Under the pieces are notes generated by a model, which had not been told where the DNA came from, made no database searches, and saw only the letters and a list, made by a program, of their open reading frames with translations. Positions 1-64,000 of a stretch of DNA of 64,000 nt are shown here, one piece after another; positions within the stretch are counted from its first letter, which is position 1, and each line of letters opens with the position of its first letter. The DNA comes from an uncultured Lachnospiraceae bacterium (GTDB taxonomy: Bacteria > Bacillota > Clostridia > Lachnospirales > Lachnospiraceae): the NCBI GenBank assembly GCA_951801955.1, contig CATOOV010000001.1, forward strand, positions 1-64,000, given 5' to 3'. Both the position numbers and the translations under genes were made by a program.

Positions 1-77
1 TACGAGGTAGGTAGGGCAGGGGTGGAAGTACAGCAATGTATGGAGCTGACTGTTACTAATCGGTCGAGGGCTTGACC
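1..77 (+). rRNA. 23S ribosomal RNA, 3' end (partial)
   Basis: Terminal 23S-like sequence ggagctgactgttactaatcggtcgagggcttgacc at the window edge. Confidence 0.9.
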
Positions 78-198
78 CAGAGTGGTTGTGGTGTTTGCTG
101 TGTGGATTTTTCAGGGCATAATAAAAATTTGTTCATAAAATGACTGAAATCCACGTATAGTAAAAGTAGATACGTGGAATAAGTTATATAAATGATAT

Positions 199-269
199 AG
201 GGGAATCATACAGCGGCAGTATTGCGGTCTCCAAAACCGTTCACGGGGGTTCGAATCCCTCTTCCCCTG
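199..269 (+). tRNA. tRNA-Trp (anticodon CCA)
   Basis: Acceptor aggggaa/ttcccct, anticodon stem gcggt/accgt with loop ctCCAaa, T arm ggggttcgaatccc. Confidence 0.93.
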
Positions 270-605
270 TTTTAAATGATTGTAAAGTATATTAGTGGTG
301 TATTGATAGGTCGATAACTAGCTTGTAGTTAGTTGTCGGCTTATTTTGGTTAATATCCGATGGAGAATAATTGCCATTTTTATCTGCATCTCACGCCAAG
401 ACTTGCGAGAATAAAGAAATATAATAGTCATGAAGAATTAATTTGTCACAGACTTAATATTAAATCAATTATCAAGTACTAAAATGCGACAGGGGATTCT
501 CCGCATACTAATCGGGGAGCAGTTCAGTTGCGGTTGAATCATTGTTATAACTGTTTTCTTTTTCATAATATTAATCTTTCCTTTCTTTATGTAATCTCAG
601 TGCGA

Positions 606-1427
606 TTATGGTTTTAAAATAGCATAAATTTCTCCGATAGCATTTTCTGTAGATGGTGAATCGTCTAATACTAAAGAAACTTTAGGATAATCAATAAAAT
701 CAGTGAAAATATCCAAATGCCACTCATAATAATCCGTTGTATTTGAATATCCAGAGGTATTTGTATTTGAACTGGCACGAACACCACTACCTATATTATC
801 ATCATAAGTATAAGTTGAAGTAGAACTACTTATTTGACTGTTTGTGGAAGCACCCAAGTGTATCCTTTCCCGTACCACATCTTTAATATTAGATTTGTTA
901 TATGCAACAAGAGTGCTGTCATGTGTATTAAAATAAATAAGTCCATCATTGCCATAAATAATACATTGCGTTCCTGTTCGGAAACTTCGCCAGTAACCAC
1001 TCATCAGCTTATTTACAAGAGGTTCAATAAAAATATCTGTATATTTATATGTAGCTTCCTGCCTATTAGAAATAGCTCTGTCAAAGCTATTCCGGGCTGC
1101 TTTCTCTTTCTTCTCATGTTGATGCCCTATGATAAGAAATATAGCAGGAAGAATTGCAATGCAAAAAGTAAATTTATACGACCCTAATCGCGTCATCCAA
1201 TCGTAAAACAGTAGTTTTCCTGCACAAAATATTAACACAAAGTAAGAAACAAGCCAGCATATGGTTCCGACACATCCATTCAATTTCTTATTTTTAATTT
1301 CATCATATTCTTTTTTCATTTCCTCATAAAATTTATTTGCTTTTGCACCTTCCGGCCAATAATTAAAATATGGCAACCCAGTAAACTTATAAAGATTCCA
1401 TTTTTGTGGTAAATTATCTGCTTTCAT
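606..1427 (-). CDS. hypothetical membrane protein
   Basis: 273-aa ORF with two hydrophobic segments; no family recognised. Confidence 0.6.
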   Translation of the reverse strand: MKADNLPQKWNLYKFTGLPYFNYWPEGAKANKFYEEMKKEYDEIKNKKLNGCVGTICWLVSYFVLIFCAGKLLFYDWMTRLGSYKFTFCIAILPAIFLIIGHQHEKKEKAARNSFDRAISNRQEATYKYTDIFIEPLVNKLMSGYWRSFRTGTQCIIYGNDGLIYFNTHDSTLVAYNKSNIKDVVRERIHLGASTNSQISSSTSTYTYDDNIGSGVRASSNTNTSGYSNTTDYYEWHLDIFTDFIDYPKVSLVLDDSPSTENAIGEIYAILKP

Positions 1428-1562
1428 TTTTAATTATTTCCTCATCTTTCCTTACAATCATAATTTTTTGTCCTCCTTTAATTATAGACAAATATTTTTT
1501 AATATGCAAGATTTTTATTTTACCTGTAATACAAGCAATATAAGGGTCAAAGGGATAACATT

Positions 1563-1766
1563 ATGATTTCATATGAACCATTGTAGCAAACGATGAAAGA
1601 GCGAAAAGCTACAACATATGCACTTATTTACAAACATAATTTTAGCCCATACACTATAACAAATTTAAAACGCAATAAGTCTATTACCATAAATACCTTA
1701 GAAAAGTTGTGCAAAATTTTGAATTGCACAGCAGATAGCGTTGTTCAATTCATTGATGGTAAATAG
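1563..1766 (+). pseudogene. small XRE/Cro-CI family HTH regulator disrupted by an amber codon
   Basis: Frame reads MISYEPL*QTMKERKATTYALIYKHNFSPYTITNLKRNKSITINTLEKLCKILNCTADSVVQFIDGK; TAG at 1584-1586 where family members usually carry Trp; AAGGG upstream of ATG. Confidence 0.75.
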
Positions 1767-2113
1767 GATACTATATTGTTGACGACGTTCACCCAGACGG
1801 GCATCCGTCCTGTTAGGAACCATCGCACTGGGAGTTCTGCATTTGCAGAAACACTGTGCATTGATAAAAACAAACAAGAAAATAGGCAGAGTTGAATACG
1901 CAAGGTTACCAAGGATTAAACGAAAAATAAAAAGGGGATTCCAGTTATTTGTGTTGGAATCTCCTTTGTTGTATTTTATGTAGTATTCTAAAGTGTTTTC
2001 CGTATTCAATTTTAATGAAATATCAAGACTCTTTCAAAAGTAGTAAATTGGTGTTTTTTCTTACTCTAAATCTCTTGAAATCCGCTATTTTAGTGGCGTT
2101 TGAAGATGAACAC

Positions 2114-3265
2114 CTAGTTTTTTATATAAAATTGTTCTAAAGACTCTATTCTTGCCCCCATATTTTCTAATAACAGATCAAAAAGTGTCAGTGCTGCCAT
2201 AGATTCCACAACCACTACAGCTCTTGGTACGATAATTGGGTCATGTCTGCCGTGAATTGAAATGGAAATGTTTTCACCATTTTTATTGATCGTTTGCTGT
2301 ACAGAAGCGATGGAAGGGGTAGGTTTTACAGCGGCACGAAAAATAATAGGTGCTCCGCTGCTGATGCCGCCCAGGATGCCGCCAGCGTGGTTGGTGGCTG
2401 TAGAGACGGTTCCATTTGTTATTGTAAAGTTGTCATTGTTCTCAGAACCTAATGCAAAAGCAGACTGGAAACCGTCGCCAATCTCAAAACCTTTGACAGC
2501 CCCAATGGAAAAAATGGCTTTTGCCAGATTTGCGTCAAGTTTATCAAATACTGGCTCACCTAGACCAGTGGGAACTCCTGTTATAATTCCTTCAATAATT
2601 CCACCAGCAGAATCTGTACGTTTCATGCATTCTTCCAAAAATGCCTGAGCTTTGCTTGAGGATTCAGAATCTGGCATATACAGTGGGTTGGATAAGATTG
2701 TTTCCTGAAGTTTTTCAAGGCAAATGGAGCTTGATGGATTTGAAGCGGCAAGGAATTCTTCTGCCGTCTGGGGAATTGTAATGGGACCGATAGAACGGGT
2801 ATATGTGAAAAATGAGATTCCAAGCTGTTTTAATATTTTTGCCGCGATGGCGCCGCCGGCTACTCTGCCGATGGTTTCCCTGCCGGAAGAGCGTCCCCCA
2901 CCCCGATAATCCCGGAAACCGTATTTTTGATCAAACGTATAGTCTGCATGTCCTGGGCGATAGTATGTTGCAATATCACCATAATCACGAGAACGCTGGT
3001 TTTCATTAAAGACTACCAGGCTAATGGGTGTTCCAGTGGTTAGCCCTTCAAAAACTCCAGAAAGAATTTCTGCCTTGTCATCTTCTTTGCGGGGAGTGGA
3101 ATATCGTGACTGTCCCGGTTTTCTTCTATTTAAATAAGTTTGGATATCAGATTCACACAAGGGCACTCCTGCGGGACAACCGTCCACAACAACGCCGATT
3201 CCCTTTCCATGGGACTCTCCCCAAGTGGTAATAGTGAAATGTTTTCCAAATGTTGAGCCTGCCAT
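2114..3265 (-). CDS. aroC: chorismate synthase
   Basis: MAGSTFGKHFTITTWGESHGKGIGVVVDGCPAG and RGGGRSSGRETIGRVAGGAIA motifs. Confidence 0.97.
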   Translation of the reverse strand: MAGSTFGKHFTITTWGESHGKGIGVVVDGCPAGVPLCESDIQTYLNRRKPGQSRYSTPRKEDDKAEILSGVFEGLTTGTPISLVVFNENQRSRDYGDIATYYRPGHADYTFDQKYGFRDYRGGGRSSGRETIGRVAGGAIAAKILKQLGISFFTYTRSIGPITIPQTAEEFLAASNPSSSICLEKLQETILSNPLYMPDSESSSKAQAFLEECMKRTDSAGGIIEGIITGVPTGLGEPVFDKLDANLAKAIFSIGAVKGFEIGDGFQSAFALGSENNDNFTITNGTVSTATNHAGGILGGISSGAPIIFRAAVKPTPSIASVQQTINKNGENISISIHGRHDPIIVPRAVVVVESMAALTLFDLLLENMGARIESLEQFYIKN

Positions 3266-3322
3266 AGTTACCTCCTATAATGAAATATAATTTTATTTTA
3301 TATCATAAACAATAATCATGAC

Positions 3323-3526
3323 GTTACAGTTCACTCCCTTGCCATTTGCAAAAGCACGCAGAGTTGTTGTCATCAAAGCTCCTGCGCGCCTCCGCAAGAA
3401 CGCTGAAGCTTTCTTGAATGCAGCTAACTTTGCTCATAAACTAGCGTTCCCTTCGTCAGCACAAATGAAGAAATCATCATACAAGCATGTGATTTTCTCC
3501 ATATTGGCTGACAAGTGAACTGTAAC
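3323..3526. mobile_element. MITE-like element, ~204 bp
   Basis: Terminal inverted repeats gttacagttcact (3323-3335) / agtgaactgtaac (3514-3526); imperfect flanking repeat atcatgac/atcattat. Confidence 0.55.
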
Positions 3527-3637
3527 ATCATTATAATCAAAATCGCCGAAAAAGAAAAGCCTTTCTATTGAGAAAACCAATGAGTTCTGCTATACTAATA
3601 TATAAATGATTGCAGGTGTGAGAGAAAGGGAAACTTT

Positions 3638-4768
3638 ATGTATAAATTGTTAAAGCAGGAAGGCAGGGCAAAGAGGGGAGAGTTCCATACGGTGCATGGC
3701 ATAATCCAGACGCCAGTATTTATGAATGTGGGAACGGTGGCAGCAATCAAAGGCGCGGTGTCCACCCAGGATTTGCAGCAAATTGGGACGCAGGTGCAGC
3801 TTTCTAACACATATCATCTCCATGTGCGTCCAGGGGATGAAATTGTAAAAAAACTGGGAGGGCTGCATCAGTTTATGGTGTGGGACAAACCCATTTTGAC
3901 AGACTCTGGCGGATTCCAGGTGTTTTCTCTTGCCGGGCTTCGAAAAATCAAAGAGGAAGGCGTATATTTTCATTCGCATATTGATGGAAGAAAAATTTTT
4001 ATGGGACCAGAGGAAAGTATGCAGATTCAATCTAATCTTGCGTCCACGATTGCCATGGCTTTTGACGAATGTCCATCCAGTGTGGCAGATCGTTCCTATG
4101 TAGAGGATTCTGTGGCACGGACGACCCGCTGGTTAAAGCGGTGCAAAAAGGAATTACATCGGCTGAATCAATTGGAAACTACCATCAATAGGAACCAGAT
4201 GCTGTTTGGCATCAACCAGGGAGCAATTTTTGATGATATTCGAATAGACCATGCCAAGGCAGTCTCAGAATTGGATTTAGACGGCTACGCAGTAGGGGGG
4301 CTTGCGGTAGGAGAAAGCCATGAGGAGATGTACCATATCCTCGATCTTACAGTGCCGCATCTGCCAAGAAACAAACCGACATATCTGATGGGGGTAGGTA
4401 CGCCGGCAAATATTTTGGAAGCTGTAGCGCGTGGGGTGGACTTCTTTGACTGTGTGTATCCCAGCAGAAATGGGCGCCATGGTCATGTCTACACGAATCA
4501 GGGGAAATTAAACCTGTTTAACCAAAAATATGAATTGGATGCCAAACCGATTGAGGAAGGATGCCAATGTCCGGCATGTCAGCACTACAGCAGGGCTTAT
4601 ATCCGCCATCTTCTGAAAGCAAAAGAGATGCTGGGGATGCGTCTGTGTGTACTCCACAACTTGTATTTTTATAATACTATGATGGAAGAAATCAGAGAGG
4701 CGCTGGATGCAGGCAGATTTCATTCTTATAAGGAAGAAAAGTTGTATGGGATGGGACAGGGAAATTGA
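3638..4768 (+). CDS. tgt: queuine tRNA-ribosyltransferase
   Basis: MYKLLKQEGRAKRGEFHTVHGIIQTPVFMNVGT; zinc ligands CQCPACQHYSRAYIRHL. Confidence 0.97.
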   Translation: MYKLLKQEGRAKRGEFHTVHGIIQTPVFMNVGTVAAIKGAVSTQDLQQIGTQVQLSNTYHLHVRPGDEIVKKLGGLHQFMVWDKPILTDSGGFQVFSLAGLRKIKEEGVYFHSHIDGRKIFMGPEESMQIQSNLASTIAMAFDECPSSVADRSYVEDSVARTTRWLKRCKKELHRLNQLETTINRNQMLFGINQGAIFDDIRIDHAKAVSELDLDGYAVGGLAVGESHEEMYHILDLTVPHLPRNKPTYLMGVGTPANILEAVARGVDFFDCVYPSRNGRHGHVYTNQGKLNLFNQKYELDAKPIEEGCQCPACQHYSRAYIRHLLKAKEMLGMRLCVLHNLYFYNTMMEEIREALDAGRFHSYKEEKLYGMGQGN

Positions 4769-4866
4769 AGAACGCCGTCGGCGTTCTTGCTGCGGGGGGA
4801 GGATCAGTGCTGCTGACAAAAACAAATCCGCACCCCATGATGCCATCTGGCATATTACAAGGTATA
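4767..4866. repeat. dispersed repeat (agaacgccgtcggcgttcttgctgcgggg...) plus TGCC-palindrome repeat
   Basis: First part resembles 5733-5799; second part (caccccatgatgccatctggcat) resembles rc of 32378-32414. Confidence 0.6.
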
Positions 4867-5084
4867 GAAGTGGGAGCCTTCTCTGACGAGATAAATTTAT
4901 GTCCCATTAGCCCCCTTTTCCTGTTGGAAGGAAAAGAAATTTTTGAATATTAAATTCCTATAAAATATTGGAAAACCTCTTGCCCTTGGACTGCAAATTG
5001 TGTAGAATGGAATAAGCGCGTAAAATTACGTGGGAGAGAAAATGAGAGCCCTGAAGAGAAACAGGAGGAGCAGGAGGAAACAAA

Positions 5085-5408
5085 ATGTCTATTTTAGCCC
5101 AAACAGAAGCAGCAGGTATGACCGGATTTTCCTTAATCTGGATTATAATTATGCTGGTAGCTCTTTATTTTATGATGATTCGTCCGCAACAGAAGGAAAC
5201 AAAGCGAAAAAATGCGATGATGTCTGAACTTGCTGTGGGTGATACGATTCTGACCACCAGTGGATTTTATGGAATGGTAATTGATATTACGGAAGATACC
5301 ATTATTGTAGAATTTGGTAATAATAAGAACTGTCGTATTCCGATGCAGAAATCAGCCATTGCATTGGTGGAAAAACCAGAGGACGCAGTAGAAAAAGAGA
5401 ATAAGTAA
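5085..5408 (+). CDS. yajC: preprotein translocase subunit YajC
   Basis: Single TM then ALYFMMIRPQQKETKRKNAMMSELAVGDTILTTSGFYGMV. Confidence 0.95.
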   Translation: MSILAQTEAAGMTGFSLIWIIIMLVALYFMMIRPQQKETKRKNAMMSELAVGDTILTTSGFYGMVIDITEDTIIVEFGNNKNCRIPMQKSAIALVEKPEDAVEKENK

Positions 5409-5439
5409 GATTTGGTGATGTGGTCAGCAAAATAAGGAT

Positions 5440-5480
5440 TTTAAAAACACTCTCAGCTTTTGCTGGGGGTGTTTTCCTCT
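5440..5480 (+). terminator. rho-independent terminator after yajC
   Basis: aacactctcagc-tttt-gctgggggtgtttt hairpin with T-rich tail. Confidence 0.7.
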
Positions 5481-5732
5481 TCCAGCCTCATGGGAGTGGG
5501 TCTGAAAATGGGATTCGGGTCAGTTCTTACAAGCATCCTATAGGGGTGGAGCCATCTTACATCTGAGATCACTTATAATTTTAACTAAAGCATAACTAAA
5601 GATTATAGCTGCTATGAAAAAGAAAAATATCTCTTTTAGTTGAAATTCATGGGTAAATATAATATAGTATGTTAAGATAAAATAGTTGTTCCATCTTGTC
5701 AAAATTTGGAATACCAGTACAAATAAGAGGTC

Positions 5733-5799
5733 TAGAATGCCCTCGGCGTTCTTGCTGCAGGGTGGGGTCAGCGTTGCTGGCAAAAACAAATTCCGCACA
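5733..5799. repeat. second copy of the agaatgccctcggcgttcttgctgcagggt repeat
   Basis: Aligns with 4767-4837 including ...ggcaaaaacaaattccgcac. Confidence 0.6.
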
Positions 5800-5838
5800 G
5801 GATACATTGTACTGGCAGCGAATGGAGGAAAAAGAATT

Positions 5839-6942
5839 ATGAATTACCAGGTTGGAGTGATTTCCGGCGATGGCATTGGACCGGAAATAGTGACAGAAGC
5901 AAAGAAAGTTTTAGATAAAGTAGGAAAGGTATTTGGACATACTTTTTCTTATCATGAGATATTGATGGGAGGCGTTTCCATTGATGCCACCGGGGTACCG
6001 CTGACAGAGGAAGCCATTGCACAGGCGAAGGCTGCAGATGCGGTGCTGATGGGTTCCATTGGAGGAAATACCAATACTTCCCCTTGGTATAAGCTTTCCC
6101 CAGATTTAAGACCGGAGGCAGGGCTGTTAAAGCTGCGCAAATCTTTGAATTTATTTGCAAATTTAAGACCAGCATATTTATATGAAGAATTAAAAGAGGC
6201 ATGTCCTTTGAGAGATGATATCATTGGGGACGGCTTTGATATGATGATTATGCGGGAACTGACGGGGGGGCTGTATTTTGGAAAACGGGTCACCGAAGAG
6301 CGTGAGGGGGTTGTGACGGCAGAGGATACGCTTACGTACAATGAAAGTGAGATCCGAAGAATTGCAAAGCGGGGCTTTGACATCGCCAGGAAGCGCAGAA
6401 AGAAAGTGACCAGCGTCGATAAGGCGAATGTATTGGATTCTTCCAGGCTGTGGCGCAAGGTTGTGGAAGAAGTGTCAAAAGATTACCCTGAGGTTGTCTT
6501 GGAGCATATGCTGGTGGATAACTGCGCGATGCAGTTGGTAAAGGATCCAGGACAGTTTGATGTTATTTTGACAGAGAATATGTTTGGTGATATATTATCA
6601 GATGAGGCGAGTATGGTGACTGGTTCCATTGGGATGCTGTCATCCGCCAGCCTGAATGACACAAAGTTTGGTTTGTATGAACCAAGCGGCGGTTCTGCGC
6701 CGGACATTGCAGGCAAAGGCATCGCCAATCCCATTGCCACAATTTTGAGCGCGGCTATGATGCTGCGGTATTCCTTCGATCTGGATCAAGAGGCAGATGC
6801 AGTGGAAGAAGCGGTAAGACAGGTATTAAAGGAAAATTACCGTACCATTGATATCATGCCGCAAGAGGAAGCGAAAAAGTCTTCCGTGGTCCAGGTAGGA
6901 ACTGTAGAGATGGGAAATTTAATTGCAGAGCGGATAAAATAG
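5839..6942 (+). CDS. leuB: 3-isopropylmalate dehydrogenase
   Basis: MNYQVGVISGDGIGPEIVTEAKKVL, MRELTGGLYFG, GSAPDIAGKGIANP; start moved to ATG 5839 with upstream ggagg. Confidence 0.96.
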   Translation: MNYQVGVISGDGIGPEIVTEAKKVLDKVGKVFGHTFSYHEILMGGVSIDATGVPLTEEAIAQAKAADAVLMGSIGGNTNTSPWYKLSPDLRPEAGLLKLRKSLNLFANLRPAYLYEELKEACPLRDDIIGDGFDMMIMRELTGGLYFGKRVTEEREGVVTAEDTLTYNESEIRRIAKRGFDIARKRRKKVTSVDKANVLDSSRLWRKVVEEVSKDYPEVVLEHMLVDNCAMQLVKDPGQFDVILTENMFGDILSDEASMVTGSIGMLSSASLNDTKFGLYEPSGGSAPDIAGKGIANPIATILSAAMMLRYSFDLDQEADAVEEAVRQVLKENYRTIDIMPQEEAKKSSVVQVGTVEMGNLIAERIK

Positions 6943-6960
6943 AAAGTGAGGAACATAACG

Positions 6961-8634
6961 ATGCAGTTGACAGGAGCACAGATTGTTATTGAATGTTTAA
7001 AAGAGCAAGGTGTGGACACTGTCTTTGGTTATCCTGGAGGATCCATTTTAAATGTATATGATGAATTATATAAGCATAGGCATGAGATCAGGCATGTGCT
7101 GACTTCCCATGAACAAGGCGCCAGCCATGCGGCAGACGGTTATGCACGTTCTACAGGAAAGACAGGTGTCTGCCTTGCTACGTCAGGACCGGGAGCCACC
7201 AATCTTGTGACAGGAATCGCCACAGCATATATGGATTCTGTTCCTATGGTGGCAATTACCTGTAATGTAGGAGTTGCCTTACTTGGAAAGGATAGTTTTC
7301 AGGAAATTGATATCGCAGGAATCACCACGCCTATTACAAAGCATAATTTTATTGTAAAGGATATCACAAAACTGGCAGAAACCATTCGGCGTGCATTCCA
7401 TATCGCCCAAAAGGGCAGACCAGGTCCGGTACTGGTAGATATCCCAAAGGATGTAACGGCAAACAAGACAGAATTTCAGCCGATTGTCGCAGGGCAAAAA
7501 GAGCGGGATTGTGAGAAGATTACAGACCAGGCTTTAGATCAGGCGGTTAAGATGATCTGCCAGTCAAAAAAACCGTATCTGTTTGTGGGAGGCGGGGCTG
7601 TGATTTCAGAGGCAAGCAGGGAACTTTTGGAATTTGTGGAAAAAGTACAGGCGCCTGTATCGGATTCCCTGATGGGGAAAGGCGCCTTTGACGGAAACCA
7701 CAAGCTGTATACTGGGATGCTTGGAATGCATGGAACCAAGACTTCCAATTATGGTGTCAGTGAATGTGACCTTTTGATTGCAGTGGGCGTTCGATTCAGT
7801 GACCGGGTAACTGGAAACGCCAAAAAATTTGCAAAAAATGCAAAAATTCTCCAATTTGATATCGACCCGGCAGAAATCAATAAGAATATAGTAACAGACG
7901 CCCATATTATCGGTGACATCAAAGAAATTTTGTCACGCCTGAATCAGAGGCTGGAAAAGCAGGAGCATAAAGAATGGATTGAAAAGATTATGGAGTACAA
8001 GAAAAAATATCCATTGAAGTATTCTGAAACAGGTTTGAGCGGTCCATTTATAATAGAAGAAATGTATAAACAGACCAAGGGAGATGCGATTATTGTGACA
8101 GAAGTAGGGCAGCATCAGATGTGGGCGGCGCAATTTTATAAATACAGCAAACCCCGTACTTTGATTTCATCAGGAGGATTGGGGACCATGGGGTATGGTC
8201 TTGGCGCCGCGATTGGTGCGCAGATTGCAAATCCAGGAAAACAGGTAATCAATATTGCTGGGGATGGCTGTTTCCGTATGAATATGAATGAGATTGCCAC
8301 TGCAGTCCGCCAGGAGCTTCCATTGGTCCAGGTGGTGATCAATAACCATGTGCTTGGAATGGTGCGTCAATGGCAGACGTTGTTTTATGAACAGCATTAT
8401 TCGGCAACCATATTGAATGATGGCGTGGATTTTGTAAAAGTTGCAGAGGCTATGGGAGCCGTTGCTTTCCATGTTAGCACCAGGGAAGAATTTCAGGAAG
8501 CTTTTGCAAAGGCGATTACCAGTTCTAAGCCAGTGCTGATCGACTGCATCATTGACAGCGATGATAAGGTATGGCCTATGGTAGCGCCAGGGGCGGCGAT
8601 TGATGAAGCTTTCGATGAGAAAGATATAGAGTAA
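6961..8634 (+). CDS. ilvB: acetolactate synthase, large subunit
   Basis: MQLTGAQIVIECLKEQGVDTVFGYPGGSILNVYDEL, TPP motif GDGCFRMNMNE. Confidence 0.95.
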   Translation: MQLTGAQIVIECLKEQGVDTVFGYPGGSILNVYDELYKHRHEIRHVLTSHEQGASHAADGYARSTGKTGVCLATSGPGATNLVTGIATAYMDSVPMVAITCNVGVALLGKDSFQEIDIAGITTPITKHNFIVKDITKLAETIRRAFHIAQKGRPGPVLVDIPKDVTANKTEFQPIVAGQKERDCEKITDQALDQAVKMICQSKKPYLFVGGGAVISEASRELLEFVEKVQAPVSDSLMGKGAFDGNHKLYTGMLGMHGTKTSNYGVSECDLLIAVGVRFSDRVTGNAKKFAKNAKILQFDIDPAEINKNIVTDAHIIGDIKEILSRLNQRLEKQEHKEWIEKIMEYKKKYPLKYSETGLSGPFIIEEMYKQTKGDAIIVTEVGQHQMWAAQFYKYSKPRTLISSGGLGTMGYGLGAAIGAQIANPGKQVINIAGDGCFRMNMNEIATAVRQELPLVQVVINNHVLGMVRQWQTLFYEQHYSATILNDGVDFVKVAEAMGAVAFHVSTREEFQEAFAKAITSSKPVLIDCIIDSDDKVWPMVAPGAAIDEAFDEKDIE

Positions 8635-8729
8635 GATAGACCAGATGTAAGAGAACTCCCGCCTCTGTAGGCGGTGGGGGACAAAAGCGGGATTTAAAGC
8701 AGTATTTCGCAATCATTAGGAGGAAAGAT

Positions 8730-9809
8730 ATGAGTAGAGTTTATAATTTTTCAGCAGGACCTGCTGTGTTGCCAGAAGAGGTGCTGCGTGAAGCAGCAGA
8801 GGAAATGATGGATTACAAGGGAAGCGGCATGTCCGTTATGGAGATGAGCCACCGTTCCAAAGTGTATGACAATATTATTAAGGAAGCGGAATCGGACTTA
8901 AGAGGACTGATGAACATTCCTGATAACTATAAAGTATTATTTTTGCAGGGAGGCGCTTCACAGCAATTTGCCATGATTCCTATGAATTTGATGAAGAATA
9001 AGAAAGCAGCTTATATTGTAACTGGACAATGGGCAAAGAAAGCCTTTCAGGAAGCAAAACTTTTTGGCGAAGCTGTAAAGGTTGCATCGTCAGAAGACGA
9101 GACATTTTCCTATATCCCAGACTGTTCCAACTTGGAGATACCAGAAGATGCAGATTATGTTTATATCTGTGAGAATAATACCATTTATGGGACGAAATAT
9201 AAGACATTGCCGAATACGAAAGGGCATACGCTGGTGGCAGACGTCTCCTCCTGTTTTCTGTCTGAGCCGGTAGACGTGTCAAAATATGGTATAATTTATG
9301 GTGGAGTACAAAAGAATATTGGGCCAGCAGGCGTGGTAATTGTAATTATAAGAGAAGATTTGATTACAGAAGATACGTTGCCAGGAACGCCTACCATGTT
9401 AAAATATAAAACCCATGCAGACGCAGATTCCCTTTATAATACGCCGCCTGCTTATGGTATTTATATCTGCGGCAAGGTATTTCAGTGGATTAAGAAAATG
9501 GGCGGTCTTGAGGTTATGAAACAGCGCAATGAAGAAAAGGCGAAGATTTTATATGATTTCTTAGATCAAAGTAAGATGTTCCATGGAACTGTGAGAAAAG
9601 AGGACCGTTCCCTGATGAATGTGCCATTTGTGACTGGAGATAAGGAGTTGGATGCGAAATTTGTAAAAGAGGCAGAGGCAGCAGGATTTGTAAACCTCAA
9701 AGGGCACAGGACGGTAGGCGGTATGCGTGCCAGCATCTACAATGCAATGCCCAAAGAAGGTGTTGAGAAATTAGTTGCATTTATGAAAAAATTTGAAGAG
9801 GAGAATTAA
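8730..9809 (+). CDS. serC: phosphoserine aminotransferase
   Basis: MSRVYNFSAGPAVLPEEVLREAAEEM. Confidence 0.97.
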   Translation: MSRVYNFSAGPAVLPEEVLREAAEEMMDYKGSGMSVMEMSHRSKVYDNIIKEAESDLRGLMNIPDNYKVLFLQGGASQQFAMIPMNLMKNKKAAYIVTGQWAKKAFQEAKLFGEAVKVASSEDETFSYIPDCSNLEIPEDADYVYICENNTIYGTKYKTLPNTKGHTLVADVSSCFLSEPVDVSKYGIIYGGVQKNIGPAGVVIVIIREDLITEDTLPGTPTMLKYKTHADADSLYNTPPAYGIYICGKVFQWIKKMGGLEVMKQRNEEKAKILYDFLDQSKMFHGTVRKEDRSLMNVPFVTGDKELDAKFVKEAEAAGFVNLKGHRTVGGMRASIYNAMPKEGVEKLVAFMKKFEEEN

Positions 9810-9810
9810 G

Positions 9811-10974
9811 ATGTTTCAGTATCATTGTTTAAATCCCATTGCCAATGTGGGTTTGGAATTGTTTGGCGAAGGTTATACGAAAACAGAGGAAATGGAGGGG
9901 GCGCAAGCCATTCTTGTGAGAAGTGCGGCAATGCATGACCTTGAACTTCCAGATGGGCTTTATGCAGTTGCAAGGGCTGGCGCTGGCGTCAACAATATCC
10001 CTTTGGATAAATGTGCAGACCAGGGGATTGTAGTGTTTAATACCCCAGGGGCAAATGCTAATGGGGTGAAGGAACTGGTCTTTGCGGGAATGCTCCTTGC
10101 CTCTAGGGATATCACTGGTGGGATCCAGTGGGTATTGGACCACCAGGACAGTGAAACCGTGGGGAAAGATGCTGAGAAGGCAAAAAAGGCATTTGCAGGC
10201 TGTGAGATTTCCGGGAAGAAATTAGGCGTAATTGGTCTTGGAGCAATTGGCGTCAGGGTTGCAAATGCAGCAAACCGTCTGGGTATGGAGGTGTATGGTT
10301 ACGATCCTTATATCTCTGTGAACGCAGCGTGGAACTTGTCTAGAAGTATCAAACATATCAGCAATATAGAGGATATTTATCGGGAATGTGATTACATTAC
10401 AGTCCATGTACCCCTTATGGACAGTACGAAGAAAATGCTGAACAAGGAAGCCTTTGATATGATGAAGGAAGGGGTTGTGGTCCTGAATTTTGCCAGGGAT
10501 CTTCTGGTTGATGAGGAAGCCATTGTGGAAGCGCTCAAAGAGGGCAAGGTTAAAAAATATGTTTCTGATTTTCCCAACAGTACTACGGCTGGAAAAGAAG
10601 GCTGTATTGTAATTCCTCATTTGGGAGCTTCTACCTCGGAGTCTGAGGATAACTGTGCAGTGATGGCAGTCCAAGAGGTGATGGATTATTTGGAGAATGG
10701 AAATATCCATAATTCTGTGAATTTTCCAAATTGTGATATGGGTGTCTGCACAGCGGCAGGGCGTGTGGCAATCCTGCATAAAAATGTTAAAGGTTTGATT
10801 GGAAAATACACGGCAGTTATGGGCAATAATAATATCAATATTTCTGATATGACAAATAAGAGCCGGGGAGATTACGCATATTCCCTGCTGGATATTGATT
10901 CTTCTGTTACAGGGACAGCAGTAGAACAGTTGAAAGAAATTGAAGGCGTGTTAAAGGTAAGGATTATAAAATAG
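9811..10974 (+). CDS. serA: D-3-phosphoglycerate dehydrogenase
   Basis: GXGXXG KLGVIGLGAIGVRVANAA, C-terminal ACT-like region; directly follows serC. Confidence 0.93.
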   Translation: MFQYHCLNPIANVGLELFGEGYTKTEEMEGAQAILVRSAAMHDLELPDGLYAVARAGAGVNNIPLDKCADQGIVVFNTPGANANGVKELVFAGMLLASRDITGGIQWVLDHQDSETVGKDAEKAKKAFAGCEISGKKLGVIGLGAIGVRVANAANRLGMEVYGYDPYISVNAAWNLSRSIKHISNIEDIYRECDYITVHVPLMDSTKKMLNKEAFDMMKEGVVVLNFARDLLVDEEAIVEALKEGKVKKYVSDFPNSTTAGKEGCIVIPHLGASTSESEDNCAVMAVQEVMDYLENGNIHNSVNFPNCDMGVCTAAGRVAILHKNVKGLIGKYTAVMGNNNINISDMTNKSRGDYAYSLLDIDSSVTGTAVEQLKEIEGVLKVRIIK

Positions 10975-11003
10975 CGCATATTTTTTCTTGTCATATATGA
11001 CAA

Positions 11004-11044
11004 AAAAGGCTGCTGCATAATGTAAAAAATGCGGCAGCCTTTTA
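11004..11044 (+). terminator. rho-independent terminator after serA
   Basis: aaggctgctgcat...atgcggcagccttttat. Confidence 0.85.
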
Positions 11045-11163
11045 TACCCTGCAAGGATGCGCAGGAAATCGGATATGTGGCATGTTAGTAAGGTAACACG
11101 AATCCTGCGCTAAGACTAGCAGTACGTTTTGACCGTACAGAGAATTCCCCCAATGGTGGAACA

Positions 11164-12441
11164 TCAATACTTATTGTTGTAGTGAAGAAGAATCATATTG
11201 AGAGAATGATCCTCATCCATCATCTGCTGGTAAGTATTGTAAACAGAGGAACAGGAGGATTGTGTTTTCTCAATAATCTTATCGAAATATTTTTCCAATG
11301 TCATCAGGATTCGATTGTTCATCTGGCAGATATTATATTTGTGCTGCAAAAACGAAAGAAGCCTGGGATGTTGGTGGAGTGATACATTCCGCTTCGGTGT
11401 CAATGTATTACTCATCAAGTATGAAAGAGCAACGATCTCCGTAGCTGGGGCAGGAGTGAAGGGGATCGGCTGATTGTTTGTCCAGCATTCCAACATAAGA
11501 AAAGATTCGTCAATCATTTTAATGACCTGGGAATCTACGGTTCCATCCAAAATTTCTTTTGTAATATTTAATGTAGAGTTGCGGTATACTTCCAGCAGAT
11601 ATTGGTCATAATCCTCTGCATTGGACATACAGGCAGGCAGGGAAATCTTTCCGATATTGTGCAGCAGCGCCGCGAGCTGTATGGTTTTACGGGCGCTTGT
11701 GTTAAGTTGCATGGTATTTGCAATATTCTCACTTAATTGGACAGCATAGTTGGTGTGCAGTGCCGTATACTCATTGCGGAAATCCACAGAGAAAATAAAG
11801 GTCATAAGGTAATTATGTATCTGTGCCTCTGTAAGAGTAAAATGGCTCTGTGTGTAATCACTTAATTCTTTCTGGTATTCCAATGTTTGGATATGTTCCA
11901 TCATATGGTATTTTTTTTCCGTATCCTGAAACCAACGGATATCCGAGGGCAGGAATACAGTTCCGCTGCATTTTTCCAAGAAGGAATCCAGATGATCTGC
12001 ATGGTTCAATATACAGAAAATATCAATCCGGTCGGCAAGATAAATGAGCTTTGCAATGTCACGGTGGTAGTTATTGATTGGAACGGGATAGTACTGTGCA
12101 TTACAGTGATGATGATATAAAATAATATCAGCATATTCCGGCAGCGGCGAAAAGGTTTTAAAAAGAAGGTAGCCGAAAACCGAATGTTCCATGGAATCAT
12201 TGAGGTCAAAACTCAACATGGAATCAATTTCCTTTTCCTTATAGGCGCCGATATCGTGAAGCAGCCCCAGCATGAAAATACTCTGCTTCTCCTCTTCGGT
12301 ATAGCGCCTAGTCTCTTCCAGCATTTTCATTAAAATATAGGCAACACGTTCTCCATGGTTAATCAGCCTTGGATCTAGATGCCGGAAAGAATGGCAAATG
12401 ACGTCTACAATGTTGATAAGCGGTGCTCCATTCATACACAT
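11164..12441 (-). CDS. HD (HD-GYP-like) domain phosphohydrolase
   Basis: LLHDIGAYKEKEID, ILYHHHCNAQYYP, AALLHNIGKISLP. Confidence 0.75.
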   Translation of the reverse strand: MCMNGAPLINIVDVICHSFRHLDPRLINHGERVAYILMKMLEETRRYTEEEKQSIFMLGLLHDIGAYKEKEIDSMLSFDLNDSMEHSVFGYLLFKTFSPLPEYADIILYHHHCNAQYYPVPINNYHRDIAKLIYLADRIDIFCILNHADHLDSFLEKCSGTVFLPSDIRWFQDTEKKYHMMEHIQTLEYQKELSDYTQSHFTLTEAQIHNYLMTFIFSVDFRNEYTALHTNYAVQLSENIANTMQLNTSARKTIQLAALLHNIGKISLPACMSNAEDYDQYLLEVYRNSTLNITKEILDGTVDSQVIKMIDESFLMLECWTNNQPIPFTPAPATEIVALSYLMSNTLTPKRNVSLHQHPRLLSFLQHKYNICQMNNRILMTLEKYFDKIIEKTQSSCSSVYNTYQQMMDEDHSLNMILLHYNNKY

Positions 12442-12617
12442 ACCTCCAATCTGGAATATTTTACAGGAACAGCCAACAGCCAGCGAGTCCTGCTGTGTAT
12501 AGTTGAAAATGATGCCGCCCTGTAATCCGCTTGATTTTGATGTATAAACTATACTATAATTATAGTAAATTTGAAATCAAGTGTCAATAAAAGCAAAGGC
12601 CATAAAGGAGAAAACAA

Positions 12618-13580
12618 ATGTGGAAAGTAACAGCAGATATGTTTTTGCAGGGGGATGTCCTTGCGAAAAAAAATACGGAAATGGTGTCAGATAATTTGGC
12701 GGAGCTGGAGGAGCTGCAGAAAGTGGCAAAGCCCGAAGTATTAAAAGGATATTTAGAAGATCTGATTCCTGTCCTTGTAAATTTTGCATTGAAGGCAGGG
12801 TTTGCTTTTTTGATTTATATTATCGGCGCAAGGATGATTAAATGGCTTAGAAAGATCCTAAAGAGGACATTGGAGCGTTCTGGTGTGGATGAGGGTGTCA
12901 AGCAGTTTATGGATTCTTTTGCTAAAATTGTCCTGTATTTTATTTTGGCAGTTGCCGTGGTGAACCAGCTTGGAGTTGAAACCACTTCCGTAGTTGCCGT
13001 GCTTGGTTCCGCGGGGCTTACGTTAGGGCTTGCACTGCAGGGCAGCCTTGCAAATTTTGCGGGCGGTGTGTTAATTTTATTGTTTAAACCGTTTAAAGTT
13101 GGGGATTATATTATTGAAGACACTCACAATAATGAAGGTGTCGTGTCAGAAATCATGATTTTTTATACGAAGCTTGCCACCACAGATAACCGGACGGTGG
13201 TAATCCCGAACGGAATCCTTGCAAATTCTAGTCTTACCAATGTGACTCAGCAGGATAAAAGGCGGGTAGACTTGTATGTAGGAATCTCTTATGAGTCTGA
13301 TATGAAAAAGGCAAAGGCACTCCTGACAGAAATGATTACAAAAGAGCCTGCACGGCTTACTGAAGAAGAGACCGTGGTATTTGTGGATGCCTTAGAAGAC
13401 AGCAGCGTCCGTTTAGGCTGCAGGCTGTGGGTCTTATCGTCGGATTATTGGATGGTAAAATGGAAACTTACAGAGCAGATAAAGATTATGTTTGATGAAA
13501 ACCAGATTGAGATACCCTACAATCAATTAACTGTTTCCTTGAAAAAAGAAGAAATTGACAAGTTTGGTAAAATATGCTAA
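12618..13580 (+). CDS. MscS-type small-conductance mechanosensitive channel
   Basis: AVLGSAGLTLGLALQGSLANFAGGVLILLFKPFKVGDYI. Confidence 0.93.
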   Translation: MWKVTADMFLQGDVLAKKNTEMVSDNLAELEELQKVAKPEVLKGYLEDLIPVLVNFALKAGFAFLIYIIGARMIKWLRKILKRTLERSGVDEGVKQFMDSFAKIVLYFILAVAVVNQLGVETTSVVAVLGSAGLTLGLALQGSLANFAGGVLILLFKPFKVGDYIIEDTHNNEGVVSEIMIFYTKLATTDNRTVVIPNGILANSSLTNVTQQDKRRVDLYVGISYESDMKKAKALLTEMITKEPARLTEEETVVFVDALEDSSVRLGCRLWVLSSDYWMVKWKLTEQIKIMFDENQIEIPYNQLTVSLKKEEIDKFGKIC

Positions 13581-13642
13581 TCTGTTAAGCATGGCAGATT
13601 ACACTGCACAAGAGAGAAAAAGATTTATAGGAGGAAGTATTT

Positions 13643-13846
13643 ATGCAGCAGGGAACAGTAAAGTGGTTTAATGCAAAAAAGGGTTATGGATTTATTTCAG
13701 ATGAGAATGGAAAAGATATATTTGTTCATTTTTCGGCGTTGAATATGGAAGGGTTCAAGGAATTAAAAGATGGCGAAGCAGTAGAGTTTGAAGTAGTGGA
13801 AGGGGAAAAGGGTCCGCAGGCTTCAAATGTTGTACGTCTGGCTTAA
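13643..13846 (+). CDS. cold shock protein
   Basis: [33 protein letters not shown]. Confidence 0.97.
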
Positions 13847-13871
13847 GGATTTTGATATAATGGATGAACCA

Positions 13872-13897
13872 GGAGACTGCCTTCAGGCAGTCTTTTT
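13872..13897 (+). terminator. rho-independent terminator after csp
   Basis: gagactgcc-ttc-aggcagtcttttt. Confidence 0.85.
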
Positions 13898-13898
13898 G

Positions 13899-14001
13899 TT
13901 CTCATATAGGAAATTCCTCCGAATTTCCTATATGAGAAAATAAATATGCGCACTCATGCGAATGGAAGATGTGACTGCGTGACCGCACTCGGCGCGGCAA
14001 A
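13899..14001. repeat. dispersed composite repeat: tctcatataggaa hairpin plus GCGCAC module
   Basis: Hairpin resembles 50298-50338; following tatgcgcac...ggcgcggcaaag resembles 31636-31686 and rc of 50395-50452. Confidence 0.6.
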
Positions 14002-14117
14002 GCACCCAAGTCCCTCATGAATGAGGGATTTAGGGAGATGATGCGGACTTGCCCACTTTGTTTTCTGGTGCCTTGACGGTCTGACAGATATTATAAATTT
14101 TGAAAGGATAGAAAACT

Positions 14118-17033
14118 ATGGATTTAAGTAATTGCACAGCATATGAAGTGCTGGAGGAAAAAAAATTAGGGGATATAAAGTCTGCAGGTTTTCTGCTCCA
14201 GCATAAAAAGAGCGGGGCAAAGATCAGCCTGATTTCGAATCAGGATGAAAATAAGGTATTTTATATTGGATTTCGGACACCGTCTTTGGATAGTACCGGA
14301 GCGGCGCATATTTTGGAACATTCTGTACTGTGCGGCTCTGAGAAATTTCCGGCAAAGGATCCTTTTGTAGAGCTTGTGAAAAGTTCACTGAATACATTTT
14401 TAAATGCCATGACCTACCCAGACAAGACGATTTATCCTGTGGCGAGTTGTAACAGCAAAGATTTTCAGAACTTGATGGAAGTTTACCTAGATGCTGTGTT
14501 CCATCCGAATATCTATCAGCATAGGGAAATTTTTTGCCAGGAAGGGTGGCATTATGAGATGGAAGATTTGGAATCACCCCTGACAATCAATGGAGTGGTT
14601 TACAATGAGATGAAAGGCGCATTTTCCTCTCCAGACGAGGTATTAAGCCGGGAAATCTTTAAAGCGCTGTATCCAGATACTTCCTATGCCTATGAATCTG
14701 GCGGGGATCCGGAAGCGATACCAGACCTTAGTTACGAGCAGTTTCTTGCGTTTCATCAGAAATATTATCATCCCTGCAATTCTTATATCTATCTCTATGG
14801 CGACATGGATATGGAAGAAAAATTAAACTGGATGGACCAAGAATATCTCAGTAAGTTCGAAAAAATTCAGATAGATTCAAAGATAAAATTGCAGAAACCA
14901 TTTGGAAAAACCCGCGAGGTGGAAATTCCTTATCCCATTGCAAGCGGGGAACCTTTGGAAGATAACACATATTTATCTTACAACGTCAGTACAGGGACGA
15001 TTTTAGACAAAACGTTGTATGTGGCATTTGACATCCTGGATTATGCATTGCTCAGCGCTCCAGGCGCGCCTTTAAAACAGGCATTGCTGGATGCAAAGAT
15101 CGGAAAAGATATTATGGCGTCTTTTGATAATTACAGCCTTCAGCCGATGTTGTCCATTGTGGCAAAGAATAGTAATCCAGAACGGAAAGAAGAGTTTTTA
15201 TCTATTATCCAAAGAGTTTTGAAGGAACAGGTGGCGCATGGAATTAATAAAAAATCATTGCTTGCAGGAATCAACAGCTTTGAGTTCCGATATCGGGAGG
15301 CAGACTTTGGTTCCTATCCAAAAGGGCTTTTGTTTGGCATTAAATGTCTGGACAGTTGGCTGTATGATGATTCCAACCCTTTCCTGCACCTGGAGGAATT
15401 GGAAGTAATTGAATTCTTAAAACAACAGGTGGAACAGGGGTATTTTGAAGAACTGGTACAAAAATACCTTCTGGATAATACACATGCGGCGGTGGTGGTT
15501 GCTAAGCCGGAATACGGATTGAATGCCAAAAAGGAAGGGGCATTGGCAAAGAAGCTTCAGGAATACAAAGAGTCCCTGAGTGAAAAAGAGCAGCAGGAGA
15601 TCGTTGATTTTACCCATCATTTGAGACAGTATCAAGAAGAACCTTCTGCGCCAGAAGATTTGGATAAGATTCCAACCCTCACAAGGCAAGATATAAAAAA
15701 AGAGGGCGAAAAGCTTTACATCCGCGAAAAGTATGTGGATGATACGTTGGTGTTGTGCCATGACATTGATACAAATGGCATTGCATATTTCAGCCTGATG
15801 TTTGATGTGACAGATATGCCCCCGCAGCAGATCCCTTACCTTGGTATTTTGAAAGCTGTTTTGGGTTATGTGGATACGGTGTCTTACGGCTTTCCAGAAC
15901 TTGCCAATGAAATTAATCTCCATACGGGGGGGATTTTCAGCAACATAGGGATTTATCCCCATGTGGAACAAGACACGATTTCCCTGAAATATGAGGTGAA
16001 GGTGAAGGCACTGTACCAAGAAATCCCAAAGGCTATGGAAATCGTCCGTGAGATTTTGTCGAGCAGTAATTTCAGGAAACAAGAGCGTATGTATGAGATT
16101 TTAGCACAGTTGAAATCTAGGCTGCAGATGAGCATGAGTTCTGCAGGAAATGCGGTTTCCTCTATGCGTGCAATGTCTTATTTTTCAGAAAGTGCAAAGT
16201 ACACAGATATGGTCCAAGGTATTGAATTTTATCAGCTTGTAAAGGAATTGGAGGAACATTTTGAGGAAAAGAAGGATGCTTTAAGCCAGACATTGGAACA
16301 TCTGATGGAAGTTATATTCTGCAGGGAAAACCTGATATTCAGCATAGGGGCAGAACCCCAGGGGATTGCACAGTTGGAGCAGGAGATTGTGCCGTTAAAG
16401 GAAATTTTGTATCACAAAAAGGGTGGCGCCAAGAAGGAACCCTTGCTGCTGGAAAAGAAGAACGAAGGGTTTTTGGATGCGTCCCAAGTACAATATGTTT
16501 CCCGTGCCGGAAATTTCCGAAAGGAAGGTTATCAATATACTGGGACACTGCGTATTTTAAAAGTGCTTCTCAGTTATGATTATCTTTGGCTTAACATTCG
16601 TGTCAAGGGCGGGGCTTATGGATGTATGAGTGGATTTACCAGAAAAGGCGATGCTTATTTTGCTTCCTATCGAGATCCCAACCTGAGCCAGACAAACGAA
16701 ATTTATGAGGGAATTCCAGAGTATTTGGAGCAGTTTACCGTGGAAGAAAAGGAAATGACGAAATATATCATTGGCACTTTCAGCAGCGTGGATGCCCCCC
16801 TGACTCCTGGAGCAAAGACGGGACGAAGCGCAACCGCATACCTCACTGGTGTGACAGAGGAAATGCTCCAAAAGGAACGAGAGGAAATTCTGAATGCAAA
16901 TCAGGAAGATATACGAAAGCTCTCTGGGATTGTCCGTGCCGTATTAAAAGAAGATGCGCTCTGTGTGATTGGAAATGAAGAAAAGCTCACGAAAGAGAAA
17001 GAACTGTTTTTGGAACTGAAAAACTTGTATTAA
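14118..17033 (+). CDS. M16C-type insulinase-family (presequence protease-like) metalloprotease
   Basis: HILEHSVLCGSEKFPAKDPF (inverted zinc motif HxxEH), 971 aa. Confidence 0.93.
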   Translation: MDLSNCTAYEVLEEKKLGDIKSAGFLLQHKKSGAKISLISNQDENKVFYIGFRTPSLDSTGAAHILEHSVLCGSEKFPAKDPFVELVKSSLNTFLNAMTYPDKTIYPVASCNSKDFQNLMEVYLDAVFHPNIYQHREIFCQEGWHYEMEDLESPLTINGVVYNEMKGAFSSPDEVLSREIFKALYPDTSYAYESGGDPEAIPDLSYEQFLAFHQKYYHPCNSYIYLYGDMDMEEKLNWMDQEYLSKFEKIQIDSKIKLQKPFGKTREVEIPYPIASGEPLEDNTYLSYNVSTGTILDKTLYVAFDILDYALLSAPGAPLKQALLDAKIGKDIMASFDNYSLQPMLSIVAKNSNPERKEEFLSIIQRVLKEQVAHGINKKSLLAGINSFEFRYREADFGSYPKGLLFGIKCLDSWLYDDSNPFLHLEELEVIEFLKQQVEQGYFEELVQKYLLDNTHAAVVVAKPEYGLNAKKEGALAKKLQEYKESLSEKEQQEIVDFTHHLRQYQEEPSAPEDLDKIPTLTRQDIKKEGEKLYIREKYVDDTLVLCHDIDTNGIAYFSLMFDVTDMPPQQIPYLGILKAVLGYVDTVSYGFPELANEINLHTGGIFSNIGIYPHVEQDTISLKYEVKVKALYQEIPKAMEIVREILSSSNFRKQERMYEILAQLKSRLQMSMSSAGNAVSSMRAMSYFSESAKYTDMVQGIEFYQLVKELEEHFEEKKDALSQTLEHLMEVIFCRENLIFSIGAEPQGIAQLEQEIVPLKEILYHKKGGAKKEPLLLEKKNEGFLDASQVQYVSRAGNFRKEGYQYTGTLRILKVLLSYDYLWLNIRVKGGAYGCMSGFTRKGDAYFASYRDPNLSQTNEIYEGIPEYLEQFTVEEKEMTKYIIGTFSSVDAPLTPGAKTGRSATAYLTGVTEEMLQKEREEILNANQEDIRKLSGIVRAVLKEDALCVIGNEEKLTKEKELFLELKNLY

Positions 17034-17051
17034 ATTTCCAAAGGAGAATAT

Positions 17052-17960
17052 ATGGAAGCAAATTTAAAATCTGGTTTTGTGACACTGGTCGGCAGGCCGA
17101 ATGTGGGAAAATCCACATTGATGAATCGCCTGATTGGTCAGAAAATTGCAATTACCTCTAAAAAACCCCAGACTACCAGGAATCGGATTCAGACCGTGTA
17201 TACAGAGGAAGGCAAAGGGCAGATTGTATTTTTAGATACTCCTGGCATCCACAAAGCAAAAAACAAATTGGGGGAGTATATGGTAAATGTTGCCGAGCGC
17301 ACATTGAACGAGGTGGATGTGATACTTTGGCTGGTGGAACCCTCGAATTTTATCGGGGCAGGAGAGCGGCATATTTTAGAAAAACTCAAAAAGACATCCA
17401 CACCGGTAATTTTGATTATCAATAAGACCGATACGGTAAAAAAAGAAGAAATCCTTGAATTTATTGATACCTACCGGAAACAATATGATTTTGCAGAGGT
17501 GGTGCCTTTGTCTGCGCTGAGGGGGGAGAATACGGAAATCCTTCCAGAATTAATTTTTAAGTATCTTCCCTATGGTCCCATGTTTTATGATGGGAATACC
17601 ATCACAGACCAGCCGGAACGCCAGATCGTCGCAGAGATTATCAGGGAGAAATCCCTTCATGCTTTGGACCAGGAAATTCCCCATGGAATTGCAGTCACCA
17701 TTGAGCGGATGAAAGATCGGAAGAATCAAGACATTATGGATATTGACGCCACGATTATCTGTGAGAGGGATTCCCACAAAGGGATTATTATTGGAAAAGG
17801 CGGAAGTATGCTGAAAAAGATAGGCACAAACGCCAGGTTTGAAATCGAGCGTCTTTTGGACTGCAAGGTAAATTTAAAGTTATGGGTAAAAGTGAAAAAG
17901 GATTGGCGGGACAGTGATTTTCTTCTTAAGAACTTTGGATATCGGGAAAATGAGAAGTAA
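17052..17960 (+). CDS. era: GTPase Era
   Basis: GFVTLVGRPNVGKSTLMNRLIGQKIAITSKKPQTTRNRI, KH domain GIIIGKGGSMLKKIGT. Confidence 0.97.
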   Translation: MEANLKSGFVTLVGRPNVGKSTLMNRLIGQKIAITSKKPQTTRNRIQTVYTEEGKGQIVFLDTPGIHKAKNKLGEYMVNVAERTLNEVDVILWLVEPSNFIGAGERHILEKLKKTSTPVILIINKTDTVKKEEILEFIDTYRKQYDFAEVVPLSALRGENTEILPELIFKYLPYGPMFYDGNTITDQPERQIVAEIIREKSLHALDQEIPHGIAVTIERMKDRKNQDIMDIDATIICERDSHKGIIIGKGGSMLKKIGTNARFEIERLLDCKVNLKLWVKVKKDWRDSDFLLKNFGYRENEK

Positions 17961-18041
17961 AGATAAGAGGAATCATGCTATTTCTGCCAGATTTTTGTTA
18001 GTATAACGACATGTGGAAGGGACACCCTAATAGAGTAAGAT

Positions 18042-18121
18042 GAGGTCGACGCATTAAGAAAATATGATATAAAATATAGAAAACACCATATCTTGTATCA
18101 TTCGTTCTTAGTGCTGAAGCC
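18042..18121. repeat. nested palindromic repeat, copy 1
   Basis: Long imperfect inverted repeat centred on aaaacac; related to 30296-30391. Confidence 0.6.
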
Positions 18122-18223
18122 CCAGATAAATGCTGTAGAGCCGTTTTATGATTTGAAATACTGCGCGTAGGCGCGCTCTTGCGGTGAACAGTAGAAGAAA
18201 ACAGAAGAACAGGGGGATTCCAT

Positions 18224-18439
18224 ATGATCGAGCAGGAATGGATGAAATTTGCAAGTACAGGAAGTGTAAGAGATTATTTAGATTATAAGAGCCATCAGGG
18301 GGTGGAAAGGATCTGTAAAGATGCCACAAACTCCATGCTGGCTGGAAGAAATAGTACAGGCAGGAGCGTGAATGGGTATGGGGCAAGCCATAGTGCTGAC
18401 AGGCATGGTGTTGTCGGCAGTCCCGGTGGGGGAATATGA
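18224..18439 (+). CDS. YqzL-like small protein upstream of recO
   Basis: EWMKFASTGSVRDYLDYKS resembles YqzL W..F..TG...YL.YK; located between era and recO; 3' end overlaps recO. Confidence 0.45.
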   Translation: MIEQEWMKFASTGSVRDYLDYKSHQGVERICKDATNSMLAGRNSTGRSVNGYGASHSADRHGVVGSPGGGI

Positions 18440-19169
18440 TAAAAGAATTACAATTTTGACGAAGGAAAGAGGAAAAATATCTGCTTTTGCCAGAGGCGCC
18501 AGACGCCCAAACAGCCAGCTTCTTGCAGCGGGCAATCCTTTTTCCTTCGGCAATTTTGAGACCTATGAGGGACGAAGTTCCTATACAGTGGTAAAGGCAG
18601 ATATTTCAAATTATTTCACAAGGCTTGCCCAAGATTTGGAGGGTGCCTACTATGGATTTTATTTTATGGAAATGGCAGAGTATTATGCCAGAGAAAATTC
18701 AGATGCAGTACATATGTTAAAGCTATTATACCAGTCCTTGCGTGCCTTGGAGAGCAAAAGGCTGGATAATCGGCTGGTGCGTCGGATTTTTGAATTGAAA
18801 ATGATGGTGGCTAACGGAGAATATCCCAATGTTTTTTCCTGCCTGAAATGTGGAAAAGGGGATAATCTCCGATATTTTCATATAAAAACGGGAGGAACGC
18901 TCTGTGAAAGCTGTGGGAGCCCTCTGGATTCCAGGTATTTGGATGAATCCACACTGTATACCCTTCAGTTTATTATTACCACAAAGGTAGAAAAACTGTA
19001 TACCTTTACCGTTTCTACACAGGTGTTAAAAGCGTTGGAAGAGCTGATGGATGAGTATATGGCATTTTATATTGACCGGGAATTCCATGCGCTAAAGGTA
19101 TTGGAAGAGAATAAGGATTTTGCCTCACAAGCAGTTGCAATAAATTGCCGAAAAGAGTATAATATTTGA
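18372..19169 (+). CDS. recO: DNA repair protein RecO
   Basis: IVLTGMVLSAVPVGEYDKRITILTKERGKISAFARGARRPNSQL, CLKCGKGD...CESCGS zinc ligands. Confidence 0.94.
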   Translation: MGMGQAIVLTGMVLSAVPVGEYDKRITILTKERGKISAFARGARRPNSQLLAAGNPFSFGNFETYEGRSSYTVVKADISNYFTRLAQDLEGAYYGFYFMEMAEYYARENSDAVHMLKLLYQSLRALESKRLDNRLVRRIFELKMMVANGEYPNVFSCLKCGKGDNLRYFHIKTGGTLCESCGSPLDSRYLDESTLYTLQFIITTKVEKLYTFTVSTQVLKALEELMDEYMAFYIDREFHALKVLEENKDFASQAVAINCRKEYNI

Positions 19170-19200
19170 GATTCACGTTAAGACTTTGAGGAGGTTGATT

Positions 19201-19821
19201 ATGAAAAAAATAATTTCCATCAGTCTGGTTTGTCTGTTGATAACCGGATTATTCAGCGCATGCGGAAAATCTTTGGAAGCGGACCGTGATACTGTATACA
19301 TTCAGAAAAAGGGTACCGTGGTTGGTGCAGCTATTGCGGATTTTGACAAAGATTATTATGAAGAAGGAGAGCTGAAATCCTTTGTGGAAGAAAAGGTGCA
19401 GGAATATCAGGGAGGACATGGAAAAAATAGTGTTGCAATTGATAATTTTTCTGTTGAAAAGGGTGTGGCAAAGCTGTATATGAAGTATGCAGACTGTGAA
19501 AATTATCAGGAATTTAATGATGTGACCTTATTTTCCGGGACAGTTCCACAGGCGTTGGCGGCAGGGTTCGATTTTAACACCAAATTTACAGAGATCAAGG
19601 ATGGGAAAGCTGCGGGCAGTGTAGAAAATAAGACGATTGTAGATACCGATTACAAGGTAGTTGTTCTCAGTGAGAAAGTAGATGTAAAAGTGGACGGTAC
19701 CATTTTATACATGTCATCCAATTACACTACTGTTAAGGCAAAAGATACTGTATCGATCCAACTTCCAGAGGAAGCTGGGGACGGAGAAGAAATGTCTTTG
19801 TCATATATTGTATATAAATAA
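19201..19821 (+). CDS. lipoprotein of unknown function
   Basis: Signal peptide with lipobox LFSAC. Confidence 0.75.
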
Positions 19822-19849
19822 GTGGGAAAGAAGAGAAAGAGGTAATGTT

Positions 19850-21253
19850 ATGGAAAAAACAATGGAAAAAATCGTAGCTCTGGCGAAAGCAAGAGGTTTT
19901 GTATATCCAGGTTCTGAAATTTACGGAGGTCTTGCCAATACTTGGGACTATGGCAATCTGGGAGTAGAATTGAAAAACAATGTAAAGAAGGCATGGTGGC
20001 AGAAATTTGTGATGGAAAATCCCTACAATGTGGGCGTGGACTGCGCAATTTTGATGAATCCACAAACCTGGGTGGCTTCCGGGCATCTGGGAGGTTTTTC
20101 TGACCCGTTGATGGACTGTAAAGAGTGCCATGAACGTTTCCGCGCAGACAAGATGATCGAGGATTTTGCAGAGGAAAAGGGGATGGAACTGGAATCTTCC
20201 GTGGATGGCTGGAGCCAGGAGGAAATGCATAAATTTATTGAGGACAACCAGATTTGCTGTCCCACCTGCGGAAAACATAATTTTACGGATATCCGCCAGT
20301 TTAACTTGATGTTTAAAACCTTCCAAGGCGTAACAGAAGATGCAAAAAATACGGTTTATTTAAGACCGGAGACGGCACAGGGAATTTTTGTAAATTTTAA
20401 AAATGTGCAGCGTACGTCCCGCAAGAAAATCCCTTTTGGTATTGCCCAGATCGGCAAATCTTTCCGAAATGAGATCACGCCAGGCAACTTTACATTCCGA
20501 ACCAGGGAATTTGAGCAGATGGAGCTGGAATTTTTCTGTGAGCCAGGTACAGATCTGGAGTGGTTCCAATATTGGAGAGGATTCTGCCGCGACTGGCTGC
20601 TTTCCCTTGGAATGAAAGAAGAAGAGCTTCGTCTTCGGGACCATGACCCGGCAGAGCTTGCCTTCTACAGCAAAGCAACGACTGATTTTGAATTTTTATT
20701 CCCCTTTGGATGGGGTGAACTGTGGGGAATTGCAGACCGTACCGATTATGACCTGACCCAGCATCAGAATACATCGGGGCAGGATATGAGCTATTTTGAC
20801 GATGAGAAGAAAGAAAAATATATTCCTTATGTAATTGAGCCATCCCTGGGCGCGGACCGTGTGGTTTTGGCTTTCCTGTGCGCAGCCTATGATGAGGAAA
20901 ATCTTGGTACAGAGGAAAAACCGGATATGAGGACTGTGCTCCATTTCCATCCGGCGCTGGCTCCTGTAAAAATCGGCGTACTGCCTCTTTCCAAGAAATT
21001 GAACGAAGGCGCAGAAAAGATTTTTGCCCAATTGTCCAAGAAATATAACTGTGAGTTTGATGACAGGGGAAATATTGGAAAACGTTATCGCAGACAAGAT
21101 GAAATTGGGACGCCGTTTTGCGTTACATACGATTTTGAGTCGGAAAACGATGGTGCAGTGACCGTCCGTGACCGTGACAGTATGGAACAGGAACGTGTAA
21201 AAATCGAAGGGCTGGATGCATATTTTGCAGATAAATTTAATTTTGGCGAATAA
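19850..21253 (+). CDS. glyS: glycyl-tRNA synthetase (single-chain)
   Basis: [54 protein letters not shown]. Confidence 0.96.
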
Positions 21254-21352
21254 TGGCAGAGGCAGGCATTGAAGCAATGATTGCGGGACAATAAAACGAT
21301 GGGGTTTCGCAATGGCAAAACAGTTGTATAGCAAAAAGGAGGAAAAGCAGAT

Positions 21353-23122
21353 ATGGAACAGATCTTGAACCTTATCAGCAGCCAGGTAGTCAAAGCTTTT
21401 CAAGAGAACGGCTATGATGAAAAGTATGGCAAAGTAACACTGTCCAACCGCCCAGATTTGTGTGAGTACCAATGCAATGGGGCAATGGCAGCGGCAAAAG
21501 AATATAAGTGCGCTCCTTTTATGATTTCAGATAAGGTGGCTGAGTATTTAAAAGGAAACGAGATGTTTGAATCTGTGGATTCTGTAAAGCCAGGCTTTTT
21601 AAACTTAAAATTAAATCCAGAGTATCTGGCAGAATATTTACGGCAAATGGATGCAGATCCCCAAAGGCTGGGCTGCAACCCATGTGAACATCCAAAGACC
21701 ATTATGATTGATTACGGCGGTCCCAATGTTGCCAAACCTCTTCATGTGGGGCATTTGCGCTCTGCCATTATCGGAGAAAGTGTCAAACGGATTGGAAAGT
21801 TTATGGGGCACCGCATGATCGGCGACGTCCATCTGGGAGACTGGGGGCTTCAGATGGGACTGATTATCACAGAGTTAAAGGAACGCAATCCAAAGCTGGT
21901 TTATTTTGATGAGTCTTATACAGGGGAATATCCCAAGGAAGCTCCTTTTACCATAGGGGAACTGGAGGAAATTTATCCCACAGCAAGCGGTAAATCCAAA
22001 GAGGATGAAGCATATAAGGAAGCTGCAATGCAGGCAACTTACGAGCTGCAGCACGGCAGGAAGGGATATGAAGCATTGCTGGAACACATTTTAAATGTCT
22101 CCGTCAATGATTTAAAGCGCAATTATAAAGACCTGAATGTCTCCTTTGAATTGTGGAAGGGGGAATCGGACGCACAGCCCTTTATCCCAGATATGGTACA
22201 GAAGATGAAAGACGATGGTTTTGCTTATCTCAGTGAGGGTGCGTTGGTGGTGGATGTAAAGGAAGATACAGATACCAAGGAAGTACCTCCCTGTATGATT
22301 TTAAAATCAGACGGCGCTTCTCTCTATAATACTACAGATCTTGCCACCATTGTCTGGCGAATGAAAGATTATGATCCAGATAAGATTATTTATGTAGTGG
22401 ACAAGCGGCAGGAGCTGTATTTTACCCAGGTTTTCCGTTGTGCCAGGAAGACAGGGCTGGTAAAGCCGCAAACAGAACTGGAATTTTTAGGATTCGGCAC
22501 GATGAACGGCAAAGACGGCAAGCCTTTTAAAACCCGTGAGGGCGGTGTGATGCGGCTGGAATACCTAGTGTCAAATATCAACGAGGAGATGTATCAGAAG
22601 ATTGCAGACAACCATACGGTAGAGGAGGCAGAGGGGCGTCAGACTGCAAAGATTGTGGCGCTTTCCGCTATCAAATATGGAGACCTTTCCAACCAGGCAT
22701 CCAAAGATTATGTGTTTGATGTGGAACGGTTTACCTCTTTTGAAGGGAATACGGGACCTTATATTTTGTATACTATCGTCAGGATAAAGTCCATCCTGAA
22801 GAAATACCAAGCTGAGAAAACTTTGCCCAAAGGCGCAAAGATTTTAGCGGCGCACTCTGACAGTGAAAAGGCATTGATGCTGGAATTAAGCAAATTTAAC
22901 GGTATGATGCAGGCGGCATTCGAGGAGACGGCGCCTCATAAGGTTTGCGCTTATATATATGACCTTGCCAATGCCTTTAACCATTTCTATCATCAGACAA
23001 AGATTATGGCGGAACAGGATGAGATGGTGCAGGCAGGTTATATCCGCCTGTTGGAGCTGACAAAAAGGGCTTTGGAAATTTGTATTGATGTCCTTGGATT
23101 TGAGGCGCCGGAACGGATGTAG
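21353..23122 (+). CDS. argS: arginyl-tRNA synthetase
   Basis: IDYGGPNVAKPLHVGHLRSAIIGESVKRI. Confidence 0.96.
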   Translation: MEQILNLISSQVVKAFQENGYDEKYGKVTLSNRPDLCEYQCNGAMAAAKEYKCAPFMISDKVAEYLKGNEMFESVDSVKPGFLNLKLNPEYLAEYLRQMDADPQRLGCNPCEHPKTIMIDYGGPNVAKPLHVGHLRSAIIGESVKRIGKFMGHRMIGDVHLGDWGLQMGLIITELKERNPKLVYFDESYTGEYPKEAPFTIGELEEIYPTASGKSKEDEAYKEAAMQATYELQHGRKGYEALLEHILNVSVNDLKRNYKDLNVSFELWKGESDAQPFIPDMVQKMKDDGFAYLSEGALVVDVKEDTDTKEVPPCMILKSDGASLYNTTDLATIVWRMKDYDPDKIIYVVDKRQELYFTQVFRCARKTGLVKPQTELEFLGFGTMNGKDGKPFKTREGGVMRLEYLVSNINEEMYQKIADNHTVEEAEGRQTAKIVALSAIKYGDLSNQASKDYVFDVERFTSFEGNTGPYILYTIVRIKSILKKYQAEKTLPKGAKILAAHSDSEKALMLELSKFNGMMQAAFEETAPHKVCAYIYDLANAFNHFYHQTKIMAEQDEMVQAGYIRLLELTKRALEICIDVLGFEAPERM

Positions 23123-23127
23123 GGCAG

Positions 23128-23187
23128 AAAAAACATGGATCTGCTGCAATGGGAAAATTTCCTTGTTGCGGCAGATCCATGTTTTAC
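23128..23187. terminator. bidirectional terminator between argS and convergent MIF-like gene
   Basis: aaaacatggatctgctgcaa...ttgttgcggcagatccatgtttt. Confidence 0.8.
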
Positions 23188-23220
23188 AATTGTGTATCCT
23201 GATTCATGTATCAAGACATA

Positions 23221-23565
23221 TTACAAATTGTTCCCATTCCATCCCCAATTGGATACAGCTTCATATTTGATATAAATATGGTCTGTGGGAATGTCTAAGA
23301 CTTCCTGGAAAATATTGCAGATTTCCGCGGTCAGGGCAGAAAAAGCAGTTCTGTTCTCACTGCCAAATACTTTTACCTCCACAAAAGCAGTGGGGGTATC
23401 GTTTTTTCCTCGGAAATACAGATGATATTCTGGCTCAAAGCCAGTCATCAGCCAACTTTCACTTTTCCCAGGAATTAACGCGATTGCCTGTCCCAGACGG
23501 GAAACCAGTGTTTTTTCCTGTTCTTCTGATAATGGAATACTGAGTTTAGAATTGATAAACGGCAT
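23221..23565 (-). CDS. MIF (macrophage migration inhibitory factor)-like tautomerase
   Basis: MPFINSKLSIPLSEEQEKTLVSRLG with N-terminal Pro after Met and C-terminal NWGWNGNNL; start set at ATG 23565 behind acctcct (rc of aggaggt). Confidence 0.85.
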   Translation of the reverse strand: MPFINSKLSIPLSEEQEKTLVSRLGQAIALIPGKSESWLMTGFEPEYHLYFRGKNDTPTAFVEVKVFGSENRTAFSALTAEICNIFQEVLDIPTDHIYIKYEAVSNWGWNGNNL

Positions 23566-23996
23566 AAAAGTACCTCCTGTTAAATTGTAGTGCATCTGAT
23601 ATAAGGAAGTATATCACAGTCATAGGAGAGATGCCAGAGAAATAGATGCAATATGGATGGGAGGTACAAAATAGAAATAGAAGTTGTAAGAAAGAATTAT
23701 AAAGAAGCTATTATAAATGATTTTTTTGTTTTAAGCACCTGTTTGGAAGGAGAAAAAGTGACTCGCGTTATAAGCGCAGGCACTTACCGCCACTGCCTGC
23801 GGGGATTACGCCAGCATTGGAAAAACCTTGAATTTCCTTGGGTGCAATAGATTGTTGCTGGTTATTTTCTGTAAAAAATGATACTCTGGTAACGATGATA
23901 GGAAATCGCGAAACTCAATCATTTTGATATTTTGGTAGTTTCCTAATTACCTAGTGCAGTGACCCTAGTAATAGGACAGAGGAAGGAGCAGGCGTT

Positions 23997-25082
23997 ATGG
24001 AAAAGAGTATTGGAGAAAAACTGAAGGATTGCCGCAGGCAATCTCATTGGACCCAAGAGGAATTGGCAGAACAATTAAATGTGACCAGGCAAGCTGTGTC
24101 TAATTGGGAAAGGGATAAAACGCTGCCAGATGTGTATATGTTGAAAAGGATCGCAGAAATATTTGATATGACATTAGATGAGTATATGGAAAATACCACA
24201 AAGGCGGAAGTAAAAATGCCAAAAATGCCGGGAATTTTTGCGTGCGCCTCTGTTGCAGCTATTTTGTTGTATCTGGTTCTTGGAGGAACGGCAGGGCGCT
24301 TGATGGTGGAAGTTTTGGTAGAAATGGTGATTATCTGTGTATTTTGCCAGTGTTTTGTCCACCTGTATTTATCCTATGCAGTGAAAAGTGGGAATTTTTC
24401 CATGTTGGCAGGATATGACAGCAAAGTAGAATACAATGTGGAAGAAGTGAAGAAAGTGTTTGTACAAATGGACTGTCACGTTGCCGTTTCTTCTTTTGGT
24501 TCTGTGCTGCTTTTGGGAATGTGTGCTTTTATTGAAGCAAAGCAGGCAGAAATTGTCAGTATCTGTGTGGTGTTATCTTATTGCCTGGATTTCACCTTGG
24601 CGTTGTGTTTTTATAATTATCGGAGTTTAGATAAAATAATGGTAAGAGAGATAGACAGGAAGATTGCAAAAGCAAGTTATCTGTCAGTTGGGTGGTTTGT
24701 TGGATATATATTTGTTTTCATAGGCGCCATATTTGTAAAGTTTGAATTGAGGTCGATTCGAAATAATTCGCCGCAAGCGGTTGGACATCTTGGCTGGATA
24801 TTTTTGTTTTTGGTTATTATTACAGCAGAATTGTTTTATGAACAGTACCAGGTAAAGAAAAAAATAAAAACGGGAAATGAATATAAACCTGGAACAGCCT
24901 TTTGGATCAGTACCATGCTCGCCGCAGCTGTTATATTTTGTATGTTATTTTGTAACTATTCAGACCCCCCTGAAAATAGCAATTCAGAACGTTCAAATTT
25001 ATTTGAAAAGGGATCAATTGCTATTTCCAGGGAGGTGATAATCCCCTCAGCCACAGACAGAAGCCTCGTAAGAGGCGAATGA
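23997..25082 (+). CDS. XRE-family HTH transcriptional regulator with C-terminal membrane segments
   Basis: IGEKLKDCRRQSHWTQEELAEQLNVTRQAVSNWERDKTLPD, then multiple TM; last 42 aa are encoded by the inserted element. Confidence 0.85.
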   Translation: MEKSIGEKLKDCRRQSHWTQEELAEQLNVTRQAVSNWERDKTLPDVYMLKRIAEIFDMTLDEYMENTTKAEVKMPKMPGIFACASVAAILLYLVLGGTAGRLMVEVLVEMVIICVFCQCFVHLYLSYAVKSGNFSMLAGYDSKVEYNVEEVKKVFVQMDCHVAVSSFGSVLLLGMCAFIEAKQAEIVSICVVLSYCLDFTLALCFYNYRSLDKIMVREIDRKIAKASYLSVGWFVGYIFVFIGAIFVKFELRSIRNNSPQAVGHLGWIFLFLVIITAELFYEQYQVKKKIKTGNEYKPGTAFWISTMLAAAVIFCMLFCNYSDPPENSNSERSNLFEKGSIAISREVIIPSATDRSLVRGE

Positions 25083-25125
25083 CAGCTTTGCTGGCTGTCT
25101 GTGGCTTGGGGTTCTGAATAGTTAC
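24952..25125. mobile_element. IS66-type-end MITE, 174 bp
   Basis: Perfect 12-bp TIR gtaactattcag/ctgaatagttac with 8-bp direct repeat gttatttt at 24944-24951 and 25126-25133. Confidence 0.85.
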
Positions 25126-25318
25126 GTTATTTTTTAATAGGATGCCACACTTCCATAGGCGGTGAGTACTTTGCGTATCAATGGCGGGAAGGTCCCCATA
25201 GGATAGTAAAGTAATCCTATTGGAATTTTTGGCAATTGGATGTTGCGGCAAATCATACATATTTTTTTGGGAGCAGAGAATACTATCAGGGAAATCACAA
25301 CAATGAAAGGAGATTCCC

Positions 25319-25504
25319 ATGAACCAAATATCAGAAAAAGAATTATCTGCTTTAAATGACCTTCTTACCGGTGAGGAACTTCTGATTAAGAAATTCCAGG
25401 TACTTGCGGACAACTGTAATGATACAGAAATCAAAGCAAAATTTACTGAAATTTCCAATGAGCACAAGGAACATTTCCGTTCCCTGTATTCTCAGTTAAG
25501 CTAA
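25319..25504 (+). CDS. small four-helix/ferritin-like or coat-associated protein
   Basis: 61 aa, MNQISEKELSALNDLLTGEELLIKKFQ; RBS aaaggag; followed by CotF-like gene. Confidence 0.6.
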   Translation: MNQISEKELSALNDLLTGEELLIKKFQVLADNCNDTEIKAKFTEISNEHKEHFRSLYSQLS

Positions 25505-25661
25505 AAGGAAAAAAGCCATAAAGTTTCGGCACTTTCGTGCGCCTTAAAAGGAAAATTTATAAACGGCAGGTGAAGATCAGGAGGAAAAGAGTGAAAGAAT
25601 TTGTTCATTCTTTTTGCGAACCGCCTGTTTGTGCTGAAATATGCACAGAATGGAGGAGAAC

Positions 25662-25937
25662 ATGCAGCAGTCATTTTATTCAGAAAAAGAAGTATTTGCA
25701 GATGCACTTACTGCAGAAAAAACAGCGACAACCCTTTACAACACATTTTCCAATGAATGTGTCCATGATAATGTGAGAAATGCCATTTTGGACTGTCTGG
25801 AAAAGGAACACAATATCCAGAATGAAGTATTTAATATGATGCATCAGAGAGGTTACTATCCCACACCTTCTGCTGAGACCCAGAAGGTAGAAGAGGCAAA
25901 ACAGAAATTTGGCCAGTGTATGGAGAACTTTCAGTAA
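25662..25937 (+). CDS. CotF-like spore coat protein
   Basis: MQQSFYSEKEVFADALTAEKTATTLYNTFSNECVHDNVRNAILDCLEKEHNIQNEVFNMMHQRGYY; ggagg RBS. Confidence 0.75.
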   Translation: MQQSFYSEKEVFADALTAEKTATTLYNTFSNECVHDNVRNAILDCLEKEHNIQNEVFNMMHQRGYYPTPSAETQKVEEAKQKFGQCMENFQ

Positions 25938-25987
25938 AGTTCTGGCATTATAACTTAGAATTGGCTAGTGTGTGCCTTGCCACTGTA

Positions 25988-26045
25988 AAAAGAAAGGAAG
26001 AATCCTCCAACTGTATTGCCGACGGTTGGGGGATTTGCTTTCTTT
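25988..26045 (+). terminator. hairpin after CotF-like gene
   Basis: aaagaaaggaagaatcctccaac...gttgggggatttgctttcttt. Confidence 0.65.
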
Positions 26046-26407
26046 GTCATCCTATAGGAGAAAACGAAAATGCGCACGTTTGTCCTCATAGGCTTGCGAT
26101 TTGCTACATATTGTCAGCAAACGGCGCCCCGCATCCCCGGCAAAGGCTCCCAGGAGGGAGTTCTCTATCTAAACCTATTGTTTCCAGTAACTTCCAAATC
26201 GTGGAAAATAAATTTTTCCATATCTTATGAGACCATTTCCAAGTTTGAAACATCTAATTTATGTAAAAACAAATAAGCTGGCCAGCAGAAAGGAAAGGGT
26301 GAAAGAAAAAAGAAGGAAGGATAAAGTGCAAACATACATCTTTCCCCCTTTATGTTTGCGCCTCAAATGAAAATACAAGCATTTTCGCTTGAGGCTTGGT
26401 GCAAATT

Positions 26408-26881
26408 ATGAAGAAAGAACAGTTAGGAAAACTTATTATAGCATCGGAAGATACCATGTATCATGTAGCAAAAACACTGCTTTATAATGATGCAGATTGC
26501 GCAGACGCCATACAGGAAGCAATCGTAAAAGCATTTACAAATTTGCACAATCTGCGAAAAGATTCCTATGCAAAAACCTGGCTTATCAGAATACTGATCA
26601 ATGAATGCTATGCGATTATGCGCAGGGAAAAACGCATTGTGTCATTGGAAGGCTATCAGCGTGAGGACACAGGCAAGGAGACGGAAGATTACTCTGATTT
26701 GTACGAGGCGATCAGACAGTTGCCGCAGGAGATCAGAATCTGTGTCACACTTTATTATTTGGAAGGCTATAGCGTAAAAGAGACGGCAAAACTTCTTGAA
26801 ATTACAGAAAGTGCAGTGAAAAACCGTCTGGCGCGGGCAAGAGCAAAGATGCGCAGTGAATTACAGGAAGCAGTGACATAG
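26408..26881 (+). CDS. ECF RNA polymerase sigma factor
   Basis: DAIQEAIVKAFTNLHNLRKDSYAKTWLIRILINECY, VTLYYLEGYSVKETAKLLEITESAVKNRLARAR. Confidence 0.93.
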   Translation: MKKEQLGKLIIASEDTMYHVAKTLLYNDADCADAIQEAIVKAFTNLHNLRKDSYAKTWLIRILINECYAIMRREKRIVSLEGYQREDTGKETEDYSDLYEAIRQLPQEIRICVTLYYLEGYSVKETAKLLEITESAVKNRLARARAKMRSELQEAVT

Positions 26882-26916
26882 GAAACGGAAAGAGATAATG
26901 AAATGGAGGCTGGAAT

Positions 26917-28356
26917 ATGAGATTAGAGGATATAAAATATGATTTTCCAAAAATGCCGGAGGATATGAGGATAATGATTCAAAAAGAAGTTGAGAAACAG
27001 GTTAAGACAGAGCGACCAAAGTTTGGAAAAGGAAAATTTGCTATGGGCAGAACAGCCGTTGCATCGGTAGCTGCAGTGATGCTTTTGGGAACTACCGTGT
27101 TTGCAAGCGTAGGATTTTATCAAATGCAGCAGAAGAAAATAGGGGCGCACGGCGTCAATATCAATATTTCAAGAACCCAGGCGCTGAACGAGATTAAGGA
27201 AAAACAGACGCTTAAGATTCCTGATGTAAAGATGGAAGTGGGTTATCTGCCAGAAGGCATGGTAAAGACACAGCGGGGGAAATACAGTTTTGAGAATGCA
27301 TTGAACCAGGGGGGTGTTTCCATCGCTTTTTACCGCATGGATGGCGGAGACGACCAGTTTGAGATTCAACATGGGGATGTCCTTACAAGTGAAGATTTTA
27401 CGGCAAATGGTTTACAGGGCGTCTATCTGGAATATCCCGATCTGTATGGGGAAGATATTACCTTTAACCAACGGATTTATCTGGCGTTTACAGATGTCCA
27501 TTATGTTATGGAGATGTTCGTTGCATCTGATGTGACAAAAGAGGAAGCGCTTAAAATTGCTGAAAATATTAAATTGATTCCAACAGAAGATAAAGAGGAT
27601 GACGAATTTGTCACGGCATGGAATTGGAGCGAGTATCAAAAAAGCCTGAAAGAAAGCGCGCAGCAGGAAGGGACAGGCGAAACAATAAAGACCATTGCCA
27701 CAAAGGAAGAGATGAAGAATACCCATGCCATCGGTGAAGAATTTGCCACAGGGACAAAAGGGCTTAAGGTGAAAGTTGCCGATGTGCAGGTCAGCGATGA
27801 CATCAGTCTGTTAGACGCCGCTTTGGTGGACGATGACCTTAAGAAAGAGACAGATGGGCAAGGAAAGCTTCATCCGGCAACCATCCAATATATCAAAGAA
27901 GGGAATACAGACGCATTGAGCGAGGTGGTAAAATCCAAAGAAGTTCCCCAGAAGTTCTTATATGCGACGGTGGAATATAGCAATACTGGCAAAGAAGAAC
28001 TGTCAGACGTGCTGTTTATGGGAGCATTGGCGCGTATCAGGGAAGAGGAAGATAAGATGAGCATGATGTCTGGCTGGACCTATGAAGAACCAGCAGATGG
28101 GGAGGAATGGGACAGCGCAGTCAACCAAGGATTATCCAGCAATTTTGATATGCAGTATTACGACGTCCATGGCGGAGAGCGGGGAAATAACTATATTCCA
28201 AGCATCCAGCCAGGTGAGACAGTGACGGTGCATATGGGATGGATTGTAACACAAGAGGAGCTTTCGAACTTGTTCTTAAACCTTGATACATTCGGCGGAG
28301 CCTATGAATTCACGGATTCTTCCCTTGAGATGGGATATGTGGATATTCGGAAATAA
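26917..28356 (+). CDS. membrane-anchored anti-sigma-like protein partnered with ECF sigma
   Basis: Cytosolic N-term, one TM (TAVASVAAVMLLGTTVFASV), large extracytoplasmic domain; adjacent to sigma gene. Confidence 0.75.
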   Translation: MRLEDIKYDFPKMPEDMRIMIQKEVEKQVKTERPKFGKGKFAMGRTAVASVAAVMLLGTTVFASVGFYQMQQKKIGAHGVNINISRTQALNEIKEKQTLKIPDVKMEVGYLPEGMVKTQRGKYSFENALNQGGVSIAFYRMDGGDDQFEIQHGDVLTSEDFTANGLQGVYLEYPDLYGEDITFNQRIYLAFTDVHYVMEMFVASDVTKEEALKIAENIKLIPTEDKEDDEFVTAWNWSEYQKSLKESAQQEGTGETIKTIATKEEMKNTHAIGEEFATGTKGLKVKVADVQVSDDISLLDAALVDDDLKKETDGQGKLHPATIQYIKEGNTDALSEVVKSKEVPQKFLYATVEYSNTGKEELSDVLFMGALARIREEEDKMSMMSGWTYEEPADGEEWDSAVNQGLSSNFDMQYYDVHGGERGNNYIPSIQPGETVTVHMGWIVTQEELSNLFLNLDTFGGAYEFTDSSLEMGYVDIRK

Positions 28357-28593
28357 AAAGGAAATAAAATCGTGCGATATAACGGATAAAAACAGGATCA
28401 CTTAAGGAAAAGCCATTTTTACAAAAAATCGCCGTTTTTTTCAATATATATTGTATTTTAATTTTATTTTGCTTATAATAATTTTGTAGCTGAGGTGTAA
28501 GTAATTTTTAAGAGGTATGAAGAGTGGAAGAATTCGTTCCTTCTTTCATGAACTACCTGTTTGTGCTGAAAAACGCACAGAATGGAGGTAATA

Positions 28594-29442
28594 ATGAACA
28601 AGAAAAAGGTAACAAAAATTTTGACAACATGTCTGATGTCCTTATTTGTAATAGGGATGGCGCACATCACAGTACATGCAGAAACTGTTTACGAAACAGA
28701 ACCAAATGACAGCAGGGAAACGGCGGAATTGATTGAGGCAAATAAGGAAACGCCAAGTGGGACCATTGATGGCAGCCGTACAGGGCAATTTGTTGTAAAG
28801 GGTTATAGCAGTACAGATGATGCAGACTGGTTTAAAGTGTATTTAGATGCAGGAACCAATTATTTTACATGTAATGACAATCCTTTTAATTACACAATAG
28901 AGGATGAAAGTGGAAATATAATCCTCAAGGACAGATATGAAAAAGGCGGGTTTGGCCCTACCGCTTTTGAGTTTTATACACCATCGTCAGGATATTATTA
29001 TATACAGATCAGAGGAATTATCTCAACGCAAAAGAGTTATATATTTTTAGTTGGCAGTCCAAATTATGCTGTCACAAAATGTGAAATCCCTTGCAGGGAA
29101 GGAAAAATAAATATGACTTCAAGCGGCGGAACCCAAACAGCACATTTTGATGCGGATGTTTTGTCCAATTTGCCAGAAGATGCAATTGCATTTTCGGTTG
29201 CTTTGGATGGGCTAAGATCATCGTCTGTGGGTACGGCACGTTTGACAAATGAAAATAGTGGAACTAGTTTTTCCTTAAATTATTATACTTGGAGTAAAGA
29301 TAAATTGCTTTCCATGAATCTGCCAGTAAAGTCGACTTGGACAGCAAAATTAGGGTTTAAAACAGTTACATCGTTTACACCCGTATTAAGGGTGAATTTT
29401 GTATATCCAATTTACAACACTATGGTGGAAGAGGTATATTAA
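28594..29442 (+). CDS. secreted protein with pre-peptidase C-terminal (PPC)-like domain
   Basis: Signal peptide then ETVYETEPNDSRETAELIEAN...GQFVVKGYSSTDDADWFKVYLDAG. Confidence 0.7.
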   Translation: MNKKKVTKILTTCLMSLFVIGMAHITVHAETVYETEPNDSRETAELIEANKETPSGTIDGSRTGQFVVKGYSSTDDADWFKVYLDAGTNYFTCNDNPFNYTIEDESGNIILKDRYEKGGFGPTAFEFYTPSSGYYYIQIRGIISTQKSYIFLVGSPNYAVTKCEIPCREGKINMTSSGGTQTAHFDADVLSNLPEDAIAFSVALDGLRSSSVGTARLTNENSGTSFSLNYYTWSKDKLLSMNLPVKSTWTAKLGFKTVTSFTPVLRVNFVYPIYNTMVEEVY

Positions 29443-30278
29443 TGATAATCCATGTAAATAAAAATAATAGAATTATGAGCCAGTTTATGCAGCAACAGAG
29501 AAACCATTTGGCGTTAAGCATATTGGGCAATGGTAAAAATTTAAAGCGGGATAGTTTTATTCCCGACACCCAACTTGAGAGTGGGGTTTATACAAAGAGT
29601 ACGGTGAAGCGTGTGAAATTTTCAACAGCGGTTTTGGACGCCATTAATTTTGAATATACAAATACAAACGAGACAGAAGACAGTTTTCTTTATGGCGGAA
29701 TAAAATATTTTAAGAGTGATATTCCAAGCATTGATCTGGATCGATGTTTGGATATCAAAGCAGAGAACAATAAGATTGTGTTTCAAACAGGAGCATATTA
29801 TAAATTCACAGATCAGCAGGGAAACACCCACGCTTTATCTTGTGCGTACAATGGTGTATCACAGCCCTATTCAGAGCTTGTAACGGGAAACCAAAATGAT
29901 ATAAGTTATGAAATGGGTAAATTTTGGAGTATGCTCTCTTCAGATGGAACTTATATGGGCTTGTATTATTCTCACGATACACAAAGACAGTTCTTAAATA
30001 ACGCTGGCATTACCAACGGTTTTTTTAGCGTACAGGCTGGAGCGAAACAGAAAGAATATTTTTATTCCAATGGGGTAGCAGGGGTAGCTGTTCCCAAATC
30101 ACGTTATGATACAACTTATAACATGTTTATGCATGACAAAAGTGTATTGGAGGAATTTGAAGTAGGATCTGTTTTTTTAATTGGAGGAAAAGAATACACC
30201 CTTAATGCAGAGAGACAACTTGATATACCGTATGGGGCAGATATCTATGATATAAAGTATCCTAAGAAATCAGCCTAG
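29442..30278 (+). CDS. hypothetical protein, overlaps upstream stop (TAATG)
   Basis: 278-aa ORF with stop/start overlap at 29440-29444. Confidence 0.65.
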   Translation: MIIHVNKNNRIMSQFMQQQRNHLALSILGNGKNLKRDSFIPDTQLESGVYTKSTVKRVKFSTAVLDAINFEYTNTNETEDSFLYGGIKYFKSDIPSIDLDRCLDIKAENNKIVFQTGAYYKFTDQQGNTHALSCAYNGVSQPYSELVTGNQNDISYEMGKFWSMLSSDGTYMGLYYSHDTQRQFLNNAGITNGFFSVQAGAKQKEYFYSNGVAGVAVPKSRYDTTYNMFMHDKSVLEEFEVGSVFLIGGKEYTLNAERQLDIPYGADIYDIKYPKKSA

Positions 30279-30295
30279 TACACTAGTATACGGGT

Positions 30296-30391
30296 GAGGC
30301 TGCCATATTGAGGAAATATACTACAAGATATGGAAAATATTTTTTGAAAAATACCATATCTAGTACGTAACATCCTTAATGTGGCAGCTTC
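30296..30391. repeat. nested palindromic repeat, copy 2
   Basis: gaggctgccatatt...agatatgg / ccatatct...aatgtggcagcttc. Confidence 0.65.
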
Positions 30392-30492
30392 ATTGAGTTT
30401 ATACAACTAAATTTCCATCCCTTGACAGGAAAATAGGGTTATATTATAGTGTAAGGAGTAGAAGAACTGAGAAAAACAGGTGAGGAAATATT

Positions 30493-31578
30493 ATGAGCAA
30501 AATTATTTTAACTGGTGACAGGCCCACCGGAAAACTCCATGTAGGGCATTATGTAGGATCCTTGAGACGGAGGGTGGAACTGCAAAATTCCGGCGGGTAT
30601 GACAAAATATTTATTATGATTGCTGATGCGCAGGCATTGACCGACAATGCGGACAATCCAGAAAAAGTGCGTCAGAATGTGGTGGAGGTTGCCTTGGATT
30701 ATATGGCATGCGGGCTGGATCCGGAAAAATCTACGTTGTTTATCCAATCCCAAATTCCACAGTTGTGTGAACTGTCCTTTTATTATATGAATTTGGTGAC
30801 TGTCTCCCGTCTGCAGCGGAATCCTACCGTAAAGGCAGAAATTCAGATGCGCAATTTTGAGGCAAGTATCCCGGTGGGATTTTTTACTTATCCCATCAGC
30901 CAGGCGGCAGATATTACGGCATTCCAGGCAACTACGGTTCCAGTAGGGGAAGATCAGATGCCCATGATCGAGCAGACAAGGGAGATTGTGCACAAATTTA
31001 ATTCTGTCTATGGGGAAACTTTGACAGAACCGCAGATTTTACTGCCAGATAACCAGGCATGCCAGCGCCTGCCGGGGATTGATGGAAAGGCAAAAATGAG
31101 CAAGTCTTTAGGGAATTGTATTTATCTGTCTGAGGAAGCGGATGAGATTAAGAAAAAAGTAATGAGTATGTTTACCGATCCCAATCATCTTAGGATTGAT
31201 GATCCTGGTTCTCTGGAAGGAAATACGGTGTTTACATACCTGGATGCCTTCTGTACAGAGGAACATTTTGAGCGGTATCTGCCAGATTATGCGAATCTGG
31301 ATGAGCTGAAAGCCCATTACCAGCGTGGCGGGCTAGGAGATGTGAAAGTGAAAAAATTCCTGAACAATGTATTGCAGGAGGAACTGGAGCCAATCCGTAA
31401 CCGCCGGAAAGAGTTGCAGAAGGATATTCCTTATATTTATGAGGTATTAAAGAAAGGCAGCGAATCTGCCGAGTGTGCGGCGGCGCAGACCCTTGAGAAA
31501 GTCCGTGATGCGATGAAGATCAATTATTTTTCGGATGAAGAATTAATCCAAGGCCAGTCAGAGAGGTTTCAAGGATAA
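30493..31578 (+). CDS. trpS: tryptophanyl-tRNA synthetase
   Basis: [34 protein letters not shown]. Confidence 0.97.
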
Positions 31579-31635
31579 GTGGAATCCCCAGGTGAGAAAA
31601 AATGTATCTGGGGATTTCCTATAGAATAAAAACTA

Positions 31636-31686
31636 GAATGCGCACTCGCACAAAGGGAAGATATTGCTACGCAACTGTGCTCGTGG
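31636..31686. repeat. GCGCAC dispersed repeat copy
   Basis: gaatgcgcactcgcacaaagggaagatattgctacgcaactgtgctcg. Confidence 0.5.
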
Positions 31687-31709
31687 ATTCAGGAATGAAA
31701 AGGTAGTTT

Positions 31710-32348
31710 TTAATACCCCAATTCCTCTCCAATTAAAATTACTTTGATTCGGTTGGGTACACTGCTGCGGCGTGTAATCACCGTCTGGGCGCAGATACAG
31801 TCAGGGCTTAAGCAGTCAGAACAGACTCCGGAAACCGTGCAGGGAGTGTTTTTCCCCAGGCGGATGGCGTTCATGGGGGATGCCGTATGTTTCACACGGG
31901 AAAGGGCTGCCTCTACCGTGGGCGTTACCTTGTTCATGCCTGCAAGGATAATTACATTGGCGGGACCATAGAGCAGTGCGGCAAGCCGATTGCCAGTACC
32001 GTCAATATTCACCAGTTCTCCGCTGACAGAGATCGCATTGGTGCTCATTAGATAGTAATCAGCGCTGAGCGCCTTGTGGTAAATCTCAGCCACTTCTTCT
32101 GGGGAGCCTGCTTTGCTTCGGTCCAAAAGGGTGATGCCACTGCGTTCTTGTAATAAATCCATAAGGCCGGATTCCACCAACGTCATAGAACCGCCGAAAG
32201 AAACGGTGCTGTCTGGCTGTATCAGTTCTGAGGCGAGCGCTGCGGCATCTTTCGCAGTGTGGCAGTAGTGGGCTTGCATCTGTCGCTTTTCCAGATTTTT
32301 TATTGTGGTTTTGGCAAGCTGTTCATAATAGTTTTCTGTTGGAGTCAT
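31710..32348 (-). CDS. LUD-domain (lactate utilization, DUF162) protein
   Basis: GGSMTLVESGLMDLL...AALLYGPANVIILAGMNKV. Confidence 0.85.
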   Translation of the reverse strand: MTPTENYYEQLAKTTIKNLEKRQMQAHYCHTAKDAAALASELIQPDSTVSFGGSMTLVESGLMDLLQERSGITLLDRSKAGSPEEVAEIYHKALSADYYLMSTNAISVSGELVNIDGTGNRLAALLYGPANVIILAGMNKVTPTVEAALSRVKHTASPMNAIRLGKNTPCTVSGVCSDCLSPDCICAQTVITRRSSVPNRIKVILIGEELGY

Positions 32349-32377
32349 AAAAGATCCCCCTTTCTTATACTTTGTGA

Positions 32378-32414
32378 CATGCCGAATGGCATCATTGGGT
32401 GCCCTTGGGTATGT
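32378..32414. repeat. TGCCGAATGGCAT...GGGTGCCCTTGGGTAT repeat
   Basis: Matches 50468-50501 and 50511-50546. Confidence 0.55.
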
Positions 32415-32617
32415 TTTTCGGTAATCGTGAAATTACGAAGCAATCAATACCATGATAGAACTTCGTAATTGTCAATGTTTTTTTCTAAACTTAGAGTAGC
32501 ATAAATCAGAAAAAGATTCCATAAGTTTTCAAAAGTTCAATTATTTGTTAAATTATCTATTAAAATATGGTATAATGGACAATGAGGAGCACACAGAACA
32601 TGCAAAGAGGGTGTAGG

Positions 32618-33886
32618 ATGGAGAAGATACATTTAACAGAATTGATTGATAAAAATATCCTGCGGCAGATCCAAGAGGGATTTTCAGATTATACGGGGAT
32701 GGCAGTGATGGTGGTAGATTCCGATGGGATTCCGGTAATGGAAGGAAGCAGGTTTACTAATTTTTGTGTAAATGCAGCAGAAGGTTCTAAGAGTGCGTGC
32801 AGGACATGTGAATCATGTAACTGGAAAGCGGTGTCTCCTTCTCTGTGTGATGGGAAGTCTTCCGTGTATTCTTGTCGTGCAGGGTTTTTGAATTATGCAG
32901 TACCGATTGTCATACAAGGGAATTTATTGGGAAGTTTTCTCGGCGGGCAAGTGCGCACGTTGGATATGGAGGAAGAATGTATGCGCCAGAAAGCAGCGGA
33001 GATGGGGTTTGCCCCGGAACGCTTTCTAGATACTGCAAGACAACTTCTTGTGCTCTCACAAAATGAGGTGATTCGTGGGGTTGATTTTCTGAAACGAATT
33101 GCCGGGGCACTGTCTGAAATGGCATATCACAATGACCAGAATCTGCAGGAAAGCAGAAAAATTGGACGTGCCGCACATTCCCAGACAGATTTTATTTTAA
33201 ATCTCAGCAGGAATATGAAGAAAAATATGAAGGAATGGATGAACTGTGTCCAGCAGATGGAAGACCAGGCAGACAGCCAGGCGCAGCATAAGATGAAGAA
33301 TTTACTATTGCAGGGAACAGAAGTATATTCTATGGTGGAAGATGTGATAGAATATATCAAAATGTCGGAAGGGAAGATAGAACTCAGTGAAAACAATTAT
33401 TGCATTCGCAAGTTGTTGAACCAAACGGTAGCTGGGATAAAAGGTTGTGTTCCAGATATTGGTACACGAATTGAAATTCAAATAGATGAAAATGTACCAG
33501 AAAATATGCTTGGGGATTCTGGGCGTATCGGACAGATTGTCAATAAATTGCTGATAAACAGTGTCACTCATTTCCCCCAAGGAGATATTGTAATCAAGGC
33601 GGCTTGTCAGAAAGTATCTTATGCGGCTATGCTGATACTTTCCATCGAGATTTCCAGTATGGAACTTTCAGAGCAACAGTTAAAATATATCCAGGAATAT
33701 ATGAGAAACGGCAGTTTACATACATTGGAGCGGGAAGAAGGTACAGAGTTAGGGCTTTCCCTGGTCAGCCTTTTGATTCGGCAGATGTCAGGAAAAATCG
33801 AAGTGATGTGTAAAGAAGAGGGAACCGTATTTACAATTATTTTGCCCCAGCTTGAGGTCAAGGGAGGAACGGCATATGGCATTTGA
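32618..33886 (+). CDS. PocR sensory-domain protein with degenerate histidine-kinase region
   Basis: LTELIDKNILRQIQEGFSDYTGMAVMVVDSDGIPVMEGSRFTNFC...CRTC..C (PocR); kinase-like C-terminus lacking the H-box His. Confidence 0.8.
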   Translation: MEKIHLTELIDKNILRQIQEGFSDYTGMAVMVVDSDGIPVMEGSRFTNFCVNAAEGSKSACRTCESCNWKAVSPSLCDGKSSVYSCRAGFLNYAVPIVIQGNLLGSFLGGQVRTLDMEEECMRQKAAEMGFAPERFLDTARQLLVLSQNEVIRGVDFLKRIAGALSEMAYHNDQNLQESRKIGRAAHSQTDFILNLSRNMKKNMKEWMNCVQQMEDQADSQAQHKMKNLLLQGTEVYSMVEDVIEYIKMSEGKIELSENNYCIRKLLNQTVAGIKGCVPDIGTRIEIQIDENVPENMLGDSGRIGQIVNKLLINSVTHFPQGDIVIKAACQKVSYAAMLILSIEISSMELSEQQLKYIQEYMRNGSLHTLEREEGTELGLSLVSLLIRQMSGKIEVMCKEEGTVFTIILPQLEVKGGTAYGI

Positions 33887-35546
33887 TACAAAAGAGTATG
33901 CGTTGGCGATGGAGCAATTTATCTTGAAAATGGAAAAGATCTCAGATTTCATCCACCCTGGTACCCAGGAAGCCATGGACCCTCTGTGCAAGGCGCTGAG
34001 GATTGCCCAGGTGGAAGCCGTATTTTATGAAGTTTTGGAATACGATGAATTAAAGTGGGGCGGGCGTGCCGTCTTTTATCGGGAAGGCGCTTTCGATGAG
34101 GGACGGTGTATAAAATATCGTGAACAGACCGAAGAGGGGAACCTGATTGAGTACTTTATTTATCAGGTCAAAGGGGAAGCGGACTGGGAGCCCCAAGAGC
34201 TGGAAAAAATTCAGATTTTTATAAAGCTGCTGTTTACCTTTCAGGGGCGCATCCTTATTATGCAAGTGGTGGATAATCTTACTTTCCGGGACCAGGAATT
34301 TGGCGTTTATAATTTAAACTGGTTTATGAAGAATGCAAATCTTAAAATTTCAGAAGGGGAGATTGGAAAATATGCCGCATGTTATTTTAACCTGAAGCAT
34401 TTTTCTGTAATCAACCAGCAGATTGGACGCGGACGGGGAACCATGGTAATGGGGAAATTTATTCGCAAACTGAAGGATCGGCTTGGCAGCAAAGAGATGG
34501 TCTGCCGGGTAGGCGGGGACAATTTTGTGGCATTGTTTTTTAAAAGCAATCTGAAACTGGTGATGGATTATTTAAAAGGCGTTGGCATTGTTTACGACGA
34601 AAAAGAGCAAAAAAGAGTTTGGATCACAACGTATGCCGGCTATTATATGATACCAGGCAATTGCAAAAGCGCTGCTAATATTATGGATTGCCTTGGAACT
34701 GCAATTAATATGGCAAAAAATGTCCGCAAGACGGAGTATGTTTTTTTCGATGAGGAATTGATGCAGGGAATCCGGGTAGGGAAGATGATTGAAGCTTCGC
34801 TTCCAGAGGCAATCCAGAGGGAAGAATTCCAGGTATATTACCAGCCTAAAATTTTGTTAAAAGATTATCGCTTAATTGGGGCGGAAGCCTTGTGCCGCTG
34901 GTTCCAGAATGGAAAAGTGGTGGCGCCTGGAGAATTTGTGCCTATTTTAGAACAAAGTAAGCTGATTTGTATGCTGGATTTTTATATGCTTGAGCATGTC
35001 TGCAGGGATATACGCAGGTGGCTGGATGAGGGAAAGCAAGTAGTGACTGTTTCTGTAAATTTATCCCGTATCCATATGGGGGATATGGATTTGCTGGAGA
35101 ATATACTTGCCATTGTGGACAAATACCAGGTTCCCCATGAATATATTGAAATTGAGCTGACAGAGACTGGGATAGAGGTAGATTTTGACAACCTTAAGAC
35201 CTTGGTTTCTGGGCTGCGGGGACAGGGAATCAGCACTTCTGTGGATGATTTTGGAACAGGGTATTCCTCGATCAATTTGATTCGTGAGCTGCCTTGGAGC
35301 GTATTAAAAATTGATAAGAGTTTTCTTCCCGGAAAAGGAGAAACAGACGATCACAAGCTGATTATGATTAAACATTTGATTGCACTGGCACAGGATATGG
35401 ATATAGAATGTATTGTGGAGGGTGTGGAAACCGTAGATCAAGTGAAGCTGCTGAAAGAGAATAATTGTTATCTGGCACAGGGATACTATTTTGATAAGCC
35501 GCTGCCCGTTCAGAAGTTTGAAGAAAAACTGTTGGAAATCTGTTAA
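33876..35546 (+). CDS. degenerate-GGDEF / EAL domain protein (c-di-GMP phosphodiesterase)
   Basis: RVGGDNFVALF; GAEALCRW, VDDFGTGYSSINLIRELPWSVLKIDKSF, VEGVET. Confidence 0.9.
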   Translation: MAFDTKEYALAMEQFILKMEKISDFIHPGTQEAMDPLCKALRIAQVEAVFYEVLEYDELKWGGRAVFYREGAFDEGRCIKYREQTEEGNLIEYFIYQVKGEADWEPQELEKIQIFIKLLFTFQGRILIMQVVDNLTFRDQEFGVYNLNWFMKNANLKISEGEIGKYAACYFNLKHFSVINQQIGRGRGTMVMGKFIRKLKDRLGSKEMVCRVGGDNFVALFFKSNLKLVMDYLKGVGIVYDEKEQKRVWITTYAGYYMIPGNCKSAANIMDCLGTAINMAKNVRKTEYVFFDEELMQGIRVGKMIEASLPEAIQREEFQVYYQPKILLKDYRLIGAEALCRWFQNGKVVAPGEFVPILEQSKLICMLDFYMLEHVCRDIRRWLDEGKQVVTVSVNLSRIHMGDMDLLENILAIVDKYQVPHEYIEIELTETGIEVDFDNLKTLVSGLRGQGISTSVDDFGTGYSSINLIRELPWSVLKIDKSFLPGKGETDDHKLIMIKHLIALAQDMDIECIVEGVETVDQVKLLKENNCYLAQGYYFDKPLPVQKFEEKLLEIC

Positions 35547-35650
35547 TTCCTGCGGGCATTGGCGTGAAATGCCCTGTGGATTCAAATTGGTCCTGCTGCG
35601 GTAGCAGCAGGTTCTTTTCGCATTTTAAATTTCAGAAAGGAAACAAAATT

Positions 35651-37387
35651 ATGGGACAGAAATTGAAAAAGCTTGCCTCCTACTACAGACCATACCTGCC
35701 ATTATTTCTTGCAGATATGTTTTTTGCAATTTTGGGAGCAGGAGTGACGTTGGTGATTCCTTTGATTGTGCGTTATATTACCGATCGCGTGATTACCCTG
35801 GAATCACAGGCGGCGCTTGATAAAATCACGGTTCTTGGGGTGGTTATGCTTGCCTTGGTTGCCATAGAGTGTTTTTGCAATTACTTTATTTCTAATTATG
35901 GGCATGTGATGGGCGCGAAGATTGAGTATGATATGCGTGCTGAAATTTTTGAGCATTATCAAAAGCTGTCTTTTTCTTTTTTTAACAATCAGAAAGTTGG
36001 ACAGTTGATGTCAAGGATTACCAGTGATTTATTTGACATCAGTGAGTTATTGCATCATGGTCCAGAGGATCTTGTGATTTCGTTGATAAAAATTGTCGGT
36101 TCTTTTGTGATTTTAATTAATATTGACCGAAAATTAACCTTGGTGGCATTTGCCTTTGTACCTGTTATGCTCGTATATGCCGCCTATTTTAATACCAGGA
36201 TGAAACGTGCTTTTAAGCGCAACCGGGTTAAGATTGCTGAAATTAACAGCCAAATTGAAGATAACCTCTCAGGAATCCGCGTAGTGAAATCTTTTGCTAA
36301 CGAAGATGTGGAGATGGAGAAATTTGAGCAGGGTAACCAAGGGTTTTTGGCAGCGAAGAAAAACAGTTATATTTATATGGCAGGGTACCATTCTGGATTG
36401 GGAGCCTTGACGACCATGATTACGATTGCTGTCCTTGTAGCGGGCGCCGTGCTGATTACCCACGGGCAGGTAAGCGTGACGGATTTGATTACGTTTCTTT
36501 TGTATATCAATACTTTTACGGAGCCAGTGAAAAAACTGATCAATTTTACAGAACAGTTCCAAAACGGTTATACTGGTTATGAGCGTTTTATGGAAATGAT
36601 GGCGATTGAGCCAGATATTGTAGATCGGTCGGGAGCAGTGGAGATTCCACAAATCAAAGGGGACATTTCTTTTGAGGATGTGTCCTTTCACTATGAGGAA
36701 AATACAGAGACGGTGCTGCATCATATAAATCTTGAGGTACATGCTGGCTCCTACATGGCACTGGTAGGTTCTTCCGGCGCTGGAAAGAGCACATTGTGCA
36801 GTTTAATTCCACGGTTTTACGATGTGACAGAAGGCGCTGTCAAGATTGATGGCATTGATATCCGCGATATCAAATTAAAGAGCCTTCGTAGCAAGATTGG
36901 GATTGTACAGCAGGATGTCTATCTGTTTGTGGGGACTGTGATGGACAATATCCGTTATGGCAAACCAAAGGCTTCCAGGGAGGAAGTGATAGAGGCAGCA
37001 AAAAATGCCAATGCCCATGAATTTATTATGGCATTGCCCAATGGATATGATACAGATATTGGACAGAGGGGCGTAAAGCTTTCCGGGGGACAAAAGCAGA
37101 GATTGTCCATTGCGCGGGTATTTTTGAAAAATCCGCCCATACTTATATTTGACGAGGCGACATCAGCGCTGGATAATGAAAGTGAAAAGGTGGTGCAGGA
37201 GTCTTTGGAGAAACTTGCCAAAAACCGTACTACGTTTGTGATTGCGCACAGGCTGTCCACTATACGCAATGCCCAGAAGATTTTAGTCCTTACAGATACC
37301 GGGATTGAGGAAGAAGGAAGCCACAAGGAGTTACTGGAAAAAGATGGCATTTATGCAAAGTTATATCAGATGCAGTTTGCCGGATAA
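35651..37387 (+). CDS. ABC exporter, fused permease/ATPase
   Basis: ALVGSSGAGKSTLCSLIPRFYDVTEG, LSGGQKQRLSIARVFLKNPPILIFDEATSALD. Confidence 0.95.
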   Translation: MGQKLKKLASYYRPYLPLFLADMFFAILGAGVTLVIPLIVRYITDRVITLESQAALDKITVLGVVMLALVAIECFCNYFISNYGHVMGAKIEYDMRAEIFEHYQKLSFSFFNNQKVGQLMSRITSDLFDISELLHHGPEDLVISLIKIVGSFVILINIDRKLTLVAFAFVPVMLVYAAYFNTRMKRAFKRNRVKIAEINSQIEDNLSGIRVVKSFANEDVEMEKFEQGNQGFLAAKKNSYIYMAGYHSGLGALTTMITIAVLVAGAVLITHGQVSVTDLITFLLYINTFTEPVKKLINFTEQFQNGYTGYERFMEMMAIEPDIVDRSGAVEIPQIKGDISFEDVSFHYEENTETVLHHINLEVHAGSYMALVGSSGAGKSTLCSLIPRFYDVTEGAVKIDGIDIRDIKLKSLRSKIGIVQQDVYLFVGTVMDNIRYGKPKASREEVIEAAKNANAHEFIMALPNGYDTDIGQRGVKLSGGQKQRLSIARVFLKNPPILIFDEATSALDNESEKVVQESLEKLAKNRTTFVIAHRLSTIRNAQKILVLTDTGIEEEGSHKELLEKDGIYAKLYQMQFAG

Positions 37388-37405
37388 GGAGATTATAAGA
37401 GTTTT

Positions 37406-38323
37406 ATGGATATATTATTTAAGAAGATTGAACTGGAAGACCAGAACGTAATTGAAGGTTATTTAAAGCACAAAACATATCGGAGCTGTGAATTATCATT
37501 TTCCAATATTTATCTCTGGAGCCGAAAATATAAAACAGACTTTGCAATCGTGGAGGATGCGTTGTTATTTCGGGGATATACAGAAAACGGGGAAGTCAGC
37601 ATTACATTTCCGGCAGGTGGGCAGCAGCAGGTTCATAAGGCAATGGATGCAATGCTTTTATGGTTTGAAGAACAGTCGGTTCCATTTCATATGCATCTGG
37701 TTTTAGAACAGGATTTTGAATTGTTGGAATCCTGGTATCCAGCAAAGTTTCAGATTGAATATAACAGGGATCTTGCCGATTATGTGTATGAGACAGAGAA
37801 ATTGACTACCCTTGCCGGAAAAAAACTTCATGGCAAGCGCAATCACATCAATAAATTTAAGGAAAATAATCCCGACTGGGTATACGAGCCAATTAATACG
37901 GAAAATGCAGAAGAATGTTTTCAGATGGCGTTGAAATGGCGGGAAGAAATGCAGTGTGAGATTGATGTGGAAAAACGGGATGAGATGTGTGTTACCTTAA
38001 ATTCCCTGCGGCTTTTGGAGGAGTTAAAATTAAAGGGCGGGCTTTTGCGTGCCAAGCCGCAAGGAGAGGTGATTGCTTTTACCATTGGAGAGCCGTTAAA
38101 TCCAGATACTTTTGTGGTGCATATTGAAAAGGCTTATGCCTGGATACAGGGGGCATATCCTATGATTAACCAGCAGTTTGTCACCCACACGGCACAAGGA
38201 TACCAGTTTGTGAACCGGGAAGAAGATACGGGTTCCGAGGGGCTTCGTAAAGCAAAGCTGTCTTACCGTCCCGCATTTCTGGTGCAAAAAGGCGTGGTAA
38301 CTCTGCGAAAAGCAGATATTTAG
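37406..38323 (+). CDS. DUF2156 (phosphatidylglycerol lysyltransferase-like) protein
   Basis: ELSFSNIYLWSRKYKTDFAI, LHGKRNHINKFKENNPDWVYEPI. Confidence 0.85.
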   Translation: MDILFKKIELEDQNVIEGYLKHKTYRSCELSFSNIYLWSRKYKTDFAIVEDALLFRGYTENGEVSITFPAGGQQQVHKAMDAMLLWFEEQSVPFHMHLVLEQDFELLESWYPAKFQIEYNRDLADYVYETEKLTTLAGKKLHGKRNHINKFKENNPDWVYEPINTENAEECFQMALKWREEMQCEIDVEKRDEMCVTLNSLRLLEELKLKGGLLRAKPQGEVIAFTIGEPLNPDTFVVHIEKAYAWIQGAYPMINQQFVTHTAQGYQFVNREEDTGSEGLRKAKLSYRPAFLVQKGVVTLRKADI

Positions 38324-38368
38324 AAAGAAAAGATTAGAAATAGAATCAAAAATCAGGAGGAAAGCGAC

Positions 38369-39502
38369 ATGACAAAGATTGATATTATTTCAGGTTTTTT
38401 AGGTGCAGGAAAGACAACCTTTATTAAAAAAATGTTGGAAGATGTCTTTCAGGGAGAAAAGATTGTGCTGATTGAAAATGAATTTGGAGAGATTGGCATT
38501 GATGGAGGTTTTTTAAAAGATTCTGGGATTGAGATTAGTGAATTAAACTCTGGCTGTATCTGTTGTTCCCTGGTGGGAGATTTTGGAAAAAACCTTAGGG
38601 AGGTGATGGAACGTTTCCATCCTGACCGCATTTTGATTGAGCCGTCCGGCGTAGGAAAATTGTCTGATGTTATGAAATCTGTGCAGGAAGTAGAAAAAGA
38701 AAATCAAGTAAAATTGAATGGACGGATTACCGTGGTTAATGCGGCAAAGGCAATGAAACAGATGAAAGCATTTGGTGAATTTTTTAATAACCAGATTGAA
38801 TATGCAACAGTGGTAGTATTGAGCCGCACCCAGAATGTGAAGCCAGAACAGACAGAAACAGTGGCAAAGGCGATTCAGGAGAAGAATCCCAAAGCAGCAA
38901 TTATCACAACTGCGTGGGAAAAGATTGATGGAAAGCAAATTTATAAGGTAATTGGGCAGCAAAAATCCTTGGAAGAACAACTTTTAGAAGAGCACAAACA
39001 TCATCACGAGCACGGGCATGAATGCCATGAGCACCAACATGACCATGAGCATGAGTGCCATGAGCACCATCACGAGCACGGGCATGAATGCCATGAGCAC
39101 CAACATGACCATGAGCATGAGTGCCATGAGCACCATCACGAGCATGGGCATGAGTGTCATGAGCACCATCACGACCACGGAGAGGACTGTACTTGCGGAT
39201 GCCATGAGCACCATCACCATCATGCAGATGAAGTATTTACTAGCTGGGGAAAAGAGACCCCCCATGTATTTACAAGGGAAACCATTGAACATGCCATGAA
39301 GGTATTCTGTGACACGGAGGATTATGGAACTATCCTGCGTGCCAAAGGTATGGTGCCCTGTGAGGACAGTACCTGGATTTATTTTGATATGGTGGATGGG
39401 GAATATGAACTCCGAAACGGGGAAGCTGACTATACTGGAAGGCTTTGTGTGATTGGTACAGAGTTGAAAGAAGAAAAATTAGCGGAACTTTTTGGAATCT
39501 AG
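38369..39502 (+). CDS. CobW/P47K-family GTP-binding metallochaperone with His-rich repeat
   Basis: DIISGFLGAGKTTFIKKML, ELNSGCICCSLVGDF, (HEHGHECHEHQHDHEHECHEHH)n. Confidence 0.93.
   Translation: MTKIDIISGFLGAGKTTFIKKMLEDVFQGEKIVLIENEFGEIGIDGGFLKDSGIEISELNSGCICCSLVGDFGKNLREVMERFHPDRILIEPSGVGKLSDVMKSVQEVEKENQVKLNGRITVVNAAKAMKQMKAFGEFFNNQIEYATVVVLSRTQNVKPEQTETVAKAIQEKNPKAAIITTAWEKIDGKQIYKVIGQQKSLEEQLLEEHKHHHEHGHECHEHQHDHEHECHEHHHEHGHECHEHQHDHEHECHEHHHEHGHECHEHHHDHGEDCTCGCHEHHHHHADEVFTSWGKETPHVFTRETIEHAMKVFCDTEDYGTILRAKGMVPCEDSTWIYFDMVDGEYELRNGEADYTGRLCVIGTELKEEKLAELFGI
39005..39200 (+). repeat. 66-bp coding tandem repeat (22-aa His/Cys/Glu-rich), ~3 copies
   Basis: cacgagcaygggcatga repeats at 39005, 39071 and 39137. 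Confidence 0.9.
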
Positions 39503-39651
39503 TTCTACCTACCAGGGAAATATGGAACCCCACTTGGAAATATTTTCAGCCCATCATATAGGAATTGTTCTATCCATTAGGGTCAATAATGTTCTAAGGC
39601 TGGGGATCATCAAAGAGTGTAAGAAGAATTGAGAAGAAAGGGTGTGAAAGA

Positions 39652-40593
39652 ATGGAGATTCCAGTATATCTTTTTTCCGGGTTTATGGACAGTGGGAAAA
39701 GTTCTCTCATCAGAGAAACCCTGATTGATGGGGAGTTTGGCGAGGGGGGGGAGACACTGCTGATTCTCTGTGAGGATGGAGAGGTAGAATTTGAGGAAGC
39801 TCAATTGGCGAAAGTCCATACCAGTTTGGTTATGATTGAGGAGGAAACAGCATTTACCTCGGCGAAGTTAAAGGAATTACAGCTTGCGTACCAGCCAGAT
39901 CAGGTATTTATCGAATACAATGGAACTTGGCAGATGTCTACCTTCTTGGAAATAGATCTGCCAAAGGACTGGGTGCTGGTGCAGTCCCTTGCCACAGTGG
40001 ATGCAACTACTTTTGAAATGTATCTCAACAATATGCGTGCCATGATTATGGAACAGTTATTTGCAGCAGATGTGGTGATTTTCAACCGTTGTGACGACGA
40101 TACCCCAAAGGGCAAATTCCGCCGTGCGATTAAAGTACTTAATCGGAAAGCACAGATCGCCTATGAACGTGCAGATGGTACAATAGATGAAAATGACATG
40201 GAAGAACTGCCCTATGATCTGGGTCAGGAAGTTGTAGAGATTACAGATATGGATTATGGGATCTGGTACATGGATGCTATGGATGACCCGAAAAAGTATG
40301 AAGGCAAGAAAGTCCGCTTTCTTGCGTTGGTCTATCGCCCGCAAAAGTTAAAAAAGGGAGTATTTGTGCCAGGGCGTTTTGCCATGACTTGCTGTGAAGA
40401 TGATATTACCTTTGTAGGATTTAAATGTAAGTGCGACAGGGCATCAGAGATTGCCCACAAGTCCTGGATTACCATTACAGCAGAGATACATTATGAGTTT
40501 GCCCTGGAATACAAGGGAAAGGGTCCCGTCTTGTATGCCCTGAACATCCAGCCGGCAGAGAAACCAGAAGACGAACTGATTTATTTTAGCTGA
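39652..40593 (+). CDS. second CobW/P47K-like GTPase
   Basis: IPVYLFSGFMDSGKSSLIRETL; C-terminal CobW_C-like region. Confidence 0.8.
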   Translation: MEIPVYLFSGFMDSGKSSLIRETLIDGEFGEGGETLLILCEDGEVEFEEAQLAKVHTSLVMIEEETAFTSAKLKELQLAYQPDQVFIEYNGTWQMSTFLEIDLPKDWVLVQSLATVDATTFEMYLNNMRAMIMEQLFAADVVIFNRCDDDTPKGKFRRAIKVLNRKAQIAYERADGTIDENDMEELPYDLGQEVVEITDMDYGIWYMDAMDDPKKYEGKKVRFLALVYRPQKLKKGVFVPGRFAMTCCEDDITFVGFKCKCDRASEIAHKSWITITAEIHYEFALEYKGKGPVLYALNIQPAEKPEDELIYFS

Positions 40594-40643
40594 TAAGATT
40601 CGCAGCAAGAAGGCTGGTACAAAAGATTTCGAGGATTATGAAG

Positions 40644-40684
40644 CAGGAAGCCCATTGGCTTTAGACAATGGGTAATTCACTACA
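40644..40684 (+). repeat. relic of IS200/IS605-type right-end hairpin
   Basis: gaagcccattggctttagacaatgggtaattcac. Confidence 0.45.
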
Positions 40685-40949
40685 AGTACTCCAATGATAC
40701 GATTTCAAAATCATTGAAACAATGAAATATATGTAGATAAGAGTTTGATGGTCGAGCAGGTTTCTTAGAATATCCGAATTATGATAGAATTAGCGCAATG
40801 TTGGCTGAGGAGAGATTGCAGGTTTTATGGAACGTAATATGGTTGAGGTGGGAAAAATATTGAAAAACTCGTGTCTCATAGATGCAAAATTATAGAAAAA
40901 GAAAGGGAAAGGCGTGGACCTAACAGGCTCGTCACGTCAAGGTGAAAGC

Positions 40950-42080
40950 ATGGTTTACAAAGAATTTCAAGATTTAAAATTATCTGCTCTTGGTATGGGG
41001 GCAATGCGTCTTCCGGTTTTGGATGGGGACGATGCAAAAATTGATGAGGAAAAAGCGACTGAGATGGTTGCCTATGCCATGGAACAGGGAATCAACTATT
41101 ATGATACTGCATGGGGATACCACAATGGCAATTCGGAGCTTGTGATGGGCAGGCTCCTTGGCATTTATCCAAGGGAGGACTATTATCTTGCCAGCAAGTT
41201 TCCTGGATATGACCTGTCCAATATGGACAAAGTGGAAGAGATTTTTGAGCGCCAGCTAGAAAAGTGCGGGGTGGAATACTTTGATTTTTATCTGTTCCAC
41301 AATGTTTGCGAGATGAATATTGATGCGTATCTGGATGAGAAATATCATATTTTTACATATTTGATGGAACAAAAAAGAAATGGGCGCATCCGCCATCTCG
41401 GATTTTCTGCCCATGGAAGCTGTGAAGTGATGAGACGGTTTTTAGAAGCCTACGGGGAGCATATGGAATTTTGCCAAATCCAGTTAAACTGGCTGGACTG
41501 GACGTTCCAAGATGCAAAGGCAAAAGTGGAACTGCTTTCAGAGTATCACATTCCTGTGTGGGTGATGGAGCCTTTGCGAGGCGGGAAGCTCTGCAGTTTA
41601 TCCGAGGAAGCGGAACATAAATTAAAAGCGCTGCGTCCCAATGAGACAATTCCCAGCATTGCTTTTCGATTTTTGCAGGCGCTTGGAGAGGTGACAATGG
41701 TACTTTCGGGGATGTCGGATTTTACTCAGCTTAAGGAAAATATCCAAACCTTTGAGACAGAGCAGCCCTTAAATCAGGCGGAATTTGATGCTGTTTTGCA
41801 GGTTGCAGAAGAAATGTTAAACAAAAAAATCCTTCCCTGTACGGCATGCCGCTATTGTGTCAGCCATTGTCCCAAGGGGCTGGATATTCCTTCTTTGCTG
41901 GAATTGTATAATGAACACAGTTTTTCTGAGGGTGGTTTCCTCGCGCCAATGGCGCTGATGGCAGTACCAGAAGAAAAGAGACCCAGCGCTTGTGTTGGCT
42001 GCAGGAGCTGTGAGGCTGTCTGTCCCCAGCAGATTAAAATATCGGAGGCAATGGCAGATTTCTGCAAAAGAATGCGGTAA
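40950..42080 (+). CDS. aldo/keto reductase with C-terminal 4Fe-4S ferredoxin domain
   Basis: SALGMGAMRLPVL, NYYDTAWGYHNGNSE, CTACRYCVSHCPKG...CVGCRSCEAVCPQ. Confidence 0.93.
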   Translation: MVYKEFQDLKLSALGMGAMRLPVLDGDDAKIDEEKATEMVAYAMEQGINYYDTAWGYHNGNSELVMGRLLGIYPREDYYLASKFPGYDLSNMDKVEEIFERQLEKCGVEYFDFYLFHNVCEMNIDAYLDEKYHIFTYLMEQKRNGRIRHLGFSAHGSCEVMRRFLEAYGEHMEFCQIQLNWLDWTFQDAKAKVELLSEYHIPVWVMEPLRGGKLCSLSEEAEHKLKALRPNETIPSIAFRFLQALGEVTMVLSGMSDFTQLKENIQTFETEQPLNQAEFDAVLQVAEEMLNKKILPCTACRYCVSHCPKGLDIPSLLELYNEHSFSEGGFLAPMALMAVPEEKRPSACVGCRSCEAVCPQQIKISEAMADFCKRMR

Positions 42081-42122
42081 TTGCTAAAAACAACTGTTTG
42101 TCAGTAGAAGTTGACGCAAATC

Positions 42123-43384
42123 CACAATGTCATTAACTTAAGGAATCTTTTACATTTTAGCTTGTAAAAGGTTCCTTTTTTCTGTATCTTATACTGTATA
42201 ATAAAAGCAGCTGACTGATGTTTTTCTCTAAAGGCAGGTGGTTTTATGAAAAATTCTCAAAAACGTACCTGTTGTGATATCAGTTTAATCCATCAGGATG
42301 AATTCCATGATTTCTGCAGAAATGGGAATATGTCCTCTTTTATAAGAAATAGAAAAATGCCGCTGAAGGATCTTCTGTTTACCATGACCAACCGGAGGGG
42401 GATTACTTTGAGCCTGGAACTACGAAATTATATGAAGACTGCACATCCAGGAATGGGAATATCAAAACCTGGCTATCTGAAACAGCGTATGAAGCTGAAC
42501 CCGCTGGTTTTTTATGAGCCCTGCCGCCATCATAACAGGAACTTTTATGCGGAACCCGGATTTTCTACCTTCCACGGATATCTAGCCCTTGCCGCGGACG
42601 GCTCAGGGATCAATATCCCTACTACAAAAGAAACCCTGGAAGAATTCGGGACATCCAGCAGAAAAGGGACAAAGCCCCAGGCATCCATAGGGCTTGGATG
42701 TCTGTATGATGTCATGGACCGGATGATTTTGGAGAGTGACTGCCGTAAATGTAAATTTGATGGAATGCGGCTTGTAGAAGAACAGATTGACCGTGTACCT
42801 GAAACGGTCGGCATATCACAGCCGTTTCTGGTCGTCATGGACAGGGGATACCCGTCTACCCCGGTCTTTATCCGGATGATGGAAAAGAACATCCCATTCC
42901 TTGTGCGCCTCAAATCCAGTGATTATAAAAAAGAGCAGGCTGCCCTGCCGGCATCGGACACATGGGTGGACATCTGTCTGGACAAGGGCCGCATCCGGCA
43001 TTATCAGGGAACAGACAGATATTGACCGGCGCATGGAAGACTGAAAAATGACCTGATCTATATTCTGTTGGAAAGGGATGCGCAGAAACAGGATAAACTG
43101 TTCCAGCAGATTTATGAGGACATCAGCAAAAATCTGGTTCCAATAAGACCAGACCGCCATTACCACCGGACAAAGGGGCAGCTTGCGGGAAAATATTCAA
43201 ATACGCATAAAAGAGCTTATTGATCAGAAAAGATATAAGGCATGAGTATGTCCCGTATGATAAATACAGTAGAATGGCATCAAATATTAGAATTGATTTT
43301 CCAAAACAATACCAGATGTCTTTTCCCCCATGGATGGGCGTAAAGCTATCCGGCATTGTTTTTTCTTAAGTTAATGACATTGTG
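42123..43384 (+). mobile_element. IS4-like insertion sequence, decayed
   Basis: Perfect 20-bp TIR cacaatgtcattaacttaag (42123-42142) / cttaagttaatgacattgtg (43365-43384). Confidence 0.85.
42246..43359 (+). pseudogene. IS4-family (DDE) transposase, frameshifted with internal loss
   Basis: Frame open to 43025 (ALAADGSGINIPTT; VVMDRGYPSTPVFIRMMEKNIPFLVRLKSSDYKKEQ); C-terminal remnant RIDFPKQYQMSFPPMDGRKAIRHC in another frame. Confidence 0.75.
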
Positions 43385-43486
43385 ATATTTCACACATTTT
43401 TCAAATAATATTTAAGCTTCATTTTAAGTTCCAAGATTATACTGAGCAGGAAAGAAGAATTGTGTATGAGAGGAAAGGTGAAGTTT

Positions 43487-45514
43487 ATGAAAAGAAAATA
43501 TATTGCTTTTTTGCTTGGTACAGCCCTTTGTTTTTCTATGTTTCAGGGGTGCGGAAAAATGGAGAAAGGGATAAAAGAAAAATATGCCGTTTCTGAACAA
43601 GAAGAAAATAAAGATATTGTTTATGGTCAAGTTAGTCAATTAACGGAAAATACAATAACCATACAAGTGGGGACTAGAAAAAATAGAAAAGCCCCGGAAA
43701 AAGAAGTATCAGGACAAATGGACGGAGGAGAAAACTCAGAAGGACAGCGAGAGAAAGGAAAAATAGAAAATCCAAAAGAAAATGGTACTGCAGGACAGCC
43801 CCAAGAAATACCATCTATATTGGAATTGACAGGGGAGGAACAGCAAATCCAGGTAACACAGAATACAACCTATAAACGTCAGACTATGGGGCACGGTGAA
43901 AATATGGCGGATGGCAGGGATATTTCCAAACAGCCGGATGGAGAAGCGCCAGGAAATGGGGGGATGCCCAACCGACAAGATGGAGAAATGCCAGGAGATG
44001 GGGAGATGCCCAAACAGCCGGATGGAGAAATGCCAGGGGATGGGGAGATGCCCAAACAGCCGGATGGAGAAGGACAAAGTGAAAATATTTCCATTTCTGA
44101 TATTTCGAAAGGAGATACCATTATGGTGACGCTTGCAGAAGATGGAAGTGCAAATGAAGTAACTGTAATGTCAAAAATGGGAGGAGACCAACAAAATCTG
44201 GATTCCCAGCCTGAAAATTATGCTGCAGTAAAGGAATATCATAGTGATGTTTCTTTGGAAGGAGACACAATAACTTCAAAAGGGACAGATGAAAATGCTA
44301 TCCTTGTTTCTGAAAAAGCCACTGCAGAATTTAAAAATATTTCTGTTTTTAGGGAGTCAGAAGATAGTACAGGGGGGGACAACTCCAGCTTTTATGGAGT
44401 TGGGGCAGCTGTACTTGCAAAAGATGGAAATATATACATTTCAGATAGTACTATTGAGACAAACGCAGCAGGAGGGGCAGGAATTTTTGCCTATGAAAAA
44501 GGAACTGTTTATACAGCAAGTACCTCTGTTACCACACAACAGAATACCTCTGGAGGAATTCATGTGGCAGGAGGAGGCAAATTGTATGCATGGGATATGG
44601 AAGTGGAGACAAATGGAGAATCAGCAGCGGCAATTCGCAGCGACCGGGGTGGTGGAACCATGGTTGTAGACGGGGGTAATTATACTTCTAACGGGGTGGG
44701 TTCTCCGGCAATCTATAGTACGGCAGATATTGCTATAAATAATGCAAAACTTACAGCCAATGGCTCCGAGGCAGTTTGTATAGAAGGCTTGAATTCCATT
44801 CACCTTTATAACAGCCAATTAACTGGAACTATGGGGATGGATGAGAGGAATGACTGCACTTGGAATGTGATCCTTTATCAGAGTATGTCAGAGGATTCTA
44901 AGATCGGCAACAGTACATTTGAAATGCAAGGTGGAAGCTTAAAAGCAAATCATGGCGGTATGTTTTATACTACCAATACAGAATCTACAATTATGTTGTC
45001 AAATGTAACAATTGACAATGCAAAAGACAGCAACTTTTTCTTGAAATGCACAGGAAATCAAAATCAGCGTGGCTGGGGAACGGCTGGAAGTAATGGTGCG
45101 GATTGTTTGTTTACTGCTGACAATCAAATTATGGAAGGAAATGTGATCTGGGATAGTATCAGCCAATTGGATTTTTATATCAAAGAAAACAGCCAATTGA
45201 CAGGAGCCGTGGTGCAGGATGAAAGTGCCGCTGGAAGCGGCGGAGAGGGCTGGTGCAATCTATATTTAGGAGAAGGGTGTACCTGGACAGTAACAGCAGA
45301 CAGCACGTTAAGCGCCCTTGCCAGTGAGGGCAGTATTGTGGATGAGAAAGGAAATACGGTTACGGTTCAAAATACGGATGGGACAATTTATGTGAAAGGT
45401 ACCAGTAATTACACAATTACAGTAGAAAATTATGATGACACAGCAAATTTTTCGGAAGCCGCTAAAACTACCGAATGGGGTAATTATCAAATTGAAAAGC
45501 CCAAAAGTATTTAA
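43487..45514 (+). CDS. lipoprotein with low-complexity linker and right-handed beta-helix-like domain
   Basis: Lipobox MFQGC; (QPDGEMPGDGEMPK)n; repeated short beta-helix-type coils (GVGAAVLAKDGNIYISDSTIETNAAGGAGIFAYEKG...). Confidence 0.75.
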   Translation: MKRKYIAFLLGTALCFSMFQGCGKMEKGIKEKYAVSEQEENKDIVYGQVSQLTENTITIQVGTRKNRKAPEKEVSGQMDGGENSEGQREKGKIENPKENGTAGQPQEIPSILELTGEEQQIQVTQNTTYKRQTMGHGENMADGRDISKQPDGEAPGNGGMPNRQDGEMPGDGEMPKQPDGEMPGDGEMPKQPDGEGQSENISISDISKGDTIMVTLAEDGSANEVTVMSKMGGDQQNLDSQPENYAAVKEYHSDVSLEGDTITSKGTDENAILVSEKATAEFKNISVFRESEDSTGGDNSSFYGVGAAVLAKDGNIYISDSTIETNAAGGAGIFAYEKGTVYTASTSVTTQQNTSGGIHVAGGGKLYAWDMEVETNGESAAAIRSDRGGGTMVVDGGNYTSNGVGSPAIYSTADIAINNAKLTANGSEAVCIEGLNSIHLYNSQLTGTMGMDERNDCTWNVILYQSMSEDSKIGNSTFEMQGGSLKANHGGMFYTTNTESTIMLSNVTIDNAKDSNFFLKCTGNQNQRGWGTAGSNGADCLFTADNQIMEGNVIWDSISQLDFYIKENSQLTGAVVQDESAAGSGGEGWCNLYLGEGCTWTVTADSTLSALASEGSIVDEKGNTVTVQNTDGTIYVKGTSNYTITVENYDDTANFSEAAKTTEWGNYQIEKPKSI

Positions 45515-45566
45515 GAAGGAACTCTGGAAAACAGATTTAAATATAGGATGATAGGAGGAAGCAGGA

Positions 45567-48275
45567 TTGAATAAGAAAATAATGAAAAAGAAAAAAATCT
45601 GGATCTGTGTTGCTCTTGCTGTGGGAATTGGAGTTGTTTCTGTTGGAATTTATTTCGTTCAGGGTAAGCCAGCGGCACAGGCGTCTGCACAGGAAATGTC
45701 TATCCAGGAAACACAGGCAAAAACAGGGACAATAGCCAATACCATTGTAGGAACGGGTAATCTGCAGCACAAAGAAGGGGAGGCGATAACGATTCCATCT
45801 GGAATTGTTGTGCAGGAAGTGAATGTGGAAGCTGGTGATTATGTCTCCAAGGGAGATGTATTGGCAACCGTAAACCAAACATCCGTACTTCGTGCCATAG
45901 AAAGTGTCCAAGAAGAGATGGAGGCTTTGGATGAAGAAATTGATGAGAGTATGGATGATTCTGATATTCAATCCATTACATCCAAAGTGGATGGCAGAGT
46001 AAAAAAGATATATGTGAAAGAGGAGCAGGAAGTATCAGAGTGTATGGTGGAACAGGGAGCGCTGTTGCTGCTTTCTATGGATGGATATTTAGCCGTGGAA
46101 GTTGAGACAGACGCCGAACTTATACAGGGAGATACCGTTATTGTGACACGTTCTGATGATTCGCAGCGGGAAGGGATTGTGGAGAGCATTATGGAAGGGA
46201 CTTGCATAATTCTTTGCTCTGACAGTGGTATCGGAATTGAGGAACATGTAGCAATTACAGATTCTGAGGGTAATTCTATTGGAAATGGAGTTACCTATAT
46301 TCATCAGCAGCTTGCCATTACCGCATCATCTGGAATTGTTGAGGAACTCTGTGTAGTAGAAGATGAGATGGTATATACAGGAACTACACTTTTGAAGGTT
46401 GACCATAATGGACAAAGTTTGGAATATCAGGAAAAGATGGCAGAAAGACAAGAATTGGCAGAAGAGCTGCAGGAATTAATGGCATTGTCACAAAATGGAA
46501 TAATAACAGCAAAATCAGATGGGATGATCCAGACAGTAAATATTTCCTCAGAGAACAGCCAGACTGCTGAGAAAGCAGCAGAGACCATACAGTTATCAAA
46601 ACATACGGCAATAATGGTTGGAAGTACGCAGAATACTTCTTCCCCCAAAGAAGAGGAGCAGCCATTGAGTTTGGAAATTACAGATTCCGGCACGGCAGAC
46701 AGCAGTACCCTTGTGGTAGAGACACCGAAAACAGGAGCAAAACCACAGATAAAGCTTACAGCAGGGGATGGTAGTTATGAAGGAATGATCTCTTGGAAAC
46801 CGAATCATCAGATATTTGCTTCAGAGACGTCTTATCAGGCAGACATTACGTTGATGGCGAAGGAAGGATATTGTTTTTCATCCGACAGTATCGGTAAAGT
46901 AAAGATTGGGGTTTTGTCAGGCTTGATTGTATCAAAAGATGGAAAAACCATAAGTTTTCAAATTACTTATCCATTAACAGAAAAGGAAGATAATGATCAT
47001 GATTCTGGAAATGGAGATAACTCTGGGAATGGAAATGACTCTGGAAACGGTTCAGGAGATAAAGACGGAAAAGATGGAGAAGACGGAAACACCCCAGGAG
47101 ATAAAGACGGAAAAGATGGAGAAGACGGAAACGACCCAGGAGATAAAGACGGAAATGGTTCAGGAGATAAAGACGGAAAAGATGGAGAAGATGGAGACGA
47201 CCCAGGAGATAAAGACGGAAAAGATGGAGAAGATGGAGACGGCCCAGGAGATAAAGACGGAAAAGATGGAGAAGATGGAGACGGAGAAGGAGATAAAGAC
47301 GGAGAAGACGGAAATGGTTCAGGAGATAAAGATGGAGAAGGAGGAAGTGGAAACGATTCAGAAGATGGAAATGGGGACGGAAGCGGAAAGGAAAATGGAG
47401 AAGATGAAAATCCTTCCCAGAATGACAATGAAATGCCACAGCAAAATGATCTTGGGAATCATACGCAAACAGGAGAAGATACTGGAAACGGGACGCAGGA
47501 TAACAGCGTTAAAATGGCAAATGCTTCCGACAGTGGGATAAGCGCAGCAGGAACAGGAAATACCTCTGTTTCAACCAATGAAAGTCAAAGCAGCACGACA
47601 AAAACCGACGACCAAGACGGCAGTACGCAAGAAAATTCCAATACAAGTGACAGCGAAGTTGCTGCTTTTACAATGGCAGTGGCAGATACAATGGTATTGT
47701 CTGTAAATGTAGATGAATTGGACATCAATTCTGTTTCCAAAGACCAACAGGCAGAGGTAACATTGGATGCCATTGAGGATGAAACATATACCGGGACAGT
47801 CACAAAAGTAGGAAGTTCAGCAAGCAGTTCCAGCGGAGGCGTGGCGAAATATACCGTAGAACTTACCATTGCAAAAGATGAACGTATGAAAGAGGGGATG
47901 AATGCTTCTGCTGTCATTACTATTGAAGAGCGGGAAAACGTGGTGACTATTCCGGTAAATGCCCTTCAGGAGCGTGGAAATCGAGTATTTGTTTTTACTG
48001 AGAAAGACGGTGATGGAAACCTTTCTGGGGAGCAGGAAGTAACCACAGGGTTGTCTGATGGGAATACAGTGGAAATTGCAGAAGGGTTGTCAGAAGGCGA
48101 TATTATTTATTATCAGAAGACTGGAAATACATCACGACAAGACATGAAGCAAAATTTTGAAAAAATGGAAGGCGGTCCTGACAGGAATATGGGGGAAATG
48201 CCACAGGGAGAGTTCCCAGGAGGTAGTTCTGAGAGAGGAATGCCAGGAGGCGGAAGATCTGGCAGGGAAGAATAG
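45567..48275 (+). CDS. MacA/HlyD-like efflux periplasmic adaptor with Gly/Asp-rich insertion
   Basis: Single N-term TM, lipoyl-like ITIPSGIVVQEVNVEAGDYVSKGDVLATV, C-terminal beta-barrel VVTIPVNALQERGNRVFVF. Confidence 0.82.
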   Translation: MNKKIMKKKKIWICVALAVGIGVVSVGIYFVQGKPAAQASAQEMSIQETQAKTGTIANTIVGTGNLQHKEGEAITIPSGIVVQEVNVEAGDYVSKGDVLATVNQTSVLRAIESVQEEMEALDEEIDESMDDSDIQSITSKVDGRVKKIYVKEEQEVSECMVEQGALLLLSMDGYLAVEVETDAELIQGDTVIVTRSDDSQREGIVESIMEGTCIILCSDSGIGIEEHVAITDSEGNSIGNGVTYIHQQLAITASSGIVEELCVVEDEMVYTGTTLLKVDHNGQSLEYQEKMAERQELAEELQELMALSQNGIITAKSDGMIQTVNISSENSQTAEKAAETIQLSKHTAIMVGSTQNTSSPKEEEQPLSLEITDSGTADSSTLVVETPKTGAKPQIKLTAGDGSYEGMISWKPNHQIFASETSYQADITLMAKEGYCFSSDSIGKVKIGVLSGLIVSKDGKTISFQITYPLTEKEDNDHDSGNGDNSGNGNDSGNGSGDKDGKDGEDGNTPGDKDGKDGEDGNDPGDKDGNGSGDKDGKDGEDGDDPGDKDGKDGEDGDGPGDKDGKDGEDGDGEGDKDGEDGNGSGDKDGEGGSGNDSEDGNGDGSGKENGEDENPSQNDNEMPQQNDLGNHTQTGEDTGNGTQDNSVKMANASDSGISAAGTGNTSVSTNESQSSTTKTDDQDGSTQENSNTSDSEVAAFTMAVADTMVLSVNVDELDINSVSKDQQAEVTLDAIEDETYTGTVTKVGSSASSSSGGVAKYTVELTIAKDERMKEGMNASAVITIEERENVVTIPVNALQERGNRVFVFTEKDGDGNLSGEQEVTTGLSDGNTVEIAEGLSEGDIIYYQKTGNTSRQDMKQNFEKMEGGPDRNMGEMPQGEFPGGSSERGMPGGGRSGREE

Positions 48276-48286
48276 GAGTACAGAAT

Positions 48287-48961
48287 ATGATTCAGTTACA
48301 GGAAGTATCAAAAATATATGAAATGGGCAATGACAAAGTATATGCTTTAGATCATGCAAGCCTAGAAATCGGTAAGGGTGAGTTTGTCAGCATTGTGGGA
48401 CCTTCTGGAAGCGGAAAATCGACAATGATGAATATTATTGGCTGCCTGGATACTGCAGACGAGGGGTCCTATATTTTGGATGGGGTTTCCATAGAACGTT
48501 ATTCAGAAAAAGAATTGGCAAAGATCAGAAATCAGAAGATTGGATTTATTTTTCAAAATTTTAATTTGCTGCCGCGGCTTACTGCCGAAGAAAATGTAGA
48601 ACTTCCTTTGATTTATCAAAAACTTTCTGCACAGGAACGCAAGCACAGGGTGCAAAAAGCTTTGGAACAAGTGGAACTGTCCCATCGCATGGGGCACCGT
48701 CCCACAGAGTTGTCAGGCGGGCAGCAGCAAAGAGTGGCAATCGCCCGTGCCTTAGTGACAAAACCATGTCTTTTTCTTGCGGATGAGCCTACTGGAAATT
48801 TGGATTCCAAAACAGGGCAGGAAATCATGACACTGTTCCATACGCTTCATGAAACAGGAAATACCATTGTATTGATCACCCACGACAGCCAGGTAGCAGA
48901 GGAGGCAGGGCGCAAAATCCATATTCGGGATGGAAGGGTGAAGGAGGTGGCAGAATGTTGA
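48287..48961 (+). CDS. MacB/LolD-type ABC transporter ATPase
   Basis: [61 protein letters not shown]. Confidence 0.95.
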
Positions 48962-50169
48962 TTCAGACAGGGAAAATGGCATGGAATGCAGTGTGTGCCA
49001 ATAAGCTTAGGACATTTCTCACAATGCTGGGAATTATTATTGGAGTGGCGGCATTGATTATATTGGTATCTATTGCAGATGGCGCCGGAAATTCTGTATC
49101 CAGCCAAATTTCCCAAATGGGAAGCAATTACTTAAGTGTCCAGATTTCGGACAATAAAGAAAACCCGTTAAAGCTATCGGAGTTTTTCAAGTTGCTGGAC
49201 CAGGAGGAATTTCTAGAAGAGGCTCCTATAGGAAGAACCAGTGTCACTGGAAAGAGCGGTTACACCAGCAACTCTGTAAATTTATATGGAACCAGCGGCG
49301 GATATTTTTCCATTATGGGAATGGAATTGTATTCTGGCAGATTCCTAAAACAGACAGATCTAGACAATCATTCTTATGTAATGGTGATATCTTATGATAC
49401 GGCAGTAGAATTTTTTGGAAGGGCAGACGCTGAGGGCGAATATTTAATGCTGGATGGAAAAAATTTCCAAGTAGTGGGTGTTCTTTCCAGAGATTGTATC
49501 TCTCCTTCCTCGGCAATGATGGTCAAAAGCAGTGATGACAGTTCTGAAACGGTTGTGATGGAGGGGTATATCCCATATTCCACTTTGAGCAAACTAGCTG
49601 ATAATGTGTTGGAAATCACGCAGTTTTATCTTTCTTCTGCAAAAGAGGATTCCATGGAGGCTGCCGAGTGGAAATTAAATGAGGTTTTGATGCAGCGTTT
49701 CCAAAATGATGAGGAAGCATTTTCAATTCAGAATCAGTCTGAAGTGTTGGAAGCTATGGAAAATGTAGACCATACCATGTCTTTGATGCTGGGAGGCATC
49801 GCTGCAATTTCCCTCCTGGTGGGCGGAATTGGAATTATGAACATTATGCTTGTATCCGTAACAGAACGCACTAGGGAAATTGGTATTCGCAAGGCAATTG
49901 GAGCGGGACAAGGCAGTATTATGCTGCAGTTTCTCTTAGAAGCGCTGATGGTCAGTATGGCAGGATGTATCGCAGGAATTGGATGTTCCTGGGGTGCCTT
50001 GCAAGTAATAGGGGGAGTGATGGGATCTTCGATAGACGTTTCTATGGATAAAACAGTGGTATTACTTTCTGTGGCATTTTCTGGTTTAATTGGAATTGTG
50101 TTTGGATTATATCCAGCAAATAAAGCAGCAAAAAAGAAACCGATTGATGCACTTAGGTATTCAGGTTAA
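48955..50169 (+). CDS. MacB-type ABC transporter permease
   Basis: NKLRTFLTMLGIIIGVAALIILVSIADG, ERTREIGIRKAIGAGQGSIMLQFLLEALMVSM. Confidence 0.94.
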   Translation: MLIQTGKMAWNAVCANKLRTFLTMLGIIIGVAALIILVSIADGAGNSVSSQISQMGSNYLSVQISDNKENPLKLSEFFKLLDQEEFLEEAPIGRTSVTGKSGYTSNSVNLYGTSGGYFSIMGMELYSGRFLKQTDLDNHSYVMVISYDTAVEFFGRADAEGEYLMLDGKNFQVVGVLSRDCISPSSAMMVKSSDDSSETVVMEGYIPYSTLSKLADNVLEITQFYLSSAKEDSMEAAEWKLNEVLMQRFQNDEEAFSIQNQSEVLEAMENVDHTMSLMLGGIAAISLLVGGIGIMNIMLVSVTERTREIGIRKAIGAGQGSIMLQFLLEALMVSMAGCIAGIGCSWGALQVIGGVMGSSIDVSMDKTVVLLSVAFSGLIGIVFGLYPANKAAKKKPIDALRYSG

Positions 50170-50225
50170 ATAATTGAACAAAAGTGCGTTTCATGCACTC
50201 CAGCGAACAATTCCTTTTGCTCACG

Positions 50226-50546
50226 CATCTTTTGTTCCGCGCCGCGCACAATTGCGTAGCAATCATTTCCTCTTGTGCGCGTGCGCATGGTAGTGTTCTC
50301 ATATAGGAATTTCGAAGGAATTTCCTATATGAGAACAAAGTGGGTAAGCCTCCTACATCCCCATTATTCCCATTCTTGGTGGAATTGGTTTGCACACTTT
50401 GCCGCGCACAATTGCGCAGCGATAGTTTCCCCTTGTGCAAGTGTGCATATTTATTTTGTCATATAATATGCCAAATGGTATAATAGGATGCCCTTGGATA
50501 TACCATATGATACGCCGAATGGCATAATGGGGAGCTCTTTGGATAT
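50226..50546. repeat. cluster of dispersed repeats (two GCGCAC modules flanking a catataggaa hairpin, two TGCC palindromes)
   Basis: Copies at 50238-50288, 50298-50338, 50395-50452, 50468-50501, 50511-50546. Confidence 0.6.
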
Positions 50547-50551
50547 CGTTA

Positions 50552-51358
50552 TTAAGACATATGTTTTTGATAATGTTTTTCCAATTGGCTTAATAAGCTG
50601 TATAAGCCCCAGGCGAGGATGCACAAAATTACAATCGACATAATGACCCAGTCAAGTTTGAAAACTTGGCTGCCATAAATAATCAAATATCCCAGTCCCT
50701 GCCTGGAAGAAATAAATTCTCCAATAATAACGCCTACTAGGCAAAGTCCAATGTTTACCTTCATAATGGAAAACAAAGAAGGGATATTAGCGGGAAGTAT
50801 CACTTTGGTTAAAATATGGTATTTCTTTCCGCCAAGAGTCTGAATCAATTTAATCTTTTCTGGATCAACGGATTGAAAACTGGTATATAAACTTAAAATA
50901 GAGCCAAAAATGGCAACGGACATACCAGTGATAATAATTGTTTTGTAATTTGCGCCCAACCATACAATCAGCAAAGGGGCAAGTGCCGATTTTGGCAGGC
51001 TGTTTAAAATGACCAGGTAAGGTTCCAGGGTTTCTGAAACCTGTTTGTTCAGCCATAAAATAATCGTAATAATAAGTGCAAGGAGGGTTACGAGCCCAAA
51101 ACTTGCAATTGTCTCAAATAGGGTAATGCCAATATGCCCGAACAGTGAATGGTCTAAAGCCATCTGATAGGCACACAAACATACGCGGGAAGGGCTGCTG
51201 AAAAAGAAAGAATCGATCAGTTCCAGCCTTGCTGCACCTTCCCAAATCCCAAGAAAGAACACAAAGATGCATAGCCGGCTGACTGTAACAGTACGCCTGT
51301 GCTTTTTTTGTGTCAGCAGGTATTTCTGCTGGGCAAGGGAAATCTCACTCATCGTCAT
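50552..51358 (-). CDS. ABC transporter permease (nitrate/sulfonate/taurine/HMP-type)
   Basis: LPKSALAPLLIVWLGANYKTIIITGMSVAIF, GVIIGEFISSRQGLGYLIIYGSQVF. Confidence 0.88.
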   Translation of the reverse strand: MTMSEISLAQQKYLLTQKKHRRTVTVSRLCIFVFFLGIWEGAARLELIDSFFFSSPSRVCLCAYQMALDHSLFGHIGITLFETIASFGLVTLLALIITIILWLNKQVSETLEPYLVILNSLPKSALAPLLIVWLGANYKTIIITGMSVAIFGSILSLYTSFQSVDPEKIKLIQTLGGKKYHILTKVILPANIPSLFSIMKVNIGLCLVGVIIGEFISSRQGLGYLIIYGSQVFKLDWVIMSIVILCILAWGLYSLLSQLEKHYQKHMS

Positions 51359-51985
51359 TCAACTCCTTCCATATTTGATTGAAATAATCTTTAAATTCTG
51401 GCGAGTTTCTCCGTTCCAATGCGCTTATGTTATCTGGAAAGGAAATCGGGATAATGCTTTTGATAGTCGCAGGACGTTTGCTTAAAACCAGTACTTGACT
51501 GCCTAAACTCACAGCTTCTGACAAATCATGTGTAACTAATATCGCCGTTTTTTGTTCTTTCTTTATAATAGAGCCGATATCATCTCCAACCGTAAGCCTC
51601 GTCTGGTAATCTAAAGCAGAAAAGGGTTCATCCAAAAGTAAAATTTCTGGATCCAGTGCCAGGGTGCGAATTAACGCTGCACGCTGCCTCATTCCGCCTG
51701 AAAGCTGGGAAGGTCTGGAGTTCTTAAATTTATATAATCCATAGGTTTTGAGCATATCATATACTTTTTCCCGTGTAGCAGGGGTAAGTTTTTTTTGGAT
51801 TTCCAGACCAAGCAGCATATTCTTCTCTATGGTTCGCCACTCAAATAAATGGTCGTGCTGAAGCATATAACCAATAGTTCCGCCATTTTTTTGGAACAAT
51901 TTTTGCCCATAAAGCAAAATAGAACCATGTTCCGGTTCTATCAAGCCTGCTAAAAGAGAAAGAAGGGTGGATTTGCCGATGGTAG
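51345..51985 (-). pseudogene. 5'-truncated ABC ATPase partner of the permease
   Basis: Frame extends upstream of the annotated start as TIGKSTLLSLLAGLIEPEHGSILLYG, then stops matching inside Walker A; LSGGMRQRAALIRTLALDPEILLLDEPFSALD present. Confidence 0.75.
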
Positions 51986-51991
51986 AGCAGC

Positions 51992-52090
51992 GGAAACACT
52001 TTCAAAGTATACTATGCACAGAAAGCAGCGCAAGAGTGAGGAAACACTCTGCGAGTATACCTCTATGCGCAGAAAGCAGCGCAAGAATAA
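51992..52090 (+). repeat. ~50-bp tandem duplication at the truncation breakpoint
   Basis: ggaaacact..agtata..ctatgc.cagaaagcagcgcaaga repeated twice with small indels. Confidence 0.75.
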
Positions 52091-52556
52091 GGAAAAGAAT
52101 ACAGGAGCTGTTTTAACGAAATCCAGCGAGGTGTTCCAGGGAATGTTTGAGGAAGTGCCAGGGATAGAGGCAGATATTCCCGACAAGATAAAATATCATC
52201 TGCACAGGACAAAAACTTCTTATCGGAAATTGGCAAATGCCTTGGGTTGTTCCAGAGATACGATTTTCAGTTATGCCAACGGGAAAATTCCAGAAGACCA
52301 TATGGATATTGCAGTGCTGAAAAAGATGGCAGTATACTTTGAGGAGGACATGTATTACTTTTGCAATGAGTACCATAGGTTTGTGGACACTGCTGACGTG
52401 CCGCAATACCTGAAAGGCATTCGCAGGGGAAAGGGAATGTCACAGAGGGAGTTCTGTGAAAAGTTCCAGATACCGCTGTCTGCCTATAAGAAATATGAGA
52501 CAGGAAAGGTACAGATTCCAGGGAAGTATTATAGAATAATTGCAGGTTTGGAGTAA
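52014..52556 (+). CDS. two-HTH XRE-like regulator
   Basis: IKYHLHRTKTSYRKLANALGCSRDTIFSYANGKI and LKGIRRGKGMSQREFCEKFQIPLSAYKKYETGKVQIP; true start may be 52065. Confidence 0.75.
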   Translation: MHRKQRKSEETLCEYTSMRRKQRKNKEKNTGAVLTKSSEVFQGMFEEVPGIEADIPDKIKYHLHRTKTSYRKLANALGCSRDTIFSYANGKIPEDHMDIAVLKKMAVYFEEDMYYFCNEYHRFVDTADVPQYLKGIRRGKGMSQREFCEKFQIPLSAYKKYETGKVQIPGKYYRIIAGLE

Positions 52557-52773
52557 TGATGGAAAAATGGAACTGTAAAATGCTATGGTTCCATTTTTTT
52601 ACAAATGAAGATTGGAAATTGGAATAATTTTTATTATTCGATATAAAATGACATATTTTTTAAACAATATATTGTATATTGGAAACGCAACAAGGCGATT
52701 AAGAAAAATGGAAATTGGAAAAGTGTAATATTAATAAATCCTAATTCCAAAAATGTGTAGAGGAGGAAAAATT

Positions 52774-54495
52774 ATGGAGCAATATATATCAGAGATTATT
52801 GCAGAAGAATACAAAGAATGGAAACCAGGGCAGATGATTTTTTTGTCAGCCCATACAGGAGCGGGAAAAACGTTTTTTATTTTAAATGAATTATTGGAAT
52901 TTGCAGCTATAAGTGGTAAGAGGATTCTTTATCTCGTCAATAGAAGTATATTGAAGGAACAGATTGAAGAAAAAATTAATACAGAGATAAAATGCAGATT
53001 GAGAAGTGACAGGAATATAACGAGTGAAAATCTGGCAAATGTAATTAATGTAAAATTATATCAAACACTTGAAAACGAGTGTAAAACAAATTCCGATTTT
53101 GGGTCAATAAGGCAAGAAAAATATGATTTTATTATTGCGGATGAATGCCACTATTTTTTGGAAGATTCTACATTTAATACATGTACGCAATTATCTTATG
53201 ACTGGATCATGAGTTGGAAGGAAAATACAACTTTAATTTTTATTTCTGCAACTATTGATAGGATGAAAGATTATATTTTACAAGACAATAATATACATGA
53301 AGCAACAGAGGAAGAAAAAAACAGAAGTGGCGCATATGCTATGCGTGGGGATTTGGATATAAGAGATGTTGTTAAAAGTTATCAGACGGAAGCGGACTAT
53401 TCTTATGTAAAAGTCTCTCTATTGAAAAAAGTGGATGAGATATCAGAGCTTGTGGAAAAGGATAAGGCAAAATGGCTTATATTTGTGGACAGCATTGAAA
53501 ATGGAAAGAAGATAGAAAAAGCATTGCGGGAAAAAGAGATAGATTCAGCTTTTATTACGGCAGAATCTAAGAAAGATAGAGAATTATCGGGAACATTACA
53601 GATAATCAGTATAAGAGAGAAATATGACAAAAAAGTTTTGATTGCAACTAGTGTGATGGATAATGGTATATCAATTAAAGATTTAGACTTGAGAAAGTTA
53701 ATTATTATGGCTATGACACGAGAGCAGTTCATACAAATGCTGGGACGGAAAAGAGTGACATCAGATATGGAAAAACTGGAGGTCTATATTCTGTTGAGGG
53801 AGAAAGAATGTTTCCGTAAATGTCTTGTAGAATGCGAAAAACGGCAAAGGTTTATCAGTGAAGCAGAGAAATATAATTTTCAAATGGATATCAGCGTGGT
53901 ATTAGAGCAAATTTTGGAATCAAATGTATTTTTACAATGTGTAAAAAACATTTGCTATGTAGATCAAAGAAAGGTGGTTTTTAGTAAACTTGCAATTGCG
54001 CAATATGATTACCTATATAGATATTATAAAGGCATGGTTGAAAGATTTGAAAAAGAAGGAGGAACAGCTTTTCTTAGAGAGCAGTTGGAGTGGTTGGGAC
54101 GTAAGGAAGCAGAACAGGAAATTAAAGAATTGACAAAAACTTTGTTTGATCAAATAAGCAAGATTATTGAGGAATATAAAAATCGAGAGTTGAATGCAGA
54201 AGAAAATAAAGAGATGCGCGAAAGAATCAAAAGCTATATTTCTCAGGTGATTGGATGTTGTGCAGATCATGAAGGTTATCCTGACGAAGAAATAAAAAGT
54301 ATAATGAAAGAATTGGGTAAGCCAAGTAATGAAAGAACTCTTTCAAATAAGAACTTTAATAAAATTATGGAAATATTAAATTTGAATTATCAGATGACAA
54401 AACCAAACAGAAGTTCATTTTTGATTTCAGATAAAAATATAAAGGAGGAAATCGACAAGGATATAAAAATTGATAAAAAATCATTAGAAGAATAG
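52774..54495 (+). CDS. SF2 DEAD/DEAH-like helicase
   Basis: Walker A LSAHTGAGKTFFIL, DECH box IIADECHYFL, motif III SATI, ATSVMDNGISIKDLDL, QMLGRKR. Confidence 0.85.
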   Translation: MEQYISEIIAEEYKEWKPGQMIFLSAHTGAGKTFFILNELLEFAAISGKRILYLVNRSILKEQIEEKINTEIKCRLRSDRNITSENLANVINVKLYQTLENECKTNSDFGSIRQEKYDFIIADECHYFLEDSTFNTCTQLSYDWIMSWKENTTLIFISATIDRMKDYILQDNNIHEATEEEKNRSGAYAMRGDLDIRDVVKSYQTEADYSYVKVSLLKKVDEISELVEKDKAKWLIFVDSIENGKKIEKALREKEIDSAFITAESKKDRELSGTLQIISIREKYDKKVLIATSVMDNGISIKDLDLRKLIIMAMTREQFIQMLGRKRVTSDMEKLEVYILLREKECFRKCLVECEKRQRFISEAEKYNFQMDISVVLEQILESNVFLQCVKNICYVDQRKVVFSKLAIAQYDYLYRYYKGMVERFEKEGGTAFLREQLEWLGRKEAEQEIKELTKTLFDQISKIIEEYKNRELNAEENKEMRERIKSYISQVIGCCADHEGYPDEEIKSIMKELGKPSNERTLSNKNFNKIMEILNLNYQMTKPNRSSFLISDKNIKEEIDKDIKIDKKSLEE

Positions 54496-54631
54496 TTTTT
54501 AGCACGATCGAAGGATAGAAAAATATAGCAGAATATAAATTTTTATCCTATGCCTAACAACCCAGAAAGAATAAAATGCCAGCAGTTTCATAAAATAATA
54601 TGAAACCTTGCTGACAGGAAAGCGGGTTGTT

Positions 54632-54823
54632 ATGGCTAGGAGAAATCAGAATATCAAGATTGTTGTACATACACCACAGAATTTTTCTATGACATTTCGT
54701 GCAGAAGATGTCCAAGATTTTTGGATGGAAAAAATATCTGGAAAGATAAAAGAGAGCGGTATTAAAAATCAAGAATTGCAGCGCCTATTAAAAAATATAG
54801 GCGCAAAAGAATATACCATATGA
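54632..54823 (+). CDS. small basic hypothetical protein
   Basis: MARRNQNIKIVVHTPQNFSMTFRAEDVQDFWMEKISGKIK...; C-terminus lies in the 77-bp repeat. Confidence 0.45.
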   Translation: MARRNQNIKIVVHTPQNFSMTFRAEDVQDFWMEKISGKIKESGIKNQELQRLLKNIGAKEYTI

Positions 54824-54926
54824 TGCGCTGAATGGTATGATAGAAGCAAGAATTGTAGCGCCTATTAAAAAATACAGACGCAAAAGAATATATCCTATGA
54901 TGCGCTGAATGGTATGATAGAAGAAT
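54771..54926 (+). repeat. 77-bp tandem duplication
   Basis: aagaattg.agcgcctattaaaaaata.ag.cgcaaaagaatata..c.tatgatgcgctgaatggtatgatagaag at 54771 and 54848. Confidence 0.85.
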
Positions 54927-55034
54927 GATTGTGATAAAATGGATATTTGATTAATAAGCGGATATGTTAAAGATTTTTTAAAATTGTATATCGGATAGAG
55001 ATACTCCCGCCTTTAGGTGGTGAGTTACTTGCTA

Positions 55035-55191
55035 GTATAATCCACACTAATTATCGATACCTTTCGCGCAGGATAAATTTTCAGTCTGCAAGACGGAGGA
55101 ATGAGGCGTAGCGGTGGCTACATCGATTGACGACAACGCAGCAGATGGAAATTTAAACCAGTGAAAAGTACGGTTAATTAGTGTGGGTTGT
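55035..55191. mobile_element. MITE-like element, 157 bp, flanked by TA
   Basis: TIR gtataatccacactaatta / taattagtgtgggttgtac (17/19); TA on both sides. Confidence 0.65.
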
Positions 55192-55283
55192 ACTAGTATC
55201 ATTGGCAAGAATCCATCTCCCATCTGATATAAGCCTCCGGCGGATGCTTGATGTACGGTGGACATATATCTGGCAGAAAATGT

Positions 55284-55340
55284 GACGATGCAGCCATTTT
55301 GAAGAAATTGCAGGATAAGGCAGGGCTGTCCCCAAAGTAG
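55284..55340 (+). pseudogene. fragment of Rpn C-terminal module
   Basis: Frame reads DDAAILKKLQDKAGLSPK*, cf. DDATILKKLQDKVGLSVE at 57.5, 58.7 and 59.1 kb. Confidence 0.75.
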
Positions 55341-55787
55341 GCAGCATTTTATCTTATCAGAGAAGACTCCTTCGAGGGGTAAAAATTTGTGTATTTCAGC
55401 AAAGCTGGCTCATATCCCACAGCAAGAACGCCATCAGTGTTTTTGGACTGGCGAAATATGGAAAATACTTGCATAGTCGCTTAAATTATATCTTATACAC
55501 AATACAGGGGATTCTGGAAATTCCAGAATCCCTATTAATCGCAAATCAAATACCCCACAGCAAGCTGACAGGGTATGTCTTAGCTTACTACTTAGCAAGT
55601 AAGGATATGTTAATTAGCTATATAAAAAGAAACATTGATTTTATCGTAGGGATAGGTATAAATTACATCCCCTAAGTCATGCCAATTCCGAGAAGTTTTG
55701 TGGTTTCTTCTTTTGTGGTCTGTCTTAATCCATCCTCTAAAGTGGATGGGTTAAGACCACATTATTTCAAACATTTTATTACATCTT

Positions 55788-56258
55788 TCACTTATACAGC
55801 AAAGTTATTGTCATATCAGGATATTGCTCAGATAACAGATTTTGTATTTGTTTTAGGTAATTATCCATAATTTTTTCTGAGAGAATTGGAGTGTTTGGAT
55901 GATAACTGAAAGCATTTACACCAAAATGCAGATGCGGTTCTGCCCCTTCCAAATCTAATGCAAACAAAACTTGATAGTCTGAGGAAAACAGTTTAGCAGC
56001 TTGTACGCCAATTCCCAGCAGATAGGTATGATCCCATGATTTTTGGAAAGTAATGATAAAGTGCCATATTTTTCTAAAACCCGAATGATTAGAAAGGCTT
56101 TCACTTATTTCAAATTGGTCAATGATAGATAATTCTGGAGTGCATCGAAATCCATAACCGCCCAAGTAAGCTTTTTGGGCAATATATCCCAATACACAAT
56201 TATAGGCTTCACTATTATTATAATTTCCTTCCATAACAATAATTTGGATATCAGACAT
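55788..56258 (-). CDS. short MobA-like relaxase domain protein
   Basis: HFIITFQKSWDHTYLLGIGVQAAKLFSSDYQVLFALDLEGAEPHLHFGVNAFSYHP resembles relaxase core motif with HxH. Confidence 0.65.
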   Translation of the reverse strand: MSDIQIIVMEGNYNNSEAYNCVLGYIAQKAYLGGYGFRCTPELSIIDQFEISESLSNHSGFRKIWHFIITFQKSWDHTYLLGIGVQAAKLFSSDYQVLFALDLEGAEPHLHFGVNAFSYHPNTPILSEKIMDNYLKQIQNLLSEQYPDMTITLLYK

Positions 56259-56511
56259 ATTTTCTCATTTCCTTTCCGATTATTTGTTTTGCTTTGTTGC
56301 TTAAACTAGGATTAAGCAACAGAGAATTGAAAAGACCATTTTCAATTAGAGAGTTTTTTATCTGAAGTTCATGTGAATTTTGTCGGGAATCTTTTTTTAC
56401 AAGACTGAAAATATATTCAGATCTATTCATACCATTCTCTTTTGCCTGTTGATCTAACAATATTATTTCTTCTGGTGTCGCTCTGAGGTCTATGCGCTTT
56501 GATTTTTTCAT
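56251..56511 (-). CDS. MobC-like/ribbon-helix-helix mobilization accessory protein
   Basis: KSKRIDLRATPEEIILLDQQAKENGMNRSEYIFSLV; overlaps relaxase-like gene start. Confidence 0.65.
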   Translation of the reverse strand: MKKSKRIDLRATPEEIILLDQQAKENGMNRSEYIFSLVKKDSRQNSHELQIKNSLIENGLFNSLLLNPSLSNKAKQIIGKEMRKYV

Positions 56512-56751
56512 ATAGCTTTATCTCCTTTTTTCATTTCTTATTTTCATGTAAAAAGGAATATATTTTATTAAATTTTAACAAGCAATGGTAACATTAGAAT
56601 AAAGAATAGAAAGATAAAATAAAGAAAGAGAATACTATGTAATATATAATATAGTAGGTATAAGATGTAAGTAAAGGAAACAAATATAAGGTAATAGAAA
56701 GTATGGTGTGTATGTTTATTCCATAACTGGATGGGAGACGGCATAGCAACA

Positions 56752-56850
56752 GGTAATCAGCCTCTTGTGTGTATACTTAGATTCCTCAAATATGTGGAAT
56801 CTAAATTTTTTTCTTTTTAAAATGTACACACAAAAGATTTTTTGATTACC
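56752..56850. repeat. nested inverted repeat upstream of mob genes (candidate oriT)
   Basis: ggtaatcagcctcttgtgtgta...tacacacaaaagattttttgattacc enclosing ttagattcc...ggaatctaa. Confidence 0.55.
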
Positions 56851-57042
56851 ATCGGCAATTATAACAATGTTTCCTATTTCTGTTAAAAAATATTATTTTA
56901 CATTGCTGATAACTAGCTTTTGTTAAAGAATATATTTTACATTATCTGATGGCTGACAAAAGTTTATTTGTAGCAGAATGATGGGCATGAATAATTAAGG
57001 GATATGTCAAAAATAATTTTTTTAATTGTATATTATTTTAAT

Positions 57043-57217
57043 GTAATAGTTCAGCCATCATCAGTATGATAGACGATTCATGCGAGCATGAATGAGGATA
57101 GCATACTGTTAATGAGCGGAGCGCCCTTTAAGCCTCGGACAGAAGCTGCTTTAGCAAAAGATAGCCTGCTTTACAGGCGGTCTGTGGCTTGTTTAAAGGG
57201 GGCGCCTGAACTGTTAC
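57043..57217. mobile_element. IS66-type-end MITE, 175 bp, related to 24952-25125
   Basis: TIR gtaatagttcag/ctgaactgttac (11/12), perfect 8-bp direct repeat attttaat at 57035-57042 and 57218-57225; shared gacagaagc...gtctgtggctt core. Confidence 0.85.
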
Positions 57218-57360
57218 ATTTTAATGATGATGTCCATTTTCTATTGCCAGGATTTGATTTTACCAATATAATAAGAATACAAATGGCAATAAAGATAAAG
57301 AAAGGGCGCAAGAAGTTCAGTGAACCTCTGTAATGCGCGAACCGAAACGGAGTGAAGAAA

Positions 57361-57609
57361 GTGAATATCATGGGTGGCACAGTGATTGAGACAGAATCCG
57401 AGAAATTAATAAAAAAAGGAATGCAACAGGGGATGCAGCAGGGAATACAACAAGGAATCTATCAAGGCAAGGCACAGATTATCATTGAGATGGGTCAGGA
57501 AGAGGGAATGGATGACGCAACCATCTTGAAAAAATTGCAGGATAAGGTGGGTCTGTCTGTGGAACAAGCAACGGCTTATCTGGAGAAGTATGGAAAGCAC
57601 CTTGTGTAA
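57361..57609 (+). CDS. stand-alone Rpn C-terminal module protein, copy 1
   Basis: VNIMGGTVIETESEKLIKKGMQQGMQQGIQQGIYQGKAQIIIEMGQEEGMDDATILKKLQDKVGLSVEQATAYLEKYGKHLV; ggag 8 nt before GTG. Confidence 0.7.
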   Translation: MNIMGGTVIETESEKLIKKGMQQGMQQGIQQGIYQGKAQIIIEMGQEEGMDDATILKKLQDKVGLSVEQATAYLEKYGKHLV

Positions 57610-57849
57610 AGATGCTGTTACATATTTCTTTCGTCATCTATATCGTCATTATATCTTTCCTAAGAGATATAGATGAAAAATGGGAAAACAGATTTTGTGT
57701 AGAGTTTTAAAAATAAATTTCCATTGAAGAATATTATTTTAATGATGCCAACATCCATTTTCTATTGCCAGGATTTGATTTTACCAATATAATGAAAGTA
57801 GGACATTTCACTTCACAGATGAAGAAAATATTTTCAGAAGGGAGAAAGT

Positions 57850-58812
57850 ATGCAAAAGAAGACACCAGATTACGACAATGTGTTTAAGACTATGAAAAGC
57901 AAACACAAAAGATTGTTTATCTCTGTCATTAATGATATTTTTGGAAAATGTTATCCAATGGATGCAGAGGTTGAGGCTTTGCCATCAGAAGGGTATTTGA
58001 CTGAAAGTGAAACTGCAGATGGAAGCAGGGAAATCGAAGAGCAGATTTCAGATTTTCTAATGAAAATTGGCAATGAAGTGTACTTGTTAGAATGCCAAAC
58101 TTATGATGATGGCTCTATGGCAATCAGGATTGCTGAATATGCTTTCATAGTTGCCAGGCAGTTTGCAAGATGGGATATTGGTCATGCAGTTATCCCAATG
58201 CCAAGATTTTCTGTAATTTATGTTAAAAAGACAGCTAAAACGCCCAAAAGCACCACAATTACCTTTACATTTCCAGATGGACAAAGTGTGGATTATAGGT
58301 CTGGGAATGTAATTTTAGAGGAGATTACAAAAGAATATATTATGGAAAAGAGGCTGTTCCCTTATATCCCTTTTTATATTGCAAGATATGAGAAAAAGAT
58401 AGCATATGGAGATAGTATAGGAGAGGCTGAAAAGGATTTGGCGTATTTTAGGGATGAGATGCTCCGTCTGCACAGGGAAGGGGAGCTTTTGGATGATGAA
58501 ATTGTAGACTTGATGGGATTTGTGAATACTATTATTACACATATTACAAATGGTAATAAAAATGAAGAAAGGCTGGTGAATATTATGGGTGGCACAGTAA
58601 TTGAGACAGAATCCGAGAAATTAATAAAAAAAGGAATGCAGCAGGGAATACAACAAGGAATCTATCAAGGCAAGGCACAGATCATCATTGAGATAGGTCA
58701 GGAAGAGGGGATGGATGACGCAACCGTCTTGAAAAGATTGCAGGATAAGGTGGGTCTGTCTGTGGAACAAGCAACGGCTTATCTAGAGAAATATGGAAAG
58801 CAGCTTGTGTAA
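57850..58812 (+). CDS. Rpn-family (PD-(D/E)XK nuclease/transposase-like) protein, full length
   Basis: PDYDNVFKTMKSKHKRLFISVINDIFG...VEALPSEGYL...EEQISDFLMKIGNEVYLLECQTYDDGSMAIRIAEYAF; same C-terminal module. Confidence 0.88.
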   Translation: MQKKTPDYDNVFKTMKSKHKRLFISVINDIFGKCYPMDAEVEALPSEGYLTESETADGSREIEEQISDFLMKIGNEVYLLECQTYDDGSMAIRIAEYAFIVARQFARWDIGHAVIPMPRFSVIYVKKTAKTPKSTTITFTFPDGQSVDYRSGNVILEEITKEYIMEKRLFPYIPFYIARYEKKIAYGDSIGEAEKDLAYFRDEMLRLHREGELLDDEIVDLMGFVNTIITHITNGNKNEERLVNIMGGTVIETESEKLIKKGMQQGIQQGIYQGKAQIIIEIGQEEGMDDATVLKRLQDKVGLSVEQATAYLEKYGKQLV

Positions 58813-58939
58813 AGTTGCTGTTACATATTTCTTTCGTCATTTATAATTACACATATTACAAATGGCAATAAAAATGAAGAAAGGGCGCAAGAGGTTCAGT
58901 GAACCTCTGTAATGCGCGGACCGAAACGGAGTGTAGAAG

Positions 58940-59188
58940 GTGAACATTATGGGTGGCACAGTGATTGAAACAGAATCCGAGAAATTAATAAAAAAAGGAA
59001 TGCAACAGGGGATGCAGCAGGGAATACAACAAGGAATCTATCAAGGCAAGGCACAGATCATCATTGAGATGGGTCAGGAAGAGGGAATGGATGACGCAAC
59101 CATCTTGAAAAGATTGCAGGATAAGGTGGGTCTGTCTGTGGAACAAGCAACGGCTTATCTGGAGAAGTATGGAAAGCAGCTTGTGTAA
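58940..59188 (+). CDS. stand-alone Rpn C-terminal module protein, copy 2
   Basis: VNIMGGTVIETESEKLIKKGMQQGMQQGIQQGIYQGKAQ...; in-frame TAG just upstream so cannot be a fusion; ggag 8 nt before GTG. Confidence 0.75.
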   Translation: MNIMGGTVIETESEKLIKKGMQQGMQQGIQQGIYQGKAQIIIEMGQEEGMDDATILKRLQDKVGLSVEQATAYLEKYGKQLV

Positions 59189-59308
59189 AGCGGCTATTAC
59201 AAATACCTTTTCCAAGAGATATAGATGAGAAGTGGAAAAGTAAATTTTGTTTAGGTTTTTGAATATAAGTTTCCATATTAAATTAAAGTGTATATAGGTT
59301 TAAGACAG

Positions 59309-59350
59309 GAAAATCCTCAGAAGAAAAACATCTTCTGGGGATTTTTTAAT
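59309..59350 (+). terminator. rho-independent terminator after Rpn array
   Basis: aaatcctcagaaga-aaaaca-tcttctggggattttttaa. Confidence 0.85.
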
Positions 59351-59638
59351 AACCATCTGGGAAGTCTTTTGAGATGTAATCTGGCAGGTTTAGGAAGATA
59401 AAGTGTTAGTATTATATTAATGGGTAGTTTGGAATTATTATATCAACAAATACCGAAAGAGGGGCGTAGAATAGCCATATTTAGAAAATAGAAGTCATGG
59501 CACAAATTTAAAATAATAGTTTGTTTAGAAGCAGGTGTTTGAAAAACTGATAAGTTGTAGAAATTTCATGTACAATTGTTAAGTTTCGCAATTACATAAT
59601 TTATGAAGAAGAGAAAGGAGAGAAGGGACAGATACTTT

Positions 59639-59947
59639 ATGGAACACGGAAGAAGAAAGAGACATCCCAAAGAAGGTATGTGTCCGAAAAGAAACATGGA
59701 AAAAATGATAAGAGAGATGTACAACAACATGCTTAAGGAAACAGGGGATATGGAGAAAATCAGCAGAGAAACAAAGGAAGAAATCATGGTTTTGTTAAAC
59801 TCTGAAATGGAAGGGCTGGAACCGGAGGAATATGAGAAATACAAAGATTTTGCTTTTTATGTTGGCTGTGCAGCAGAAGAAAATGGATTTGTCAAAGGAT
59901 TTCGGTATGCATTCCGGTTATTCGCAGAGTGTATGCAGCAGGAGTGA
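59639..59947 (+). CDS. small hypothetical protein
   Basis: ~102 aa, KYKDFAFYVGCAAEENGFVKGFRYAFRLFAECM. Confidence 0.55.
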   Translation: MEHGRRKRHPKEGMCPKRNMEKMIREMYNNMLKETGDMEKISRETKEEIMVLLNSEMEGLEPEEYEKYKDFAFYVGCAAEENGFVKGFRYAFRLFAECMQQE

Positions 59948-60041
59948 TAAATCATAGGGATTTGGCGTTTTGTTGGAATACATAAAAATAAGTTTGAAGG
60001 GATGTTTTAGGAAGCTATGGTTTCCTGGCATCCCTTTTCGC

Positions 60042-60257
60042 TTATTCCTCATTAGAATTACAGGTCTTTTCAAACAATTCCCCGACGGGGCATCCCAAAA
60101 GGTCACTGAGTTTGTCGAGGTTCTCAAAACGTATGGATTTGGTCTGGTTTAAAACCATGCGGTTGAAATTTTGGTAGCTTAAATCCATCTGTTTGAATAG
60201 CCAGTATTTGGTATGGTTTTGTTCTTCTAAAATTTCCAATATCCGTAAACGTACCAT
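60042..60257 (-). CDS. XRE/Cro-CI family HTH regulator
   Basis: MVRLRILEILEEQNHTKYWLFKQMDLSYQNFNRMVLNQTKSIRFENLDKLSDLLGCPVGELFE; aggaggc RBS. Confidence 0.85.
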   Translation of the reverse strand: MVRLRILEILEEQNHTKYWLFKQMDLSYQNFNRMVLNQTKSIRFENLDKLSDLLGCPVGELFEKTCNSNEE

Positions 60258-60587
60258 GTTATGCCTCCTTAGTACTTGAAACCCAGCATAAAAAATGGGT
60301 TTAGAGTTTTCGGTCATTATACTGGAAAATTTATTCTTGAATAACTGATGTATTAATTATATAATGTATACATTAGATAACAAAAAACGACAAACTACAT
60401 AAAACAGGCGAAAAAATTACTGGATGACAGGAAATGTCTAAGCTGCCTGCTACAATGATTGGAGAAATCAGAAGTAAATTGATGCAGATGTGTGAAGGAG
60501 GTGGACATTTTAGTAAGATATAGTTTTAGCAAGATATAGAAAGAAGTTCAACAATTTCACTTATGTAAAAAGAATGGAGGAATACAT

Positions 60588-62915
60588 ATGAAAAAGAAAG
60601 TAGCAATATTCATGGCAATATGCCTGTGGGCAGGGACATTTCATGGAATTATCGGAATGCCAGAAGTAAAAGCGGCAGAAGTACAACAAGAAACAAATAG
60701 CAATAGTGATGATATAGATAATTATCAGTTGGAAAGTGGCTCTATGGTATCTCTAGCTGGAAAAACCGTTCAAACAATCATGGCAGAGGATATTGTCAAA
60801 ACAATGGGAGACGCGCCGTTTTATCTGGATGCGGAAACAGATGGAGATGGGACACTGACATATGAATCCAAGAACCCAGACATTGTAAAGGTGGACGAAA
60901 CTGGAAAAGCCACGATTGTATCATCAGGAACATCGAAGATAACCGTTACTGCGTCTGCAACGGATAATTATAGTTCTGCGAAAAAGACGGTAACTGTTAC
61001 TGTGATACCGGAAGGGTATACGCCTGTTTCTGATATTTCTGATTTGTATGCCATTCGCAATGATCCTGATGGTAATTATATCTTGGTGAATGACATTGAT
61101 ATGTCTGCTACCCAAAAAGGCGGTGATTTCGACTGTGGTACAGGTTGGGATTCGATTGAAGAATTTTCTGGTACTTTAGATGGAAATGGACACCGGATTG
61201 TGGGGATGCATATATTTGGGGAATTTGGGAATGGAGATGATATTGGACTGTTTGAATACTGTTCTGGCTCAGTAATAAATCTCGGAATGGCGGACTGTAA
61301 TATTAACATAGCTATGGTAGGAGAGCAAAAATATGTGAATGTAGGAGCAATCTCAGGAGAATTAGGTAACATTAAAAACTGTTATTCTAATGGGAAAATA
61401 ATAATACAGGGTGATTTAACATACAATTCGACTTGTGTAGGTGGTTTGGTTGGAGAACTGGGAAATTTTAAAAATTGTTACAATATGTGTGAGATTGATT
61501 GTACGGACCTAAATTGTACGGATTCTACAGGCGGCTATATGTTTACTGGTTATATCGGGGGACTGGGTGGTAGATGTTTTGGTCCAGGGTGGGGTCATGT
61601 TGATGCTGAGCAATGCTATAATGTAGTAAATATAAAAGGAAATAATACATTGCAAATGGGAGCAATAGTTGGTGATGGGTGTATATGTAACAGCGTTAAG
61701 TATTTAAAAGGTACAGCACTTCAGGGAGTAGGGGATAAAGAGGACGATCCCAATTGCGTGTCCCTTACTGAAACCCAGATGAAAAACCCAAAATTATTCA
61801 CTGGTTTTGATTTTACAAACATATGGGAAGTTGACCCATACTGCAGTTACCCCTACCCGCAGTTGAAAAACAACCGCATGGTTCGGATAAACGGCATCCG
61901 GTTAGACACAGCTCCCACAAAGCTTACATATAACCAGGGGGAATCCTTGAAACTGAGCGGAGCAGCCCTTGAACTTTCCTATGAAGATGGAATAAATACG
62001 ACCATTCCGCTGGAAAAGGACATGCTCAGCGGCTATGACATGAATAAGATTGGACAGCAGACTGTCACGATAAGTTACGGCGGTGAGGAGACATCTTTTG
62101 ATATTGAAGTGAGGGAAATCCCTGTGTCTGGCATATCCATTCCGAAGACGCTATTCCTCGAACGCTCCAAACAGAAACAATTAAGTGCCTCTATTACCCC
62201 TGCAAATGCTTCCGATAAGTCAGTCACATGGGAATCCGATAATCCCAGCGTGGCAAGCGTAAGCAGCGGCGGTCTTGTAAAGGCAAAAGCGAGGGGAACG
62301 GCAGTCATAACTGCAACTACTTCAAACGGGCTGCAGGCACAGTGTACAGTTACTGTGTTGATTCCGGCAGTCTCTATAAAATTAAGCAAGACGTCTCTAA
62401 ATTTAAAAAAGGGCGATCAGCGCTCTATAACTGCATCGATGTCTCCTTTAGAAAGCACAGATAGCATTCAGTGGAAGTCAAATAATAACGCAGTTGCAGA
62501 AGTAGATGATGGCGATATATTTGCAAAAAAGGCAGGAACGGCAAAAATCACGGCGTACACGAAAAGTGGCGTAAAAGCATCCTGTACTGTCACTGTAAAA
62601 GATGAGGTAGCTGAGGCTATTAAAAAAATCACTTCAACAAAGGCAAAGATTAAGAGTGCCAAGAATGTAAAGGGAAAAAGTGTTCAACTCAAACTGAGCG
62701 GTTCTGTAAATGGCAGCGGTTATAAAATACAGTATGGGACAAGCCGGAAATTCAAAGGGGCAAAGACTGTAACCGCTAAAGGGAGCACCACAACCATCAA
62801 GAAATTAAAAGCAAAGAAAACCTATTATATCAGGGTAAGAATTTACAAAAAGATTTCAGGAAAGACATATTATGGCAAATGGAGCAGCATAAAAATTGTT
62901 AAAGTAAAAAAATAG
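60588..62915 (+). CDS. secreted Ig-like (BIG_2) domain surface protein
   Basis: Signal peptide; SITPANASDKSVTWESDNPSVASVSSGGLVKAKARGTAVITATTSNG repeats; C-terminal fibronectin-like GYKIQYGTSRKFKGAKTVTAKG. Confidence 0.88.
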   Translation: MKKKVAIFMAICLWAGTFHGIIGMPEVKAAEVQQETNSNSDDIDNYQLESGSMVSLAGKTVQTIMAEDIVKTMGDAPFYLDAETDGDGTLTYESKNPDIVKVDETGKATIVSSGTSKITVTASATDNYSSAKKTVTVTVIPEGYTPVSDISDLYAIRNDPDGNYILVNDIDMSATQKGGDFDCGTGWDSIEEFSGTLDGNGHRIVGMHIFGEFGNGDDIGLFEYCSGSVINLGMADCNINIAMVGEQKYVNVGAISGELGNIKNCYSNGKIIIQGDLTYNSTCVGGLVGELGNFKNCYNMCEIDCTDLNCTDSTGGYMFTGYIGGLGGRCFGPGWGHVDAEQCYNVVNIKGNNTLQMGAIVGDGCICNSVKYLKGTALQGVGDKEDDPNCVSLTETQMKNPKLFTGFDFTNIWEVDPYCSYPYPQLKNNRMVRINGIRLDTAPTKLTYNQGESLKLSGAALELSYEDGINTTIPLEKDMLSGYDMNKIGQQTVTISYGGEETSFDIEVREIPVSGISIPKTLFLERSKQKQLSASITPANASDKSVTWESDNPSVASVSSGGLVKAKARGTAVITATTSNGLQAQCTVTVLIPAVSIKLSKTSLNLKKGDQRSITASMSPLESTDSIQWKSNNNAVAEVDDGDIFAKKAGTAKITAYTKSGVKASCTVTVKDEVAEAIKKITSTKAKIKSAKNVKGKSVQLKLSGSVNGSGYKIQYGTSRKFKGAKTVTAKGSTTTIKKLKAKKTYYIRVRIYKKISGKTYYGKWSSIKIVKVKK

Positions 62916-63008
62916 ATCATATCTCTGGGACTGTGCAGAACCCTGCACAGCCTTATGACAATATGAAAGAGATATGGTATAGAGGATGAAAGGAGACAAG
63001 AAATAAAT

Positions 63009-64000
63009 ATGGATAAAGGTGAAGTAAATGAAAGTACAGCAAATCCTGTAAAAGTACCTTGGTATTTATCAACATGGTTTATTGTGTTGGTATTTATCAT
63101 AACATTTATGTTTTCTTTGGGGATTCCAGCGATCATTCTTGCAATTGTAAGATTTGTGAAATATAAGGAAAATAGAGTTGGCAGCGGAATATTAATGAGT
63201 ATTACAGTCAGCACACCAGTATTATTTATTATTCTTGTATGCGTAATGGTTAATCAGGAGGGGAAAGCGGACAGGCTTATAAAAGAAGGGCGTTATGCAG
63301 AGGCGCAAGCATATTTGGATGACAGAATTTCAAGCAGTAATGATTATTTATATTATCGGCAGTATGCTGATCTTTACATTGCCCAGGGGATGTTCGATGA
63401 AGCAGTTCAGAAACTTGTAGAGTATTCAGACCAAAAAGACATCTGCGATTGGGAAAATTCCTTTATTGAAAAATTAGAAGAATGCAGTGGACAGGCGTCC
63501 GAGCAATATAAGATTTTGGCTTCTAATATATTGAATACTTATAACACTTATCTAGCTGAAAAGAATACTGAGGAGAAAGAAGTGGCAGAAACTAAGACAG
63601 CACAGAAAACATCAGAATCAAAGAAAACAAAGAAAAAATCAGAGCCAAAGGAGACAGAGGCACAGAAAGAAGAAAACGTAGCATTTATACCAGACTTGTC
63701 AGCAAAGGAAGTGGTGGAGGCATATCTAAAGGCTTACACAACGGCAGATTATGATACAGCAATTCAGTTTTGCGCGAAAGAATGTAACTATTATGATAAA
63801 CTTAATTTTCTTAGGTCACCGGAACTATATGAGTATGCTGCACTGGATTTTGTAGATGGAGATGAAGAGTATGCAAAAAAATTAGCTGATAATAAGCAAT
63901 TTAAAGAGCAGGTTGATATTATATTCAGATATATGTTTAGTGGAAGGTATCTGATTAAAGATGAAGTGTTTGCGGAGGATGACACTGCAGAGTATAAGGG
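63009..64000 (+). CDS. membrane protein with TPR-like segment (3' truncated by window)
   Basis: ATG 63009 open to window end: MDKGEVNESTANPVKVPWYLSTWFIVLVFIITFMFSLGIPAIILAIVRFVKYK...; not in the supplied ORF track because it runs off the end. Confidence 0.75.
   Translation, partial: MDKGEVNESTANPVKVPWYLSTWFIVLVFIITFMFSLGIPAIILAIVRFVKYKENRVGSGILMSITVSTPVLFIILVCVMVNQEGKADRLIKEGRYAEAQAYLDDRISSSNDYLYYRQYADLYIAQGMFDEAVQKLVEYSDQKDICDWENSFIEKLEECSGQASEQYKILASNILNTYNTYLAEKNTEEKEVAETKTAQKTSESKKTKKKSEPKETEAQKEENVAFIPDLSAKEVVEAYLKAYTTADYDTAIQFCAKECNYYDKLNFLRSPELYEYAALDFVDGDEEYAKKLADNKQFKEQVDIIFRYMFSGRYLIKDEVFAEDDTAEYK

Follow-up and report, generated by a model that had tools for sequence, protein, structure and literature searches.

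The window, that is, the whole stretch of 64,000 nucleotides analyzed, contains three tandem direct copies of a sequence of approximately 300 nt, which start at positions 57278, 58481, and 58857. The first and the third copy are 96% identical. The middle copy (unit 2) forms the end of a 320-amino acid gene with an ATG start (57850–58812, + strand) encoding a putative nuclease of the Rpn family (RpnL), and the outer copies (units 1 and 3) contain short open reading frames with intact frames, referred to as solo RpnS 1 and solo RpnS 2. Solo 1 (57361–57609, + strand) starts with the GTG at 57361 or, alternatively, with the GTG at 57352 or the ATG at 57370. Solo 2 (58940–59188, + strand, 82 amino acids) starts with the GTG at 58940 or the ATG at 58949. 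The two differ at 4 nt over 79 codons (two changes synonymous, two not), and the tail of unit 2 deviates by 8 nt from unit 3 and by 10 nt from unit 1. This tandem arrangement is real and well above chance. The sequence-only reading of the region had described an Rpn nuclease between two nearly identical solo C-terminal modules, three units with common sequence, and a GGAG-8nt-GTG start for each solo, all of which was confirmed, the start motif belonging to the GTG codons at 57361 and 58940. The internal start within the full gene, the hairpin nature of the solo start regions, the promoter copy in front of unit 1, and an additional MQQG repeat in the solos had been overlooked. Likewise overlooked was a decayed fragment of another rpn tail at 55279–55330 (+ strand), which shares 81% of its sequence with the solo (E 1.7e-5).

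The full protein matched TIGR01784, a model of the YhgA-like Rpn family (COG5464), with an E-value of 5.4e-6, although its score of 26.4 bits is below the curated cut-off of 52.1. PF04754 did not match the window protein, and 11 out of 18 aligned relatives matched it weakly (best E 7e-4). In these 18 relatives, D68 and the E81-C pair are invariant and Q83 is nearly so; the conserved D68 and E81-C-Q83 would fit the acidic residues of a PD-(D/E)XK enzyme. An AlphaFold2 model of the full protein, computed from six sequences, was poor (pLDDT 42) and was not used, which leaves the nuclease fold unconfirmed. A profile search against PDB sequences returned nothing relevant. The C-terminal tail carries the hypervariable four-residue repeats in its first helix that are known from RpnS, and their number ranges from almost none to many across the tails of the relatives.

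Within the full gene, a putative RpnS of its own is predicted to be translated from an internal start (58576–58812, + strand, GTG 58576 or ATG 58585), with a first helix of three repeats. This start is preceded by the Shine–Dalgarno sequence AAGAAAGG, and both site and start are kept in relatives. The predicted ribosome pairing of −16.2 kcal/mol compares with a 1% background level of −12.5 kcal/mol. The arrangement resembles that of RpnAL/RpnAS of Escherichia coli, which likewise consists of a nuclease and an internally started, three-helix C-terminal antitoxin with hypervariable four-residue repeats. In contrast to the window, no stand-alone copy has been described for RpnAL/RpnAS, and the sequences are distant, the window protein falling below PF04754.

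The two solos correspond to stand-alone, ypaA-like rpnS genes in that they are intact, separate frames adjoining an rpn gene. In the predicted model of the solo (mean pLDDT 74.5), there are three helices, the first of which is long and holds the repeats; this agrees with the published description of RpnAS. A fold search of this model against the PDB gave a best match of only E 1.3, and matches of the solos to FliH and PAAR-like proteins were below the cut-offs and probably reflect helix noise. Shine–Dalgarno pairing was predicted at about −10 kcal/mol for the solos, near the 5% background level and thus moderate. The view of the solos as RpnS-like modules that are plausibly translated separately is supported. 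Taken together, the sub-threshold family match, the acidic residues, the repeat tail, the internal start, and the three-helix solo support the assignment of the locus to the Rpn kind, as first proposed.

The start region of each solo is supplied by a 55-nt hairpin insert (57306–57360 in unit 1 and 58885–58939 in unit 3, both + strand), which directly precedes the start codon, stands in place of one codon of the full gene, and provides the GGAG-8nt-GTG motif. The hairpin has the sequence GCGCAAGAGGTTCAGTGAACCTCTGTAATGCGC with the tail CGGACCGAAACGGAGTG; its stems vary between copies, yet stay self-complementary. In this genome, the tail motif occurs in 20 copies, mostly away from rpn; within the genus, 15 of 29 genomes contain it, while reversed-pattern controls gave zero hits. 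A role as rpn-specific regulatory RNA was therefore rejected, and no RNA family in Rfam matched the hairpin. A hairpin of the same kind is found at the same nuclease/tail junction in front of an intact solo in G005 and in a decayed gene in G018, and in G344, which belongs to another genus, it precedes a divergent RpnS-like tail. Because the closest sequence to the G005 tail is a full gene of another genome (L076), with 25 nt differences against 45–46 for the solos of the window, the element would either have inserted there repeatedly or have been moved by recombination. In two further genomes (G057 and G193; L082 and L080, around 1501–1530), a member of the hairpin family appears as an in-frame insertion in a different open reading frame, to which it adds about 20 residues as judged by eye; this recalls coding palindromic elements.

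Several other features were observed in the vicinity. Short relaxase-like (PF03432) and NikA-like (PF21983) open reading frames on the − strand (55788–56258 and 56251–56511) beside the array are probably the remnant of a mobilizable element. Some 3 kb upstream of the array, there is a superfamily 2 helicase-like open reading frame (52753–54495; ResIII/DEAD, with weak similarity to Cas3/BrxH). Another dispersed repeat, bounded by long inverted ends (54980–55215), has 17 matches in the genome including itself. The region upstream of unit 1 (57100–57230), present as a single copy in the genome, forms a stable predicted fold (−43 kcal/mol, z −2.1). The solo had no match in viral contigs and phage records, and the full Rpn had none in plasmid records, so that carriage of the module by phages or plasmids was rejected.

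The full rpn gene is preceded by a putative promoter, TTGCCA-N17-TATAAT (57765–57793, + strand), a copy of which lies in front of unit 1 (57244–57272, + strand). Since promoter-like sites are no more frequent in the region than in shuffled sequences, the prediction is based not on their count but on conservation: TTGnCA-N17-TATAAT or a close form is located approximately 82–87 nt upstream of most of the rpn starts examined in the subfamily. For unit 3, only a weak promoter-like site was found (58820–58847), and its expression may rely on read-through out of the full gene. On another uncultured Lachnospiraceae contig (L072), an rpn promoter is joined to a solo tail as well, with a different breakpoint and without the hairpin; this solo is independent of those in the window. 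That the nuclease was lost in two separate deletions, both of which spared promoter and tail, is an argument, though not proof, for the retention of expressed solos.

Five solo frames are intact (units 1 and 3, G005, L072, and G344). Their dN/dS values (0.10 for unit 3 versus the G005 solo, 0.25 for the G005 solo versus the nearest full gene, and 0.09 for the L072 solo versus L070) make the frames look conserved at about 0.1–0.25, part of which signal may predate the separation of solo and nuclease; the comparison of units 1 and 3, with four differences only, has no power in this respect. Other tails are frameshifted, truncated, or interrupted by stop codons (G019 with L014, G018 with L045/L116, G014 with L033, and the fragment at 55279 in the window), which points to a decaying rpn array in which some tails have been retained.

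Both solos carry 12 nt, or four amino acids (MQQG), that the full gene lacks. Their first helix has four repeats and hence exactly one more than the resident tail. In E. coli, repeat number sets the specificity of RpnC: only an RpnS with an equal number of repeats blocked RpnC, and one extra repeat abolished neutralization (Zhong et al., 2023, PMC10327210, Fig. 4D). The solos do not share the repeat number of the resident RpnL as a cognate antitoxin would, and with one MQQG repeat too many they are probably not simply its antitoxins, with the reservation that the repeat-matching rule was established for E. coli RpnC only and may not hold in the window system. Some cross-binding between the solos and the resident RpnL is plausible, because apart from the repeat the solos hardly differ from the resident tail. 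A search of this assembly, which is only 88.8% complete, revealed no RpnL with four repeats.

Stand-alone RpnS genes are known from E. coli, where rpnE has ypaA, and rpnC a second rpnCS, on its downstream side; the YpaA protein has been shown to be made, and rpn arrays have been described as tandem duplications (Zhong et al., 2023, PMC10327210). The architecture of the window, which had been proposed to be new, is therefore not new in kind. In E. coli K-12 MG1655 (NC_000913.3, 2356904–2358001), the full rpnE is also followed closely by a solo tail with its own start, and YpaA, too, exceeds the resident RpnE tail by one four-residue repeat (+4 amino acids). Unlike the window, this locus has a single solo, located downstream only, lacks a hairpin insert, and has a shorter gap (12 bp against 127 bp); moreover, K-12 RpnE is annotated as inactive. 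In the rpnC/rpnCS loci of some strains, an RpnS of independent origin stands alone beside rpn as in the window, but rpnCS has been reported downstream only (PMC10327210), whereas one of the window solos lies upstream with its own rpn-type promoter.

Among the E. coli rpnE/solo pairs sampled, 20 out of 20 (about 12 distinct pairings) are unequal in repeat length, the differences being multiples of four residues. Shuffled pairing of the 10 tabulated genotypes yielded a mean of only 0.6 matches, with a probability of 0.45 for none at all. As the mismatch thus does not go beyond random pairing, an avoidance of equal repeat numbers was rejected; the data show that the repeat numbers of rpnE and its solo are uncoupled. 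E. coli PK8277 (L127) has a single rpnE with a solo-type end (FDRDQVLAATQLSEADLAANNH), which suggests that rpnE exchanged its tail with the solo by crossing over.

The explanation we favor, to which we give an even chance, is that the solos are RpnS paralogues that survive in a decaying rpn array and are mismatched to the resident toxin. The locus would then be a small, partly decayed array with one intact RpnL and its internally started RpnS antitoxin, accompanied by two stand-alone RpnS paralogues that remained after tandem duplication, once their nuclease domain had been lost. A deletion would have joined solo 1 to the native rpn promoter, and the dispersed hairpin element would have inserted at the nuclease/tail junction, so that both solos now start behind it. 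Most likely, they still make small three-helix RpnS proteins. Because their first helix is one four-residue repeat longer, these proteins should not silence the resident RpnL; judged by the RpnC data, their expected partners are copies of themselves or an RpnL with four repeats, for example an incoming or a former variant. The resident RpnL, by the same published data, would be controlled by its own internal RpnS.

The sequence-only reading had interpreted the solos as candidate decoy antitoxins. If expressed as dedicated or decoy antitoxins, they would shift the RpnS:RpnL ratio upward and hold the resident nuclease inactive until an infection occurs. The intact frames, the native rpn promoter in front of solo 1, and the near identity to the resident tail are in line with this proposal, as is the proven antitoxin activity of RpnS in E. 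coli, where a stand-alone form is made (PMC10327210). However, the additional repeat in both solos, of the kind that abolished RpnC neutralization, and the equal repeat number in none of the 20 E. coli pairs weaken it, and we consider it unlikely. That the solos are functionless debris, truncated rpn duplicates kept by chance, appears rather improbable as well. Rpn genes of the subfamily are indeed often broken in relatives, as the decayed tails listed above illustrate, and the hairpin, being a dispersed repeat found elsewhere, is no rpn regulatory feature; yet the five intact frames with low dN/dS and the two independent junctions of promoter and tail speak for retention. The least probable reading is a reservoir from which the solos donate their tail by recombination and thereby change the repeat number and the specificity of RpnL and its internal RpnS in one step: it is favored by the crossover-like rpnE of PK8277, by the common occurrence, in spread E. 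coli samples, of one-place rpnE records about 941 bp long, and by the roughly 90% identity of units 2 and 3 over 240 nt in direct orientation, but no swapped allele was seen in this species (one genome), and tandem repeats recombine anyway, so that swapping could occur without being selected for.

The results extend the stand-alone RpnS, known from E. coli, to a distant bacterium, probably a gut-dwelling member of the Lachnospiraceae, in which it flanks the gene on either side and, in one case, lies behind a copied promoter. They also leave a general puzzle, as neither in the 20 E. coli pairs nor in the window does the solo show the repeat number published as needed to silence its neighbor. 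With a slim chance of being correct, the solo RpnS might not be the antitoxin of the neighboring gene at all but a store of repeat-number variants that replace the tail of the full gene by recombination and so reset the specificity of RpnL and its internal RpnS together, while the expressed solo would immunize the cell against foreign RpnL variants from other strains or elements. The mismatch between solo and neighbor offers a direct way to test what solo RpnS genes do.
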